Notes under the pieces: model-generated
The model's input: only the letters and a program-made list of their open reading frames with translations
Told to the model about the DNA's origin: nothing
The model's database searches: none
Made by a program: the position numbers and the translations under genes
Shown: positions 1 to 64,000 of the stretch, in pieces
Position numbering within the stretch: the stretch's first letter is position 1
Layout of the letters: each line of letters opens with the position of its first letter
Assembly (NCBI RefSeq): GCF_900129905.1
Contig: NZ_FQXG01000002.1
Location: 372,001-436,000, forward strand
Direction: 5' to 3'
Source of the DNA: Ferrimonas marina
GTDB lineage: Bacteria; Pseudomonadota; Gammaproteobacteria; Enterobacterales; Shewanellaceae
DNA: 64,000 bases

Positions 1-2114
1 AAGTCACACAGGCCGCTGGAGAAGTTGGCGCTGTTGTAACAACCGTTGATCACGTTGTCGGTACCAGCAGTACCGATACCGTTGGTGATCTCGATGTCGT
101 AGTAGTCCATGCCGAAGCTCAGACCGAAGTCGGTGCTGTAAACGAAACCAGCAGTGAAGCTCTCAGACTCTTCCGGCTTCAGATCCGGGTTACCACCGAC
201 GATGGTGGAGGACTGGTCAGAAGACAGCTCGAAGTCAGCCGGGATCTCTTCAGATTGACAGTTGGCAGCGACAGTGGCGTTGGCAGTGGTACCCCAGTTT
301 TCACAGGGATCGTTGTAGGCCAGGTTGGTTTCCGCCTGCGGGGCAAACAGCTCGGTGATGCCCGGGGCACGGAAGCCTTCAGCGAAGGTGGTACGCAGCA
401 ACAGACCGTCGATCGGCGCCCACTCCAGACCAAACTTGGTGTTGGTGGAGCTGTCGTCGAGGAAGTCGAAGTCGGAGTAACGTACCGCTGCAGTGAAGCG
501 CAGGGACTCGGCCAGGAACATGCCGCTCAGGATCGGGAAGTCGAATTCTGCGTAGACTTCGTCGATGGAGTAGGCACCCTCTGTCGGGTCACCGGCAACG
601 GAGTAGATCTGGCCGATGGAAGCGGCACCGTCCGGTACGGACTGGTACTCTTCCCAACGCTTCTCGTAGCCCGCGGCCCACATGATCTCACCGCCAGGCA
701 GTTCAACACCGAACAGGCCACCGGAGATGTTGGCCATCAACTGACGGGTCTCACCACGAATTACCGGGGAGTTCGGAACGAAGGCGTAGTCGATCATGTC
801 CTGAGTCAGGGTACCTGCGGTCAGGATATCCCAAGACCCATCAGGAGCAGCGGCCAGACAGGCCGGGTCTTCGGCACACAGGGCCGGATCCAGCAGGTTC
901 TCGATGCGGGTCGGGTTTACACGACCCAGGTCCAGACGGGAGTCAACGAAACGGGCGAAGTTGTAGGCGATGTCCCAGTCGAACTCACCCACGGTGCCTT
1001 CCAGGCCGAACACCATGCGGTAGTCGGAGAAATCCTGGGTAAAGGCACGACCGGCGGTTTCGCGCAGACGACGGTAAACAACCAGGTCTTCACCGGTCGG
1101 GTTACCCGGGTTGGTGGCCGGCATGACCGGACCCCAGAAGGTGCCTTCCGGCGCCATCAGCTGGTCGGATTGACGGTTGGTGAAGCCACCTTCCAGGAAG
1201 GCGCCCAGGTTGTCGGTGATCTCGTAGCGACCGGCACCGTTGATGGAGAACACCTCTTGCGGGGTCACCATGTAGGAGGTGGTGGCGTAGTTAAAGCCGT
1301 CGATGGCCTGGTCGAACGGGCGTTCCATGCCAGTACCCGGATCTTTTACGTAACCACCGGCAGGCTCGCCATCCAGGTAGAAGTACTGACCGTAGGGGAT
1401 GGTACCGGAACCACCACACACCTTAGCACCGTCACGCTCGAAGATCGGGCACTCGGAGAAGGAGCGGTCACCCTGGTAGATCTCTTCACGATTGGTGTAT
1501 TGCAGAGACAGAACCACGTTGCCCTTGTCGTTGGAGGCACCAGTGGTTACGGAGAACAGGGTCTTCTCACCGTCGCCTTCGGAGGTCACGTCGTACTGAG
1601 CGTTAACTTCCAGGCCTTCGAAGTCTTTCTTGGTGATGAAGTTGATAACACCCGCGATGGCGTCGGAACCGTAGATGGTGGAAGCACCATCACGCAGAAC
1701 TTCCACACGCTCAACGTAGGAGGTGGGGATGGAGTTCAGGTCGCCAGAAGCGAAGCGGCGGCCGTTGATCAGCACCAGGGTACGACCGGAGCCCAGACCA
1801 CGCAGGGACGCAGTCGCGTAACCACGGGAGCCGTTGTTGATGGAGGAACCTTCAGCACCACCGTTGATGGCGGGGATGGTCTGAACGAAGTCTTCCAGTG
1901 TGGCCACACCGGTGTTGGCGATGTCTTCGGAGGAGAAGACGGTGATGGGGCTGGCGGTTTCGAGGTCGGTACGCTTAATGCGAGAACCGGTTACTTCAAT
2001 GCGTTCTACACCTTCCTCTTCGGCGAAAACGGCCGGTGCAGTGAAAGCCGCAGACGTAGCGCCTGCTACCAACGCAAAGCGAACAGCTTTTGATACGAGG
2101 CTGCTGTTATGCAT
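1..2114 (-). CDS. TonB-dependent receptor, C-terminus cut off by window edge
   Basis: Outer-membrane active transporter for a siderophore, vitamin or oligosaccharide, energised by TonB-ExbBD. About 704 residues are visible. A signal peptide ends near AVFA, followed by a stretch with IEVTGSRIKR, then a plug domain (RGLGSGRTLVLINGRR, VERVEVLRDGASTIYGSDAIAGVINF) and a long run of barrel strands with GFRAPGITELFAPQ. The start at 2114 has GGGAGAT at a good distance; the 3' end lies beyond base 1. The substrate cannot be told: no transporter or regulator partner is adjacent. The plug and barrel signatures are unmistakable. A long open frame on the opposite strand is a shadow. Confidence 0.93.
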   Translation of the reverse strand, partial: MHNSSLVSKAVRFALVAGATSAAFTAPAVFAEEEGVERIEVTGSRIKRTDLETASPITVFSSEDIANTGVATLEDFVQTIPAINGGAEGSSINNGSRGYATASLRGLGSGRTLVLINGRRFASGDLNSIPTSYVERVEVLRDGASTIYGSDAIAGVINFITKKDFEGLEVNAQYDVTSEGDGEKTLFSVTTGASNDKGNVVLSLQYTNREEIYQGDRSFSECPIFERDGAKVCGGSGTIPYGQYFYLDGEPAGGYVKDPGTGMERPFDQAIDGFNYATTSYMVTPQEVFSINGAGRYEITDNLGAFLEGGFTNRQSDQLMAPEGTFWGPVMPATNPGNPTGEDLVVYRRLRETAGRAFTQDFSDYRMVFGLEGTVGEFDWDIAYNFARFVDSRLDLGRVNPTRIENLLDPALCAEDPACLAAAPDGSWDILTAGTLTQDMIDYAFVPNSPVIRGETRQLMANISGGLFGVELPGGEIMWAAGYEKRWEEYQSVPDGAASIGQIYSVAGDPTEGAYSIDEVYAEFDFPILSGMFLAESLRFTAAVRYSDFDFLDDSSTNTKFGLEWAPIDGLLLRTTFAEGFRAPGITELFAPQAETNLAYNDPCENWGTTANATVAANCQSEEIPADFELSSDQSSTIVGGNPDLKPEESESFTAGFVYSTDFGLSFGMDYYDIEITNGIGTAGTDNVINGCYNSANFSSGLCD

Positions 2115-2323
2115 GTTTATCTCCCTGGACACATCAGTGTGTTTTTTTGTTTTCCTTTCCTCACCGACCGCTCCCTGGCGAGGTTTTGTTGGGCAGAAAC
2201 CCAATCTGTCAACGCCGATGTAACCAGAACCCTTTAATACAATCAACCTTGTTGCAACATTTTGTTATCAGTGCGTATACCAATATGTACAAATCAAAAT
2301 GGGCTAGTCCAAGACGAAGCACT

Positions 2324-2356
2324 AAAAAAAAACCCCGAGGCAGCGATGCCTCGGGG
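2324..2356 (-). terminator. Rho-independent terminator of the 2385-3527 porin gene
   Basis: Stem CCCCGAGGC (2333-2341) pairs with GCCTCGGGG (2348-2356) around a 6-nt loop. Read on the minus strand it is followed by nine T residues. It lies just 3' of the porin stop codon. Confidence 0.85.
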
Positions 2357-2384
2357 TGTTTTAGGTCTTACCAGTGGAAAAGCG

Positions 2385-3527
2385 TTAAAAATAGAATCGT
2401 GCGCCAAGGCCTATAACATCATCATCCGAACCTTGCTCAACGCCAAACTCGCTGTCGTCCAGCTTGCCTTCTATGTAAAACTTGGTGAGCGGACCCCAGC
2501 GATAATGGGCGCCGAGGATGTACAAGGCACGTTTAAAGGTGCCATTGGCCGCTTCGTACTCCGGATCGTCCGATTCCAACCAGTTTAGTCCGGAGACAAT
2601 GGTGAGGCCGTTTTCGAAGGTCCAGTTCACCATCAGCTCGTAGCCATCGCCGTTAAATACCCGGTTCTGGTTGTCCAGTTCGTGGTTCTCGGTGTCGGCG
2701 TAGTTGGCCCCCACGTACAAGCCCGGCTGGAAGATCCGGCCGTAGCGGATGCCGTAGATGATCGCCTCGTCCCGGGCGCTGCCGAGGTTGGCGGACTTAA
2801 AGTCCCCGCGGTTATAACCGACGCCAAAGGTGAAACCGGCAAACTCGTAACGGACCGAGGCGCCCCAGCTATCGTCGTGGCTGATCTCAAAGTCTTCCAG
2901 TTGCTGACAGAACTCCGGTGGGCTCTCCTCTTCACACTCTTCAGGCGGAATAAAGCCCACCGTGCCTTCGGCACTGGCCTGGTACTGCAGCCCCAGGTGA
3001 AAGTTGTTGATGTCGTAACGGTACTGGATGGCGCTGTCGGCCCGGCCGGTGCCGGACAGGCCGCCGTCGGTACCGAAGTTATAGGTGCCAGACGCCAGGC
3101 CACCGGTGGTGATGAATTCATCGGTAAAGGCGGCGATGTCGTAATAGACAGACCACTGTTTACCGATGGACAGGCGGCCCCAGCCGTCGTGTTGCAGGGC
3201 CAGAAAGCCCAAGCGATTGAACAGGAACTGTCCTTCACGCTGGCTCTGCAGGGCGTCACCGTTGAGCAGCAGATCGGTGCCGGAGTCCACCAGGTTAAAG
3301 CCCCACTCCATCAGTGCTTCGGTCTGCCAGCCCTGGCTGAGTTGGCGGGTAAAGTGGAAGCGCATCCGTGACGAGCTGTCCACCACCGCGGTGTCGCCCC
3401 CCTGCTGAACGATGCTTAGACCGGCATGGCCGCCAAGGGCAAGATGGTTGATGTTGTCGTCGTACAGCCCCAAAGCCGAAGCAGGCAATGAAACCGTCAG
3501 TAAAACCAATGACACAGGGCGCAGCAT
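2385..3527 (-). CDS. Outer-membrane porin (Gram-negative porin family)
   Basis: Predicted 380-residue trimeric diffusion porin. It has a signal peptide (MLRPVSLVLLTVSLPASALG), repeated amphipathic barrel strands, the motif GRLSIGKQWSVYYD found in the paralogues to the right, and a C-terminal aromatic residue (GLGARFYF) as needed for BAM-dependent insertion. An extracellular loop with PPEECEEESPPEFCQQ carries two cysteines and many acids, which is unusual for this family. It is more divergent than the other two porins here and has its own strong terminator. Solute specificity cannot be told. Confidence 0.88.
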   Translation of the reverse strand: MLRPVSLVLLTVSLPASALGLYDDNINHLALGGHAGLSIVQQGGDTAVVDSSSRMRFHFTRQLSQGWQTEALMEWGFNLVDSGTDLLLNGDALQSQREGQFLFNRLGFLALQHDGWGRLSIGKQWSVYYDIAAFTDEFITTGGLASGTYNFGTDGGLSGTGRADSAIQYRYDINNFHLGLQYQASAEGTVGFIPPEECEEESPPEFCQQLEDFEISHDDSWGASVRYEFAGFTFGVGYNRGDFKSANLGSARDEAIIYGIRYGRIFQPGLYVGANYADTENHELDNQNRVFNGDGYELMVNWTFENGLTIVSGLNWLESDDPEYEAANGTFKRALYILGAHYRWGPLTKFYIEGKLDDSEFGVEQGSDDDVIGLGARFYF

Positions 3528-3654
3528 AGTACGATCCTTCGTAAGACTCCGGGGTGTATTGGCTTGAGTCTAGTCAAAGATCTGGCTGCGTGAATGAAAG
3601 TACGCCAGCAAGTGAGGCTTTAGGGCAAATAGGCATGGCAAACCACTCGATAGA

Positions 3655-3690
3655 AACAAAAAAGCCACCGCATTGCGGTGGCTTTTCTTA
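3655..3690 (-). terminator. Terminator of the 3704-4732 porin gene
   Basis: AAGCCACCGC (3662-3671) and GCGGTGGCTT (3675-3684) form a 10-bp stem with loop ATT; the minus-strand reading continues into TTTTTTG. The core is the same as that of the terminator at 5202-5233. Confidence 0.87.
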
Positions 3691-3703
3691 TCCGTTGGGG
3701 TGC

Positions 3704-4732
3704 TTACAGGTAGATACGCACACCCACGGCGAAGGCGTCGTCGGTGTCACGGATGTCGTTACCGTGATCTACCTTGTAGGCGCCGTAGACAACGGTGTTC
3801 GGGCTCAGGTTGTACTCCACACCGAAGTTGGTGTACTCCTGGATGGTCAGACCGTTGGTGTCATCTTCCACACCCTGGTACAGGGCGTAAACGTTGATGC
3901 CGTTCTGCAGGCCGTAAGCAGCCAGAACTTCGCGGCCGTTGGCCTCTTCAGTCACGGCGCTGCCCGCTTCGTTGTTCAGGGTCTGCAGGTTCTCAGACCA
4001 GGCGTAGGCGGCAGCAATGTTCAGGCCATCACCGTAGGTACCGTAAGCAACAGACACCGCTTGAGAGGTGGCGTTGAGGACACCTTGACCTACGTTGCTG
4101 TAATCCACGTCACCGCCGCTGTAGGCGTAGCCCAGCTTCACCGCACCCACGTTGTAGGTGGCGGAGGCGCCGATACGGTCGTCAAACTCGCCGTTGACAC
4201 CCTGCCATTGAACACCCACGTTCAGGTCACCGGCGTTGCCGAAGGAGACGCCGTTGCGGTACTGCATGGCGTTGTTGGCACGACCCAGACCCAGGTCACC
4301 ACCGTCGGTGCCGTTGGCGTAGGTGAACAGGGAGTCGGAACCCCAGGCGATCGGCTGGTCAGTTACGCCAGTGACGTCAACATAGGTAGACCACTGCTTA
4401 CCGGCAGAGATACGACCGTAGGTGTCGTGGCCCACACCGATGTAGCCCAGACGGTTGGACAGAACGTCGTCTTTGCTATCTACAAAGGCGCTCAGACCCC
4501 ACTCGATGCGGCTGTCCAGTGCCCAGCCGTTGCCCAGATCGCGGTCGAAGGAGAAATTAATCCGCGGGGAGTTGCTGGTTACTTTGGTATCACCGCTGTT
4601 GTCGTTCAGTTCGACAGTCAGGTGGCCACCAACGGAGAAAGAGTTCTTACCGTCGTTGTAGAGTTCAACGGCGGAAACGTTGGCCACCATCAAGGTGGAT
4701 ACGGCAGTAGCGAGCAGGGTCTTCTTCATCAT
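3704..4732 (-). CDS. Outer-membrane porin, paralogue A
   Basis: 342-residue porin with signal peptide ending VSA, mature start VELYNDGKNSFSVGGH, the segment GRISAGKQWSTYVDVTGVTDQPIAWGSD (positions near 120-145) and final aromatic/leucine strand VGVRIYL. It is a close paralogue of the porin at 5251-6294: the mature N-terminus, GLGRANNAMQY-like segment and GYAYSGGDV strand are shared. The start is ATG-ATG (4732 or 4729) with only a weak AGG upstream. It is probably a monocistronic, highly expressed gene because it has a private terminator and a long upstream region. It could be osmoregulated or nutrient-regulated; the sequence does not decide. Confidence 0.9.
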   Translation of the reverse strand: MMKKTLLATAVSTLMVANVSAVELYNDGKNSFSVGGHLTVELNDNSGDTKVTSNSPRINFSFDRDLGNGWALDSRIEWGLSAFVDSKDDVLSNRLGYIGVGHDTYGRISAGKQWSTYVDVTGVTDQPIAWGSDSLFTYANGTDGGDLGLGRANNAMQYRNGVSFGNAGDLNVGVQWQGVNGEFDDRIGASATYNVGAVKLGYAYSGGDVDYSNVGQGVLNATSQAVSVAYGTYGDGLNIAAAYAWSENLQTLNNEAGSAVTEEANGREVLAAYGLQNGINVYALYQGVEDDTNGLTIQEYTNFGVEYNLSPNTVVYGAYKVDHGNDIRDTDDAFAVGVRIYL

Positions 4733-5201
4733 TTGAAACCTATCTATCTCTGGTAGGGGGTGCCCGATCGTCAGGCTCCTAGTCGCCTGTGCATCGGTGC
4801 GTCGTTCGATGCGGAGACACTACCGAATCCAATTCGACCCAGATGTGAGCGGGATCTCAGGTTGTGCTAGGCAAGGGGAAAGCGGCGCAAAGAGCCGCGC
4901 ATGATCACAGTTCACGCATTAAATCGCTTGCGAATTTAACTGCGCTTTAACACCGACAACACAAGCTGACCACCTAGGTAAATCTGCGTATAGAAGTGGC
5001 AGGAAAGTTTGCGCTGACGCGGTTGAATCCAGGCTGTACCGGGGCGCTGATCAGCGTCGACAAACACAGGGGAAAGGCGCTTTGGCACGGCAGAACAGGG
5101 AAAGGAACCGCCCTCGCAATGCACTCACGGTGAACGACAGGGTTGCCGGCAACTAATGCCAGGACCGAGGCCAGGACTGCGGTCAGGTTAGGAAAGGGGC
5201 A
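4733..5201. promoter_or_regulatory. Intergenic region upstream of porin A; one CRP-like half-conserved site
   Basis: A 470-bp region without a credible gene. At 4844-4859 it reads TGTGA-N6-TCTCA, one base from the CRP consensus TGTGA-N6-TCACA, about 112 bp before the porin start codon. No other clear operator was seen. A 62-codon open frame at 4936-5124 lacks a ribosome site and protein-like composition. Confidence 0.35.
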
Positions 5202-5233
5202 AACAAAAAGGCCACCGCATTGCGGTGGCCTTT
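5202..5233 (-). terminator. Terminator of the 5251-6294 porin gene
   Basis: A perfect 12-bp stem AAAGGCCACCGC (5207-5218) / GCGGTGGCCTTT (5222-5233) with loop ATT, followed on the minus strand by a short T-run. Confidence 0.85.
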
Positions 5234-5250
5234 GGCTAAGTCAGCAGGAC

Positions 5251-6294
5251 TTAGAAGTAGACACGAGCACCAATGGCAAAGTTGTTGTCGTTGGTGATCA
5301 GGTTGCCTTGGGCATCGGTGATGTCCAGGTCGTGCTCCACGGTGTAGCCCACGAAGGGTACGAAGTTCGGAGCTACCTGCCACTCAACGGTAGCAAAGGT
5401 GTGGTTGAAGGCTGCGCCATCAATGATCTGGGCATCGGTGCCTTGAGCGAACTGGTTGTCCTGCTCCAGGTACTGGTGCTTAACCGCGAAGGTCAGGTTG
5501 TTGATGCCGTAAGCGATTACAGCTTCGTAACCGTCGGAATCGATGCCGTAGCCCTGTACGTTCTCAGCCCAGGAGTAAGCAGCTGCCAGGGACAGGCCGT
5601 CACCGTAGGTGCCGTAGTTGAAAGAGGCCACCTGGGTGTTCACGTCAACAGTGCCGTGCTCGAAGCTTACGTCACCGCCGCTGTAGGCGTAGCCCACTTG
5701 GAAGTCGCCGAAGCCGTAGGACAGACCGAAGGAAGCACGATCGTCGAACTCACCGTTTACGCCCTGGTATTGCAGAACGAAGGCCAGGTTGCCGCCGGCG
5801 ATGTCGAAGTCGTTGGCGTACTGGATGGAATCGTTAGCACGACCCAGACCCAGGTTACCGTGGGAGCCGCCAGCGCCACCGTAGGTGTGCAGAGCGTCGG
5901 AGCTGATGTAGATCGGCTGATCAGTCGCGTGAGCGGCCATCAGGAAGTAGGCAGACCACTGCTTACCGAAGGACACACGACCGTAGTCGTCGTGGCCAAC
6001 GCCGATGTAGCCCAGACGGTGGAACAGTACGTCGGAGTTTTCGCCGGTGATGTCGGAGAAACCGTACTCGATGCGGGAATCCAGCGCCCAGCCGTTACCC
6101 AGATCGGAGTTCCAGGAGAAGTTCATACGCGGGGAGTTACCGCCCACTTCAACATCACCGTCGGATACGTTGGCCTGGATGGTCATGTGACCACCGATGC
6201 CGAAGGAGTTCTTGCCGTCGTTGTAGAGTTCAACAGCGGAAGCGTTTGCGACCATCAAAGCCGGGATCGCAGCAGCGAGCAAAGTCTTTTTCAT
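5251..6294 (-). CDS. Outer-membrane porin, paralogue B
   Basis: 347-residue porin. Signal peptide MKKTLLAAAIPALMVANASA, mature start VELYNDGKNSFGIGGH, GRVSFGKQWSAYF segment, GYAYSGGDVSFEHG strand and terminal AIGARVYF. The similarity to the neighbouring porin over the whole length, plus the near-identical terminator hairpin, indicates tandem duplication. Start at 6294; a ribosome site is weak (GGCACTCCC lies in the expected place). It is convergent with nothing and separated from polB by 243 bp, which should hold its promoter. Confidence 0.9.
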   Translation of the reverse strand: MKKTLLAAAIPALMVANASAVELYNDGKNSFGIGGHMTIQANVSDGDVEVGGNSPRMNFSWNSDLGNGWALDSRIEYGFSDITGENSDVLFHRLGYIGVGHDDYGRVSFGKQWSAYFLMAAHATDQPIYISSDALHTYGGAGGSHGNLGLGRANDSIQYANDFDIAGGNLAFVLQYQGVNGEFDDRASFGLSYGFGDFQVGYAYSGGDVSFEHGTVDVNTQVASFNYGTYGDGLSLAAAYSWAENVQGYGIDSDGYEAVIAYGINNLTFAVKHQYLEQDNQFAQGTDAQIIDGAAFNHTFATVEWQVAPNFVPFVGYTVEHDLDITDAQGNLITNDNNFAIGARVYF

Positions 6295-6537
6295 TGGGAG
6301 TGCCTAACCATTCGAGCGAGATTTTTTTGATTTGCTGTTCCCTGTTTATTCCGTGGGAACTTTTTGTTTCATCCGCTGATGGCGAGGGACAGTAGCAGAG
6401 GCGAAGGAAGGCCAAAAGAGAGCAAGATCACACTTTTTGACGAGTGGGCGACATTACCAATTGAATGACAGGTTATTTTACGACTTGTTCCACTTCATTT
6501 TGTTTTACATGCAGTTTTTACAACTGTTTATTAACAT

Positions 6538-8865
6538 TCAGAAGAGGCCGATCTGGCCGCCGTCCAGCTGCTCGAAGTCGCTGTTGATCGCCGCCAACAC
6601 CGGCTCGGCCACCGGCCGGATCTGCTTCTCCACATAGTGCTCGTAATCCAGCTTGCCGCGGGCGCTCTCCAACGGCTCCGCCCCCAGAGCGGTGATCACG
6701 TAGGCGATGCGGCTGCCCCGGCGGTAGCGGGTACGACCGGCATGCTCATTGGCCAGCCGAGCGGCCTGCACATGGGGGGGATTGGCGGCGTAGTCGGTCA
6801 GATCGCGACGCAGGCGCTTGCGATAGACCAACAGCTCATCGCACTCGCCGTCCCGCACCCGGGCTATCCACTGTTTCAGCAGCGGGGTAACCGGCTTGCC
6901 CTCGAACCAGTGCTGGTACAGGCTCTGCTGAAGCTGACGAGCCAGTGGGGTCCAGTCGCTGCGTACCGTCTCCATCCCTTTGAACACCAGACGCAGTTTG
7001 CCCTGCTGTTCTATGGCACCGACATAGCGTTTTTTCGAGCCTTGCTCCGAGCCACGAATGGTAGGCATGAAAAAGTGATCAAACTGGGTTTCAAACTCCA
7101 GCTCCAGGGCACTTTCCAATCCCTGCTTTTGCAAGGATTGCTGCCAATAGGCGTTCGCTCCCGCCACCAGGGCCTGGCCCTGTTGCTGACACCACTGCGG
7201 CGTCTTGTCATCGCCTAGATGCACAAACAGCGAATCTGTATCGCCGTAGATCACCTGGGCCCCCTGCCCCTCTACCCACTCCCGGGTGGCCTTCATGATG
7301 TCGTGGCCGCGCAGGGTGATGGAGCTGGCCAGACGGGGGTCATGAAAGCGACACCCTGCGGCGCCGAGCACCCCGTAGAAGGAGTTCATCAGGATCTTGA
7401 TCGCCTGGGACAGCGGCTGGTCCTTGGCCTGCTTGGCCTGCTCCCGCTGTTGCGCCAGTTCGGCAATCAGGGCAGGCAGGCGATGATGCTGGCGATGGAA
7501 CCGGGCGCCCCGGTAGCCCTCCACCAGCAGGCTGGGATCCGCCTCTGCCTCGGCCGCCACCATCCCCATGGGATCGATCAGGAAGCTGCGAATGATGGAG
7601 GGATAGAGGCTCTTAAAGTCCAGCACCAGCACGTTGCGGTACAGCCCCGGTCGGGAGTCCATCACGTAACCGCCGGGGCTGGGCGGAATGTTGGTGTCGG
7701 TCAGGTCCGGGGCAACGAAGCCGCTGCGGTGCAGCAGCGGCAGGTAGCGGAAGGTGAAGGCCGCCACCGAGCCGCCGGTGCGGTCCAGCTCCAACCCGGT
7801 CATCTGGCCCCGGGCCAGGACAAACTCCAGCAGGCGGGTGTGCTCGAAGATCCGCCACACCAGTTCGCAATCCTTGAGGTTGTAATGCCCCAGCGCCCAC
7901 TTATCGTGGTGAAAGTTGTGTTCGATCTCCGCCATACGGTGGGCGCTGTCGTCGCAGGCCTTGCCCTCGCCCAGCAGCTCGGTGGCCACCGCATCCAGGG
8001 CATAGCTGTCAAACTGGTAGAACGCCGCCTTAAGCCATTCAATGCCATCCAGCACCAGGCGCCCGGCGATAACACAATCCCGGCCCGGCCCGGCACGCTG
8101 CTCGAACCTTGGCTCACTGCCGTCCCGCCCCAATGCCAGGCGCAAACCATGGTGGGCGGCGCGCTTGTGCAGCAGGGCCAGGTCAAAGCCCGCCACCGCC
8201 CAGCCGATGATGCCGTCCGGGTCATGTTGCTCGAACCAATCCAGCAGGCCGCGCAGCAGCGCCGCCTCGTCGGCAACAAACTCCATGCTCAGTGAGAAGC
8301 GGCCGTCCGAGGGGCTGGGCTCGCCCACCATCAACACCCGCTGATCGGTGGCACTGTAAAAACCGATGGAATAGAGCTCGCCATGACGACTGCACTCGAT
8401 GTCCAGCGATACCAGGCTGGGCAGGTGGGTGGGGTTGGCCGGTCGAGCCGCCAGCAATCGATGGTCCTGGTGCTTTACCGCCACCCCGGCGCGGATAAAC
8501 CGCTCCATCAGGTAGCGCTCCTGGGGGCGGATATCCGCCTCCAGCAATGCCCAACCCTGCTGCTCGGCCTGCTGCCGGGCAGTTTGCCACAGTGAGTGAT
8601 CACTCAGCTCCAGCGACAACACCGGCTGGCGGGCAAAGCTTTGGGCCGGCACCGGCGTGAGTTGCCAACCGGAGCGCGCGCCCAGCCACTGGCGCCAGGC
8701 GGCCTGCTCACTTTCGAGGATAAAACCACGGTAGGGCTGTCCCGGCAGGGAGACACACAGGGGGCCTGATTCGGTGCTGAGCCAGTAGATCAGTTCGGCG
8801 CCATCGGGGCCCGGACGCTGCTCGCGACCGAGGATCCACCCCTGGCTAAAAGAGGGCGATTGCAT
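6538..8865 (-). CDS. polB: DNA polymerase II (family B)
   Basis: 775 residues, close to the 783 of E. coli Pol II. It replicates past lesions and restarts forks. ExoI motif SLDIECS, polymerase motif A LDFKSLYPSIIRSF, motif B KILMNSFYGVLGA, motif C IYGDTDSLFV and TRYRRGSRIAYVI are all present in order. The last residues QIGLF match the beta-clamp binding pentapeptide found at the C-terminus of the E. coli enzyme. Start at 8865 has AAGGAC 9 bases upstream. It diverges from dinG and shares a LexA box with it, so it is expected to be SOS-induced. Confidence 0.97.
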   Translation of the reverse strand: MQSPSFSQGWILGREQRPGPDGAELIYWLSTESGPLCVSLPGQPYRGFILESEQAAWRQWLGARSGWQLTPVPAQSFARQPVLSLELSDHSLWQTARQQAEQQGWALLEADIRPQERYLMERFIRAGVAVKHQDHRLLAARPANPTHLPSLVSLDIECSRHGELYSIGFYSATDQRVLMVGEPSPSDGRFSLSMEFVADEAALLRGLLDWFEQHDPDGIIGWAVAGFDLALLHKRAAHHGLRLALGRDGSEPRFEQRAGPGRDCVIAGRLVLDGIEWLKAAFYQFDSYALDAVATELLGEGKACDDSAHRMAEIEHNFHHDKWALGHYNLKDCELVWRIFEHTRLLEFVLARGQMTGLELDRTGGSVAAFTFRYLPLLHRSGFVAPDLTDTNIPPSPGGYVMDSRPGLYRNVLVLDFKSLYPSIIRSFLIDPMGMVAAEAEADPSLLVEGYRGARFHRQHHRLPALIAELAQQREQAKQAKDQPLSQAIKILMNSFYGVLGAAGCRFHDPRLASSITLRGHDIMKATREWVEGQGAQVIYGDTDSLFVHLGDDKTPQWCQQQGQALVAGANAYWQQSLQKQGLESALELEFETQFDHFFMPTIRGSEQGSKKRYVGAIEQQGKLRLVFKGMETVRSDWTPLARQLQQSLYQHWFEGKPVTPLLKQWIARVRDGECDELLVYRKRLRRDLTDYAANPPHVQAARLANEHAGRTRYRRGSRIAYVITALGAEPLESARGKLDYEHYVEKQIRPVAEPVLAAINSDFEQLDGGQIGLF

Positions 8866-8884
8866 CCAAGCATTGTCCTTCAGC

Positions 8885-8904
8885 TACTGGTATTATGTAC
8901 AGCC
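8885..8904. promoter_or_regulatory. LexA (SOS) box between polB and dinG
   Basis: CTGGTATTATGTACAG (8887-8902) fits the LexA consensus CTG-N10-CAG with an AT-rich spacer. It sits 22 bp before the polB start and 27 bp before the dinG start, so one operator could silence both divergent genes. Both are SOS genes in E. coli, where they are not neighbours. Confidence 0.88.
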
Positions 8905-8928
8905 AAAATCCCCCCATTCGAAGGTGTT

Positions 8929-11004
8929 ATGCTCAGCGACAAGGTAAAAAAGGCGACCCGGACCGCCTACAACAACATCGCCGAGGCGATCCCCAATTTT
9001 GTCCGTCGCAAGGAGCAAAACTACCTGATCGCCGAGATCGCCAAGACCCTCTCCGGTGCCTATGACAAGCAGCGCCGCATCGTGGTGGTGCAAGCGGGCA
9101 CCGGCACCGGTAAATCCCTGGCCTACGCCCTCGGCGCCCTGCCCCTGGCCCTGGCCCAGGGCAAGAAGATCTGCATCTCCACCGCTACCGTGGCCCTGCA
9201 GGAGCAGCTGGTGAATAAAGACCTGCCGCTGCTGCAGCGCCACAGCGGCCTGCAGTTCCGCTACGGCCTGGCCAAGGGCCGACAGCGCTACGTCTGCCTG
9301 TCCAAGCTGGAGCTGCTAGCCGGCGAGGTGCCGGACAACCAGCAGGCGCTGTGGGAAAGTAAACCCGCCGACGCCGACGTGGCCCTGCTCAAGCGGTTGC
9401 ACACTGCCTATCACGAGGGCAAATGGGACGGCGAGGTGGACTCGGTGCCGGAGCCGGTGCCGGATCATCTTTGGATGCAGATCGCCTCGGACAAACACAG
9501 CTGCAACCGCCAGCTGCCGGCCCACCGCGAGTGCCCCTTCCACAAGAGCCGGGAGAAGATGGACAGCTGGGATGTGTTGATCATCAACCACAGCCTGCTG
9601 ATGGCGGATCTGGAGCTGGGCGGCGGTAAGATCCTGCCGGACCCGGACAGCATGTACTACGTGCTGGATGAGGCCCACCACCTGCCCCAGGTAGCCCGGG
9701 ATTTCTCTGCTGCCAACGCCACGGTGAAGGGCTCGATGGAGGCCCTCAACAAGCTGGAGAAGCTGGCCCATAAGCTGGCTCGTGAGCTGGCCTCGGACAA
9801 ACCGGCCATTGTCGCCCAGGAGCTGTCGGAGGACATCGACGCCCAGCTCGAGGGGCTCAAGCAGCTGCAGTCCTTTTGCGACAATAATGCCTTCCTGTTC
9901 GACAACGAGGACCGCCGTCATCGCTTTGCCGGAGGGGTGTTACCGGGCCCGCTGGTGACCCTTGTGGACAACCTGCAAAGCAGCAGCAAGAACGCGCTTA
10001 AGCGGCTCAATAAGCTGCAGCAGATGCTGATGGAAGCGGTTAAGGACGGTGAGCTCAAGAGCCACAAGGCGGAGCCGCTGGTGGCGGATCTGGGCTTTGC
10101 CCTGCAGCGCCAGGAGTCTCAGAACGCCACCTGGCAGATGCTGGCCCGGCCGGTGCCGGAGAAGGGCGCGCCCCAGGCCCGCTGGATCGAAAAGCTCGAC
10201 GGTAAGCGTGACGACCATATGTTCAGCGCCTCGCCCATCGAGATCGGCTACCTGCTGGAGGAGCTGTTGTGGAGCAAAGCCGCTGGGGTGGCCCTGCTCT
10301 CCGCCACCCTGATGGCGCTGGGCAACTTCGACCACTACCGCCACCAGGTGGGGCTGAAGGCCAACGACGGCACCCGCTTCATCAACCTGCCCTCGCCCTT
10401 CAACTACAAGGACAACGCCACCCTGTTCCTGCCGAAGGTCAAGGTAGAGCCCAACAACGATGCCTTCTCCGACGAGCTCAACCGCCTCATCCCGGAGCTG
10501 CTGGAGGAGCAGAACGCCAGCCTGATCCTATTCACCTCCTACCGGCAGATGGAATCGGTGGCGGAGTCCCTGCGCCGCTTCAAGCGCCTGCCCGTGCTGG
10601 TGCAGGGGGAATCGCCCCGACAGGAGCTGATCCGCGAACACAAGGCGCGCATCGACGCCGGCAAGCCCTCGATCCTGATGGGAACCGGAAGCTTCTCCGA
10701 GGGACTCGATCTGCCCGGCGATTACCTCACCAACCTGGTGATCACCCGGCTGCCCTTCTCGGTCCCCACCTCGCCGGTGGACCAGGCCCACGCTGAGTAC
10801 ATCAAGGCCAAGGGGGGCAACCCCTTTGTCCAGCTAGCGGTGCCGGATGCGGCGAAAAAACTGGTGCAGGCCTGCGGTCGCCTGCTGCGCAACGAGCAGG
10901 ATTATGGCAGGATCACCATCCTGGATAGACGCCTGGTGACCAAACAGTACGGCACCTCGCTGCTCAACTCCCTGCCCCCCTATCGTCGGCATATTGAATA
11001 CTGA
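8929..11004 (+). CDS. dinG: ATP-dependent DNA helicase DinG (XPD/Rad3-like, Fe-S)
   Basis: 691 residues; a 5'-3' helicase that resolves R-loops and D-loops. Walker A QAGTGTGKSLAYA near residue 60, DEAH box YVLDEAHHLP, motif ATLMALG and a C-terminal helicase lobe (LVQACGRLLRNEQDYGRITILDRR). Cysteines in RYVCLSK and in CNRQLPAHRECPFHK fit the four-cysteine iron-sulfur site. Start at 8929 is chosen over an upstream in-frame ATG at 8860 because AAGGTG precedes it and because the LexA box lies just upstream. Confidence 0.96.
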   Translation: MLSDKVKKATRTAYNNIAEAIPNFVRRKEQNYLIAEIAKTLSGAYDKQRRIVVVQAGTGTGKSLAYALGALPLALAQGKKICISTATVALQEQLVNKDLPLLQRHSGLQFRYGLAKGRQRYVCLSKLELLAGEVPDNQQALWESKPADADVALLKRLHTAYHEGKWDGEVDSVPEPVPDHLWMQIASDKHSCNRQLPAHRECPFHKSREKMDSWDVLIINHSLLMADLELGGGKILPDPDSMYYVLDEAHHLPQVARDFSAANATVKGSMEALNKLEKLAHKLARELASDKPAIVAQELSEDIDAQLEGLKQLQSFCDNNAFLFDNEDRRHRFAGGVLPGPLVTLVDNLQSSSKNALKRLNKLQQMLMEAVKDGELKSHKAEPLVADLGFALQRQESQNATWQMLARPVPEKGAPQARWIEKLDGKRDDHMFSASPIEIGYLLEELLWSKAAGVALLSATLMALGNFDHYRHQVGLKANDGTRFINLPSPFNYKDNATLFLPKVKVEPNNDAFSDELNRLIPELLEEQNASLILFTSYRQMESVAESLRRFKRLPVLVQGESPRQELIREHKARIDAGKPSILMGTGSFSEGLDLPGDYLTNLVITRLPFSVPTSPVDQAHAEYIKAKGGNPFVQLAVPDAAKKLVQACGRLLRNEQDYGRITILDRRLVTKQYGTSLLNSLPPYRRHIEY

Positions 11005-11034
11005 GCCTGACCCTTTCGCTGTAGGAGTGACACA

Positions 11035-11808
11035 TTGGAACTGGCTCTTTCGCTGGACATACTTTTGGCCCTGGCCGCGGTGGCCTTCCTGGCCGGTTTT
11101 GTCGATGCCATCGCCGGTGGCGGCGGTCTGCTGACCATCCCGGCCCTGCTCACCGCCGGGCTGCCACCGCACCTGACCCTGGGCACCAACAAGCTGGCGG
11201 CCACCTTTGGCTCCGGCACCGCCAGCTGGGCGTTCTACCGCAAGAAGCTGTTTGACCCCACCTTCTGGAAGCGCTCCTTTGTCGGCACCTTTGTCGGCGC
11301 CATGGTCGGCACCCTGGCGGTCAGCGCCATCAGTGTCGACTGGCTGGAGCGGGTGTTGCCGCTGCTGATCCTGGCCATCGCCGTCCACACCCTGTTCAGC
11401 CGTTCGCCCAAAGAGGAGCAGCACCAGCTGCCTAAGCCGACCCGCACCATCCATCGCCGCCAGTGGGGCCAGGGTCTGGCCATCGGCTTCTACGACGGCT
11501 TTGCCGGGCCCGGCACCGGCGCCTTCTGGACCGCCTCCTCGATGGCGCTGTACCGGATGAACATCCTGCTCAGCTCCGGCCTGGCCCGCAGCATGAACTT
11601 TGTCAGCAATGCCACCTCGCTGGGCTTCTTTATCGGCCTGGGCTATGTCCACTTTGGCATCGGCATCAGCATGGGCCTGTCGCTGATGGCCGGCGCCTGG
11701 CTCGGTGCCCACTCCGCCATCCGTTTTGGCGGCCGCTTTATCCGCCCGGTGTTTATCACCGTGGTGATGGTGATGGCGCTGAAGCTGGCCTGGGATGCCT
11801 GGTTGTGA
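11035..11808 (+). CDS. TSUP family membrane permease (TauE/SafE, YfcA-like)
   Basis: 257-residue inner-membrane protein with about seven to eight hydrophobic segments. The TSUP signature AFLAGFVDAIAGGGGLLTIPALL is at residues 16-38, and GFYDGFAGPGTGAFW marks the second half-repeat. The family exports or imports sulfite and organosulfonate-like anions; the substrate here is unknown. The start is TTG at 11035, backed by TAGGAGTG five to six bases upstream with no ATG alternative. It heads a compact plus-strand block and its stop overlaps the priC start. Confidence 0.9.
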   Translation: MELALSLDILLALAAVAFLAGFVDAIAGGGGLLTIPALLTAGLPPHLTLGTNKLAATFGSGTASWAFYRKKLFDPTFWKRSFVGTFVGAMVGTLAVSAISVDWLERVLPLLILAIAVHTLFSRSPKEEQHQLPKPTRTIHRRQWGQGLAIGFYDGFAGPGTGAFWTASSMALYRMNILLSSGLARSMNFVSNATSLGFFIGLGYVHFGIGISMGLSLMAGAWLGAHSAIRFGGRFIRPVFITVVMVMALKLAWDAWL

Positions 11809-12422
11809 GGGCCCATCAGTTAGAGCAGCTCAAGGCCCAGCTGGCCGCACTGGAAGCCAAGGTGCATCAGCACGATGCCCAGCTCAGCGACGCCGACAAG
11901 AGATGGCTCCATCATAAATCCCGCTTCCACGAGCAGCTGTTTGAGCAGCAGGGGGCCAGCCTGGCCGGCTGCCTGGAGGTGCTGCGTCGCGACCTGAAAC
12001 AGATTGAACAGATGGTGCAGGTAGGCGCCACCGGCGATACCCTGGGGCTGGCGTGCCAGCGCTTTGGCGAGCGCTTCGAGGCATTGATGCAGGCGCTGGC
12101 CAACACCGACACCGCCCGACGGGGCAACCAGCTCAGTGCCCGCGGCCGCAGCAGCAAGAACAGCGATTACCAGTGGATCGACCAATCGGTGATGAACTCC
12201 AGCCACAAGCTGCACCAGGAGCTGGCCAAGCACAAAAGCTGGGAAGACAAGATGGTGCAGAAGATCCAGCAGATGGAACAGGCGCTTGACATCACACCTG
12301 CGAACGACAAAATCACACTACAGAATGAAATCCTGGCCCTGCATAAGCGGCTGGGAAAATGCCGCCAGGCAATGACCTACATTGAGCAGCGCATCGCCTG
12401 GTTGGAAAAGCCCCGTTACTGA
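11805..12422 (+). CDS. priC: Primosomal replication protein PriC
   Basis: 205 residues versus about 175 in E. coli. PriC loads DnaB at abandoned forks. The segment RFHEQLFEQQGASLAGCLEVL and the C-terminal RLGKCRQAMTYIEQRIAWLE align with the E. coli protein (RFDRHLF..., RLARCRHALEKIENRLARL). It is rich in charged helices throughout. The start is GTG at 11805, overlapping the TGA of the preceding gene (GTGA), so translation is probably coupled. The gene in the opposite reading is a shadow. The identification rests on these two aligned segments. Confidence 0.85.
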   Translation: MRAHQLEQLKAQLAALEAKVHQHDAQLSDADKRWLHHKSRFHEQLFEQQGASLAGCLEVLRRDLKQIEQMVQVGATGDTLGLACQRFGERFEALMQALANTDTARRGNQLSARGRSSKNSDYQWIDQSVMNSSHKLHQELAKHKSWEDKMVQKIQQMEQALDITPANDKITLQNEILALHKRLGKCRQAMTYIEQRIAWLEKPRY

Positions 12423-12443
12423 ATCCCGTTGCAAGGAGCTCCC

Positions 12444-13169
12444 ATGCACAAGGCCTTAGCCGTTGCCGCCGCCCTGATCCTGTCGCCCGCCGCCTGGGCC
12501 GATACCCTGCGCATCCCGATGGAGCTGACCTACGTTGGCCTCAATGGCGAGAAGGTCAGCACCAGCCTGTTCAGCCATAAGTCCAAGGTGGAGCTGCAGG
12601 ATGGCGTCAACCGGGTTGCCCTCAAGTACAACGATCTGGTGCCCGAGTCCATCGGCGACGGCCATGAAAAGGTGGAGTCCAACCCCTTTGTGATTGAGCT
12701 GCAAGCCAGCGGTGGCCAGGAGTACACCGTGGCCCTGGCCAGCCGGATCCGCAATATCCGTGATGCCAAGGCCTTCGCCGAAGCCCCCAAGGTGGTGATC
12801 ACCGACCGCCAGGGTAACGAGGTGGCCTTCAACCAGAACCTGACCGAAGGGGACGATCCTAACCTGTTTGACCGCATGCTGGGCGAGCCGGCACCGGGCC
12901 AGACCGTCGAGCAGGTCGCCATTGCCGCTACCGCAGTGGGCACCGCTGCCGTGGCCACCAGCAGCGCCGCCAGTGCGCCCGCTGCAGTCGCCACCACCGC
13001 CCCTGCAGCCGCCGCCCCGGTGGCAGCAGCGCCCGTCGCCACTGAGGCTGCGGCCCAGGCTCCCGCTGCTGCCAACCCCCAGGCCGAAGCGATGCTGAAG
13101 TACTGGTGGGAGCAGGCCGATGAGCAGACCCGCAAAGCCTTTATGAGCTGGGCCATCACCCAGATGTAA
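12444..13169 (+). CDS. DUF2057 family secreted protein (YccT-like)
   Basis: 241 residues with a signal peptide cut after AAWA. The mature part DTLRIPMELTYVGLNGEKVS, the phrase ALKYNDLVPE and YTVALASRIRNIRDAKAFAEAPKVVI fit the DUF2057 fold. A linker of about 70 residues rich in alanine and proline (residues 160-220) leads to a short C-terminal helix ending WWEQADEQTRKAFMSWAITQM. The linker is low-complexity and likely variable. ATG 12444 is preceded by AAGGAG. E. coli YccT has been linked to curli regulation; a role here is unknown. Confidence 0.8.
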   Translation: MHKALAVAAALILSPAAWADTLRIPMELTYVGLNGEKVSTSLFSHKSKVELQDGVNRVALKYNDLVPESIGDGHEKVESNPFVIELQASGGQEYTVALASRIRNIRDAKAFAEAPKVVITDRQGNEVAFNQNLTEGDDPNLFDRMLGEPAPGQTVEQVAIAATAVGTAAVATSSAASAPAAVATTAPAAAAPVAAAPVATEAAAQAPAAANPQAEAMLKYWWEQADEQTRKAFMSWAITQM

Positions 13170-13174
13170 GCTCC

Positions 13175-14074
13175 GTGCACTGCGTCTACCACCCCATCTA
13201 TTCGCAGTTGGTGCTGCCGGCCCGACACCGCTACCCCATCAGCAAGTACGGCCGGCTGCACCAGGCCCTGCATCAGCAGGGCTGGCTCCCCCCGGAGCTT
13301 GAGCACCAACCCAGCCCCGTCACCCTCGAACAGCTCAGTCAGGTGCATTGCCCTGATTACATTGAAGCGTTCTGTAGCGACCAGCTGCCCAGCCGGGCGA
13401 TGCGTCGTATCGGCTTTCCCTGGAGCGACACCCTGGTTCAGCGCACCCTGCTCTCCTGTGGCGGCAGCTACCTGACCGCCCAGCTGGCGCTTGAGCACGG
13501 CAGAGCCTGCCACCTCTCCGGAGGCTATCACCACGCCCACCGGGATTTCGGCTCCGGCTTTTGCGTGTTCAATGACCTGGTGCTGGCTGCCCGGCTGATG
13601 CAGCAGCACCATGGGGTGGAACGGGTGCTGATCTTCGATTGCGACGTGCACCAGGGCGATGGCAGCGCGGCGCTGGCCCTGGGCGACGACAGCCTGATCA
13701 CCGTATCGCTGCACTGCCAGAACAACTTCCCTGCGCGCAAGCAACCGTCGGATGTGGACATCCCCCTTGACCCGGGCATCGATGACGCGCACTATCTCGC
13801 CACCCTGGACCAGGTCTTGCCCTGGGTGCTGGATCTCTATCGTCCGGACCTGGTGATCTACGACGCCGGAGTGGACATCCACGGCGACGATGCCCTGGGC
13901 CACCTGGCGGTGACCACCGAAGGCCTGCGCCGTCGCGACCGCCGGGTGTTTCATGCCTGCCAGCAACGGCAGATCCCACTGGCCGCCGTGATTGGAGGCG
14001 GGTATGCTGACAGGCATCAGGATTTGACTGAGCGCCACCTGCAACTGTTTGCCGCCGGGCGCGAGGTGGATTAA
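13175..14074 (+). CDS. Histone deacetylase superfamily amidohydrolase
   Basis: 299 residues. Zinc-dependent deacetylase of the class II/acetoin-utilisation type. Motifs in order: GGYHHAHRDFGSGFCVFND (active-site His pair), FDCDVHQGDGSAAL (zinc-binding Asp and His), SLHCQNNFP, and YDAGVDIHGDDALG (second zinc Asp), with IGGGY at the end. All expected ligands are present. Begins with GTG five bases after the previous stop without an obvious ribosome site, so it may depend on coupling. The substrate is unknown; bacterial relatives act on acetylated small amines or lysines. Confidence 0.88.
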   Translation: MHCVYHPIYSQLVLPARHRYPISKYGRLHQALHQQGWLPPELEHQPSPVTLEQLSQVHCPDYIEAFCSDQLPSRAMRRIGFPWSDTLVQRTLLSCGGSYLTAQLALEHGRACHLSGGYHHAHRDFGSGFCVFNDLVLAARLMQQHHGVERVLIFDCDVHQGDGSAALALGDDSLITVSLHCQNNFPARKQPSDVDIPLDPGIDDAHYLATLDQVLPWVLDLYRPDLVIYDAGVDIHGDDALGHLAVTTEGLRRRDRRVFHACQQRQIPLAAVIGGGYADRHQDLTERHLQLFAAGREVD

Positions 14075-14092
14075 CACGGAGGCTGTACCACC

Positions 14093-14356
14093 ATGGATTG
14101 GGATATTCGAAACTACTATGAATTTCTGGTTCGACAGGCGATCCAAGATCGGCGCCTGTCGGAGAAGCTGGCAGAGGATCCACTGACGGATCTGGTCTGC
14201 CTGACCCTGAACAAGCTGCCCGCCCGCTATATCCGCTACCACGTGGACATGGCCAACTACGTACTGGGTGAGGAGCGTATCCGGATGGAGCAACAGGTCG
14301 CGCAGGCACTGGATGAAGCCCTGCTGTTCCTGCATCAACATCCGCGAACCGAATGA
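14093..14356 (+). CDS. DUF1315 family small protein (YeaC-like)
   Basis: 87 residues, acidic, soluble. LCLTLNKLPARYIRYHVDMANYV-type signature (residues 38-61) with ERIRMEQQVAQALDEALLF behind it matches the DUF1315 pattern. ACGGAGG lies before the ATG. No function is known for the family. It belongs to the same compact block as its neighbours. Confidence 0.82.
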   Translation: MDWDIRNYYEFLVRQAIQDRRLSEKLAEDPLTDLVCLTLNKLPARYIRYHVDMANYVLGEERIRMEQQVAQALDEALLFLHQHPRTE

Positions 14357-14364
14357 GGTAAGCC

Positions 14365-15078
14365 TTGCAGACGCTGTTCCTGCGCCCCGTTATCGGGGCG
14401 CTGTTGACTCTGGCCCTGGCCTTTCCGGCCCTGGCGGAGACCCTTCGACCTTTTACCGCCACCTACCAGGCCAGCAGCAGCGGCCTGCCCTGTGGTAAGG
14501 GCAAGCTGACCCTGACCCAGCTGGGCCCGGATCACTACCGCTACGACGCCAGCGGCAAGATCTGCGTACTGGGCCGCGGCCTGTCTCACAGCAGTGAGTT
14601 CCTCTACCGTGACGGTAAGATCCAGCCGCTGCACTACCAGAGCAAGCTCAAGGGGTTGTTCAGCACCCGTAACCTGGCCGGCAGCTTCGACGACAGCCAG
14701 CGCTTTACCGTCAGCCTCAACGACGAGGAGTTGCCGGACAGCGACGAATTCCCCCGTGCCCAATGGGAGCCGACCCTGCTGGTGTACCTGCTCGGTCAGG
14801 CCCGGCAATCGGAGCAGCTGTCCTACACCTGGGGCGAAGAGACCCGCGACTACCTGTTTGAGCACAAGGGCACCGACATCCTGGAGACGGACCTGGGAGA
14901 GCTTCCCGCCCACCTGATGGTGCAGGATCATCTGCACAAGGATCGGGTGGCCCGCTTCTGGTTCTCACCGGAGCTCAACGGCCTGCTGGTCAAGGCCAAG
15001 ATCAGCCGGCTGGGGGTGCCCTGGCTGCATATCGAGATCAATGAAGTGTTCTGGCACGATGAAGAGACCACGCCGTGA
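14365..15078 (+). CDS. DUF3108 family periplasmic protein
   Basis: 237 residues with signal peptide (LTLALAFPALA). The mature protein begins ETLRPFTATYQASSSGLPCGKGKLTL and contains GLSHSSEFLYRDGKIQPLHYQ and FWFSPELNGLLVKAKI, typical of DUF3108, a lipoprotein-carrier-like beta fold. The start is TTG at 14365 behind GAGGTAAG; no ATG fits. Its stop overlaps the next gene by GTGA. Role unknown; likely cell envelope. Confidence 0.82.
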   Translation: MQTLFLRPVIGALLTLALAFPALAETLRPFTATYQASSSGLPCGKGKLTLTQLGPDHYRYDASGKICVLGRGLSHSSEFLYRDGKIQPLHYQSKLKGLFSTRNLAGSFDDSQRFTVSLNDEELPDSDEFPRAQWEPTLLVYLLGQARQSEQLSYTWGEETRDYLFEHKGTDILETDLGELPAHLMVQDHLHKDRVARFWFSPELNGLLVKAKISRLGVPWLHIEINEVFWHDEETTP

Positions 15079-15530
15079 TCCCCTTTCACCGTCTCAATGA
15101 CCAGGGCTGGGCCCGCCCCAGCCTGTGGCTCTACATCGCTATGGCCTTTCTGGCCCGCACCTGGCTACTGTTTGTCGCTGCGGCGGCCAGTCGCCAACAT
15201 GGCAGCGAGCTGCTGGCGCTGTTCTACCCCCAAACCGAAACCTTTTACCTGGGTCTGGCCCTGGGGTTGCCGGCGCTGACCCTGCTGGCGCTCCAGGCCT
15301 TTCGGGCCCGCCATAGCTGGGTCGGCGGCCTGTGGCGTCACGGCTACCCCCTGCTGCTGCTGACCTGGGTACTGGATCTGTTGCTGCAGCTCTACACCCT
15401 CTACCTGCACCATGGCCTGTTTCAATGGGGCTCGGCGGCGATGCTGATGCTGACTTTGTGGATCGGCTGGTACCTGTTGGCCAGCCGCGACAGCCGCTGG
15501 GTGTTCGCCACCCAGGGCGACCTGGCCTAG
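15075..15530 (+). CDS. DUF2919 family inner-membrane protein (YfeZ-like)
   Basis: 151 residues with four hydrophobic segments. RPSLWLYIAMAFLARTWLLFV at the N-terminus is the family hallmark. GTG start overlaps the TGA of the DUF3108 gene, so the two are translationally coupled and perhaps act together. Function unknown. Confidence 0.8.
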   Translation: MIPFHRLNDQGWARPSLWLYIAMAFLARTWLLFVAAAASRQHGSELLALFYPQTETFYLGLALGLPALTLLALQAFRARHSWVGGLWRHGYPLLLLTWVLDLLLQLYTLYLHHGLFQWGSAAMLMLTLWIGWYLLASRDSRWVFATQGDLA

Positions 15531-15559
15531 CCGGGGCGGATCCGCCTCGGGATCCCGGC

Positions 15560-15580
15560 GAAACTGGTCATGCCAGTTTC
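15560..15580. repeat. Perfect inverted repeat upstream of the chalcone-isomerase-like gene
   Basis: GAAACTGG-N5-CCAGTTTC, an 8-bp perfect palindrome with a 5-nt spacer, 67 bp before the next start codon and 30 bp after the previous stop. No T-run follows, so a protein-binding site is as likely as a weak terminator. Confidence 0.5.
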
Positions 15581-15646
15581 ATGTTGTTGACCGAAAGTCA
15601 GCGTGATATTTATTGGCGCGAATTTCGATAACAGCAGTAGATTACA

Positions 15647-16207
15647 ATGAAAAATCTTATCTTTGCCCTGGTTGCCCTGTTGGCGACCACCGCCCCGGCC
15701 AAGGCCGAAACCCTCTCCGGCGTGACCCTTCAGCCCAGCATCGAGGTTCAGGACACCAACCTGAACTACTACGGTGCCGGCGTGCGCTCCAAGTTCTTTA
15801 TGAAGCTCTACGTGGGCTCCCTCTACGCCGAACAAAGCGGCCTGGACGCTAACGCCATCCTCGACACCGATGGCATCAGCGCCGTTCGCCTGAACATCAT
15901 CTCCGGCATGATCACCTCCGACCGGATGATCGACACCATCGAAGAGGGCTTCGACACCGCCAGCGGTGGCAACGTCGCCCCGCTGCGGGATCGCCTGGAT
16001 CGCTTCCTGGCAGTATTCGACGAAGCGGTGGAGATCGATGACCAGTTCACCATGGTGTCCATCCCGGGTGTTGGCCTGGAAGCCTACAAGAACGGCCAGC
16101 TGCTGACCCTGATCGAGGGCGACGACTTCCGCCGCACCCTGTTCGCCATCTGGCTGGGGGATAAGCCCGCGGACAAGAAACTGAAATCCCAGATGCTGGG
16201 TAAGTAA
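15647..16207 (+). CDS. Chalcone isomerase-like periplasmic protein
   Basis: 186 residues, signal peptide cut after AKA. LNYYGAGVRSKFFMKLYVGSLY, IRLN-like VRLNIISGMITSDRM and the closing FRRTLFAIWLGDKPADKKLKSQMLG match the bacterial chalcone-isomerase-like (CHI-related) domain, which usually binds fatty acids rather than flavonoids. It is separated from the block above by 116 bp and has its own terminator, so it is probably transcribed alone. Confidence 0.84.
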   Translation: MKNLIFALVALLATTAPAKAETLSGVTLQPSIEVQDTNLNYYGAGVRSKFFMKLYVGSLYAEQSGLDANAILDTDGISAVRLNIISGMITSDRMIDTIEEGFDTASGGNVAPLRDRLDRFLAVFDEAVEIDDQFTMVSIPGVGLEAYKNGQLLTLIEGDDFRRTLFAIWLGDKPADKKLKSQMLGK

Positions 16208-16212
16208 CAAAA

Positions 16213-16236
16213 AGGGCGCCGAGAGGCGCCTTTTTT
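16213..16236 (+). terminator. Terminator of the chalcone-isomerase-like gene
   Basis: GGCGCC (16215-16220) / GGCGCC (16225-16230) with GAGA loop followed by six T. Confidence 0.88.
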
Positions 16237-16690
16237 GTCGCGTTGGCGACGAGCCGTGCAGGATGCACAAATGCCGCGGCAGCATGGATGCTGAAGAGCG
16301 GCCAACCAAGGGGGCGTCGCGCCCCGGCTGCGCGCCCCGCTTGTAACCCCCGCATGCCTCCGGTCGCCGCTACTCCTCTCTTTCGTGTCGAAAGTTTGCG
16401 GCACTGGCTCGAGTCGACGTCCTGTCTCCGCGAGCCACTCAGGCCTTTGTCGTTGCGCAGTCCCTGCTACACGTCAAAGTCCGGCTACGTCATCCCTGAC
16501 TTCGCGTTCAAACCTTCGGTTTTCACCCTGGCCTTCTGCCTAAACTTTAGCCACTACGCTCGGGCGGCCTGCCATGCAGGAAGCATCAATGCCGTGAGTG
16601 CAGGGATGCACTGGAACGGCCAAGTCGGCCAAGAGCACAGGGTTTCCCATACCCTCAGCTATGATTGAGCCGGTTCCCAGCATCTAAGTC
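16237..16690. repeat. Non-coding stretch with short hairpins and a repeated GGCCAA motif
   Basis: About 450 bp without a credible gene. Three mini-palindromes: GTGCA-GGA-TGCAC (16256-16268), CAGCAT-GG-ATGCTG (16280-16293) and AGTGCA-GGGA-TGCACT (16597-16612). The second and third are followed after 8-10 bases by GGCCAA, twice in the third case. Codon-like structure and ribosome sites are lacking in open frames through it. It may be a pair of small dispersed repeats; a genome search is needed to say. Confidence 0.5.
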
Positions 16691-16708
16691 AGATAAGACA
16701 AAATAAGC

Positions 16709-17581
16709 TCAGAAGCGGAAGGCGAAGCTGACGCCGACGCCGAGGCGACCGTCCAGCTCCTGCTCCTGCTTGGCGCCGTTGTCCGGCTGCCATTCAAAGT
16801 CACCATCAAAGCGGTAGCCCGCCAGAAGCGACAGGTCCCAGCTGGCCTTGGGAAAGTAGGAAACACGAAGGAAGGCCAGGGGATTTTGCAGCTCCACCGA
16901 ACCGTCGCTGACGGCAAAGCGGTCGCCACGATAGGCACCGCCAAACGCCAGTTCATAGTGCGGATTCCATCGGTAGCTCAGCTCCAGGCCGGCACCACCG
17001 GCAAAGCCCGGCTCAAAGGGGTTATCCAGTTTCAGCTTGTCGGTGATCTGCCAACGCACCAGGATGATGGGGATCACCTTGGTCTCGTCGACGTCATTGA
17101 GGTAGGACACACCCAAACCCAGCTGCAGATCGTCGCCAAACTTGCGCATCCCCCCGGCCAGGATGCCGTAGCTGAAGCCGTCTCCTAGGCTGGCATCGTC
17201 ACTGGCTGCCCACTGGAACCGGGGCGCCGCGATGACGCTCCACTCCTTGTTGAGCAGATGGATGACGTTGAAACCCAGCCCCACCTGTTGACGGTGATCC
17301 CAGGCCGGTAAGCGATCATCAAACAGCAGCGGGTTGTCGAAATCGAAACGACGCTGGCCGAAGCTGACGTTGCTGCCCAGCATCCATTGCGGCCCAAGCC
17401 GCATCCGATAGCCCAGCTTGGCCTGCAGGCTACCGTCACTAAACTCCCCATCCTCACTGGCACTGCCGTCTTCAAACTGCACCGCAGTCACATCCAGCTC
17501 CCAGGGGGAAACGTTCTGGGGTCTTGCCATCGTCCCGGGTACCAAAAGCGCGGCACCCAATAAACCGTACAACCACTTCAT
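16709..17581 (-). CDS. Predicted outer-membrane beta-barrel protein
   Basis: 290 residues. The start at 17581 (AAGGA 10 bases upstream) opens a signal peptide MKWLYGLLGAALLVPGTMA. The body is made of alternating strands such as MLGSNVSFGQRRFDF, QVGLGFNVIHLL, SYGILAGGMRKFGDDLQLGLGVSYL and ends in VSFAFRF, a barrel-type terminal Phe. It resembles DUF6268-type barrels, but I cannot confirm the family. It follows the TetR gene by 56 bp on the same strand and might be co-transcribed with it. Confidence 0.75.
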   Translation of the reverse strand: MKWLYGLLGAALLVPGTMARPQNVSPWELDVTAVQFEDGSASEDGEFSDGSLQAKLGYRMRLGPQWMLGSNVSFGQRRFDFDNPLLFDDRLPAWDHRQQVGLGFNVIHLLNKEWSVIAAPRFQWAASDDASLGDGFSYGILAGGMRKFGDDLQLGLGVSYLNDVDETKVIPIILVRWQITDKLKLDNPFEPGFAGGAGLELSYRWNPHYELAFGGAYRGDRFAVSDGSVELQNPLAFLRVSYFPKASWDLSLLAGYRFDGDFEWQPDNGAKQEQELDGRLGVGVSFAFRF

Positions 17582-17637
17582 TCTGTTCTTCCTTGTCACA
17601 ACCAACGCTATCCCTACTCCGAACGCCCCGGTCCGGA

Positions 17638-18252
17638 TCACTGCTGGAATTGATAGCCTCTTAAAAACAAATCTATGCAACTGCTTAGCCGGGCATGGCG
17701 CTGGCTATCACTCTCCTCGCAGGGCAACCCCAGCTCGCAGCTCAGGTGCTCCATCCCCCGCGCCATCAGCAGCAGCTGCTCTGCGGCCAGACGGGCATCG
17801 GGGACTACCAGCTTGCCCGCTGCTGCTACCCGTGCCAGGTACTCCGACAGGATCCCGCGTACCCGGTCCGGCCCCGCTTCGAAGTAACGCCGCGACAGCT
17901 CAGGGTGGGTCTCCGCCTGACTGACGCACAGACGGTAGACGTACACCGCCTCCTCGCTGTGAACCATCTGGGTAAAGCGATCGGCAAAGGCCATCAGCTC
18001 TGCCCGGATATCCTCCCCCAACATCGCCTCAGGCACCAGCTCGGCACCGACACACTTGCTCTGGATGCAATAGGTGAATAACTCATCCTTACTGCCAAAG
18101 TGAGCGTATACAGTCTGCTTCGAGACCCCGGCGTGCTGGGCGATCTCATCCATGCTGGTGGTGACGTAGCCCTGCTGCATAAAAAGTGCACTGGCTGACG
18201 CCACAATCTGCTGGCGTTTTTGCTCAGAGCGCGGGGTCAAAGTATCCACCAT
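17638..18252 (-). CDS. TetR/AcrR family repressor of the adjacent RND efflux genes
   Basis: 204 residues. Helix-turn-helix at residues about 20-50 (FMQQGYVTTSMDEIAQHAGVSKQTVYAHF), followed by a ligand-binding domain with LRMVHSEEAV-like helices typical of AcrR C-terminal variants. Two ATGs lie close together (18258 and 18252); AAAGG sits 8 bases before the second, which I prefer. It diverges from the pump genes across a palindrome, the standard arrangement for a local drug- or solvent-responsive repressor. Confidence 0.9.
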   Translation of the reverse strand: MVDTLTPRSEQKRQQIVASASALFMQQGYVTTSMDEIAQHAGVSKQTVYAHFGSKDELFTYCIQSKCVGAELVPEAMLGEDIRAELMAFADRFTQMVHSEEAVYVYRLCVSQAETHPELSRRYFEAGPDRVRGILSEYLARVAAAGKLVVPDARLAAEQLLLMARGMEHLSCELGLPCEESDSQRHARLSSCIDLFLRGYQFQQ

Positions 18253-18296
18253 GTCCATTACCTTTTTAATACCTGATGGTTACATTCAAACTGGAC

Positions 18297-18320
18297 AGTC
18301 TAGTTTTGTCAAACTAGACT
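18297..18320. promoter_or_regulatory. Palindromic operator between tetR-type gene and RND pump
   Basis: AGTCTAGTTT-TGTC-AAACTAGACT is a perfect 10-bp inverted repeat. CTGGACAGT occurs immediately on both sides (18291 and 18319), adding a direct repeat. It lies 45 bp before the repressor start and 33 bp before the pump start; TTGTCA inside it could be a -35 element. Confidence 0.85.
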
Positions 18321-18352
18321 GGACAGTACAGTTCACATTAAGGACATCAGCC

Positions 18353-19438
18353 GTGATCCGTGCAAGCCTAGTCCCCCTGGCCCTTATCGCTGTGTTGGCA
18401 GGATGCCAGCCCCAGGCCACAGCCACCGACCAACCCGAGGCCAGCGCCCGGGAGGTGGTCACCCAGCCCCTCACCCGCCAGCCCTACTACCCGGTAGAAC
18501 ACCGCTTTGTCGGTCGCATCGCCTCCTCCGCCACCAGTGGTGTCGGCTTCGAGCTGGCCGGTGTCGTGGAGCAGATCCAGGTGGATACCGGTCAGCGGGT
18601 GCAGCGGGGCGAGGTGATGGCCCGTTTGGATGACGCGCTGTTGCGCAGTGAAGAAACCCAGCTGGAGGCCAACCTGCGCCAGGTGGCGGCCCAGCGCGAA
18701 CTGGTGGATGCCACCATCGCACGGCAACAAACCCTGCAGGACCAGGGCTACCAATCCCAGCAGCAGCTGGATGAGCTCAACAGCCAACAGCTGGAGCTGG
18801 ACGCGCTGCGCCAGCAACTGGAGGCCGGCCTCAACGCCAACCGCATCCGTCAGCAAAAAAGCCGGCTGCTTGCGCCCTTTGACGGCGTGGTGTCACAGCG
18901 CCAACTGGCTCCGGGCCAGGTGGTTTCCCCCGGTCAACCGGTGCTGACCCTGGTGCCCGACCAACAGGGCGAAGCCCGGGTCGGCGTGCCGGTGCGGCTG
19001 TTGTCCCGGCTGTCACCGGAGCAGCAATACCAGGTCCGGCTGTATCAACAGCGCTACCCGGCTCAGCTGCTGGGCCGCAGCGCCGAGGTGGACGCCACCA
19101 CCCGCACCGTCGAGCTGCGCTTTGCCCTGCCGGAGGGAACCCCGGTGGTGAACGGCGATCTGGTTTACCTGGAGCTCGAAGAGCAGGTACCCCAGAGTGC
19201 CGCCCGAGTTCCGCTGGAGGCGCTGGTCAGTGGCCTGCGGGGTCGCTGGAACCTGATGGTGGCGGCTCAGTCCGAACAGGGCTACCAGGTGGAGCGTCGC
19301 GATATCACCCTGCTGCACGCCGACGACCATTACGCCTACGTCGAAGGAGCCTTTGATGAGCAGGAGCCGGTGATCATCACCGGCCTGCAGGCGCTAAGCA
19401 GTGGTCAACGCATCCGTCCGCGCAGTGGCAAGGAGTAA
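18353..19438 (+). CDS. RND efflux periplasmic adaptor (membrane fusion) lipoprotein
   Basis: 361 residues. GTG start at 18353 with AAGGA eight bases upstream; lipobox LAGC near residue 17, so it is anchored by lipid. Order: barrel-sandwich half-motif (GFELAGVVEQIQVDTGQRVQRGEVMARLDD), coiled-coil hairpin rich in Gln/Leu (residues 95-165), second half-motif (LAPFDGVVSQRQLAPGQVVSPGQP), then beta-barrel domain. It links the RND pump to an outer-membrane channel. No TolC-like channel is encoded nearby. Confidence 0.92.
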   Translation: MIRASLVPLALIAVLAGCQPQATATDQPEASAREVVTQPLTRQPYYPVEHRFVGRIASSATSGVGFELAGVVEQIQVDTGQRVQRGEVMARLDDALLRSEETQLEANLRQVAAQRELVDATIARQQTLQDQGYQSQQQLDELNSQQLELDALRQQLEAGLNANRIRQQKSRLLAPFDGVVSQRQLAPGQVVSPGQPVLTLVPDQQGEARVGVPVRLLSRLSPEQQYQVRLYQQRYPAQLLGRSAEVDATTRTVELRFALPEGTPVVNGDLVYLELEEQVPQSAARVPLEALVSGLRGRWNLMVAAQSEQGYQVERRDITLLHADDHYAYVEGAFDEQEPVIITGLQALSSGQRIRPRSGKE

Positions 19439-19441
19439 GTG

Positions 19442-22400
19442 ATGATCCAGGCCCTGGTTCGTAACCCCCGGCTTATCCTGTTGATGGTGGCGCTGATCCT
19501 GGTGATGGGCAGCGGCGCCCTCAACCAGCTGCCCCGCACCGAGGATCCCCACATCACCAACCGCTTTGCCGCGGTGATCACCCCCTACCCTGGCGCCTCC
19601 GCGGAGCGGGTAGAGATGCTGGTCACCGAGGTGCTGGAATCCCAGCTGCGCCAGCTCGATGAGCTCTCGCTGATCACCTCCAACTCCCGCCCGGGGATCT
19701 CCGCCATTACCCTGGAGCTCAAGGACGACGTATTCGACACCGACACCGTCTGGTCGCGAGCCCGGGATCTGCTTAACGATGCCCAGGCGATGCTGCCGCA
19801 AGGCGTCGCTGCCCCCAGCCTGGATGATCAGCTGGGTTACGCCTTCACCCGCATCTTCTCGCTGCGCTGGTCCGGCCCGGGCGAGCCGGACATCACCGCG
19901 CTGGGGCGCTATGGCGAGGCTTTGGCCAACCGGCTGCGGGTGCTCGGCGGTACCGATTTCGTCAAGGTCCAGGGCCGGCCCCAGGAGGAGATCCAGGTGC
20001 TGGTGGATGACGCCGAACTGCCAGCGCTGGGCCTGACACTGGACAGCCTGGCAGCGCTGATCGCCCAGGCCGACGCCAAGGGCTCCGCCGGTACTTTGGA
20101 GAACAGCCGGGTCCGGGCCCAGGTGGAGGTGGCCGGTGAGCTTGACTCCCTGGCCCGGATAGAACAGATCCCGTTGCGGCTGGACAACCGCTTGCAGGGC
20201 CTGCGGGTTGGCGACGTCGCCCAGGTACAGCGGGGCGTGCAGCAGCCGGGGGAAGACCTGGCATTGGTCAATGGCGATCCTGCCATCCTGGTGGCGGTAC
20301 GGATGCTGCCGGACGTGCGGGTAGACATATGGGATGAGCAGGTGGAGCGCCAGCTGGCCAGCTTGCAGCAGCAACTGCCCAGCAACGTGCAGCTGGATAC
20401 CCTGTTCACCCAACGGGAGTACACCGAGAACCGGTTGCAGGAGCTGCTGGTCAACCTGGGTCAGGGCTTTGTGCTGATCCTGCTGGTGCTGCTGATCACC
20501 CTGGGGCTGCGCAGTGCCCTGCTGGTGGCCGCCGCATTGCCACTGACCGCCCTGATCACCCTCACCTGCATGCAGTTCTACGGTCTGCCGATCCACCAGA
20601 TGTCGGTCACCGGCCTGGTGGTGGCGCTGGGGATCATGGTGGACAACGCCATCGTCATCGTTGACGCCATCGGCCAGCGCCGCAGCGAGGGGCACTCGCC
20701 GGTGGAGGCGGTACGGCGCACCCTCAAGCACTTCTGGCTGCCGCTGCTGGCCAGTACTCTCACCACCGTGCTGGCCTTTGCCCCCATCTGGCTGATGCCG
20801 GGCCCCGCCGGTGAGTTCGTCGGCGGCATCGCCCTGTCGGTCAGCTTTGCCCTGCTCGCGTCCTACCTGGTGTCCCACACCCTGATCGCCGGCCTCGGTG
20901 GCCGCTTCGTTAAGCCCCGTAATGGTGGCCACTGGTGGCAGCAGGGGCTGAGCCTGCCCTGGCTGGCCCAGGCACTGCGACGCTCCCTGACCCTGGCCCT
21001 GGCCCACCCCTGGCTTGCTCTGGTGCTGATGCTGGGCCTGCCGATGACCGGCTTCTGGGCCGCCGGCCAGATGACCGAGCAGTTCTTCCCCACCTCGGAC
21101 AGGGACATGTTCCAGATCGAGGTGCACATGAGCGAGTCCAGTAGCCTGCCCGCCACCTACCGCCGGGTCGAGGCGCTGGATGCCTACCTGCGCCAGGTGC
21201 CTGGCATCACCCAGACCGCCTGGAGCGTCGGCCGCAACGTCCCCTCCTTCTACTACAACCTGCTGCAGCGCCAGCAGGGGGTGCCCAAGTACGCCCAGGG
21301 GATGATCACCGCGGTCGACTTCCAGCGGGCCAACGCCCTGATCGAATCGCTGCAGGAGGAACTGCCCAGTCAGTTCCCGGACATGCAGCTGATGGTGCGC
21401 AAGCTGGAGCAGGGCCCGCCCTTTAATGCGCCGGTGGAGCTGCGGGTGCTGGGGCCGGACCTGGCGCAACTGGATACCATCGCCGAACAACTGCGACTGG
21501 TGCTGCTGCAACAGCCTGAGGTCACCCAGACCCGGGCCAGCCTCAGCAGCGGTCTGCCGCGGGTCAAGCTGGAGCTGGATGAACAGGCGGTCAGCGCCGC
21601 TGGCCTGACCCTGTCCCAGGTCACCAGCCAGATCCGTGCGGCACTGGATGGCAGCACCGGTGGCACTTTGCAGGAGGGGCCGGAGGCTCTGCCGGTGCGG
21701 GTTCGACTGAGTTCACAGCAACGGGCCGCCAGTGGCGATCTGGGCAACCTGCAGCTGGCCCTGGCCGATGGCAAGCTGCTGCCGGTGTCTGCCTTGGGTC
21801 AGCGGGTGATCGAGTCCAGCCGTAGCCAGATCCCCCGCCGTAACGGTGAACGGGTGGTGGACATCGAGGCCTACCTGCAAGCGGGGATCCTGCCCTCCCA
21901 GGTGCTCAACCAGGTGTTGGCTCAGCTCGACCAACAGGGTTTTGTCCTGCCCCAGGGCTACCGGCTGGAGCTGGGCGGCGAGAGCGCCGAGCGAAATGAA
22001 GCGGTGGGCAAGCTGCTCTCCAGCGTCGCCATCATCATGGTGCTACTGATCACCATCGTGGTGCTGACCTTTAACTCCTTCCGCCTCACCACGGTAATCC
22101 TGGCCAGCGCAGGGCAGTCCATTGGTATGGGACTGCTGTCGGTGTACCTGGCTGGTTACGCCTTTGGCTTCAACGTCATCATCGCCCTGCTGGGCCTGAT
22201 GGGGCTGGCGATCAACGCCGCCATCGTGATCCTGGTGGAGCTGGAGGACAGTCCCCAGGCCCAGGCGGGCCATACCGGGGCCATCGTCGAGGCGGTGCTC
22301 AGCTGTGGCCGCCATATCGGCTCCACCACCATCACCACCATCGGCGGCTTCCTGCCATTGATCCTGGCCGGTGGTGGCTTTTGGCCCCCCTTCGCCATCG

Positions 22401-22525
22401 CCATCGCCGGCGGTACCCTGCTGACCACCCTGCTCTCCTTTATCTTCGTGCCGGTAGCCTACCGGCTTGCCCGGCGCCTGCCCGGGCGCGGGGTTCAGCC
22501 CAAGCCGGTGGCCATCGCCGCCTAA
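19442..22525 (+). CDS. RND efflux transporter permease
   Basis: 1027 residues, usual length for AcrB-type pumps. Twelve membrane segments in the 1+5+1+5 layout with two large periplasmic loops. GLVVALGIMVDNAIVIVDAI in TM4 carries the Asp pair used in proton relay; NAAIVILVELEDS appears in the second half. The ATG at 19442 is spaced six bases from AAGGAG and lies three bases after the adaptor stop. It probably exports lipophilic or drug-like compounds; closest type is the two-gene VexEF/MexJK-like systems without an own channel. Confidence 0.93.
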   Translation: MIQALVRNPRLILLMVALILVMGSGALNQLPRTEDPHITNRFAAVITPYPGASAERVEMLVTEVLESQLRQLDELSLITSNSRPGISAITLELKDDVFDTDTVWSRARDLLNDAQAMLPQGVAAPSLDDQLGYAFTRIFSLRWSGPGEPDITALGRYGEALANRLRVLGGTDFVKVQGRPQEEIQVLVDDAELPALGLTLDSLAALIAQADAKGSAGTLENSRVRAQVEVAGELDSLARIEQIPLRLDNRLQGLRVGDVAQVQRGVQQPGEDLALVNGDPAILVAVRMLPDVRVDIWDEQVERQLASLQQQLPSNVQLDTLFTQREYTENRLQELLVNLGQGFVLILLVLLITLGLRSALLVAAALPLTALITLTCMQFYGLPIHQMSVTGLVVALGIMVDNAIVIVDAIGQRRSEGHSPVEAVRRTLKHFWLPLLASTLTTVLAFAPIWLMPGPAGEFVGGIALSVSFALLASYLVSHTLIAGLGGRFVKPRNGGHWWQQGLSLPWLAQALRRSLTLALAHPWLALVLMLGLPMTGFWAAGQMTEQFFPTSDRDMFQIEVHMSESSSLPATYRRVEALDAYLRQVPGITQTAWSVGRNVPSFYYNLLQRQQGVPKYAQGMITAVDFQRANALIESLQEELPSQFPDMQLMVRKLEQGPPFNAPVELRVLGPDLAQLDTIAEQLRLVLLQQPEVTQTRASLSSGLPRVKLELDEQAVSAAGLTLSQVTSQIRAALDGSTGGTLQEGPEALPVRVRLSSQQRAASGDLGNLQLALADGKLLPVSALGQRVIESSRSQIPRRNGERVVDIEAYLQAGILPSQVLNQVLAQLDQQGFVLPQGYRLELGGESAERNEAVGKLLSSVAIIMVLLITIVVLTFNSFRLTTVILASAGQSIGMGLLSVYLAGYAFGFNVIIALLGLMGLAINAAIVILVELEDSPQAQAGHTGAIVEAVLSCGRHIGSTTITTIGGFLPLILAGGGFWPPFAIAIAGGTLLTTLLSFIFVPVAYRLARRLPGRGVQPKPVAIAA

Positions 22526-22552
22526 ACGGTGATTCAACTGGTCTGAAACGCA

Positions 22553-22583
22553 AAGAGCGAGCCATCCGGCTCGCTCTTGTTTT
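22553..22583. terminator. Terminator between convergent RND and DUF465 genes
   Basis: AAGAGCGAGCC (22553-22563) / GGCTCGCTCTT (22568-22578), 11-bp stem, loop ATCC, then TGTTTT on the plus strand and TTTG on the minus strand. Confidence 0.85.
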
Positions 22584-22596
22584 CCCGAGATCAAGA

Positions 22597-22842
22597 CTAC
22601 CCCTTGCCATTTACCAGGCGGGCGTGCAGCTGATCCTTCAGGTGCACACGACGGGCTTTGAGCTCAACAAAGCGACTGTCAGTGGTCGGTACCCCGTTGA
22701 CCTCCAGGCCCCGGATCTCGTGGTCCAGGTCATGATACTCCTTGGCCATCTGGGCAAATGCCTCGTCCGACAGCTTCAGTTGGTGGATCTTCTCCTTAAG
22801 CTCAGGATACTCGTACATCAGCGCATGGTTCTCGCCCAGCAT
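22597..22842 (-). CDS. DUF465 family small protein (YdcH-like)
   Basis: 81 residues, all helical. YPELKEKIHQLKLSDEAFAQMAKEYHDLDHEIRGLE followed by FVELKARRVHLKDQLHARL is the DUF465 pattern (hydrophobic heptads, LDHEI, LK-LKD). Start at 22842 (GAGAAGAGGG upstream) rather than an earlier in-frame ATG. Function unknown. Confidence 0.85.
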   Translation of the reverse strand: MLGENHALMYEYPELKEKIHQLKLSDEAFAQMAKEYHDLDHEIRGLEVNGVPTTDSRFVELKARRVHLKDQLHARLVNGKG

Positions 22843-22963
22843 GGCGTGCCCTCTTCTCGTTGCTACAGGTAACATCTAAATTTAGTCCATAGCGACGAGG
22901 CGTGACTTGCTGCCGTTTATGCGGCCCCAAGCCAACAGCGGGGCGAGAGCCGGCCAGCTGCGG

Positions 22964-23536
22964 CTAGCGCGGCGGCTCAACCGGCGCCTTGTCCGCCAAC
23001 TGGGTTTGCAGCTGCTCTATCTGCTCTTCAGTCAAATCACTGTGCTCTATAAGCTGGGCAATCGTCTGGCTCTGGTGCTCGGCGGCAGAGAGTGCGTGCC
23101 ACTCGCCCTGCTGGGTCACCGCCTCGGCAATGGCGATGGCATGCTGCTGGATCCGCACCCCCTCCTCCGCCAGCCGGGCCTGCAGCGCCTCCATCTCCAC
23201 CTCAAACTCCGGCCCCAGCGCCGGCAGGGTCACAATCTCCACCCGGTGGCTGCCCTGACTGTGCAGCGACAGGCTCAGGTTGCCCTCGCCCTCACTGACC
23301 GACTGCATCAGGCTGAGCCAGTCGTCCCGCTCGACCATCCCCTCCATCGCGCTCTCCACCGCGTTCCAATCCGGCTGGGCCGGGTCCAGCTCCAGCCGGG
23401 TCACGGCACCGGCCCGCTCCAGGGTCACCAGCAGGGGGCCGGCGTCGGTCCGAACCAGTTTGAGGCTGTCGGCCCAGCTCGGGGCCACCATGGCCAGGGT
23501 CAAAACCAGGCTAAGGCTGCTAATAAGGTGTTTCAT
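22964..23536 (-). CDS. Periplasmic protein of unknown function, divergent from a two-component system
   Basis: 190 residues, signal peptide cut after SWA. Mature residues about 1-110 look like a compact beta domain (LLVTLERAGAVTRLELD, GNLSLSLHSQGSHRVEIVTLPALGP); the C-terminal 80 residues are helical and Gln/Glu-rich, ending in a likely coiled coil (LTEEQIEQLQTQLADKAP). AAGGAGCG precedes the ATG. No family is recognised. Its place next to a NtrC-type system and behind a sigma54-like promoter resembles the zraP-zraSR layout, which suggests, but does not show, that it is the regulator target. Confidence 0.7.
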   Translation of the reverse strand: MKHLISSLSLVLTLAMVAPSWADSLKLVRTDAGPLLVTLERAGAVTRLELDPAQPDWNAVESAMEGMVERDDWLSLMQSVSEGEGNLSLSLHSQGSHRVEIVTLPALGPEFEVEMEALQARLAEEGVRIQQHAIAIAEAVTQQGEWHALSAAEHQSQTIAQLIEHSDLTEEQIEQLQTQLADKAPVEPPR

Positions 23537-23871
23537 CGTTCGCTCCTTGAGGTTGGGTTGGGCTCACTCAACGGCATGAGCCCCACGGCGTACCGGTTAC
23601 GGCACGGGATTCAGGCCTTGCGTTGAAAAAGCCGTGCCAACCCGGCAAAGCCCCGGGACATGACCCTCAACGGCACCGGCCAGTCAGCAACCTCCCGATA
23701 TGGGCAGGCCAGGTTACCCAGATGGGCACCCTGTCCTGGCTTCTCGGTATGAGAAATCAACAACATGGCGATGCTCTGCCCTTGTTTTTCCCCATCGGCT
23801 CTGCGAGCTTGAGCTGGCATGAGATCTGTATACCTGGATCCAATCCCTGCTCGCGTTGGAGAGTGCATTCC
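23537..23871. promoter_or_regulatory. Divergent regulatory region with sigma54-like element and a leader hairpin
   Basis: On the minus strand TGGCACG-GCTT-TTTCA (23624-23639) has a perfect -24 half and an imperfect -12 half (consensus TTGCW). GGGCTCA (23560-23566) and TGAGCCC (23577-23583) can form a 7-bp stem in the leader of the periplasmic gene. No other gene is seen; an upstream in-frame extension of the kinase through this area has no ribosome site. Confidence 0.45.
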
Positions 23872-25338
23872 ATGTCCCTGAAGCGTTACCTGTTCTTCGC
23901 CTTTGGCTCGCTGTTGCTGCTGTTTACCGCGATGCAGCTGATCCTGGTCCAGTTGCTGGGCCGGGACCTGCACGCCACCCTGGCAGACCAGTCCTCACTG
24001 GTGGCACGCCATGTCGCCGAGGTGACCGTAGAGCACCTGTTCGAGGATGAGCAGCGACGACTGGTGCTGATGGCTCCCTCTCCGGAGCAGGTCGAGCGAT
24101 TGCAGCAACAGGCGGAGCGACTCCAACAGCAGGCCCTGCCGAAGGAAGCCCAGGCCGAGCTGCAAGCCCAGGCGGAGGCGATTGCCGAGGAGGCGCTGCG
24201 GTGGCAACAGCACTGGGGCAGCGATACCTGGCTGCCTCATCTGAGCGACGAGGAGCGCGAGCAGGTTCAGCGCGAGCTGGAAGCGGCACGCACCGAAGCC
24301 TTAGCCCAGGCCCGGGCCATCCAGATCGAGTTTGGCGAAGGCAGCGTCGCTATCCAGGGCTTTGACACCAAGCAACACCAACTGGCCCTGCCCCAGAGCC
24401 CGGAGCAGCAGCTGCTGCAGCAGTTCAACCACACCCTACTGTGGAGCCTGCTGGCCCTGGGGCTGGTGGGCTTGGGTCTGATCTACCTGTTGGCGCAACG
24501 GCTATCGCAGCCGCTGGAGGCGCTGGACCGGGGCTGCCAGCAGCTGGCCGCCGGTGACCTCGGCCACACCCTCAATCCCCGGGGCAGCCGTGAGGTGCGC
24601 AACACCATGGAGGCCTTCAACCAGATGAGCCGGGCGCTGGCGCAGATGACCGAGCAGCAGCGACAGATGCAAAGCCGCGCCCACCTGGCGGAGATCGGCG
24701 AGATCGCTCGCGGCCTGGCCCATGCCCTGCGCAATCCGCTGCACACCATCGGCCTGACCCTGGACCAGGTGGCCAAAGCCGAGGGCGACTCCCCCTGGCA
24801 GGAGCAAATCCGCCGCAAGCTGCAGCACATGGACAAGAGCCTCACTGCCCTGCTGACCCTCTCCACCCAGGGGATCGACCGCAACGAAACCCACAAAGCC
24901 CGTGCCCTGGTGGATGACATCATACTGGAGCTGTCGATGACCAACCCACGCCGGATCCGCTTTGCTAATCAACTGTCGCAGCAACTCAGCCTGACCGGTG
25001 CCCACACTGAGCTGCGCACCCTGCTGCATGTTCTGATAGTCAACGCCCTGGAGGCCAGCCCGGATGGCGGCGAGGTGCGGATCCACAGCCAGCCTCATCC
25101 ACAGGGTACCCGGCTGGTGGTGGACGACGATGGCCCGGGTCTGGATCCCAGCCTGGCGGAGCGGCTGTTTCAGCCCCACCAGACCAGCAAAGCCGAGGGT
25201 TCCGGCATGGGGCTCTACCTGGCCCGTCGCCTAGCCCGGCTCTGGTACCAGGGTGAGGTGACCCTGGAGAATCGTCCCGGCAACGAGGGCATAGAAGGCG
25301 CCCGTGCCAGCCTGATCCTCGGCCAAGGAGAGCAATGA
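23872..25338 (+). CDS. Sensor histidine kinase (HAMP, HisKA, HATPase)
   Basis: 488 residues. TM1 at residues 7-27, a helical periplasmic region rich in Gln (residues 50-165), TM2 near 190-210, HAMP (RLSQPLEALDRGCQQLAAGDL), HisKA with phospho-acceptor H284 in GLAHALRNPLHTIGL, then an N box (VNALEAS), G1 DDDGPGLDP and G2 EGSGMGLYLARR. The residue after the histidine is Ala instead of the usual acidic one. GGAGAG sits eight bases before ATG 23872. Its stop overlaps the response regulator start (ATGA), so they are one pair. Confidence 0.92.
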   Translation: MSLKRYLFFAFGSLLLLFTAMQLILVQLLGRDLHATLADQSSLVARHVAEVTVEHLFEDEQRRLVLMAPSPEQVERLQQQAERLQQQALPKEAQAELQAQAEAIAEEALRWQQHWGSDTWLPHLSDEEREQVQRELEAARTEALAQARAIQIEFGEGSVAIQGFDTKQHQLALPQSPEQQLLQQFNHTLLWSLLALGLVGLGLIYLLAQRLSQPLEALDRGCQQLAAGDLGHTLNPRGSREVRNTMEAFNQMSRALAQMTEQQRQMQSRAHLAEIGEIARGLAHALRNPLHTIGLTLDQVAKAEGDSPWQEQIRRKLQHMDKSLTALLTLSTQGIDRNETHKARALVDDIILELSMTNPRRIRFANQLSQQLSLTGAHTELRTLLHVLIVNALEASPDGGEVRIHSQPHPQGTRLVVDDDGPGLDPSLAERLFQPHQTSKAEGSGMGLYLARRLARLWYQGEVTLENRPGNEGIEGARASLILGQGEQ

Positions 25339-26654
25339 TGTCCCAATGTCGTATCGTCCTGCTGGAGGACGACCCTGCCCAGCGCGAGCTACTGAGCCAG
25401 ATCCTCACCGAGGCGGGCCACAAGGTTCACGCCGTGGCGACCCAGACCGAGGCAGAGCAAGCCCTGGCGGCGCAGACGCCGGACCTGCTGTTCTCCGACT
25501 GGAAGCTGGCCCAGGGCGACGCCGGGGCGCTGATTGAGCAGGCCCGCCGGCGCTGGCCCACCCTGGCTATTGTGGTCGCTACCGCCTACGGCTCCATTGA
25601 GCACGCGGTCCATGCCATCAAGCTGGGCGCCGATGACTACCTGGCCAAGCCTTTCACCGGCCAGGCAATGCTTTTGACCGTGGATAAGCTGGCCCGGGCC
25701 CGGGCACTGCGCCAGGACAATCTACAGCTGAAACAGCAGTTGTCCCAGCAGGAACGGTTGGTCGACCTCATTGGTCACTCCGCGCCGATGCAGGCGCTGT
25801 ATCAACGGATTGAGCGGGTCAGCCAGGCCAGCGCCACGGTACTGATCCAGGGGGAAAGTGGCACCGGCAAGGAGTTGGCAGCCCGGGCACTGCACAAGCT
25901 GTCCCAGCGCAGCGGCCCCTTCATTGCCGTCAACTGCGGTGCCATCCCCGCCAGCCTGGCGGAATCGGAGCTGTTCGGCGCCGAGAAGGGCGCCTACACC
26001 GGTGCCCATCAGACCCGCATCGGCAAGCTGGAGGCGGCCCATGGCGGCACCCTGTTCCTGGATGAGATCGGCGAACTGCCGTTGGAGCTGCAGACCCGGT
26101 TGCTGAGGGCGCTGCAGGAGGGCAGCATCACCCGGCTGGGCAGCAGCAAGGAGCGACCGGTGGATCTGCGGGTGATCGCCGCCACCCACCGGGACCTGGC
26201 CGAGGCGATCCAGCAGGGGCAGTTTCGCGAGGATCTCTACTACCGGCTCAATGTCATCCCCCTGACCATGCCGCCGCTGCGTCAGCGACCCGAAGACATC
26301 CCCGCCCTGGTCCACCACTTTGTCGACCAGGCCAGCCGCCGTTACGGCTGTCCGCCTCCCACCCTGGCACCTGAGCGGATGAAGACCCTGATGAGCCACC
26401 CCTGGCCGGGCAATGTTCGCCAGCTGGGCAACGTGGTGGAGCGACTGGTGCTGCTGGATGAACTGGTGCTGGAATCAGCCCCCAGCGAGGAGGGGATCGC
26501 CCTGCCGGAGCAGGGGGTGGACTGGGACAGTGTTGAGCGTGGCTACCTGGAAGCGGCGCTGCAACGGGCAGGCGGCAACCGCAGCGAGGCCGCCCGGCTG
26601 CTTAACCTGGGCTACAAGGCGTTCCTCTACCGCCTCGACAAACACGGCTTGTAG
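25335..26654 (+). CDS. Sigma54-dependent response regulator (NtrC class)
   Basis: 439 residues. Receiver with acidic pocket ED12-D13, phospho-acceptor D55 and K near 105 (YLAKPF); AAA+ domain with Walker A GESGTGKE, the sigma54 loop as GAYTGA (Tyr for Phe, an accepted variant), Walker [12 protein letters not shown] and [10 protein letters not shown]-like [12 protein letters not shown]-terminal Fis-type helix-turn-helix ([20 protein letters not shown]). It activates sigma54 promoters; the periplasmic gene at 22964-23536 is the best local candidate target. Confidence 0.94.
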
Positions 26655-26678
26655 CCAGCCCTTTAAATCAGAGCAGCA

Positions 26679-27590
26679 CTAGGGCAAAACCTCAAACTGG
26701 CTGGGGCAGCGCTGGCTCAGTGATGCTGGCAGCAGCGAGGTGGGTCCCGGCGTTGCCGGCAGTTGCGCCACCAGGTTCAGTCGCACCTCCTGCAGCACCC
26801 CATCACGGCAATGCAGGCTGACCGCGTCCTTAGCTCCCCACTGCTCAAACCAGCCCAGCACCCGGGCCCGGCTGACCCGGGTTCCCGCCACCGAGCGCAG
26901 CTGGCGCGCCGGCTCGGAGCTGCGCAGCCAGTGGGAATAGCCGATGGCCAGTTCAAAGTAGTCCCCTTTCGCCAACCCACTGCAGCTGCCGTGCTTGTGC
27001 CACTGGTAGCGACCCAGGCAGACCTGGGTACCCGGCATCACCTGCTGCAGCGCCTGCCACTGCCCCTGGGGCAGGCCCAGGCTGTCGTACTGACAAAAGC
27101 GCTGGCGCTGGCTGCCGTCGCAATACTCCGGGTGACGCCCCGGCTGACCTGAGGGCCACAAGCCATGAAGCACCAGGTTGGCCTGGGGTGAGCGGCAATC
27201 CGGCCGTTGCCCCTGGCTGGCGCAGAAGCCACTGTGCCAGCTCATCGCCAGGGTGTAATGGCTAAAACCTGCCGGGGTCGGTGCTTGAGCTAGCGCCGTG
27301 GTGGCTGTCTGGGCTGGCTCTGTGGCCGCACCATCGCGCTCACCGCACGCCTTACTGACCCAGCGCCGCTGATCCCCCACCCGCACCAGCCACCACTCTC
27401 CCTGGGGACGGTTCTCCGCCAGGATGGGGTAGGCCTGACCTGGGATCAGGGTCACATTTCCAGGATTTGTCTGCTGCCGAATGGAGTGCCAGGCCGGGCA
27501 GCTTTCCGAGGCCAGAAACTGGCCATCCGCGGCCACCTGTGCAGCCAGCGGAGAGGTAAAAAAGGCTAGTAAAATCAGTAATCGAAACAT
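26679..27590 (-). CDS. RNase T2 family secreted ribonuclease with N-terminal SH3-like segment
   Basis: 303 residues, start at 27590 giving signal peptide MFRLLILLAFFTSPLAAQ. Residues about 40-85 (GQAYPILAENRPQGEWWLVRVGDQRRWVS) look like a bacterial SH3 segment. The RNase T2 part has catalytic segment CAS I as LVLHGLWPS and CAS II as QWHKHGSC. In CAS II the canonical His-Glu before Trp reads Tyr-Gln, so catalytic efficiency may differ. Many cysteines fit disulfides in the periplasm. It faces the response regulator gene end to end with only 24 bp between, without a clear terminator. Confidence 0.85.
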   Translation of the reverse strand: MFRLLILLAFFTSPLAAQVAADGQFLASESCPAWHSIRQQTNPGNVTLIPGQAYPILAENRPQGEWWLVRVGDQRRWVSKACGERDGAATEPAQTATTALAQAPTPAGFSHYTLAMSWHSGFCASQGQRPDCRSPQANLVLHGLWPSGQPGRHPEYCDGSQRQRFCQYDSLGLPQGQWQALQQVMPGTQVCLGRYQWHKHGSCSGLAKGDYFELAIGYSHWLRSSEPARQLRSVAGTRVSRARVLGWFEQWGAKDAVSLHCRDGVLQEVRLNLVAQLPATPGPTSLLPASLSQRCPSQFEVLP

Positions 27591-27769
27591 GGATCCGGGG
27601 TCATCAGCAGGCAGTCGGCGCAAGCCTAGCACAAGCCGGCAATCTTCACCGAGCCCAATTCATCCGTTGTGTGCCCCGCAGTTAGCGGTTGCTCACCGCC
27701 TTAACAGGCCAGTAAAGTTCCGGTCAGAACTACAAAAAGTCTATTAAATACTGACACTTGGATACATCT

Positions 27770-29770
27770 ATGAGCTTTAATCATTGGCGACTGGGGCGTC
27801 AGATCGGGGTCTTGGCCATGGCGGGCACCCTGTTGATCATGGCCCTGGCAGGGGCACTGGCGTTTCGGATGACCGCCGACACGCTGCGACAAACCAACCT
27901 CGACGCCGGTCAGGATCAGCTGACCGCCATGGCCAGCCTGCTGGACAGCCAGTACCAGACCCAGATCAGCCTGGCTCACCATAATGCGCGGCTGTTCGCC
28001 GAGATGTTCCACCACCAGTTTGACCTCAGCGGTCGCACCGTCACCATGCAGGGCGCCACCGCACCTGAGCTGCGCCAGGGCAACCGGGCCGTCAACGGCA
28101 TCGTCGCCCAGGTGGATCGTTTCGCCAACATCACCGGCGGCACCGCGACGGTGTTCGTCCGCGATGGCGACGACTTCACCCGCATCACCACCTCCCTGCG
28201 CAAGCAGGATGGCAGCCGTGCCACCGGCACTCAGCTGGGTGCCGCCCACCCGGCCCTGGACGGCCTGCTCAGCGGCGAGCGCTACGAGGGCCACGCAACC
28301 CTGTTTGGCCGTCGCTACATCACCATCTACGACCCCATCGTCGATGCCAACCAGCAGGTGATTGGGGCGCTCTACATCGGTCAGGATGTCTCCGACTCCT
28401 TCGATCAGATAGGCCAGACCCTGGCCAACCTGACCATTGTCGAATCCGGCTACTTCACCCTGCTGCGCAGCGACGGCAGCATGCTGTTCCACCCTGGCGG
28501 ACTGAGCCACAGCGATGAGCTTCGCAACGACAATGGCCAACCGGTGCTCGGCGGCTGGCTAGGCAACCAGGCCACACAAACTGAGCAAGAGATCCAGCAG
28601 CAGGATTGGAGCATCGACGCGGTTCGCATCGCCGGGCCCGACTGGTTGCTGGCTGCCCTGGTGCCGACCGATGAACTGGATCAGGCGCTGGATGGGGTGC
28701 GCAACGGCATGGCCCTGCTGGTGCTGGTGGCCTCCATCGCCCTGTCGGTGATGGTGGGCGCGGTACTGACCGTGCGCCTGCGTCCGCTGCAGGAGCTCAA
28801 CGAGCAATTGGCGGCCATCGGCCAGGGTGATCTCACCGCTGAGCTGGCCGACGACAACAGCAACAGCGATAACGAGACCCACCGTATCCGCGCCAACGTG
28901 GCGATCATGGTGCAGCAACTGCGCAGCCTGCTCAGCGAGCTGCAGCGCTCTGCCCTGCAGCTGGAAAGCGCCTCTGCCGGTCTGAAGCAATCCGCCCAGG
29001 TCAATGGCGAGGGGGCTGCGGATCTGATGCGTCAAACCGACCAGATCGCCACGGCGATGGAGGAGATGAGCAGCTCCGTTCGTGAGGTGGCCCGTCACGC
29101 CGTCACCTCCGCCGAGCAATCCCAGCATGTCAGCGACGCCACCGCCGAGGGCGATCAGCAGGTCGATAAGGTGATCCTGGAGATGGACAGCCTGGCGGAA
29201 TCCCTCAACCAGGGCTCCCAGGCCATCGATAAGGTGGAGCGCGAGAGTGAGGCGATCAACCAGGTGGTGAAGGTGATCAACGAGATCGCCGATCAGACCA
29301 ACCTGCTGGCGCTCAACGCCGCCATCGAGGCCGCCCGGGCCGGGGATCAGGGCCGTGGCTTTGCCGTGGTCGCGGAGGAGGTTCGCGCCCTGGCGCAGCG
29401 GACCCAGGTCTCCACCACCGAGATCGGCACCACCATCGAGCAGCTGCAAAGCCGCACCCAGCACGCGGTGGAGCAGATGGCCAGCAGCCTGGCGGTGAGC
29501 CAGCACTCCTCCAGCCTGTCCCGTCAGGCCGGTGAGGCCCTCTCCACCATCAACCAGGGGGTGTCCCAGGTTGCCTCCAACGCCGGCTCCATCGCCAGCG
29601 CCGCCGAGCAGCAGGGAGCGGTGGCGGATGAGATCGCCAGCAACCTCAGCGACATTACCGATCTTGCCCGCCAGGGCGAGCAAGCCGCCGGCCAGACGGT
29701 GGATGCCGCCGATGATCTCAACAGCCTGGCTGCCAGCCTAAAAGCCCAGCTGCAGCGTTTCCGGCTCTGA
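27770..29770 (+). CDS. Methyl-accepting chemotaxis protein with single Cache domain
   Basis: 666 residues. TM1 (residues 15-37), periplasmic Cache_3-Cache_2-type sensor ([49 protein letters not shown]), TM2 near 320, HAMP, then the signalling domain with hairpin tip [26 protein letters not shown]. It ends in [10 protein letters not shown], with no CheR-binding pentapeptide. ATG 27770 is chosen over a TTG four codons upstream; neither has a strong ribosome site. No chemotaxis genes are nearby, so it is an orphan receptor. Confidence 0.92.
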
Positions 29771-29782
29771 GCCAAGTGATGC

Positions 29783-29810
29783 AAAAAGGCCCGCACTGCG
29801 GGCCTTTTTT
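29783..29810. terminator. Bidirectional terminator between chemoreceptor and uspE
   Basis: AAAAAGGCCCGC-ACT-GCGGGCCTTTTTT: a 12-bp stem flanked by A and T runs, able to stop transcription from both sides. Confidence 0.9.
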
Positions 29811-29870
29811 GATCCTCGATGACGCTGCCGTCAGCCAGGTGGTGAATGCCCACGGCAGCCTGGTGTTGCC

Positions 29871-30827
29871 TCAGTTTTCGTAGGCCTTCTCAACCTCAAG
29901 GATGGGCGAACGGAACCCTTCCGGCTTGAGGGTCAGCACCGAGCAGTGCACCTCATCGATCACCCGCTCGGCGGTGTTGCCCATCAAGAAGCCGGCAATG
30001 CCGCTGCGGGCCAAGGTCCCCATCACCAACAGATCAGACTCCACCCGGTTCACAAAGGCCGAGATCTCGGTCTTGGCGTCCCCCTCCAACATCACCAGGG
30101 GCACCTTCTCCGTCGACAAGCCCAGTCTCGCCAACAGCGCCTCCAGCCGCATCATCCGCTGATGCTCCTCCTGCTGCGCCACGGTGGCGATCTCAGTCTC
30201 GCTGTAGCGCCCCCAGGTACGCAGATACCCCTCCGCATCCAACCGCCAGACGTGGCACACCTGCAGCTGTGCCCCCTGCTGCTGTGCTATGGCGTGGGCC
30301 CGCTGCACGATCTGCTCGTTCATATGCTGGGTTTCCGGATCGCAGGTGACGATGTCCACCGCCGCCACCACCTTCTTGAAATCGACCCGCTCGGAGGGAC
30401 TGAGCACCCACAGCGGCACCTGCGACTTGCGCATCAGGTGACGGGTGGTGCTGCCATACTGACAGGCCGACTCCTTGTGACGGCGGCTGACGTCGATGGC
30501 GATCAGGCTGGCGTTGATCTTGTCAGCGTATTTAACGATCTCAATAAAGGGCTTGCCGCTGATCACCTCGGTATCGATCTTCAGGCTCGGATACTGCAAC
30601 CGCAGCTCGTAAGCCTGGGCGTCCAGTACCTCACGCTGCGCCTGCATCGCAAGCTTGAGCATATCCAGCAGGGAGCGCCCGCTGGAGCCCACCATCTGGA
30701 TGTTCTCCACCACGGTGAGCAGGGTTAGCTGCGCCCCGGAGATCTCCGCAAAGGTCAGCAATGGCGCACTGCGTTCACTCAGTGTTTGTCCCTGCGCCAA
30801 CGGGACCAGAATGCTTTCCTGTTGCAT
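29871..30827 (-). CDS. uspE: Universal stress protein, tandem-domain UspE type
   Basis: 318 residues, same size as E. coli UspE (316). Two Usp domains: the first begins ESILVPLAQGQ, the second near residue 155 (KKVVAAVDIVTCDPE) and ends with the nucleotide-binding type signature VMGTLARSGIAGFLMGNTAERVI. TTTGGAGG lies five bases before ATG 30827. It is divergent from the LysR gene. Confidence 0.88.
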   Translation of the reverse strand: MQQESILVPLAQGQTLSERSAPLLTFAEISGAQLTLLTVVENIQMVGSSGRSLLDMLKLAMQAQREVLDAQAYELRLQYPSLKIDTEVISGKPFIEIVKYADKINASLIAIDVSRRHKESACQYGSTTRHLMRKSQVPLWVLSPSERVDFKKVVAAVDIVTCDPETQHMNEQIVQRAHAIAQQQGAQLQVCHVWRLDAEGYLRTWGRYSETEIATVAQQEEHQRMMRLEALLARLGLSTEKVPLVMLEGDAKTEISAFVNRVESDLLVMGTLARSGIAGFLMGNTAERVIDEVHCSVLTLKPEGFRSPILEVEKAYEN

Positions 30828-30937
30828 ATCGACCTCCAAATGCCGGTTTGACAGCGACCAATCTGCCCCATTGCTATCATTTGCGATACTAAATGTTTTT
30901 AATGCCCTCTATTGGCAGAATACTATGAGGTAGTGCC

Positions 30938-31852
30938 ATGACCCTGCCCCTTCGCAGCGTCAGCCTGCGCCAGCTGCAGGTGTTTCTCGAGGTATATCAG
31001 CGCGGTTCCATCACTGCCGCGGCCCAGCAGCTGCACCTGACCCAACCCACGGTGTCACTGCAGCTCAAGCGCCTCAGTGAGCAGCTCAGCGAGCCGCTCT
31101 ACCATCTGCACCATCGCCGCCTGATCTTCACCGAGAGTGCCCGCCTGCTGGCCGAGTACACCCGCGAGGTACTTCGCAGCACTGAGCGGCTGGAGATGAG
31201 CCTGGCGGATCTGCACCAGCTCAAGGCCGGTACCCTGCGTATCGCCCTGGTCTCTACCGCCAAGTACTTTATCCCCACCATCATCGGCCCCTTCGCCCGG
31301 GAGTACCCACTGGTGGATCTGCAGCTGAAGATCGTCAACCGGGCCGAGTTGCTGCAACGTCTGGAGCAGCACCGGGACGACGTCTATGTACTCAGCCAAC
31401 TGCCGGAGCAACCGGCGCTCAACGTGCACCCCCTGGTGGCCAATCCGTTGCACCTCATCGCCCCGGATCCCCACCCCCTGGGAGGGCACCCCAGCCTCAG
31501 CCTGCACGATCTCAGCCAGGAGGCCTTCCTGTTTCGCGAGGCGGGTTCCGGTACCCGCCTGGCGGTGGAGCAGTGCCTGGCCCGGCTCGATCTGCGCCTC
31601 ACCCCCAGGATGGTGATCGAAAGCAATGAGGCGATCAAACAGTGCGTTGCCGCTGGTCTGGGTTTGGCTTTCCTGTCAGAGCACGCCATCCGCTACGGCG
31701 GCATGGCGGGAATCCAGCGGCTGGCGGTCAAGGAGCTGCCGATCCAGACCCACTGGCAATTCGTCTGGCCCAAGGACCAATCCCCCTCGGTGTTGGCCGA
31801 AGCCTTCCTGCGCTACCTGACCGCCTCCCCGCTGGCCACTGACCAGGGTTAG
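30938..31852 (+). CDS. LysR family transcriptional regulator
   Basis: 304 residues. Winged helix at residues 8-66 (LRQLQVFLEVYQRGSITAAAQQLHLTQPTVSLQLKRL) and a periplasmic-binding-protein-like sensor domain (FREAGSGTRLAVEQCL, VAAGLGLAFLSEHAI) of the CbbR/CysB-like group. It diverges from uspE across 110 bp and precedes the GH3 gene. The co-effector is unknown. Confidence 0.92.
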   Translation: MTLPLRSVSLRQLQVFLEVYQRGSITAAAQQLHLTQPTVSLQLKRLSEQLSEPLYHLHHRRLIFTESARLLAEYTREVLRSTERLEMSLADLHQLKAGTLRIALVSTAKYFIPTIIGPFAREYPLVDLQLKIVNRAELLQRLEQHRDDVYVLSQLPEQPALNVHPLVANPLHLIAPDPHPLGGHPSLSLHDLSQEAFLFREAGSGTRLAVEQCLARLDLRLTPRMVIESNEAIKQCVAAGLGLAFLSEHAIRYGGMAGIQRLAVKELPIQTHWQFVWPKDQSPSVLAEAFLRYLTASPLATDQG

Positions 31853-31864
31853 ACCAAAGCAGAA

Positions 31865-31878
31865 TGTAAACGCTTACA
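31865..31878. promoter_or_regulatory. LacI/GalR-family type operator upstream of the GH3 gene
   Basis: TGTAAACGCTTACA has the central CG and near-perfect dyad typical of LacI-family repressors of sugar genes (TGTAA-N-CG-N-TTACA). It is 109 bp before the GH3 start. No LacI-family gene is in the window, so the repressor acts from elsewhere. Confidence 0.7.
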
Positions 31879-31986
31879 TTTTTACTGGATAGCGGCGAAA
31901 AGCTTAGGTAGGTTACGGATAACCCATAAACAGTGATCGGGCTTATCGGCCCACGGAAATCACTGACACCAGGAAGGAACCTCTGC

Positions 31987-34509
31987 ATGGATCAGCCCCT
32001 CTCACCGGCCCTCCCCGTGGCCCTTGTCACCCTTGCCCTGCTCTCCGGCTGTGGCAGCGCCAGCCCGGATAGCAGCGATGCCCGCTCACCGGAACAGATC
32101 GAGGCCAGCATCGAGGCGCTGCTGGCGCAGATGACCCTGGAGGAGAAGATCTCGCTGACCCACGCCAACTCCAAGTTCACCGTGGCGGGGATCCCGCGAT
32201 TGGGGATCCCGGAGATGTGGATGTCCGATGGCCCCCACGGCGTGCGTTACGAGATCGACCGCCACAGCTGGGCCTCCGCCGAGCGAGAGGACGACTTCTC
32301 CACCTACCTGCCGCCGCTGACCGCGGTAGCGGCCACCTGGAACCCCAAGATGGCGGCGCTGCACGGAGATGTGCTGGGTAGTGAGGCCCGTCACCGAGGT
32401 AAGGACGTGATCCTCGGCCCCGGGGTCAACCTGGCCCGCCTGCCGCTGTACGGTCGCAACTTTGAATACCTCGGCGAAGACCCCTACCTGGCCTCGCGCC
32501 TGGTGGTGCCCTCGGTCAAAGCGATCCAGGCCCACGACGTCGCCGCCTCGGTCAAGCACTACGCCCTCAATAGCCAGGAGCTCAACCGCATCGGTGTCGA
32601 TGCCCGACCGGACGAGCGTACCCTGCGGGAGGTCTACCTGCCCGCCTTTGAGGCGGCGGTGAAAGAGGCCAACACCCAAACCATCATGGGCGCCTACAAC
32701 CGGGTCTATGGCACCAACGCCAACCAGAACCACAAGCTGGTGATGGAGATCCTCAAGGGCGAATGGGGCTACCCTGGGGTGCTGCTGACCGACTGGAACG
32801 TTGACATCAACACCTATGACGCCGCCATGAACGGCCTGGACATCGAGATGGGTACCGACGTCGACAGCTACGACGACTACTTCCTGGCCAAGCCACTGCA
32901 GGCGATGATCGAGAACGGCCGGGTGCCGGAGTCGGTACTGGATGACAAGGTGCGGCGGGTGCTGCGGGTGCAACACAGCATCGGCATGATGGACCCCAAC
33001 CGTCGCAGCGGCGAGCGCAACACCGAAGCCCACCAGCAGGCGGCCCGCACCATCATCAGCGAAGGGATCGTGCTGCTGAAGAACCAGCAGGTGCTGCCGC
33101 TGGACGCCGACAGCGTTAAGTCCGTACTGGTGATGGGCCCCAACGCGGACAAACGCCACGCCCTGGGGGGCGGCTCCTCCGAGGTGAAGGCGCTGTACGA
33201 GGTCACCCCGCTGGAGGGGCTGCAAAACCGCCTGGGGGATGAGGTCGAGATCACCGTACTGCGTGGCCTCAGTGGCTCGGGCCTGGGGCCGATCCCCGGT
33301 GACTTCGTCGCCTCCCGCCACTGGACCGGCACCCCCGCCTGGCAGCTGGCCAAGTTCGAGCCGGGCCAGAGTGAGCCCTACTTCGACGACTGGCAGGTGG
33401 ATTCCCACTACCAGGTGGCGACACCAGGCCAAACCGAGCAGATCCGTCTGCGTGGCACCCTGCGTCCCCGCACCAGCGGTGAGCATCGCTTGCTGGTGGA
33501 AACCGATGGCGCCCTCAGCCTGACCCTGGATGGCCAGCCGCTGCTGAGCACCGAGGGTAGCGATGCCGGCCAGAGCATCACACTGCAGGCCGGCCAGGAT
33601 TACCAGCTCGAACTGAACTACCAGGGCAGCGACCAGTTCACCCTGGGCTGGCAGGCACCGGGCGACCTGTTTGTCGATGCCGAGCAGTACATGGCCGCGG
33701 CAGCCGGGGCGGATGCGGTGATCTACTTCGGTGGCCTCAGCCACGCCGACGACCGCGAGTCCATCGACCGCAGCGATCTGGTGATGCCCGGCGGCCAGGA
33801 TGAGATCATCGCCAACCTGATCAAGGCCAACCCCAACACCGTGGTGATGATTGGTGGTGGCTCACCGGTGGAGATGCCGTGGCAGCCAGAGGCCAACGCC
33901 CTCCTTTGGGGCTGGTACGGCGGCATGGAAGCGGGCAACGCCTACGCTGACGTGCTGTTTGGCGATGTGAACCCCAGCGGTAAGCTGCCCATCACCCTGC
34001 CCAAGCGACTGGAGGACGTGGCCGCCATCGCCCTGGATGACTACAACGCCACCGACTCGCTCTACAAGGAGGGGGTCTTTATCGGCTACCGCTGGTTTGA
34101 GCAGCAAGAGATCGCGCCGCTGTTCCCGTTCGGACACGGCCTCTCCTACACCCAGTTCCGCTACGACAACCTGGCCCTGTCCAGCGACACTGTTCAGGGC
34201 GAGGAGACTCTCACCGTGACGGTCACCATCACCAACACAGGTGAGCGCGCCGGCAGCGAGGTGGTGCAGCTCTACCTGGAAGACCAGGCCGCCAAAGTCG
34301 AGCGCCCGGCCAAGGAGCTCAAGGGCTTTGGCAAGATTGCCCTGGCCCCTGGCGAGAGCGGTGAGGTCACCATGACCCTGGGCTACCGCGACCTGGCCTA
34401 CTGGGACGTGACCCAGGATGACTGGGCGGTGGACCCGGGCCGATTCCAGCTCCACATCGGCGCCTCGGTGGCGGACGTTCGCCTCAGCAAGGGCTTTAAC
34501 TACCAGTAA
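31987..34509 (+). CDS. Glycoside hydrolase family 3 beta-glucosidase-type lipoprotein with PA14 insert
   Basis: 840 residues. Lipobox LLSGC near residue 20. GH3 (beta/alpha)8 domain with KHYALNSQE and catalytic nucleophile Asp in GVLLTDWNVDIN; the second GH3 domain is split by a PA14-like module (residues roughly 445-580, LRGTLRPRTSGEHRLLVETDGALSLTLDG), followed by LLWGWYGGMEAGNAYADVLFGDVNPSGKLPIT and a C-terminal fibronectin-like domain. The arrangement matches beta-glucosidases that act on oligosaccharides. GGAAGGAA precedes ATG 31987. A LacI-type operator lies upstream. Confidence 0.92.
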   Translation: MDQPLSPALPVALVTLALLSGCGSASPDSSDARSPEQIEASIEALLAQMTLEEKISLTHANSKFTVAGIPRLGIPEMWMSDGPHGVRYEIDRHSWASAEREDDFSTYLPPLTAVAATWNPKMAALHGDVLGSEARHRGKDVILGPGVNLARLPLYGRNFEYLGEDPYLASRLVVPSVKAIQAHDVAASVKHYALNSQELNRIGVDARPDERTLREVYLPAFEAAVKEANTQTIMGAYNRVYGTNANQNHKLVMEILKGEWGYPGVLLTDWNVDINTYDAAMNGLDIEMGTDVDSYDDYFLAKPLQAMIENGRVPESVLDDKVRRVLRVQHSIGMMDPNRRSGERNTEAHQQAARTIISEGIVLLKNQQVLPLDADSVKSVLVMGPNADKRHALGGGSSEVKALYEVTPLEGLQNRLGDEVEITVLRGLSGSGLGPIPGDFVASRHWTGTPAWQLAKFEPGQSEPYFDDWQVDSHYQVATPGQTEQIRLRGTLRPRTSGEHRLLVETDGALSLTLDGQPLLSTEGSDAGQSITLQAGQDYQLELNYQGSDQFTLGWQAPGDLFVDAEQYMAAAAGADAVIYFGGLSHADDRESIDRSDLVMPGGQDEIIANLIKANPNTVVMIGGGSPVEMPWQPEANALLWGWYGGMEAGNAYADVLFGDVNPSGKLPITLPKRLEDVAAIALDDYNATDSLYKEGVFIGYRWFEQQEIAPLFPFGHGLSYTQFRYDNLALSSDTVQGEETLTVTVTITNTGERAGSEVVQLYLEDQAAKVERPAKELKGFGKIALAPGESGEVTMTLGYRDLAYWDVTQDDWAVDPGRFQLHIGASVADVRLSKGFNYQ

Positions 34510-34513
34510 CGAC

Positions 34514-34538
34514 AAAGGGGCCAATCGGCCACCTTTTT
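34514..34538 (+). terminator. Terminator of the GH3 gene
   Basis: AAAGGGGCC and GGCCACCTTT pair with one bulge around AATC and run into five T. Confidence 0.75.
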
Positions 34539-34558
34539 GTTGTCACTGTCTGCCCGGC

Positions 34559-36040
34559 TCAATCCGCGCTGGGCACCTCAATCACCCCACCGGCGTCGGT
34601 CCAGCGATAGCGCTTGCCCTGGTTAAAGGCGTCAAGATCGCGCTTGCACGGCCCCTGGTAGGGCTGGTGCTCGCCAATCACCCGCTGCGCCGGGATCCCC
34701 ACCGCGGTCTCGGCCCGCCAGTTCAGCGCCGCCTCGGACATCGCTTTAAGCCGTGCCTGCTGCCCAGGCTCGCCGGCCCGGTCGTGCCGCTCCAGGGGAT
34801 CCGACGCCAGGTGATACAGCTCCGGCTGCGGGCGGTGATAGACCAGCTTCCAGTCCCCCTCGCGCATCGCCAGCTTGTGGGTGTGCTGCCAGTACAGGGG
34901 GCGTTCGGCCAAGGCCTTACCGTGCAGCAGCAGGTCGGTCAGGTCTACCCCATCCAGTGCAGCCTCCATCGGCGCGCCGGAGAGGTTGGCGATGGTGGGG
35001 GTTAGGTCGTGGGTGATCATCGGCGTGTCCACCACCTGGCCTGGCTCGATCCGGCCCTTCCAGTAGGCTAACGCCGGCACCTTAAGGCCACCCTCGTAGA
35101 AGGTGTTCTTGTGACCCCGGTGCTCACCGTTGACCCGACCATGGCGCACCCCGGTGCGCTCGCCGCCATTGTCGGAGGTAAAGATGATCAGGGTGTCTTG
35201 CTCCAGCCCCAACTCCCGCAGCTTGGCCATCATCATCCCCACGCCATCATCCATGGAGCCGACGATCTCACGGTAGCGGCGCATGTACTCCGCCTTGGGG
35301 AACTGGCCCTGCACCGTGTAGACGTAGAAGTCGTCGGTGCGCAGCGGCTTGTCGCCGGGGCCCTGCAACGGCACATGGGGGGCGGCGTGGGGCAGGTAGA
35401 TGAAGAACGGCTTGTCCTGCTCCCGCTCGATAAAGTCCACCACCGCCTGGTTGAGCAGATCGGTGACGTAGCCCTCTTGGAAGCCGTGCTCGTGGTGTAC
35501 GTACCAGTCCACCTCGCTCTCGGTATTGAGCTTGCTGATGTAGTCGATGTTGCCATCGAGAAAGCCGACGAAATCGTCAAAGCCCTGGGCCTTGGGCTGG
35601 TACTCCGGCGCCGAGCCGAGGTGCCATTTACCAAACACCCCGGTGCGGTAGCCCTGGGCCTTCATGTGCAGGGACAGCGAGGGATACTCGGTTGGGCTGA
35701 GCCCCTCCGGCGCACAGTGGTGATAGAGGTGATCCAGCCCGGTTCGCTGCGGGTACAGCCCGGTCATCAGGCCCACCCGGGTGGGGGTGCACACGGTGCT
35801 GGTGGCGTAGAAGTTGGTGAGTTTGGCGCCCTGCTCCACCAAGGCATCCAGATGGGGGGTGGCAATCCCTTCGCCGCCAAAACTGGACAGGCCGGCATAG
35901 CCCAGGTCGTCCGCCAGGATGAGGATGATGTTGGGTTGGCGTTGGGACTCACCCAACGCTTGAGGTGCCGAGTTTTCGGCCATCGCCGGGGCGGTGACTC
36001 CGGAGGATAGGGCAAGGCTAAGCAGGGACAGAGTGCGCAT
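34559..36040 (-). CDS. Family S1 (formylglycine) sulfatase, secreted
   Basis: 493 residues. Start at 36040 gives a signal peptide cut near APAMA. The arylsulfatase fold is clear: metal-binding NIILILADDLGY, maturation motif C-T-P-T-R in STVCTPTRVGLMTGLYP (Cys to be oxidised to formylglycine), GKWHLG, and IIFTSDNGGE for calcium. The next C-terminal part has LYHLASDPLERHDRAGEPGQ. A formylglycine-generating enzyme is not seen nearby. It is convergent with the GH3 gene; together they suggest use of sulfated oligosaccharides. Confidence 0.92.
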   Translation of the reverse strand: MRTLSLLSLALSSGVTAPAMAENSAPQALGESQRQPNIILILADDLGYAGLSSFGGEGIATPHLDALVEQGAKLTNFYATSTVCTPTRVGLMTGLYPQRTGLDHLYHHCAPEGLSPTEYPSLSLHMKAQGYRTGVFGKWHLGSAPEYQPKAQGFDDFVGFLDGNIDYISKLNTESEVDWYVHHEHGFQEGYVTDLLNQAVVDFIEREQDKPFFIYLPHAAPHVPLQGPGDKPLRTDDFYVYTVQGQFPKAEYMRRYREIVGSMDDGVGMMMAKLRELGLEQDTLIIFTSDNGGERTGVRHGRVNGEHRGHKNTFYEGGLKVPALAYWKGRIEPGQVVDTPMITHDLTPTIANLSGAPMEAALDGVDLTDLLLHGKALAERPLYWQHTHKLAMREGDWKLVYHRPQPELYHLASDPLERHDRAGEPGQQARLKAMSEAALNWRAETAVGIPAQRVIGEHQPYQGPCKRDLDAFNQGKRYRWTDAGGVIEVPSAD

Positions 36041-36150
36041 CAATAGACTCAGGGCAAAAGGCGTTGTCGGCACCTTAAACCGCCACCCAGGCCCCCTCAA
36101 GCCAGCACGATGTAAAGTCTGGTAAAGCCAGGCCAGCAAAGGAATTGGCC

Positions 36151-36181
36151 ACAAAAAAACGCCGCCCCAAAGGGCGGCGTT
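36151..36181 (-). terminator. Terminator of the cydABX operon
   Basis: AACGCCGCCC (36158-36167) / GGGCGGCGTT (36172-36181) with loop CAAA; minus-strand reading ends in seven T. Confidence 0.9.
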
Positions 36182-36235
36182 TCGCTTAGGTTCGGCCCGC
36201 TCGGGAGCAGGCCAGGACGTTAACTGAGAGGAGTA

Positions 36236-36343
36236 TCAGTCTTCATCCTTGTCCAGGGCTTCCTGGGCTTCCAGCCAGAGGCCGTTGATGATGCCGAAGG
36301 CACAAGCCAGCAGCACGCCCAGGATCCAAGTGAAATACCACAT
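36236..36343 (-). CDS. cydX: Cytochrome bd oxidase small subunit CydX
   Basis: 35-residue single-span membrane protein, MWYFTWILGVLLACAFGIIN followed by a short acidic tail ending EALDKDED. This is the CydX consensus; it stabilises the haem b595/d centre of the CydAB complex. AAGGAG sits nine bases before the ATG and the gene follows cydB by 27 bp in the operon, before the operon terminator. Confidence 0.95.
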   Translation of the reverse strand: MWYFTWILGVLLACAFGIINGLWLEAQEALDKDED

Positions 36344-36370
36344 AGTGTTTTGCTCCTTTAATCCCAGGCC

Positions 36371-37510
36371 TTAGTACAGGGAGGCCGAGTTCTTCTCAAT
36401 GTGCTCTTCGTTCAGACGACCAAACATCTTGATGTAACACCAGATGGTGTACGCCAGGATGAGGGGTACGAAGATCACCGCCGCCACCAGCATCACCTTC
36501 AGGGTCAGCTCAGAGCTGGTCGCATCCCACATGGTCAGCGACTGGTTCGGGTTCTTGGAGGACGGCATGATGAACGGGAACAGCGCCACAACCGCGGTGG
36601 TGATAACACCGACGATGTTCAGTGAAGACGCCAGGAACGCCAGCCAGTGCTTGTGCGCCTTGGTGGCGATAATCACCAGCAGCGGCATGGTCACGGCCAG
36701 CAGCGGCAGAACAAACAGCACCGGGTAGGCGTAGAAGTTGTTCCACCAGGCACCGGACACCATCTCAACGGTCTTGTTCAGCGGGTTGGAGGCGGCAGCG
36801 CCGTCAATGGCGGAGGTCACTACGTAACCGTCGATGAAGCCGTACTGGAAGATACCAGCCAGCACGAACAGGGCTGCGGAAGCGATAGCCAGAACCACGG
36901 AGGCGGTACGGGCACGGTTCAGCAAAGCACCTTCGGTCTTCATCTGCAGCCAGGTTGCGCCTTGCAGGAACAGCATGGCACCGGACAGCAGACCCACCAG
37001 CAGGCCGTAGGGGTTCAGCAGGCCGAAGAAGCCACCGTCGTAGTAGACGCGCATCCAGTCGTCGAAGTGGAACGGCACACCCAGGAACAGGTTACCGAAG
37101 GCCACACCGAACACTACCGGCGGTACGAAGCCACCAATGAACAGACCCCAGTCCCAGGCTTTACGCCAGCGCGGATCTTCAATCTTGGAGCGGTAGTCAA
37201 AACCGATCGGACGGAAGAACAGGGCGAACAGGGTCAGCACCATGGCGATGTAGAAGCCGGAGAAAGACGCGGCGTACACCATCGGCCAGGCGGCGAACAG
37301 GGCACCACCGGCGGTCAGCAGCCATACCTGGTTGCCGTCCCAGTGCGGGGCGATGGAGTTGATCATCACCCGACGCTCGTTGTCGGTCTTACCGATGATC
37401 GGCAGCAGTGCGCCGACCCCCATGTCGAAACCGTCGGTGACGGCGAAGCCGATCAGCAGGACAACAACCAGGGCCCACCAGATCAGTCGTAGAGTTTCGT
37501 AATCAAGCAT
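36371..37510 (-). CDS. cydB: Cytochrome bd ubiquinol oxidase subunit II
   Basis: 379 residues, standard length, eight to nine membrane segments. N-terminal signature [25 protein letters not shown] and [19 protein letters not shown] are diagnostic. Its start overlaps the 3' end of cydA by 8 bp, so translation is coupled. Confidence 0.97.
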
Positions 37511-39143
37511 TGCTCGGGCTCTCCTTGGCGGAAGTGGTCAAAGCGCTGTCGAAGCTGTCGTTGGCAGAGGTCTTGTCGCCCTGCTCAAAGTGGTAGCGGC
37601 CGGTCTTCAGGCTGCTCGGACCCAGGCGGGCAAAGCGGAACATCAGGAACATCTCAATCACCAGGGCCACGGTGTAGAAACCGCAGATCAGGATGATGGA
37701 GAACCACAGCTCACCCACGCTCAGGCTGGAGGCAGACATGTAGGTCGGCAGCACTTCCGCAATGGTCCAGGGCTGACGGCCGTACTCGGCTACGAACCAA
37801 CCACACAGGATGGCAATCCAGGGTGCCGGCAGCATGAACAGCAGGGTCTTCAGCAGCCACGGCTTCTCGTCCACCTTCTGCTTACAGCTCTGGACAAACG
37901 CCAGGGCAATCACAATCAGCATCAGGAAGCCCAGGCCGACCATGATGCGGAAGGTCCAGAACATCGGGCCGACAGCCGGGATGGAGTCGTCAACCGCCAT
38001 CATGATCTGCTCTTCAGTCGCATTAGCGATCTGGGTCAGGTCAGACGGGTCGGTGCTGTAGCGGGCCAGCAGGAAGGCGTAACCCAGGTCGTCTTTGTGT
38101 TGTTCGAACTGCTCACGCTCGGCCGGGGTTTCGGTGCCATTGCGCACCGCTTCCAGCACAGCCGCGGCCTTCATACCGCTGCGGATCCGCACTTCGTGGT
38201 CCAGTTTCAGGTCAACGATGCCCTTCACTTCCTCATCCAGGGAGCGAGTGGCAATGATGCCCATCACGTACGGGATCTGGATGGCGAAGTTGGTTTCCAT
38301 GTTTTCGCTGTCCGGGAAACCGAACGCGGTGAACGCTGCCGGAGCCGGGTGGGTCTCCCACTCGGCCTCAACCGCAGCCAGCTTCACCTTCTGCACATCA
38401 CCCATCTCGTAACCGGACTCATCACCCAGCACGATAACGGACAGGATGGAGGCCATACCGAAGGCGGCGGCAACGGAGAAGGAACGACGGGCGAACGGCA
38501 GGTCGCGCTTCTTCAACAGGTAGTAGGAGCTGATGGCCATGACGAACACGGCACCGGTGACGTAGCCCGCGGCCACGGTGTGAACGAATTTCACCTGGGC
38601 AACCGGGTTGAACAGCACCTCGGCGAAGGAGACCATCTCCATTCGCATGGTTTCGTAGTTGAACTCAGAGCCAATCGGGTTCTGCATCCAGCCGTTGGCC
38701 ACCAAGATCCACAGTGCGGACATGTTGGAGCCCAGGGCAACCAACCAGGTCACGGCCAAGTGCTTACGCTTGGACAGACGGTCCCAACCGAAGAACATCA
38801 GACCCACCAGGGTGGATTCCAGGAAGAACGCCATCAGGCCTTCGATCGCCAGCGGCGCACCGAAGATGTCACCCACGTAGTGGGAGTAGTAGGCCCAGTT
38901 GGTTCCGAACTGGAACTCCATGGTGATGCCCGTGGTTACACCCAGGGCAAAGTTAATGGCGAACAGCTTGCCCCAGAACTTACACATGTCCTTGTAGACC
39001 TGCTTGTTGGTCATCACGTACAGAGATTCCATGATGGCCAGCAGGAATGCCAGACCCAAGGTAAGCGGGACAAACAAGAAGTGGTACATCGCGGTCAGCG
39101 CAAACTGCAACCGCGATAGATCGACGACTTCATCGATAATCAT
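37503..39143 (-). CDS. cydA: Cytochrome bd ubiquinol oxidase subunit I
   Basis: 546 residues. ATG 39143 with GAGGAGAA upstream is preferred to an in-frame start 16 codons earlier. [21 protein letters not shown] has the His that ligates haem b595; [13 protein letters not shown] near the C-terminus and an extended Q loop (about residues 240-385) with [13 protein letters not shown] mark the long-loop bd-I type. It is a high-affinity terminal oxidase for microaerobic growth and stress. No FNR or ArcA site can be claimed with confidence upstream. Confidence 0.97.
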
Positions 39144-39784
39144 TGCGTTCTCCTCAACACCGCCGGTCACTTCAACCGGAGGCAACGCCAAGTATCAGGT
39201 TAATAAACTCTAAATGATCGGCTAACAGGCCAATCCCTAAAGCGACTTCCAGGTCGTTTGGTTGGGCGCCGGGACGGTTTGCGGTTTGGGGGGAGAGAAC
39301 AACGCTAGAAGGAAGTCTCGAAAACCGGCCGCGGCAGCCAACCTCACATTTTTTTTACATCCGCTCTGAAAGGCAAAACGGAGTTTTTTGCTGAAAAGGG
39401 CTGTGGCACACTTTGAGCCAGCTAACACTTTTCAGCGTTTTTATATCACCGCCAGGACAACCCCCTCAATCCCTGCCAGAGCGCGCGATCTCATTTTGTG
39501 AACCGGTCCACAATTACAAATTTTCAGCTAAAACATTTTTTTATGTTTCACTCAGGTTAAATCCACAAGCGAGTCCTTGTGAGGTGGGTCACGGTTTTTA
39601 AATGAGTGTCAAGAAATCCGGCACGGTAAGAATTTTCGAGATACATATTCGCAGGTCATAGTTTAACCTAACAGTTGGCATCCCAATTCAAGCTATTGAA
39701 TTTAATGAACTTTATGTTTTTTCGCTCGTCAAGCATGGTTTCATTCGATAAATTTTACTAATGCTGAATTCAAAACTTTCTAGT
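39144..39784. promoter_or_regulatory. Long intergenic region upstream of cydA with a CRP-like site
   Basis: About 640 bp, AT-richer than its surroundings, with no credible gene. TGTGA-GGTGGG-TCACG at 39578-39593 is one base from the CRP consensus; it lies about 435 bp before cydA and 290 bp before the small gene at 39868, so its target is unclear. GTTAATAAAC at 39199 resembles an ArcA half-site but is too short to call. Confidence 0.4.
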
Positions 39785-39813
39785 TTGTTAACAAACCAGC
39801 CCGCCGCTATCCT
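39785..39813 (+). promoter_or_regulatory. Sigma70-type promoter of the 25-residue gene
   Basis: TTGTTA (39785-39790), 17-bp spacer, TATCCT (39808-39813). Predicted transcript start is near 39820, giving a leader of about 48 bases that can form GGCG/CGCC. Confidence 0.6.
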
Positions 39814-39867
39814 TTGCGCCAACTTGAGACGGCGGATTTTTGTTCGCCTAAATGCGGAGAAACCCTG

Positions 39868-39945
39868 ATGAAAAAGATGATGAAGCAGTTGGCAGCCCGT
39901 TATCAGCGCAGCTTCGCTGAGCTCTACCAGATGCACGCCAAGTAA
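39868..39945 (+). CDS. Small 25-residue basic protein, unknown
   Basis: 25 codons plus stop. It begins MKKMMKQLAARYQRSF and ends in YQMHAK: a positively charged amphipathic helix with no membrane segment. GGAGA lies eight bases before the ATG. It has a plausible promoter and an exceptionally strong terminator starting one base into its stop codon, so the whole transcript is about 165 bases. It could be a peptide gene, a leader, or a dual-function small RNA. I do not recognise a family. Confidence 0.65.
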   Translation: MKKMMKQLAARYQRSFAELYQMHAK

Positions 39946-39983
39946 AACGAAAGAAGCACCCGATTGGGTGCTTCTTTCGTTTT
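39944..39983. terminator. 18-bp perfect-stem terminator of the small gene
   Basis: AAAACGAAAGAAGCACCC (39944-39961) pairs perfectly with 39966-39983 around loop GATT, ending in TTTT; symmetric, so it may act in both directions. Confidence 0.92.
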
Positions 39984-40074
39984 ACAGCCGGTTGTCCCCT
40001 CTCTGCCTGCTCTGGCTTGATCCCAGCGCCGTCTCGCCCCACCCTGTTGTCACTGCATCAACAAGGAAGACGGT

Positions 40075-41205
40075 ATGAACATCACCTCCGCATTCGACAG
40101 CGGTAACATCCAAGTGGTTGAGGCCCGGGACCCGCAACAGATCCGCCTGCGTATGGTGGACGACGCCCACACCGAGAAGCACCAGTGGTTCCACTTCGCC
40201 CTCCATGGCGCCGCGGGCCAAGCCTGTCGCCTGCTGCTGGAGAACGCCGGCAGCGCCGCCTACGTCGATGGCTGGCAGGACTACCAGGCGGTGGCCAGCT
40301 ACGACCGGGAATCCTGGTTCCGTGTCCCTACCCGGTTCGATGACTCAGGGCTTATCATTGAGCACACCCCGGAAGCGGACCTGGTTTACTACGCCTACTT
40401 CGCCCCCTACCCCAGTGAACGTCATCGTGATCTGATCGCCCAGGCTCAATGTGATGATCGGGTGCAATACCACTGCCTGGGTCAAAGCCCGGATGGCCAG
40501 AGCCTGGACCTGCTGCAAATTGGTGAGCTCGAGGACGGCAAGAAGGTGTGCTGGATCATCGCCCGTCAACACCCGGGCGAGACCATGGCCCAGTGGTGGA
40601 TGGAGGGTTGCCTGGACACCCTGCTGGACGACACCAACGCCATCAGCCTGGCACTGCGTCAGCGCTGCGTGTTCTTGCTGGTGCCCAACATGAACCCGGA
40701 CGGCAGCCGCCGTGGCCACCTGCGCCACAACGCCCTGGGAGTGGATCTCAATCGTGCCTGGCGCCAGCCCAGCGCCGAGACCAGCCCGGAGGTGTTCCAT
40801 GTGCTGGAGAGGATGAGCCAGACCGGTGTCGACTTCTTCCTGGACGTGCACGGCGACGAGGCCCTGCCCTATAACTTCATCGCCGGCTCCGAAGGGATCC
40901 CGGGCTGGGATGCGCGCCAGCAGGCCCAACTGGATGGCTACAAGCAGGCCCTGAAGGCGGCCACGCCAGAGTTTCAGACCGAGCATGGCTACCCGGTGGA
41001 TCCCCCGGGCGAGGCCAACCTGGATATCGGCAGCAACTTCATCGGCCACCGCTTTGGCTGCCTCTCCATGACCCTGGAGATGCCGTTCAAGGACAACGCT
41101 GATCTGCCCAACCCGCTGGTGGGCTGGAGCCCGGAGCGCGCCGCGGCGCTGGCAGGCCCCTGCCTGCAGGCCCTGTGGGAGGGCCTGGAGCAGAACCGGA
41201 TCTAA
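40075..41205 (+). CDS. M14 family zinc carboxypeptidase (cytosolic-type)
   Basis: 376 residues, no signal peptide. N-terminal beta domain (residues 1-110) then the M14 catalytic domain: zinc ligands H166 and E169 in RQHPGET, H259 in DVHGDE, LVPNMNPDGSRRGHLRHNALGVDLNRAW substrate loop, and TLEMPFKDN with the catalytic Glu. This layout is that of the AGBL/cytosolic carboxypeptidase subfamily (M14B-like) found in marine gammaproteobacteria. AAGGAAGA precedes the ATG. Substrate unknown, presumably peptide C-termini or side-chain glutamates. Confidence 0.88.
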   Translation: MNITSAFDSGNIQVVEARDPQQIRLRMVDDAHTEKHQWFHFALHGAAGQACRLLLENAGSAAYVDGWQDYQAVASYDRESWFRVPTRFDDSGLIIEHTPEADLVYYAYFAPYPSERHRDLIAQAQCDDRVQYHCLGQSPDGQSLDLLQIGELEDGKKVCWIIARQHPGETMAQWWMEGCLDTLLDDTNAISLALRQRCVFLLVPNMNPDGSRRGHLRHNALGVDLNRAWRQPSAETSPEVFHVLERMSQTGVDFFLDVHGDEALPYNFIAGSEGIPGWDARQQAQLDGYKQALKAATPEFQTEHGYPVDPPGEANLDIGSNFIGHRFGCLSMTLEMPFKDNADLPNPLVGWSPERAAALAGPCLQALWEGLEQNRI

Positions 41206-41230
41206 CGCCACTGGACAGGGCCGGCCTGGA

Positions 41231-41263
41231 TACTGTACAAATATACACTGTATAGATAAACAG
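41231..41263. promoter_or_regulatory. Two overlapping LexA (SOS) boxes
   Basis: Box 1 CTGTACAAATATACAC (41233-41248) differs from CTG-N10-CAG only in the last base; box 2 CTGTATAGATAAACAG (41248-41263) fits exactly. They are phased 15 bp apart and end 30 bp before the start of the gene at 41294. TATAGA inside box 2 could serve as a -10 element. Confidence 0.85.
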
Positions 41264-41293
41264 TTACCCATCGCATCCTGGACGGCCCATGTC

Positions 41294-41995
41294 ATGACCA
41301 CTTACCAGTTACGCCCGCACCCGCCGGTTGATTGGCTAGAGCAGCTTGGCAAACACACCGCAGATCTGCTGATCACCTCACTGGTACAGCCCGGCCGTTG
41401 CCGTCCGCTGATGAAGGTGCGCCATCACAACCCCGCCTCCCGCATCAACCCCTGGTATGAGCTGTGCCCGGAACAGGGGATCGCCGGGGTGTTTGAGCCA
41501 CTGTACCGGGTACTCAAACCCCAGTCCCAGGGTTTCGTGTTGTGTGAGCAAAGCCAGATGGCGGCACTGCTGCCAATGGCCCAGGCGGCGGGTTTCCGCA
41601 TCGGCCCGGCCCGGATATGGCAACGCACCGGCCGTCAGAGCCAGCTCTATTTCCTGCTGCACCTGTGCAAAGGCCGGCCGGTCCCCCGCTGGCAGGAGCA
41701 GGCGCAGATCCTCAGCCACCCCAGTGAACCCGGACGCATCCTGCCCCATGCCCTGCTGGAGACCCTGCTGCTCCAGGCCAGCGACGAGGGCGACCTGGTG
41801 ATCGATCCCTTTATGCCGGACCATGCGGTCGCCCACAGCGCCCTGAGCCTGGGCCGACGCTTTGCCGGGGCCCACCCGGATAATGATCACCTCGATACAC
41901 TGCGGGCTAAGCTCAACGAGCTGCCCAGTACTGAGCTGATGCGCCCGGTACCCCCGCTGCCCGTGGTCGAGCCTGGGCAGATGGCGCTGCTATAG
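41294..41995 (+). CDS. SOS-controlled protein resembling a DNA N4/N6 methyltransferase with lost catalytic motifs
   Basis: 233 residues. The layout is that of small site-specific methyltransferases: FEPLYRVLKPQSQGFVLCEQSQM, MAQAAGFRIGPARIWQRTG, YFLLHLCKGRPVP, and EGDLVIDPFM...HSALSLGRRFAGAHPDNDHL, the region that binds S-adenosylmethionine. However, the catalytic (D/N)PP(Y/W) is not found (ITSLVQPGR in its place) and the glycines after DPFM are replaced (PDHAVA). It may bind DNA or RNA without methylating. Preceded by two LexA boxes, so it should be DNA-damage-induced. No strong ribosome site. The family assignment is inferred from these segments. Confidence 0.6.
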   Translation: MTTYQLRPHPPVDWLEQLGKHTADLLITSLVQPGRCRPLMKVRHHNPASRINPWYELCPEQGIAGVFEPLYRVLKPQSQGFVLCEQSQMAALLPMAQAAGFRIGPARIWQRTGRQSQLYFLLHLCKGRPVPRWQEQAQILSHPSEPGRILPHALLETLLLQASDEGDLVIDPFMPDHAVAHSALSLGRRFAGAHPDNDHLDTLRAKLNELPSTELMRPVPPLPVVEPGQMALL

Positions 41996-42009
41996 CGCAT
42001 GCTTTGGGG

Positions 42010-42555
42010 ATGACCCTGGCCCCGCTCTACTTCGCTTTTGGCTCCAATCTCTCGGCACCTCGGCTGCGGGCGCGCCTGCCGGCGGCCAAGCCACTGGGCC
42101 GTGCTGCCCTGCCCGGCTATCGGCTGACCTTCGCCAAGCCCGGCCGGGATGGCTCTGGCAAGGGCGATCTCCGCGCCGACCCGCGCGGCCAGGTGTGGGG
42201 TCGGCTGTATCGACTTAATCCGCGGGATCTCAGTCTGCTGGATGCGGTGGAGGGGCCGGGCTACCAGCGGGTCGCCCTGTGGGTTCACTGCCATGGCCGC
42301 CGCCAGCGCGCCTGGCTCTATCGGGCCAAGGCCCCGATCAGCCAGCTGCTGCCGTTCGACTGGTACCTGCATCATCTGCGTTGGGGAGCCATGGAAGCCC
42401 GGTTGCCGGCACGGTACCAACGCCACCTTGCCCAGCAGCCCTGCTGCATCGACCCCGATCCGCAGCGGGCAGCGCGGGAGTGGCGGCTTTACCCCGCCAG
42501 CTCTGGGCCCAGTGCCGGGCCAGGTTTCGACTCGGCCATCGATCCTTTGCGCTGA
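42010..42555 (+). CDS. Gamma-glutamylcyclotransferase family protein
   Basis: 181 residues. YFAFGSNLSAPRLRARLP at the N-terminus is the family glycine loop; the catalytic Glu is in LLDAVEGPGYQR, and WLYRAKAPISQLLPFDWYLHHL follows. It opens gamma-glutamyl amines into 5-oxoproline. It starts 14 bases after the methyltransferase-like gene and may share its SOS promoter. Its 3' end overlaps the convergent glycosyltransferase gene by 67 bp. Confidence 0.85.
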   Translation: MTLAPLYFAFGSNLSAPRLRARLPAAKPLGRAALPGYRLTFAKPGRDGSGKGDLRADPRGQVWGRLYRLNPRDLSLLDAVEGPGYQRVALWVHCHGRRQRAWLYRAKAPISQLLPFDWYLHHLRWGAMEARLPARYQRHLAQQPCCIDPDPQRAAREWRLYPASSGPSAGPGFDSAIDPLR

Positions 42556-43682
42556 TTAAGTTGAGCCACACAAGCTAGTACCTGCTCAGCACGCTGCTGC
42601 CAGCTTTGCGCCTGCAGACTATCTTGCAGCTCTTGCCCCTTGGGTTGAGGTAGCTGCGCCAGGTTGGTCAGGGCTTCCGCCAACTGGGCGCCATCCCGCA
42701 CCCGGGTCAACCAGGGCATAAACGGCTTCAGGGCGGGGAAGTCTGTGCTGATCACCGGTGTTCCTGCGGCAAGGTACTCCCGCAGCTTAAGCGGGTTGCA
42801 GGCACGGATCTGGGCATTGTCCCGAAACGGCAGTAGCGATGCCTGCCAGTGCTGTACCAGCGACGGTAGGGCCGAGTGGGGCACCGGCGGCATCAACTCG
42901 ATGTTGGTCTGGGCCTGCAACCGGCTGACGTCGGTTTCCACCCGCCCTACCAGGACAAAACGCCAATGGGGTAGACGCCGGGCCGCCTCCAGCAGCATCT
43001 CCTGGTCAAGCCATTCGGCGACGCTGCCGTAGAAACCTGCCACCGGCGAAGCCCCCTGCAGACAGGGATCCACCTCGGCGGGCGTCTGGAAGTGGGCCAG
43101 CGCCACCCCGTGGGGCAACAGCTGGGTTTTGTGCTGCCAATGGGATGCGAACTTGGCCGCCAAAGCCTCACTGGCCACCAGGATACGGTCCGCCTTGCTC
43201 GCCAGCTCCTGTTCCCGCCGGGCCACCACCTGATGATCGACCCCGGCTAGCGCAGAAAAATCGTCACCGCAGTAGTACAGCGTTCCTGCCTCACCCAGCT
43301 GGCCCACCAGATCCACCGCTGTTGGCAACGCCAGCCAAAGCCAGGGGCGATGCAGCCCCATGGCGCGGGCTTTGCGTCGCACCTGCCAGCGAAGCAAGGC
43401 CCGGTTCAGTGCCCGGGCCCAGCGGCTGCGGGGCACCGGGATCGCCAGCGGCGCCAGCACCTGCACCGGCCCACTCTGATCAGGCTGACGCTGCTCACGC
43501 TTCAGCACCGCCGTGAGTTTGTGCCACAGCCGACCCAGATCAGCCCAGCCCGGGCGGCGCAAACCGATGGAGTTGACCCACAGCACCCGGTGCTGCTGGC
43601 CTAACTGTTCAAACAGATGTTGGCTGGAGCTGGGATGACGCTGCCAATCCTCGGCAAAGACAATGAAATCAGGCTTGCTCAT
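42489..43682 (-). CDS. Glycosyltransferase, GT-B fold (TuaH/WsaF-like)
   Basis: 397 residues, start ATG 43682 with GGAGGT five bases before. N-terminal half has LYYCGDDFSALAGVDHQVVARREQEL, the acceptor-domain signature seen in TuaH-type transferases; the C-terminal half has AGFYGSVAEWLDQEMLLEAARRLPHWRFVLVG and CNPLKLREYLAAGTPVISTDFP, the nucleotide-sugar binding motif. Last gene of the four-gene transcription unit starting at 46768. Its start overlaps the acyltransferase by 14 bp. Confidence 0.9.
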   Translation of the reverse strand: MSKPDFIVFAEDWQRHPSSSQHLFEQLGQQHRVLWVNSIGLRRPGWADLGRLWHKLTAVLKREQRQPDQSGPVQVLAPLAIPVPRSRWARALNRALLRWQVRRKARAMGLHRPWLWLALPTAVDLVGQLGEAGTLYYCGDDFSALAGVDHQVVARREQELASKADRILVASEALAAKFASHWQHKTQLLPHGVALAHFQTPAEVDPCLQGASPVAGFYGSVAEWLDQEMLLEAARRLPHWRFVLVGRVETDVSRLQAQTNIELMPPVPHSALPSLVQHWQASLLPFRDNAQIRACNPLKLREYLAAGTPVISTDFPALKPFMPWLTRVRDGAQLAEALTNLAQLPQPKGQELQDSLQAQSWQQRAEQVLACVAQLNQRKGSMAESKPGPALGPELAG

Positions 43683-44394
43683 GGTCAACCTCCGTGTCCT
43701 GCAACGGCTTGATCACCCGGGCGGGTACCCCGCCGGCCAGCACGCCGGCGGGCAGGTCCCTGGTGACCACGCTGCCCGCGGCCACCACGGTGCCCGCGCC
43801 AATGGTCACCCCCGCCAGTACCGTCACCCCGGTGGCCAACCAGACATCCTTTTTGAGCACAATCTCGCCCACCTGGTGCGGATCCTCTCCTTCACCCAGG
43901 GCGCGACGGCGGGGATCCATCGGGTGACCCGGGTAGCCCAGCAGGGTGCAGCGGGACGCCAGCCGGACGTTGTCCTCCAGCACCACCCGGTTGCCCACCG
44001 CGATACTACACTGCCAGCCCACATCGATGTTGTCGCCAAGCCAGAGCTGGGCGGTCTGGGCCGCACTGCGGCCACTGAAGGTGGTGTGACCGGACAGCCG
44101 GCAATCCCGGCCCAGCCTCAGCTGCAGCGGTCCCAGCAGTTGCGGCATGCCACCGTAGAGGTAAAGCGCCTGGGCTGGCCCGGTGACCTGGCTGCGAAAC
44201 AGCGGCGTCCACCACAGCCCTCGGGCCAGATCGGACAGCAATCCGGAGGCCAGGATGACCAGGCGATACAGCATGCCGTGCAGCGGCCGCCAACTGGGCA
44301 GCTGCCAGCTGCGCAGTCGCTTCAGCCGCGCGACCAGGTAGCGGGCGGCCGGATGGGGGCTGTGTTTCAACTGTCGTTTCAATGCCAGGATCAT
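43669..44394 (-). CDS. Left-handed beta-helix acyltransferase
   Basis: 241 residues. N-terminal 70 residues helical; from residue 95 hexapeptide turns (LRLGRDCRLSGHTTFSG, IDVGWQCSIAVGNRVVLEDNVRLASRC, GVTVLAGVTIGAGTVVAAGSVVTRDLPAGVLAGGVPARVIK). It should O-acetylate (or otherwise acylate) the repeat unit. It overlaps the flippase by ATGA and the next glycosyltransferase by 14 bp, a tightly coupled order. Comparable to SypM in position-type. Confidence 0.88.
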   Translation of the reverse strand: MILALKRQLKHSPHPAARYLVARLKRLRSWQLPSWRPLHGMLYRLVILASGLLSDLARGLWWTPLFRSQVTGPAQALYLYGGMPQLLGPLQLRLGRDCRLSGHTTFSGRSAAQTAQLWLGDNIDVGWQCSIAVGNRVVLEDNVRLASRCTLLGYPGHPMDPRRRALGEGEDPHQVGEIVLKKDVWLATGVTVLAGVTIGAGTVVAAGSVVTRDLPAGVLAGGVPARVIKPLQDTEVDHEQA

Positions 44395-45785
44395 GCTTCA
44401 CCTCCCAGGGTGGATTGACGCTGGCCGCCGAGCAGCACAGCGAGGATGAGGCCGGACAACAGCGCCAGCAACACACCGGGCTGCCACAGCAACAGACCAA
44501 CCGCGAACGTTGAGAACAGCGCCGTCCGGCGCCAGGGATAGGGCAAGGGGCAAAGCCGCTGGCTCAGCCAGACACAGAGTGCCAGGCGCAGCCCATACAC
44601 CAGGTTGAGGGTGACAAACAGCCCCAGTATCCCCAACGCCGGGATCAGCACCAGGTACAGCGTGAGCGCCAGCAGCGCACTGGCGCCATTGATCCAGGCC
44701 AGGCCGGTAGGCCGGGCGGGCAGATAGCAACCCAGATCCAGCACCGAGGTGGCCAGCTTGAGCAGCAGCGCGGTCATCAGCAGCGGCAGCCACCCCAGGC
44801 CATCGAGGTACTCAGCTGGCAGCACATAAGGCAGCACCCAGGGGGCGCTCAGCAGTGCCATTGCCGCCAAAGCCAACAACCCCACCAGCATCCACAGGTG
44901 CACCTGCACCACCTGATGCGGGCCTTGCGCCTGCTTCAGAACCTGGAACCGCTTGGGCTGCCACCACAGCTCCGCACCGGCGAACAACAGCGCCACCGCC
45001 TCCGCCACCTTGAACAGGATCGCCAATTGCGCCAGTGACTGGGGACCCAGCCACTGACCCAGCAGCAGCCGGTCCAGGCCATGCAGGGCAAACACCCCCA
45101 AAGAAGCCAAGACCAGGCAGGCTTGGTAACAGAGAATGCGGCCATGCCAGTGACTTGGGGTGGGCGTTTTAACTGCTGATCGCGGTGACCGTCCGGGCCA
45201 GTGCCACTGGCCCCAGCAGCCATGCAGTGCCAGCACCAGGGCAATACCATGGCCCAGCACGCTGGCCCACAGTACCCCATCTAACCCCCAGCCCAGCTGA
45301 AGCAGGGTCAGCGTGGTGCCTGCCTGGGCCAGGCACTGGCTCAGTACCACCCGGGCAAAGGCACCCATCCGCTCGCGGATCCGCAGCCAGATCAACAGCG
45401 GCTGCAGCAACACATTGAGCGCGACTACCAACGCCACCAGCGTGGCCTGCAGCGGCGTCACAGAGCCATAAAGCGGTAGTCCCAGCCCCTGCAGTACCCA
45501 CCAGGCTGCCAGCGCCAGCAGTATCGCGGCCAGGGTCGACAACTGCAGCGCCGCTCCCAGCAGGACGCCGGTTTGCCCCCGGGCTTCGACAAACAGTCGA
45601 GGCAAGGCACCGGCGCTGGCTTCCAGCAGGCACAACAGCACCATCAGCAGCACCAACCCCTCCAGCACACCGAAGGTTGCCAGGCTCAGATGTGACGCCG
45701 TCACCGGCAACACCAACAGGCCAATCCCCTTCTGCAGCACCGTCAGCAGGGTGTAGCCACCAATCTGGCCAAGCGACGCGCTCAT
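44391..45785 (-). CDS. Polysaccharide repeat-unit flippase (MOP/Wzx-like)
   Basis: 464 residues with about 12-14 membrane segments. Start at 45785 (GGAGAGCTG upstream), SLGQIGGYTLLTVLQKGIGLLVLPVTASHLSLATFG is the usual Wzx N-terminus, and LDLGCYLPARPTGLAWINGASALLALTLYLVLIPALGILG the C-terminal half. It flips undecaprenyl-linked oligosaccharide across the inner membrane. Overlaps both neighbours by 4 bp. Confidence 0.88.
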   Translation of the reverse strand: MSASLGQIGGYTLLTVLQKGIGLLVLPVTASHLSLATFGVLEGLVLLMVLLCLLEASAGALPRLFVEARGQTGVLLGAALQLSTLAAILLALAAWWVLQGLGLPLYGSVTPLQATLVALVVALNVLLQPLLIWLRIRERMGAFARVVLSQCLAQAGTTLTLLQLGWGLDGVLWASVLGHGIALVLALHGCWGQWHWPGRSPRSAVKTPTPSHWHGRILCYQACLVLASLGVFALHGLDRLLLGQWLGPQSLAQLAILFKVAEAVALLFAGAELWWQPKRFQVLKQAQGPHQVVQVHLWMLVGLLALAAMALLSAPWVLPYVLPAEYLDGLGWLPLLMTALLLKLATSVLDLGCYLPARPTGLAWINGASALLALTLYLVLIPALGILGLFVTLNLVYGLRLALCVWLSQRLCPLPYPWRRTALFSTFAVGLLLWQPGVLLALLSGLILAVLLGGQRQSTLGGEA

Positions 45786-46768
45786 CCCCAGCTCTCCTGG
45801 GCCTGGCCCGGCCGGGTCCACCACCACAGGCGAGCGCGGGCGATCAATGCCACCAGGTGCAGCTGCCACAGCGAGCGGCGAAAACGAAGGAAACGGCTAA
45901 TGCGGTAATCGCTCAGATCCGGTCGTTCCAGCAAGCGGTACTCGGCGGCCAAGCGATCAAGGAAGGCAAAGTAGTCTCGCAGCTGGGCCAGGCTCAGGCG
46001 ATGGTAGAGCGCACTGAGGCCATGGTGGGCCAGGCATTGCAGCAACAGTGGGCGGTGGTCATCCAGCACCTGACGCCGCTGCAGATCCTTGAGAAGTCGC
46101 GCCAGCATCGCCTGCTTGTTGCGCTGGTTGGCCTCGACCCGGGCCGGATTTCGACACAACCCCTCCGGATTGAGGCGATAGTGGTACAGCTCAGCCTCCA
46201 GGCTGGCCAGACGGGCGCCGAGACAACGGCACAGGGTGACCAGCGCTTCATCCTCCCAGATCAGGCCCTGGTAAAAGCTCAGGCCCCGCTCCAACAGGTA
46301 AGCCCGGCGGAACAGTTTGTTGGTGACAAAGGTGTCCTGGTAGGGCTGTGACACGGGCAATGACTGTTCAGCCACCGCCCCCTCCGGGGTCAGACGGAAC
46401 CGACGCATGCCGCAGCGGGCCACGTCCGCCTCGGCCGCCAGGGCACAGCGGTAGAGCCGCTCAAACATCTGCGGCTCGACCCAGTCATCGCTGTCGACGA
46501 AGCCGATGTAGTGGCCCCGGGCCCGCCCCATCCCCAGGTTGCGAGCGCGGGAGACCCCTTGATTGGTCGGCAGGTGCATCAACACGAAGCGCTCAGGGCT
46601 GCGTTGGGCGTAGCCCTGGGCAATGGTGAGGCTGGCATCGCTGCCGCCGTCCACCACCAGGATCACCTCCATCTCGGTCAGGGTCTGGGCCGCCAGGGAG
46701 TCGAGGCACTGGGCCAGGTGGGCTTCGCTGTTGTGGATGGGTACCACCACGGAAACGGTGTGCATCAT
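45782..46768 (-). CDS. Glycosyltransferase family 2
   Basis: 328 residues. GT-A fold: VSVVVPIHNSEAHLAQCLDSLAAQTLTEMEVILVVDGGSDAS, GVSRARNLGMGRARGHYIGFVDSDDWVEPQM with the DxD motif as D-S-D-D, and WEDEALVTLC. AAGGAG sits six bases before the ATG at 46768. First gene of a unit with flippase, acyltransferase and GT; a sigma54 promoter is 54 bp upstream. Confidence 0.92.
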   Translation of the reverse strand: MMHTVSVVVPIHNSEAHLAQCLDSLAAQTLTEMEVILVVDGGSDASLTIAQGYAQRSPERFVLMHLPTNQGVSRARNLGMGRARGHYIGFVDSDDWVEPQMFERLYRCALAAEADVARCGMRRFRLTPEGAVAEQSLPVSQPYQDTFVTNKLFRRAYLLERGLSFYQGLIWEDEALVTLCRCLGARLASLEAELYHYRLNPEGLCRNPARVEANQRNKQAMLARLLKDLQRRQVLDDHRPLLLQCLAHHGLSALYHRLSLAQLRDYFAFLDRLAAEYRLLERPDLSDYRISRFLRFRRSLWQLHLVALIARARLWWWTRPGQAQESWG

Positions 46769-46821
46769 GGTCGGCTCCTTCGCTCTGCTGATCGGTTGGT
46801 TTGAGTCGTCAATCAACACAA

Positions 46822-46837
46822 AGCAAAGGGCCTGCCA
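46822..46837 (-). promoter_or_regulatory. Sigma54 promoter P4 (GT2-flippase-acyltransferase-GT unit)
   Basis: Minus-strand TGGCAG-GCCCT-TTGCT: one mismatch to TGGCAC-N5-TTGCW, with GG-N10-GC exact. Predicted start near 46811, 43 bases before the ATG. Confidence 0.75.
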
Positions 46838-46886
46838 ACCTGTAAAGCCATTAAAAACAACAGCTTATTAAGAGGATAAAAGCGCC

Positions 46887-48272
46887 TTAGCGGTCATTCG
46901 CATTTTGCGAATCCAATGGCTGCAGGGCCTGAGCCTGGGCCACAATCAAGGCGGTGAGGATGTACAGCGGCCAGGTGAAGCCGTGGGTCAGGAAGGTGCC
47001 GGATACCAGCACTCCCACCAGCGCTGCCTGGCTGGCACCGGCGGAGGCGAACCACACCGGGGCCTGCCCATGGGCCAGGGCAACGTTGCGTTTAGCCTGG
47101 CGCAGCAGACGGATCACCAATGCCAGGAATACACTGAAGCCCAGCCAGCCCGCCTCCGCCAGCACCCCGAACCAGGTGCTGTGCACGGCGTGGTTACGCC
47201 CGTCCCAGTGATCGCTAAAGAAGTAATAGTTGGCGTAGAAGTTATCCAGCCCCACCCCGGTCAGCGGATTGGCCCAGGCCATGCGCCAGGCAGCCTGCCA
47301 GGCATAGAGACGGCCCATGGCCGATTCGTCGATCCCCGCTTCGGCCGCACCGCCGGAGACCCGATCGGTAATCCCCGCCAGCAGAAACAACGCCGGTGCC
47401 AACAGCAGCATTGCCGCTACCAGCAACCCTTTGCGCCGGGTGCGTTGCCAGGCCGTCACCAACACCACCGCGACCACCCCCATCAGGCCACCACGACTCT
47501 GTGTCGCCAGCAGTGCCGACACCAGCGCCAGCGCCGACAGCAATGCCACAACGCGCACCAACCAGCGAGCGTCAGGTTGACGCCACAGCGCCAGGGCAAA
47601 GGCCAGGGGAAACAGCAGCACCAGGGCCAGATCGTTGGGATCCCCCAGAGTGGAGCCAAAGCTGCGCCCTATGGTGACCCGGCTGCCCTCCACCAGCTCC
47701 AGCCCCAGCTTGGCGTTATGCAGGGCGACCGCTGCCACCGCCAGCCCTGCCAACACAAAGGCCCAGTTGGCCCGGGCGAAGTCCTGCTGACGCTGCATCA
47801 GCCAGGCGATGGCCAGGGTCATCAGCCAGATCTTGATGAACACCCCGTTGAGGTAGCCCAGGGCCAGGCCGCGGTTGCTGGCCAGCAGCGCCCCCAGTGC
47901 CACCAGCACCATAAACAGGGTCAGAATCGTCAGCTCCGGTCGCCAGTAGGGTTGCAATCGTCGGCTCAGCTGCCACTGCCAGAACAGGGTAAAGAGCGAT
48001 GCCAATGCCAGTGCCTGGGGCAGGCGCAATGGATAGAGCCAGGGAAAGGCCTCATGCAGGCGAAAGAAGGAGAGCAACACGAAGCCCAGCACCACCAAGA
48101 AGGGCCAACGACACACCGCGACGCCCAGCAGGGGCAGCAGCGCCAGCGCCGGTCCCAGTGCCCAATTGGGCTTGAACCACCAGAGCCCGGCGACCAGTGC
48201 ACAGGCCAGCAGCGCCCCCAGCCACTGGCCGGAATGGGCAAACTCGCTGCGCTGGGCATTCGCATTTTGCAT
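46887..48272 (-). CDS. O-antigen polymerase/ligase family membrane protein (Wzy/WaaL-like)
   Basis: 461 residues, about 11-12 membrane segments with a large periplasmic loop (residues about 320-400) holding NPLTGVGLDNFYANYYFFSDHWDG and RNHAVHSTWFGVLAEAGWLG, the Wzy_C signature, and ATQSRGGLMG before it. It polymerises or ligates the repeat units. Start at 48272 is spaced seven bases from AGGAG. Both ends encode Gln-Asn-Ala-Asn because the same DNA motif occurs at each end. Confidence 0.88.
   Translation of the reverse strand: MQNANAQRSEFAHSGQWLGALLACALVAGLWWFKPNWALGPALALLPLLGVAVCRWPFLVVLGFVLLSFFRLHEAFPWLYPLRLPQALALASLFTLFWQWQLSRRLQPYWRPELTILTLFMVLVALGALLASNRGLALGYLNGVFIKIWLMTLAIAWLMQRQQDFARANWAFVLAGLAVAAVALHNAKLGLELVEGSRVTIGRSFGSTLGDPNDLALVLLFPLAFALALWRQPDARWLVRVVALLSALALVSALLATQSRGGLMGVVAVVLVTAWQRTRRKGLLVAAMLLLAPALFLLAGITDRVSGGAAEAGIDESAMGRLYAWQAAWRMAWANPLTGVGLDNFYANYYFFSDHWDGRNHAVHSTWFGVLAEAGWLGFSVFLALVIRLLRQAKRNVALAHGQAPVWFASAGASQAALVGVLVSGTFLTHGFTWPLYILTALIVAQAQALQPLDSQNANDR
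46896..46912. promoter_or_regulatory. Putative activator (enhancer) site upstream of P4
   Basis: ATTCGCA-TTT-TGCGAAT is a perfect 7-bp dyad. It is inside the last codons of the polymerase/ligase gene, 59 bp upstream of the P4 -24 element. Same motif at 48259, 53794 (reverse) and 63270. Confidence 0.65.
48259..48270. promoter_or_regulatory. Copy of the TTCGCATTTTGC motif at the start of the polymerase/ligase gene
   Basis: TTCGCATTTTGC on the plus strand, overlapping the first codons. It lies downstream, not upstream, of P3, so its target may be the divergent gene at 48367 or P3 from a downstream position. Confidence 0.45.
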
Positions 48273-48307
48273 GGCATGGCTCCTGCTTATCCTCTGTCGA
48301 ACAGACA

Positions 48308-48323
48308 GGCAAGGGCGATGCCA
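48308..48323 (-). promoter_or_regulatory. Sigma54 promoter P3 (polymerase/ligase gene)
   Basis: Minus-strand TGGCAT-CGCCC-TTGCC, two mismatches to consensus, GG-N10-GC exact. Predicted start near 48297, 25 bases before the ATG at 48272. Confidence 0.6.
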
Positions 48324-48366
48324 AGTGCAGAAGCCAAACGCCTGCTCCATCCGCGAAGGAGGTCCC

Positions 48367-49302
48367 ATGAGCGCAACCAAACCCATCGCCACTGACACCA
48401 TCTCTCCCATTTGCAGCGTGGTGATCCCAACCCATAACTGCCTGGGCTACCTGCGCCAGGCGCTGGAGAGTGTGCGCCTACAACCGGTGTCCGCCATGGA
48501 GATCCTGGTGGTGGACGACAACTCCAGCGACGGTACCTGGCCCTGGCTGCTGGAGCAGCACCTGGCGGATCCCCGGATTCGACCGCTGCGCTGCCAAATG
48601 GGCCATCCGGGCGCGGCACGCAATCTCGCCCTGCAGGCCGCCCGAGGCCGCTTCGTCGCCTTCCTTGATGCCGACGATGGCTGGGCACCGGACAAACTGG
48701 CGCCGCAGCTGGCTTACCATCAGCACCATGCCGAGGTGGTGATGAGCTTCACCGACTATCGCCACCTCGGCCCCCAGGGCGAGGACAGGGGCACCTGTTT
48801 TGAGTTTTGGCAATCTTGCGGGTTAGCTACCGGGCAGGGCTATCGGCAGCTGCCGGAACCGCAGGCCACCCTGCTTGGACGCAACCTGGTGGGCACTTCC
48901 ACCGTGATGGCCCGACGCGACGCGCTGCTCGCCTGTGGTGGCTTTGATGACAGCCTGCCCTCCGCCGAGGACTGGGATCTGTGGCTCAAGCTCAGCCGCT
49001 ACGGTCGCGTCGCAGTGACAAGCCGGTGTCAAAGCTGGTACCTGATGCGACCTGGCTCAGAAACCAGCCAGGCCGGTCGGCGGATCCGCGCCATGCGCCA
49101 GGTGATGCAGCGCCATCAGCAAGGCTGTGGCTGGCAGGCCAAGCGCTGGGCCCGGGCCCGCATCGCCACCGCCCAGGCGGAGCTGGCGCTGGCACAACAG
49201 CAGCCCTGGCACGCCTGGTGGCAGCACTTGCAGGCCTGCACCCTGGTGCCCAGCCGGCGTCACCTGCGCGCCCTGCTTGAGCCGGTGCTGGCGCGTTTTT
49301 AA
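48367..49302 (+). CDS. Glycosyltransferase family 2 (divergent member of the polysaccharide locus)
   Basis: 311 residues. CSVVIPTHNCLGYLRQALESV, ILVVDDNSSDGTWPWL, GHPGAARNLALQAARGRFVAFLDADDGWAPDK with D-A-D-D, and SAEDWDLWLKLSRYGRVAV are standard GT2 motifs. AAGGAGGT lies five bases before the ATG; upstream in-frame codons have no support. The only transferase of the locus on the plus strand. A candidate sigma54 element TGGCAT-GGCTC-CTGCT lies at 48272-48287. Confidence 0.92.
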   Translation: MSATKPIATDTISPICSVVIPTHNCLGYLRQALESVRLQPVSAMEILVVDDNSSDGTWPWLLEQHLADPRIRPLRCQMGHPGAARNLALQAARGRFVAFLDADDGWAPDKLAPQLAYHQHHAEVVMSFTDYRHLGPQGEDRGTCFEFWQSCGLATGQGYRQLPEPQATLLGRNLVGTSTVMARRDALLACGGFDDSLPSAEDWDLWLKLSRYGRVAVTSRCQSWYLMRPGSETSQAGRRIRAMRQVMQRHQQGCGWQAKRWARARIATAQAELALAQQQPWHAWWQHLQACTLVPSRRHLRALLEPVLARF

Positions 49303-49425
49303 CGCTTAAGCGATCGCCCCTGCAACCGTCCAAAGAGATTGCGGCACCCCAATCCCGAGGTGCCGCGCGTTGTCCTGCCCTATCCTTGTGCTGAGTTGTT
49401 TCCCCCTCGAGGCAAGGAGCCTGCG

Positions 49426-49971
49426 ATGCGATTGGACACCCCATTGTGCAATTTCGGCTGGCCGGCGCCGGATTTCAGTTTGAAAGATCCGACCGGTCAG
49501 AGCTTCCGCTTCTCTGAGCAGTTGGGCGAGCACGGGCTGCTGCTGATGTTCATCTGCAACCACTGCCCCTATGTAAAGGCGATCATTGAGAGACTGGCGC
49601 AGGATTGTCGAACCCTGATGGCGGAGGGGATAAGGGTACTGGCGGTGATGCCCAACGATTACCAACGTTATCCGGCGGATGCGCCGGCAAAGATGGAAGA
49701 GTTCGCCCGCGAGCATGACCTGCCCTTCCCCTACCTGGTCGACCAGGACCAGTCGGTGGCTCGAGCCTTTGAGGCGGTGTGTACCCCGGATTTCTTTGGC
49801 TTTAATGGTGAGGGGCGACTGCAGTACCGCGGGCGGCTGGACGATGCGCGTTTGGGCGATCCTGCCGGCCGAACGCCGGAGCTGGTCAATGCCATGCGTC
49901 AGATAGCCCAAACGGGCCAAGGACCCCTGCAGCAGCACCCCAGCCTGGGCTGCTCCATCAAGTGGCGCTGA
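49426..49971 (+). CDS. Thioredoxin-like / peroxiredoxin-type redox protein
   Basis: 181 residues, cytoplasmic. PAPDFSLKDPTGQSFRFSEQLG begins the AhpC/TSA-like fold; the redox motif is C-N-H-C in LLLMFICNHCPYVKAIIERLAQDC, and LVDQDQSVARAFEAVCTPDFFGFN has the cis-Pro region. AAGGAG stands seven bases before ATG 49426. It sits inside the polysaccharide locus on the opposite strand and its 3' end overlaps a glycosyltransferase by 14 bp; functional connection is doubtful. Confidence 0.88.
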   Translation: MRLDTPLCNFGWPAPDFSLKDPTGQSFRFSEQLGEHGLLLMFICNHCPYVKAIIERLAQDCRTLMAEGIRVLAVMPNDYQRYPADAPAKMEEFAREHDLPFPYLVDQDQSVARAFEAVCTPDFFGFNGEGRLQYRGRLDDARLGDPAGRTPELVNAMRQIAQTGQGPLQQHPSLGCSIKWR

Positions 49972-51010
49972 GCCCCTTGTCGGTTAAGCGGTATATCAGC
50001 TCCCACTGGGGTAATACCGCACTGTCACTGTAATCGCTGACGATGCGGGCCCGGGCCTGGGCCTGGATTGTTCGCCGCGCCGCCGGGGTCATACAACGCC
50101 AACGGGTCAGGCAAGCCACCCACTGCCCCAGGGCATCCCCCTCCAGCAGCCAGCCGTTGCGGCCAGGCTGGATCAATCGCGGCAGCTCCCCCACTGGGGT
50201 AGCCAACACCGGGATCCCCCGGGCCATCGCCTCCAGCGCCACCATCGGCAGCCCCTCCTGGTAGGAGGGAATGCAGAGCAGCCCCACCTTATGCCAATGA
50301 TCCGCCATGTCCGTCACCTGGCCATAGCAGTGCAGGTTGGTCGGCCCCAGCGCCCGTATCTGCGCTCGCACCTCATCCAGCTGCGGGCCGTCACCGTAGA
50401 GGGCAAAGCGCTGGGCTGGCTGTGCTTGAGCAAGCCGCAGGAAGCGTTCAATCCCCTTAACCGGGCAGACTCGTCCAACTAACGCCACCTCCTGGGCCGG
50501 CGTCGCCAGCGTGCTCAGTTGCGAGGGCCCGGCCGGCAAGGGTACAAAGTTGTTGATCACCCGGCAGCAGGGCCCCAGGCGAGCGGCAATCGGCCGGCTC
50601 ACCGCCAGGGTGTCCCGGGCCAGGGCGGCGGTGAATCGGTCCAGTCGGTCGTACCACAGCATCCTGCCGTCGGTGACGTCGGCGGCGTGGAAGCTGCTGA
50701 TCACCGGCACCCGGGCCAGGTGGCCCAGTAAGCGGGCCAGGATCCCCGCCTTGTAGCCATGGGTGTGCACCAGTCGGGGCCGCTGCCGGCGCAGTTGTCG
50801 CCAAAGATCCCAGGGTGTGCCTTGCAGGATACGCATTGGGATCCCCGCCGATGTCAGCTTGTCCGCCAGTGGGTGCACCTCGTCGTACTGGCGGTACAGC
50901 ACCACCTCCACCGGATGACCGCGACGATGCAGGCCGCTGGCCAGGTTCAGAACATAGCTTTCGATACCGCCAAAGCCTCGACTGTCGAGCAAGAGCCAGT
51001 GCGTCCCCAT
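49958..51010 (-). CDS. Glycosyltransferase family 4
   Basis: 350 residues. N-terminal RGFGGIESYVLNLASGLHRRGHPVEVVLYRQ and PRLVHTHGYKAGILARLLGHLARVPVISSFH; C-terminal VALVGRVCPVKGIERFL, and PSYQEGLPMVALEAMARGIPVLATPVGELPRLI with the E-x7-E motif. AGGAGGCG is five bases before the ATG. Third gene of the LruC unit (gap 9 bp after the lipoprotein). Confidence 0.93.
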   Translation of the reverse strand: MGTHWLLLDSRGFGGIESYVLNLASGLHRRGHPVEVVLYRQYDEVHPLADKLTSAGIPMRILQGTPWDLWRQLRRQRPRLVHTHGYKAGILARLLGHLARVPVISSFHAADVTDGRMLWYDRLDRFTAALARDTLAVSRPIAARLGPCCRVINNFVPLPAGPSQLSTLATPAQEVALVGRVCPVKGIERFLRLAQAQPAQRFALYGDGPQLDEVRAQIRALGPTNLHCYGQVTDMADHWHKVGLLCIPSYQEGLPMVALEAMARGIPVLATPVGELPRLIQPGRNGWLLEGDALGQWVACLTRWRCMTPAARRTIQAQARARIVSDYSDSAVLPQWELIYRLTDKGLSAT

Positions 51011-51019
51011 CCTCGCCTC

Positions 51020-51529
51020 CTAGAACACCAGGTTAACAGTGGCGGATTGCACCGCCAGTGGCTGCAGTCTTGGCGCCTGGTCCAGTTGGGCTAAGTCCCA
51101 CAACTGGGCGGCCAATTGGGCATGCTGTGGCCCCACCTGGAGGCGCAACTGTAGCGCTGAATCACTCAGTTCCCCCTGCCACAAGCAGCGGCTTTGCAGC
51201 ACCTCACCGTTACTATCCAGCTGGCAGATCCTCAGGTAGGGGCGTTGCACCGCCTCCGGCAGGCTGACCGACAGCGCCAGGTGGCGCTGGCTGTCGAGGG
51301 TGAAATCCGCATCGATGGCCAGATCTGCGGTGGTCTGAGCCGTTGGGGCCTCGTCGCCATCGCTTTGCGGATCCGGGCTGGGGCTGCTGGCCTGGTTTTG
51401 TGCTGTCGGGGGTGTCTCGGTCTGAGGCGCCGCCGCACTATCATCATCACTGCCACCACCGCAGGCGGTGAGCAGCGCCATCAGTGATGCATAAAACGTC
51501 CCGCGCAGCCATTGCTGTTGAGTTGTCAT
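51020..51529 (-). CDS. Small lipoprotein of the LruC unit, unknown function
   Basis: 169 residues. Lipobox LTAC near residue 23, then GGGSDDDSAAAP and a disordered Pro/Gln/Asp linker to residue 65, then a predicted beta domain (FTLDSQRHLALSVSLPEAVQRPYLRICQL, LQLRLQVGPQHAQLAAQLWDL). Nine bases separate it from the LruC gene and nine from the GT4 gene, so it is in the unit. It may be the surface anchor or partner of the LruC protein; this is only inferred from position. Confidence 0.72.
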   Translation of the reverse strand: MTTQQQWLRGTFYASLMALLTACGGGSDDDSAAAPQTETPPTAQNQASSPSPDPQSDGDEAPTAQTTADLAIDADFTLDSQRHLALSVSLPEAVQRPYLRICQLDSNGEVLQSRCLWQGELSDSALQLRLQVGPQHAQLAAQLWDLAQLDQAPRLQPLAVQSATVNLVF

Positions 51530-51538
51530 AGCGCCTCC

Positions 51539-53668
51539 CTATTCCGGGTAAAGGTGTTGAACTTGAGCGTTGCGGTTGAGGAACCAGTCGCTGCCTTGCT
51601 GACCCAGGCTCTGGGCAAAGTCGGCGAAGCCGGGATAGGCCTGACCGATGTCCACCCGCTCCTTGGGATAGCGCCAGCGATCCGGCACCAGGATCACCCA
51701 GGGCTGGCCCTTGGCCGCCTGGTAATACCGGCCCGTACCTGGTTGCGAGGCGTCCTGGTGCTGGCCCCACAGGCTACTGTCCGCCAGCGCCGTTGGCGCC
51801 TGGTTTTTCAGGTGGATCTCCAGGCCGCGACCGGGGTTGTCACTGAACCAGGGGCTGCGGCTGCCTGGCCCGGCGAACAGGAAGGGATCAAATGGCGCAT
51901 CCGGAAGCTTGGTCGAAGCGATCCCCGCGGCAAAGGGCAGGTAGAGGCGGAAATGGAACTCACCGCTGCCGGCACAGTCGCTGACGGTGCGGTAGAAGTC
52001 ACAGCCACTGGCTGGATGCAGCCAGGGTTTGAGGTCATCGCTGAGTCTGGCCACCACCTCATCGTGGCCTGACTCCAGCACGACACCGGGTTGCAGCTCG
52101 CCATTGATCTCCAACCAGACGCCATGGGTTTGCAGGTAGGAGACCGGCACCCCGGGAAGGCGCCAGGCCAGGCCGTTATGGAAGCCCGCGCCACTGGCCA
52201 CCACCTGACCGGTCAGCATCAAGGACAATGCCTGGCCCTGTTCGTTGCTCTCCAACCGGGTCTGGAAGCGCACGACGACGTCATTGAAGTCGTAATCTCC
52301 CTCCGCCGGCCAGTTATCCTCAAAGGCCACCGTGGCCTGACCGCTGCTGCTGGGGTAGTGATGGATCTGGATCGGCACCCGGCTGATCCGCAGCGGATGA
52401 TCTTCCACCTCGCCGTCCGGCGCGCCGCCAGTGGGGCCCAGCCCCGCGACGCTGCTAAGCCGAAAGCGGCTCCAGACCCACTGATCGGCCGCCTGCTCAG
52501 GAACGGTTACCAGCAGGTTTTCACTGCCATCGGCGCTGGCCCGGTCGCTGATCACCTGCTCATCAGCCTGGAACTGACCATCGCCATCAAAGTCGATCCA
52601 GCCATTGAGGTAGGCCCCGGGCGTGGTGGTGACGCTCAGCAGCAGCGGCTCGCCATTGCGGGCGGCGGTGATAAAGGCAACGCCATCCTCGTCGGTGCCG
52701 GGATCGGCGTCATCGTCACTGGCGGGAAATGCGTGGGCCTCCGCCTCGCCATCCACCCATTGGCCCAGCCGTGGCCCACCGGCCACCAGTTGATGACGGG
52801 CGCCATTGCTGGCCAGGGTGGTGCCATGACTGTCCGGGGCGTCGCCGAAATCGATGGTCTGGCTGGCCGGGTCCACCACCGGGGCCAGGGCACAGCGGGC
52901 ACCGTCGTTGTTGCTGGAGGAGGGCCCCTGGGCGAAGAACTCGGCGGTGGGCTCGACGGCCTTAGGGTCGAGCCGGAAGATCTGGCCGTCGTTATTGCGG
53001 CTGATGTAGAGGGTACCGGTCACATCAAAGTAGACCGCGCCGAAGGTGCCGCTTTGGCCCACCTGCCCCAGCGCGGTGGCGCCGAGGGTTTGCGGCGAAA
53101 TGCGCCACAAGGTGCCCTGGCGATCCACGCTGTAGAGGTCCCCGTCGTCCGGGTGAAAGGCGAAATCGAAGATAGCGATACTGAGGCTGCCCGCCGCCAG
53201 CAGGGTCTGTGGCTGCAGGTAGTCGGCCTGCGCCGGGTCCAGCGGCACCCGATACAGCCCGCCATTGGGATGATATAGGTAGTGGGCATTGTCACTGAGG
53301 CTGATATCACCCACGTAGAAGCTGCCACCGTAATCGATGTCACCCATCGGCAACGGCTCGACCTGGTAATCACTGCCAATGCGCGCCAGGGTGCCATGGC
53401 TATGACTCCAGGCGTAGAGGTAGCCATCCTGAAAGTTAAAGGCAATGGCATTGACCTTGCCCGAGGTGCCCATGTCGGTAGCCAGGTCCTGGTTAAAGCC
53501 GGTGGCCAGGTTAACCCCGTACAACTGGGCCGGATTGCTCTGCACCAGGAACGCCTCCGCCGGGCAACGGGCGAACGGCTCTGCCGCTTCGGCCCGACCA
53601 AGCCCATTGCCCCATCCAACACTGCCCAGCATCGCAGCCAGCAGCACTCCACACCGCATTGTGTTCAT
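51539..53668 (-). CDS. Secreted LruC-domain protein
   Basis: 709 residues, signal peptide (about 28 residues). N-terminal half is a propeller-like repeat domain (LYAWSHSHGTLARIGSD, GGLYRVPLDPAQADYLQP, GDLYSVDRQGTLWRISP, GTLYISRNNDGQIFRLDP), similar to DUF6923. The middle has DFGDAPDSHGT and a GEVEDH motif (DGEVEDHPLRI). The C-terminal LruC part has YDFNDVVVRFQTRLE, FHNGLAWRLPGV and DAPFDPFLF. No anchor, so it is likely exported into the matrix. GGGAGG precedes the ATG; a textbook sigma54 promoter is just upstream. Confidence 0.85.
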   Translation of the reverse strand: MNTMRCGVLLAAMLGSVGWGNGLGRAEAAEPFARCPAEAFLVQSNPAQLYGVNLATGFNQDLATDMGTSGKVNAIAFNFQDGYLYAWSHSHGTLARIGSDYQVEPLPMGDIDYGGSFYVGDISLSDNAHYLYHPNGGLYRVPLDPAQADYLQPQTLLAAGSLSIAIFDFAFHPDDGDLYSVDRQGTLWRISPQTLGATALGQVGQSGTFGAVYFDVTGTLYISRNNDGQIFRLDPKAVEPTAEFFAQGPSSSNNDGARCALAPVVDPASQTIDFGDAPDSHGTTLASNGARHQLVAGGPRLGQWVDGEAEAHAFPASDDDADPGTDEDGVAFITAARNGEPLLLSVTTTPGAYLNGWIDFDGDGQFQADEQVISDRASADGSENLLVTVPEQAADQWVWSRFRLSSVAGLGPTGGAPDGEVEDHPLRISRVPIQIHHYPSSSGQATVAFEDNWPAEGDYDFNDVVVRFQTRLESNEQGQALSLMLTGQVVASGAGFHNGLAWRLPGVPVSYLQTHGVWLEINGELQPGVVLESGHDEVVARLSDDLKPWLHPASGCDFYRTVSDCAGSGEFHFRLYLPFAAGIASTKLPDAPFDPFLFAGPGSRSPWFSDNPGRGLEIHLKNQAPTALADSSLWGQHQDASQPGTGRYYQAAKGQPWVILVPDRWRYPKERVDIGQAYPGFADFAQSLGQQGSDWFLNRNAQVQHLYPE

Positions 53669-53713
53669 AAGACCTCCCTATCCGCCGCCAAGGCGATTCC
53701 ACCTCTGAGTGGT

Positions 53714-53729
53714 AGCAAGGAGGGTGCCA
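53714..53729 (-). promoter_or_regulatory. Sigma54 promoter P2 (LruC-lipoprotein-GT4 unit)
   Basis: Minus-strand TGGCAC-CCTCC-TTGCT matches the consensus TGGCAC-N5-TTGCW at every defined base. Predicted start near 53703, 35 bases before the LruC ATG. Confidence 0.85.
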
Positions 53730-53755
53730 CTTAAATATTATTTTGATTTACATGC

Positions 53756-53788
53756 ACTTAAATAGAAACGGGGCCCCAAAGGGCCCCG
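53756..53788 (-). terminator. Terminator of the PhnD-kinase-regulator unit
   Basis: CGGGGCCC (53769-53776) / GGGCCCCG (53781-53788), followed on the minus strand by TTTCTATTT. Confidence 0.75.
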
Positions 53789-53791
53789 CTG

Positions 53792-53806
53792 TTGCAGAAT
53801 GCGACG
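53792..53806. promoter_or_regulatory. Putative activator site upstream of P2
   Basis: GCAGAATGCGAC (53794-53805), reverse complement GTCGCATTCTGC, differs from the TTCGCATTTTGC motif at two positions. It is 64 bp upstream of the P2 -24 element, overlapping the end of the regulator-gene terminator region. Confidence 0.5.
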
Positions 53807-53810
53807 GGCC

Positions 53811-55201
53811 TCAGCCCTCCCAGCTTTGCTTCTTGCGATACAAGGTGGAGGGGCTCACCTCCAGCAGTTCGGCTGCCTGGGGGATGTTGCCATCGCAGTG
53901 TTCAATGGCCAGCTCAATCGCCTCTTTCTCGGTCTTCCACAGCGGCTGGATCTTGACCCGGGGGGCCTCAGCAACCGTCGGAACGGCCTCCTCCTCCCAC
54001 TCCATCTCCGCCAGGTTCTCCGGCACCAGGGCCTGCAACATCGGTGGCAGCTGCGCCGGCTGGACCTCCTCGCCCTCGTGCAACACGCACAGGGTACGCA
54101 CTACGTTTTGCAGCTCCCGTACATTGCCGGGCCAGTCGTGCTGCATCATGGCCGCGGCAGCGGCGGGGGCAAAACGGACAAAGCCTTTGCCCTCCTCCTT
54201 GGCGAAACGCTGCAGCAGGCTGGTGGCGATGGCCAGCACGTCCTGGCCGCGCTCGCGCAGTGGCGGCAGGTGGATGGGCACCACGTAGAGGCGGTAGTAG
54301 AGATCCTCGCGGAACCGGCCAGCCTTGACCTCTTCCAGCGGGTCGCGGTTGGTGGCGCAGAGGAAGCGAACATCCACCTGCTCCTCACCGCTGCCGCCCA
54401 CCTTCTGGAAGCGGCCGGTCTGGACAAAGCGCAGCAACTTGGTTTGCAGCTCCAGGTCCAGCTCGCCGATCTCATCCAGAAACAGGGTACCGCCATTGGC
54501 CCGGGCCGCGGCGCCCTGGCGTTCACTCACCGCCCCGGTAAACGCCCCCTTGGAGTGACCGAAGATCTCACTCTCCATCAGATCCTTAGGAATGGCACCG
54601 CAGTTCAGGGCAACGAAAGCCCCCTTGGCTCGCGGCCCCTGACGATGGATCGCCTCGGCGCACACCTCCTTGCCGGTGCCGCTTTCGCCGGTGATGAACA
54701 CCGTGGCCTTGCTGGCTGCCACCGTCTCCACCATGCGGTAGATCTTCTGCATCGAGCTGTGTTTGCCGATAAAGCCGTGGAAGCGGTAACGATCAGATTG
54801 CAGCGCTCTTACCGTGCTGCCCAGCCGCGACAGCTGCAGCGCATTGGCCACCGTCACCTGCAGGCGCTGGGCATCGAAGGGTTTCTCAAGAAAATCGCAG
54901 GCACCCAGGCGCAGGGCATCCAGCGCGGCGTCAACGCTGCCGTGGGCGGTGATGATCACCACCGAGATGGCCAGGTTCTGCGGTGCCAGCCACTGCAGGA
55001 TCTCAAGCCCACCGATGTCCGGCAGGTTAAGATCCAGCAGCATCACCTCCGGGGTGCGCTCCTGCAGATAGGCCTGGGCCGCCTCGCCGGAGGCCACCCA
55101 GTGCACCTCGCACTCGCTCTGGGCCAGGTAGGCCTGGTAGAGCGAGGCCAGGGTTTCGCTGTCTTCCACCAGCAACACGCTGGGCTTGTGGGATTCCGTA
55201 G

Positions 55202-55205
<4 letters not shown>
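53811..55205 (-). CDS. Sigma54-dependent response regulator, LuxO/SypG-like
   Basis: 464 residues. Receiver domain (acidic E14-D15, phospho-acceptor D58, K near 107 in FLEKPFD), linker with FIGKHSSMQKIYRMVETV, AAA+ domain with GESGTGKE, the sigma54-contacting [31 protein letters not shown] and WPGNVRELQN, C-terminal Fis helix (NIPQAAELLEVSPSTLYRKKQSW). Length and this Fis motif are like LuxO and SypG. It is coupled to the hybrid kinase by ATGA. I infer it activates the sigma54 promoters P1-P5. Confidence 0.94.
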
Positions 55206-58216
<3,011 letters not shown>

Positions 58217-58243
58217 CGCCGCTCCTTAAGCTCCATGCTTGGA

Positions 58244-59053
58244 TTACTCCATTAATTCGGTTTGTTCGGTCAACCGGCGTACCGGATCCCAGTCGCTGTC
58301 TTGCGCCTGCTCAAAGCCTGACATCGCCAGCGGGGCCAGAATGGCACGACCGCTTGGGTCCTGCCCCATCGCCAACAACGCCTGGCCCAGAACCTCTCGC
58401 AGCTCCGGTGCCAAGTCGCTGTGGGTGGCGATGGCGTGGGGGGGATAGCCCGCGGAACGCCACAGGATCTTCAGCTGCGGCGCCACCTCGCTGGTGTTGA
58501 AGGTGCGGATGATGCCACCGCCGGCGGGATAGAGGCCCGCCGCCACGCTTTGATACACCGAATCGTGCGAGGCGACGTAGTGGGCGGTGAAGGGGATCCC
58601 CTGCTGGCTCAGCTCACCACGTACCACCATGCTGGCGGCAAAGGCACCGGGCGAGGGGAAGGCCAGCGGTTGGCCCTGTAACTGGGACAGATCCGCCAGT
58701 TCGCTGTCGCGGCGCACCACCAGGATCCCCTGCAGCTGCTTGCCTTCGCTGCGGGCCAGCGCCTGGTAGCCGGGCTGCCCGGCAAACTGGGTATAGTGGT
58801 AGGGGTTCATGTACGCCAGCTGATAGCGCCCCTCGGCCAGGCGCTGCTCGAACTCAGGGATGTTGGGGGCGGTCTCAAAGCGTACCGTCAGTCCGGTCTG
58901 TTCGCTGAGCCAGCGGCACAGCGGTGCCCAGTTCTTGGCCAGGGTCGAAGCCGACTGCTGTGGCACCACCCCAAAGCGGATCACCTCCGCCGACAGTGAT
59001 CCTGCCCATACCAATCCCATCACTAACAGGCCCCAGCGGATCATGCCAACCAT
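58244..59053 (-). CDS. PhnD-type periplasmic binding protein, orphan
   Basis: 269 residues, signal peptide cut after SLSA. EVIRFGVVPQQSASTLAKNWAPLCRWLSEQTGLTVRFETA, LAYMNPYHYTQF, and FPSPGAFAASMVVRGEL are characteristic of phosphonate/phosphite-type binding proteins (PhnD family). There is no ABC permease or ATPase nearby; the following genes encode the hybrid kinase and regulator. It therefore more likely presents a ligand to the kinase periplasmic domain than to a transporter. GGGAGAACG precedes the ATG. Confidence 0.87.
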   Translation of the reverse strand: MVGMIRWGLLVMGLVWAGSLSAEVIRFGVVPQQSASTLAKNWAPLCRWLSEQTGLTVRFETAPNIPEFEQRLAEGRYQLAYMNPYHYTQFAGQPGYQALARSEGKQLQGILVVRRDSELADLSQLQGQPLAFPSPGAFAASMVVRGELSQQGIPFTAHYVASHDSVYQSVAAGLYPAGGGIIRTFNTSEVAPQLKILWRSAGYPPHAIATHSDLAPELREVLGQALLAMGQDPSGRAILAPLAMSGFEQAQDSDWDPVRRLTEQTELME

Positions 59054-59080
59054 CTCGTTCTCCCTTTGTTCCTAACATGA

Positions 59081-59116
59081 AAAAAAAGCGCCACAAATTC
59101 AAACGCTTTGTGGCGT
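59081..59116 (-). terminator. Terminator between export unit and PhnD unit
   Basis: CGCCACAAA (59090-59098) / TTTGTGGCG (59108-59116) with 9-nt loop, minus-strand reading runs into TTTTTTTT. Confidence 0.88.
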
Positions 59117-59144
59117 ATTCTCTTGGTGCGATGCACAAGCGGCC

Positions 59145-59771
59145 TCAGGGCCGCATCCGCAGCAGCTGCGATTGGCGCACCCCCTGGCGCAGCCAGTGGG
59201 CCAGGCCGGGCCAGCGCGGCGTCAGCGCCTCAATAGCCTCAAGCAGTGACTGCTGCAGCGACGGGTTGTAGTGGTCATTGGCCACCAGGCCAAGCAGTCG
59301 CCCGCCTTCCTGCTCGAGCTGGTGCTGACACTGGCGCACCATGGCCGCACCGATGTGCCCCGCCTCCAGCGCCAGTACCGTGTGTTCACAGGCCATCAGC
59401 CAGGGGCTGCGGCGGGCGCTGGCCACCTCGCCTTGGGACACCGGTGGTAGATGCAGCACCACCTTCTGGTATTGTCCAGACCACGCCGCCAGCCTTGCGG
59501 AGGCACAGCTGGCCTCCCCAGGGCTGGCTTGCGCGGCCGGTTCGTTGCCCAGGGCCAGGCGGTCAAACCCCGCCCCGGGTTGCGGCGTCGGGTTGGCACC
59601 ATCGGCCCCCGCTGCCACGTCATTCCACTCCACCAGCAACACCCTCTGATCGGCTTGACCGGCTCGCTTCGCCAGGGCCTCGGCCAAGCCGGACTCGGCG
59701 CCCAGGCAGCCCACCAGGGCCAGGGTCTGTCCCCCCTGCTGTTGCCAGCGTTGATACAGTGCTTCCAACAT
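59145..59771 (-). CDS. BY-kinase-like (CpsD/SypD-like) protein with degenerate P-loop
   Basis: 208 residues. Start at 59771 with AAAGGAGC upstream. The MinD/CpsD-type beta-alpha core is visible: TLALVGCLGAESGLAEALAKRAG in place of the P-loop, VLLVEWNDV in place of Walker A' (VLLVDxD), and VVLHLPP. The P-loop lysine is absent, and the C-terminus (RQGVRQSQLLRMRP) has no tyrosine cluster. It is therefore likely not an active tyrosine kinase. Final gene of the STAS-OmpA-SLBB unit before a terminator. Confidence 0.68.
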   Translation of the reverse strand: MLEALYQRWQQQGGQTLALVGCLGAESGLAEALAKRAGQADQRVLLVEWNDVAAGADGANPTPQPGAGFDRLALGNEPAAQASPGEASCASARLAAWSGQYQKVVLHLPPVSQGEVASARRSPWLMACEHTVLALEAGHIGAAMVRQCQHQLEQEGGRLLGLVANDHYNPSLQQSLLEAIEALTPRWPGLAHWLRQGVRQSQLLRMRP

Positions 59772-59802
59772 GGTGTTGCTCCTTTGCAATGCGGGTCGGT
59801 GT

Positions 59803-61923
59803 TCAGATAAAGCCCAGCAGGGCACTGATGGTGAGCACCCGAAACACGTCCTCCATGCCCTGGCGGGTCTTCTCCCAGGTGCTCTCCTTCTCATCCGGGA
59901 CATAGACGGTATCGCCGGCCCGCAGCACCGGCAGCTGGTCAAAGTCACCGCTTTGCGAGAAGGCCACCAGGTCAAAGGTGCGGGCCTGGTCGCGGCAGCA
60001 GGAGAGGTTCACCACGGTGATCTTGCGGGCGTGACCGCGGTCATCCACCCCACCGGCCTCTGCCAGCAGATCCAGCAGGGTCATGTTGTCATTGAAGCGA
60101 TAGCGCCCTGGCTTGTTCACCGCCCCCAGCACCCGCACGGTGCGCTCCTTGGGCTCAGTCAGCCAGGGCCGCTGCTTCTCCGGGATGTAGATGGAGTCAC
60201 CGGGTTGAATCGCCGGCAGCAGGTGCTCGTCGCCGGTCTCGAAGTACATCGCCAGGTCCAGCCTGGTGACCCGGGCATGGCTGCCATCGCGATGGTTGAT
60301 CCGCACCTGGCTCAGGTCCGCCTCGCCGGTGGGGCCATCGGCGGCGGCCAGGATGTCGAGGAAGTGCATCTTCTGGTTGAAGCGGTAGCGCCCCGGCGCC
60401 CCGACCTGGCCAAAGATGTAGATGGAGTCTTCGGAGGCCTGGCGGATCCACTGGGATTTGTTGTCCGACGGGTCATCCGGCAGCTGCGGCACCATGATCA
60501 CCGTACCGGCGGTGATGGTGGGCAGCGGCTCGTTGCTGCCATTGAGGTAGGCCTGCAGATCAAACAGCACGGTACGGCGCTGGCCCTGGGTATCGCCGTA
60601 CACCACCTTGACCTTGGCGGTGTCCGCCTTGGGCTTGGGGCCGCCGGCGTGGGCCAGCAGATCCAGCATCGACATCTCATCGCTCCACTCGAAGCGACCC
60701 GGACGGTTGACCTCGCCCATCACCTTCACCGCCCGCTGCGGCGCCACCTTGGTCCAGGACTTCTCGTTCAGATCCGTCTTCTCCGGTACAAAGATGGCAT
60801 CGCCGGCAAACAGCTGGGGCGGAGCCACGCCCTGACCTTCGGTGAAGGCCAGCATATCGAATGCCTCCACCTCACCACTTTGGCGGATGATGCGCATCTG
60901 CCGGGTCTCGGCAAAACGGGTGGGACCGCCGGCGTTGGCCAGCACATCGAGAAAACCGGCGTCGGCGTTGCCTTCATAAGCGCCAGGCTTGAACACCTCA
61001 CCCATCACGTAGACGGTATTGGCCCCGGCTTTGACCTCCTCCTCCTGCTTGGGCACAAACACCGTGGTGCCGGCGGAGAGGACCAGCAGCTCCGCTTGGT
61101 CGCCGCTGTCGAGGTAACGCTCCAGGTTGAACAGGCGCGGCTCGCCATCGAGGATCACCCGGATCTGCTCGACGCTGGCGTAGCGGGTAACGCCACCGGC
61201 GCGCATCAGCATATCGACGATGGTGACGCCGGAGCGGTAGGAGAAGCTGCCGGGGCTGTTGACCTCGCCAAACACCTTCACCGCGTCCCGGTCCTCCGCC
61301 GCATCACCCTTGTCGGTGAGCTGATTAGGATCGAACTCCACCGCCACGTTGCCGATCTTGGGGGAGGCCGGCACAAACAGCACATCCAGCGAATTCAGTT
61401 GCGGCAACAGCTGGCGATCACCGCTATCGAGGTAGGCCTTGTAGTCAAACAGCGACTGCTCATTGCCACGGCGCAGCTGCAAACGGTCAAGCTGAGCACC
61501 GGCACGGATACCACCCGCGGCCCGCAGCGCCATCTGCACCCCGGCCTCGGCGGGCAGCACCACCTCCCCCGGGGTCTCTACGTAACCCAGTACCGACACC
61601 CGGATGCGACGCTCTGCCACGAACACCGACAACCCGCTGAGATCGCGAAAGGCGGTTTTCAGCCGCACTGCCACCGCGCTTTGCATCGCGGTTTCATCCA
61701 GCCCGGCCACTTCGATGGCGCCCACCTCAGGCAGCACCAAGCGGCCCTGACGGTCCACCTCGAAGCGCTTATCCAGTGAGGGCTCGCCGGGCAGCAGGAT
61801 CCGAACCAGATCGCCGGGCTGAACCGGAGTCTGAGGCTGGGCTTGAACCAGCGCCGGGCTAAACAACATCACCGGCAGCAACAGGGCCAGCAAGGCGGCC
61901 CACACAACTTGGCGTTTCATCAT
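59803..61923 (-). CDS. Polysaccharide export protein with repeated SLBB domains (SypC-like)
   Basis: 706 residues, longer than Wza because of extra SLBB repeats. Signal peptide; poly-export domain with PQTPVQPGDLVRILLPGEPSLDKRFEVDRQGRLVLPEVG; then about six SLBB repeats, each like VKVFGEVNSPGSFSYRSGVTIVDMLMRAGG (others at VYVMGEVFKPGAY, VKVMGEVNRPGRFEW, IYIFGQVGAPGRYRF, VRVLGAVNKPGRYRF). C-terminal segment FRVLTISALLGFI may anchor it. It overlaps the OmpA gene (ATGATG, 61923 or 61920) behind AAGGAGG. Confidence 0.93.
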   Translation of the reverse strand: MMKRQVVWAALLALLLPVMLFSPALVQAQPQTPVQPGDLVRILLPGEPSLDKRFEVDRQGRLVLPEVGAIEVAGLDETAMQSAVAVRLKTAFRDLSGLSVFVAERRIRVSVLGYVETPGEVVLPAEAGVQMALRAAGGIRAGAQLDRLQLRRGNEQSLFDYKAYLDSGDRQLLPQLNSLDVLFVPASPKIGNVAVEFDPNQLTDKGDAAEDRDAVKVFGEVNSPGSFSYRSGVTIVDMLMRAGGVTRYASVEQIRVILDGEPRLFNLERYLDSGDQAELLVLSAGTTVFVPKQEEEVKAGANTVYVMGEVFKPGAYEGNADAGFLDVLANAGGPTRFAETRQMRIIRQSGEVEAFDMLAFTEGQGVAPPQLFAGDAIFVPEKTDLNEKSWTKVAPQRAVKVMGEVNRPGRFEWSDEMSMLDLLAHAGGPKPKADTAKVKVVYGDTQGQRRTVLFDLQAYLNGSNEPLPTITAGTVIMVPQLPDDPSDNKSQWIRQASEDSIYIFGQVGAPGRYRFNQKMHFLDILAAADGPTGEADLSQVRINHRDGSHARVTRLDLAMYFETGDEHLLPAIQPGDSIYIPEKQRPWLTEPKERTVRVLGAVNKPGRYRFNDNMTLLDLLAEAGGVDDRGHARKITVVNLSCCRDQARTFDLVAFSQSGDFDQLPVLRAGDTVYVPDEKESTWEKTRQGMEDVFRVLTISALLGFI

Positions 61924-62762
61924 TGACCTCCTTGGGTCTGGGCGGCCACCAGCTCGATGGTGACGCGGCGATTGGAGTGGTCGGCCTCACGGCCCACCTG
62001 ACTGGAATAGGGTCGGCTGGCCTCCCAGGCCTGCAGGCGAATACGGCGGGCATCGATGCCACCATCCACCAGGAATCGGGCCACACTCTCTGCCCGCTGT
62101 TGCGCCAGGGTCTGATTGCGTTGGTCGCTGCCCTGCACGTCGGTGTGACCGTGGATCACCAGGGTGTGCTGAGTGGCCTTGAGCAGCGGCAACACTCTTT
62201 TCAGCTGGTCTTGATAAGCCGGGGTCAGCACGCTGGAGTCGGTGGCAAACTGGTTACTGACGTTGAGCTGCTGGGCCAGGCTGCTGGCCAGGGGATCGGT
62301 CTTGGTAACCGGTTTGGGCTTGGCCCCGCTCGATGCCATCGGAGCCATACCGTCACGGCAGTGGCCGCTTTGTCGGTTAACGCTGTCCAGGCGCTGCTCC
62401 AGGGCATGAAGGAAGCCCTGCTGGGCCTCGATGTCGGTGGCGGCATCCATCACCAGGCCACCCTCCAACTGGCGCAGGATACGGTGCTCGCGCATCCGCG
62501 CCTGGGCCACTGAAGCGGGGAAACACAGCTCCGCCCCCTCCAGCACCAGCAGATCAAGGTGGTGCTTCAGCAAAGTGGCTTCGAACAGCACGCCGTGCTC
62601 CGGCCCCATCGCTTCGTCGGTGCTGGCATCCAGCCAGGCCAACATCGCATCCTGATGCTCGGCCATGCCGCCGCGACCCGCCGGGGCCCAGCTGACACAG
62701 CCGCACAAGCAGCCAGTCAGCAGCGCCAGGGTGAGGAGTCGAGTGTGCCGTGCCGTTGCCAT
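61920..62762 (-). CDS. OmpA-family lipoprotein (SypB-like)
   Basis: 280 residues. Start ATG 62762 with AAGGAGC; lipobox LTGC or LCGC near residue 17-21. N-terminal domain of about 150 residues is helical without a known family. C-terminal OmpA domain: [54 protein letters not shown]...NRRVTIELV, the peptidoglycan-binding motif. Its place between STAS and SLBB genes is that of sypB. Confidence 0.92.
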
Positions 62763-62772
62763 GGGGAGCTCC

Positions 62773-63126
62773 TTAGCTGGCCAGCGCGGTGGGGCCCTGC
62801 CAGGCCACCGGCAGGGTTTCATGCATCGGGATCACCTGACCGACCCGCAGCAGGCTGAGCAGCTGGCGAGGCTGACCCTGGGCACCGCACAGCGCCATCT
62901 GACCGCCTCGATTGGCAAGGCGCTTGAACAGGAACACCAGCGCTCCCAGACCGGAGACATCCAACTCAGACACCTCTCGCAGGTCCACCATCAACTGGGC
63001 ACTGGGGTGTTGCTCCGCCAAGCGCTGCAGCCGGTCTTCCAGCGGCGCGCAGTGCTCCGCATCCAGGGCGCCGCTCAGGCGCAGGGTCAGTTGCTGGGGC
63101 TTGGTTTGAAAGGTGCTGAATTCCAT
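62773..63126 (-). CDS. STAS-domain anti-anti-sigma-like protein (SypA-like)
   Basis: 117 residues, single STAS domain. [57 protein letters not shown] with S58 at the position phosphorylated in SpoIIAA-type proteins. GAGG precedes ATG 63126. First gene of the export unit. In V. fischeri the SypA serine is switched by SypE; no sypE-like gene is present here. Confidence 0.9.
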
Positions 63127-63194
63127 GGTCGCCTCGCTTATCTCTGTGAGAGTCAAAGCCAGTGCCGGTTGGCCGTGGCGTTTGATATCGAGAT

Positions 63195-63210
63195 AGCGAG
63201 ATACGTGCCA
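63195..63210 (-). promoter_or_regulatory. Sigma54 promoter P1 (STAS-OmpA-SLBB-CpsD-like unit)
   Basis: Minus-strand TGGCAC-GTATC-TCGCT, one mismatch to consensus (T to C in -12), GG-N10-GC exact. Predicted start near 63184, 58 bases before the ATG. Confidence 0.7.
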
Positions 63211-63269
63211 TATTTTAATTTGTTAAATATCAATGGTTTATTTATATACCTTTGCGACTTGTGGCTTTT

Positions 63270-63285
63270 TTCGCATTTTGCAAAA
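63270..63285. promoter_or_regulatory. Putative activator site shared by P1 and P5
   Basis: TTCGCATTTTGCAAAA with dyad GCA-TTT-TGC. It is 59 bp upstream of the P1 -24 element and 74 bp upstream of the P5 -24 element. Confidence 0.65.
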
Positions 63286-63358
63286 GCCCCGCACACCCAA
63301 ACCCTGGCAGTTCGCCCACATTGCTCTCAGCCCCTTCTGTTCCTGGCTTTTCCGCCCT

Positions 63359-63374
63359 TGGCCCTGTTTTTGCT
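63359..63374 (+). promoter_or_regulatory. Sigma54 promoter P5 (galE)
   Basis: Plus-strand TGGCCC-TGTTT-TTGCT, one mismatch (A to C in -24), GG-N10-GC exact. Predicted start near 63385, 27 bases before the galE ATG. Confidence 0.68.
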
Positions 63375-63411
63375 CAGCCAGGGTCAGGACTATCCGAGGG
63401 GAGAAAGACCT

Positions 63412-64000
63412 ATGGCCATCCTGGTAACGGGCGGAGCCGGCTACATCGGCTCTCATGCGGTGGTGGAGCTGCTCAACGAGGGGCACTCCGTGGTGGTGTT
63501 GGACAACCTGTGTAACAGCAGCAAGGAGGCGCTGCGGCGGGTAGAGTGGATCACCGGCAAGCGGGTGCGCTTCTATCAAGGGGATGTCACCGATATCGCG
63601 GTGCTGCGTGACCTGTTCGGTGCCGAACCCATCGACGCTGTGATGCACTTTGCCGGACTGAAGTCGGTTAACGAGTCGCTGGCCTGCCCGCTGGAGTATT
63701 ACCGGGTCAACGTCGGTGGCACCCAGACCCTGTGCCAGGCGATGGAGGAGGCCGGGGTGCACACCCTGGTGTTCTCCTCCTCCGCCACGGTATACGGCGT
63801 GCCCCAGTCTCTGCCGCTGGATGAGAGCGCCCCGGTAGGTGCCACCACCAACCCTTACGGCACCTCCAAGTTCCTGGCCGAGCGGATCCTCACCGATTTG
63901 AACCATTGGCACGTGGCCATCCTGCGCTACTTCAACCCGGTCGGGGCCCACCCTAGCGGCCTAATTGGCGAAGACCCGCTGGACGCCCCCAACAACCTGA
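63412..64000 (+). CDS. galE: UDP-glucose 4-epimerase, 3' part outside window
   Basis: 196 codons visible. Extended SDR epimerase: NAD-binding [18 protein letters not shown] at residues 6-23, [21 protein letters not shown], and the catalytic YGTSKFLAE (Tyr-x3-Lys). GAGGGGAG precedes the ATG. It interconverts UDP-glucose and UDP-galactose; being divergent from the export genes and behind a sigma54 promoter, it likely supplies galactose units to the polysaccharide. Confidence 0.95.

Follow-up and report, generated by a model that had tools for sequence, protein, structure and literature searches.

Organization of the locus

The window, the whole 64-kb stretch of DNA analyzed here, comes from a 4.98-Mb genome of the genus Ferrimonas and carries the gene for a 233-residue pseudo-methyltransferase. 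The reading frame opens at an ATG at position 41294, not at 41231, and two LexA boxes that overlap by five bases lie upstream of it (Table 1). A TGGACA or TTGAC-like hexamer, identified by eye as a putative promoter element in the window, appears comparably placed upstream of the orthologous genes. Within the protein, the four residues TSLV occupy the position of a lost DPPY catalytic motif, and the ESLEKHRKIGTTTR stretch that follows it is likewise lost. The C-terminal pentapeptide is preceded by a linker that is non-conserved and modeled with low confidence. The protein has a pI of 7.8, close to neutral.

Table 1 Features of the pseudo-methyltransferase locus, in window coordinates.
Feature	Coordinates	Strand	Basis
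TGGACA, -35-like hexamer (putative)	41212..41217	+	By eye
LexA box 1, TACTGTACAAATATACACTG, one mismatch to CTGTN8ACAG, 25.2 bits	41231..41250	.	
LexA box 2, CACTGTATAGATAAACAGTT, exact CTGTN8ACAG, 26.2 bits	41246..41265	.	
GGACGG, plausible ribosome-binding site, 8 nt 5' of the ATG	41280..41285	+	Sequence
Pseudo-methyltransferase, beta-class N6/N4 DNA methyltransferase fold, 233 aa	41294..41995	+	ORF, Pfam, predicted structure
Residues 28–31 (TSLV), position of the lost DPPY catalytic motif	41375..41386	+	Alignments
Residues 171–177 (DPFMPDH), what is left of the SAM-binding DPFxGSG loop, glycines lost	41804..41824	+	Alignments
Residues 229–233 (QMALL), candidate beta-clamp-binding motif, extreme C-terminus	41978..41992	+	

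The methyltransferase fold is kept and the active site is lost

The window protein matches Pfam family PF01555 with 41.1 bits (cut-off 26.7), and an AlphaFold2 model (pLDDT 83.5) agrees with this assignment. The best solved structures in a fold search are beta-class DNA methyltransferases, among them TTHA0409 (E 1.2e-13), and structural alignment pairs 192 residues with MboIIA (Z 23.0, rmsd 2.8 Å) and 191 residues with CcrM in complex with DNA (Z 21.6). The fold has thus been kept although the active site was lost, and sequence and model together place the protein in the beta-class N6/N4 DNA methyltransferase fold family (PF01555). The earlier note had named a structural match to an unrelated family as grounds for refuting its reading; the structure-based search turned up no such family, with only methyltransferases among its 50 best matches. 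For this reason, a match of residues 13–60 to PscG in a sequence search of solved structures (E 1.3e-4) was judged to be due to chance.

Alignments reveal that the catalytic D/N/S-P-P-Y/F/W motif is replaced or deleted in all eight orthologues, the window protein included. The glycine loop after DPF is gone from all eight as well, with DPFMPDH and its counterparts standing where relatives have DPFFGSG. Residues that are near-invariant in intact enzymes and changed in the degenerate proteins include the catalytic D, P, and Y, which are gapped or replaced, and the T-T-x-R-type stretch behind them; the GMGYH loop, the SAM-loop glycines, and the acidic residue at position 194 are also changed. This column count took in six of the eight degenerate proteins, and the alignments show equal losses in the other two. 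Sixteen structural positions are retained in all intact and degenerate proteins compared. In the block that follows the position of the lost motif, N52, W54, and P59 never vary among the degenerate proteins and are for the most part retained by the intact ones. Loss of catalysis is well supported by these alignments. The earlier note had described a methyltransferase-like protein lacking both the PPY-type motif and the glycine loop after DPFM, and each part of that description holds. Disorder of residues 36–61 was considered as a sign of degeneration and rejected, because the intact protein L082 is alike in this respect (residues 30–59).

Core identity among the orthologues falls to 36–44%. 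The closer pairs of pseudo-methyltransferases are under purifying selection, with pN/pS between 0.21 and 0.46 in nine closer orthologue pairs, compared with 0.12 in an intact pair; between groups the ratio reaches 0.53–0.79, which is near saturation and little informative.

Descent from a phage-type enzyme and distribution in Ferrimonas

The best relatives outside the genus are intact methyltransferases with DP[P/A]YESLEKHR and the glycine loop; they occur in genomes of Gammaproteobacteria, in viral contigs, and in a small number of assemblies of Deltaproteobacteria type. DPPY and FFGSG are present in all 21 readable intact relatives of one set, and DP[PA]Y in all 19 of a second. Against phrog_67, a family of phage DNA methyltransferases, these intact relatives score ~150 bits, and a relative of one of them occurs in 347 of 50,697 phage records. 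The intact phage-type relatives are 24–32% identical to the window protein, and the intact L082 is about 43–44% identical to the F. balearica-type copies. A tree built from eight degenerate and 23 intact proteins groups all the degenerate ones in a single clade (support 1.0); the degenerate form is absent from the 12 viral loci examined. The sequences show that the Ferrimonas proteins descend from a phage-type methyltransferase, with the degenerate copies making up one clade. They have the fold and the order of blocks in common with the phage-type enzymes (PF01555; phrog_67), but lack DPPY, the GSG loop, the downstream acid, and the GMGYH loop, and add a C-terminal tail and LexA boxes.

A protein search of 40 relatives yielded seven close copies, all in Ferrimonas, and a profile search found the degenerate gene in eight of the 14 genomes of the genus, including that of the window (one genome labeled Marinobacter nauticus groups with Ferrimonas). 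All eight copies are degenerate and retain an open reading frame. The profile matched two further proteins of the genus, an intact phage-type enzyme of genome G012 and, over 51 residues, a different protein of G008. A search of the named genomes with a single sequence gave no match, and an alignment-based search gave 13 loci, five of them degenerate. Among 394 genomes sampled from the order, 64 had matches, with only 22 matches above 120 bits outside the genus; 21 of these were fetched and 20 were read, all of them intact, leaving unread L031 (a locus cut at the contig end), the weaker matches, and one second copy. At E 1e-10, a sample of 369 genomes from the class contained no match beyond the source genome itself. 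In the genomes sampled, the gene is single-copy, chromosomal, and limited to one group of Ferrimonas; since the surveys are samples, a rare degenerate copy may exist elsewhere.

An M14 carboxypeptidase gene lies upstream, within about 3.3 kb, in seven of the eight orthologous loci. The F. senticii locus is without it and has cydAB, further upstream, in common with the others. These common upstream genes indicate that the pseudo-methyltransferase is an old chromosomal gene and not part of a passing prophage. Carriers and non-carriers of the gene separate along the M14 carboxypeptidase tree, in which the six non-carriers fall together with a support of 1.0; the carboxypeptidase of the non-carriers has another neighborhood and may be a paralogue. 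No adjacent partner gene is conserved across the orthologous loci, and the downstream neighbor varies by group.

LexA boxes precede all eight orthologues

The two overlapping LexA boxes, one exact and one with a single mismatch, are present where the earlier note had read them, and the exact CTGTN8ACAG pattern occurs only once in the window. Across the whole genome, this bare pattern is hardly enriched (39 sites, versus 33 when the pattern is reversed), which gives weight to the flanks and the A+T-rich core. We scored candidate sites with a weight matrix trained only on six boxes found elsewhere in the genome: two before lexA and one each before recA, umuD (umuDC), recN, and an imuA-like gene. 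Of these genes, lexA, recA, and recN were named from their translations, umuD, umuC, and the imuA-like gene from Pfam and their neighbors, and imuB by eye. The two boxes of the pseudo-methyltransferase gene score 26.2 and 25.2 bits, and the third-best site in the window 11.4 bits; in 30 random 64-kb sequences, the same matrix gave a best site of 15.4 bits and a median best of 10.9 bits.

Conservation of the boxes before orthologues had been set beforehand as a test, and boxes are found upstream of all eight, ending 10 to 45 bp from the ATG. Within 100 bp upstream of the ATG, the best box of each orthologue scores 16.6 to 26.5 bits, and most have two; the weakest are those of F. senticii, at 16.6 and 8.1 bits. 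A promoter box conserved before orthologues is what is expected of a LexA regulon member. A matrix scan of 33 stretches upstream of intact relatives, many of them from one genus and so not independent, reached a maximum of 9.5 bits and gave no comparable box; the weak matches and L031, L084, L085, L090, L091, L095, L098, and L099 were left out of this scoring. In a looser scan, two of 19 intact loci (L084 and L088) show CTGTN8ACAG with one mismatch within 250 bp, their cores being G+C-rich or distant.

SOS control of the pseudo-methyltransferase gene, as the earlier note had proposed, is well supported by these predicted boxes, which lie far above the window background. Counting against it, a LexA-like site before nrdA of Vibrio cholerae is described as failing to bind LexA (PMC5963079), and by analogy a good-looking box can be silent. 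Among the titles and opening abstract lines surveyed, no paper joins Ferrimonas, SOS, and LexA.

Several other loci of the same genome have candidate LexA boxes or lie next to lexA. A near-perfect box, AACTGTATATATATACAGCT, at position 1055 of locus L066 (G000:C6:557200-559300), lies 29 bp upstream of a 323-residue tyrosine recombinase that resembles an integron integrase, of which Pfam confirms the integrase domains only. A strong box, AACTGTATAAATATACAGTT, at position 1031 of L065 (G000:C6:437000-439000), precedes an ORF with a weak integrase N-terminal match, possibly a second SOS-controlled recombinase. The LexA-like box TACTGTATAAATAAACAGTC, at position 1058 of L067 (G000:C7:57500-59600), is upstream of a two-component response regulator followed by a sensor-like ORF, an unusual candidate SOS target. 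The box TACTGTACATCCATACAGTT, at position 1003 of L068 (G000:C10:282500-284500), stands before a 110-residue ORF (1035-1367) with no convincing family match. Directly 3' of lexA is an ORF that looks SulA-like by eye (1696-2100 of L069, G000:C16:122600-124700), and the imuA-like gene, at L071, is a second member of the SulA family.

A clamp-type motif at the C-terminus

In all eight orthologues a variable linker leads to a terminal Q[MI]xLL: QMALL in four, and QMPLL, QIPLL, QIQLL, and QIALL in one each. Q229, L232, and L233 are invariant, and between T213-E214-L215 and Q229 no column is. A terminus of the form Q[LIVAM]x[LM][FL] is present in all eight degenerate proteins versus none of 23 intact ones; two intact relatives have related, non-matching forms, QRRLF one residue from the end of L090 and QLTLG further in from the end of L085. 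This tail is a new observation, unmentioned in the earlier note. The clamp-binding consensus is given as Q-phi-x-[L/M][F/L], which several clients bear in a C-terminal tail (PMC11139829), and the clamp motif of E. coli MutS is given as QMSLL (PMC8034640). The terminal and flexible position of the motif conforms to that of a beta-clamp client, with M at the second place in five of the eight tails, as in E. coli MutS and outside the strict aliphatic set (L, I, V, A) of the cited consensus. By composition, the chance of such a motif at one fixed place is ~1e-3, a figure to be read with the motif having been spotted after the fact and the eight orthologues not being independent.

Among 44 non-overlapping genes of the window, only two encode a clamp-type terminus, the pseudo-methyltransferase and DNA polymerase II (polB, 6538-8865, minus strand; family match 1012.7 bits, cut-off 570), which ends in QIGLF. 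DNA polymerase II is a known C-terminal clamp client, and polB belongs to the SOS genes of E. coli. A LexA-like site of 11.4 bits, alone within chance, lies just upstream of polB at 8885-8904. The scan for terminal motifs and the scan for LexA boxes, both blind, thus point to the same two genes, and polB, with QIGLF and its weak LexA-like site, serves as an unplanned positive control. None of 33 other genes in five orthologous loci has a terminal clamp motif, and a motif search of this genome's ImuB and of a stretch of its UmuC found none.

The C-termini of MutS were compared at loci L113–L126 in 14 Ferrimonas genomes. In the eight carriers of the pseudo-methyltransferase gene, MutS has QLPLL (seven) or QLALL (one); in the six non-carriers, it has QMALP, QMTLP, QMTLA, or QLSLA, so that the motif is fitted in all eight carriers versus none of the six non-carriers. 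This difference follows the same split as gene presence and is therefore not independent evidence. MutS (QLPLL) and DNA polymerase II (QIGLF) of the window's genome have a five-letter clamp motif of the same kind as the pseudo-methyltransferase, but are otherwise unrelated to it and have the docking motif alone in common. From its sequence, we infer that the pseudo-methyltransferase tail would bind the clamp.

A dead methyltransferase that may act at the sliding clamp

We propose, with modest confidence, that the protein is an SOS-induced pseudo-methyltransferase tethered to the sliding clamp, which acts through binding instead of catalysis. In this model, a phage-type beta-class DNA methyltransferase would have been taken over once in the Ferrimonas lineage and brought under LexA control at its promoter; the captured enzyme would have lost its catalytic and SAM-binding motifs and gained a flexible C-terminal tail with a sliding-clamp-binding motif at its end. 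DNA damage would lead, as the boxes imply, to RecA-driven cleavage of LexA and derepression of the gene. To judge from its motif, the tail would anchor the protein to the beta clamp, in the cleft that clients occupy, at a stalled fork, a gap, or a repair patch. There, speculatively, the dead core might grip DNA beside the clamp or displace other clients, for example MutS or the replicative polymerase, and the choice between repair and tolerance pathways might be biased as a result. We favor a binding role at damaged forks; in its simplest speculative version the protein would displace clients, and in the bolder one it would read DNA that is damaged or distorted. Binding of DNA or nucleoprotein without methylation, which the earlier note had considered, is possible, and its partner, going by the conserved tail, would be the beta sliding clamp. 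The near-neutral pI of the window copy lends no weight to strong DNA binding.

The most probable alternative is a narrower form of this proposal, in which the tail fills the clamp cleft under SOS as a competitor or checkpoint brake, slowing the replisome or sending it along another route, and the core would serve as a bulky or stabilizing handle that binds nothing. The tail is indeed among the best-conserved parts of a protein whose core is only 36–44% identical, and Caulobacter SocB, which blocks replication via the clamp, counts for this reading. SocB is termed a toxin (PMC5422525), and UmuD2C, a further point in favor, is presented as a clamp-managed SOS checkpoint (PMC4045847). The fold, however, is retained and constrained beyond the needs of a bare tether, and we regard the brake as possible, if on the unlikely side.

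We consider it unlikely that the dead base-flipping fold recognizes damaged or unusual DNA, to which the clamp tail would deliver it. Retention of the methyltransferase fold and of N52, W54, and P59 would fit a reader of lesions or flipped bases, as would the precedent of alkyltransferase-like proteins, described as dead enzymes that flag lesions (PMC10779285), but the base-pocket residues, DPPY and the GMGYH loop, are lost, and basic residues are not in excess.

It is improbable that the tail is a degradation signal, a hydrophobic C-terminus read by a protease. All eight orthologues do have a short hydrophobic end, and SOS proteins are often short-lived and proteolyzed; a degron, however, does not need the invariant Q at the fifth-last place, and the same five-letter form recurs in MutS of the carrier genomes and in the DNA polymerase II encoded in the window.

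The suggestion of the earlier note that the protein is a decoy for host or phage methylation, binding and blocking methylation sites or methyltransferase partners, did not hold up: descent from a phage-type methyltransferase is in its favor, but the gene is single-copy and chromosomal in a conserved locus with no linked phage, restriction, or methyltransferase gene, the viral loci examined hold no degenerate form, the target-recognition part has diverged too, and nothing ties the gene to a restriction or phage system, which makes a decoy very improbable. That the gene is a captured phage methyltransferase drifting towards loss, as the missing catalytic motifs and an evolution faster than that of the intact pair might suggest, is hardly credible given that frame, boxes, and tail are retained in all eight orthologues and that pN/pS is well below 1 in the closer pairs, the higher between-group values being near saturation.

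Comparison with known systems and implications

Two known systems offer precedents for the proposed role of the pseudo-methyltransferase. Like the pseudo-methyltransferase, ImuB is an SOS-controlled, catalytically inactive relative of an enzyme, and it is predicted to work via the clamp (PMC11791113). It differs in being a relative of Y-family polymerases encoded in an operon with its partners, whereas the Ferrimonas protein has a methyltransferase fold and no conserved partner gene. Alkyltransferase-like proteins (ATL) are not known to have a clamp motif, and they differ further in their unrelated fold and in retaining DNA-binding features of their own. The likeness is that of a dead relative of a DNA-acting enzyme that works via binding (PMC10779285). 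ImuB and ATL illustrate that inactive relatives of DNA enzymes are put to similar use in cells.

More tentatively, and in our estimate rather improbably, the Ferrimonas protein may represent a class of SOS effectors, a phage-type pseudo-methyltransferase domesticated once and carried by the clamp, whose dead base-flipping fold would read the state of the DNA or its damage and control which client, MutS or a translesion or replicative polymerase, acts at damaged forks. The titles, abstract openings, and passages surveyed describe no such damage-induced, clamp-tethered dead methyltransferase. If the tail binds the clamp, the protein would be a damage-induced clamp client made from a dead DNA methyltransferase and, if confirmed, a so far unknown component of the bacterial DNA-damage response. 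With intact relatives at hand, it would also provide an evolutionary case in which promoter capture, loss of an active site, and a five-residue docking motif turn a DNA methyltransferase into an accessory of replication or repair.
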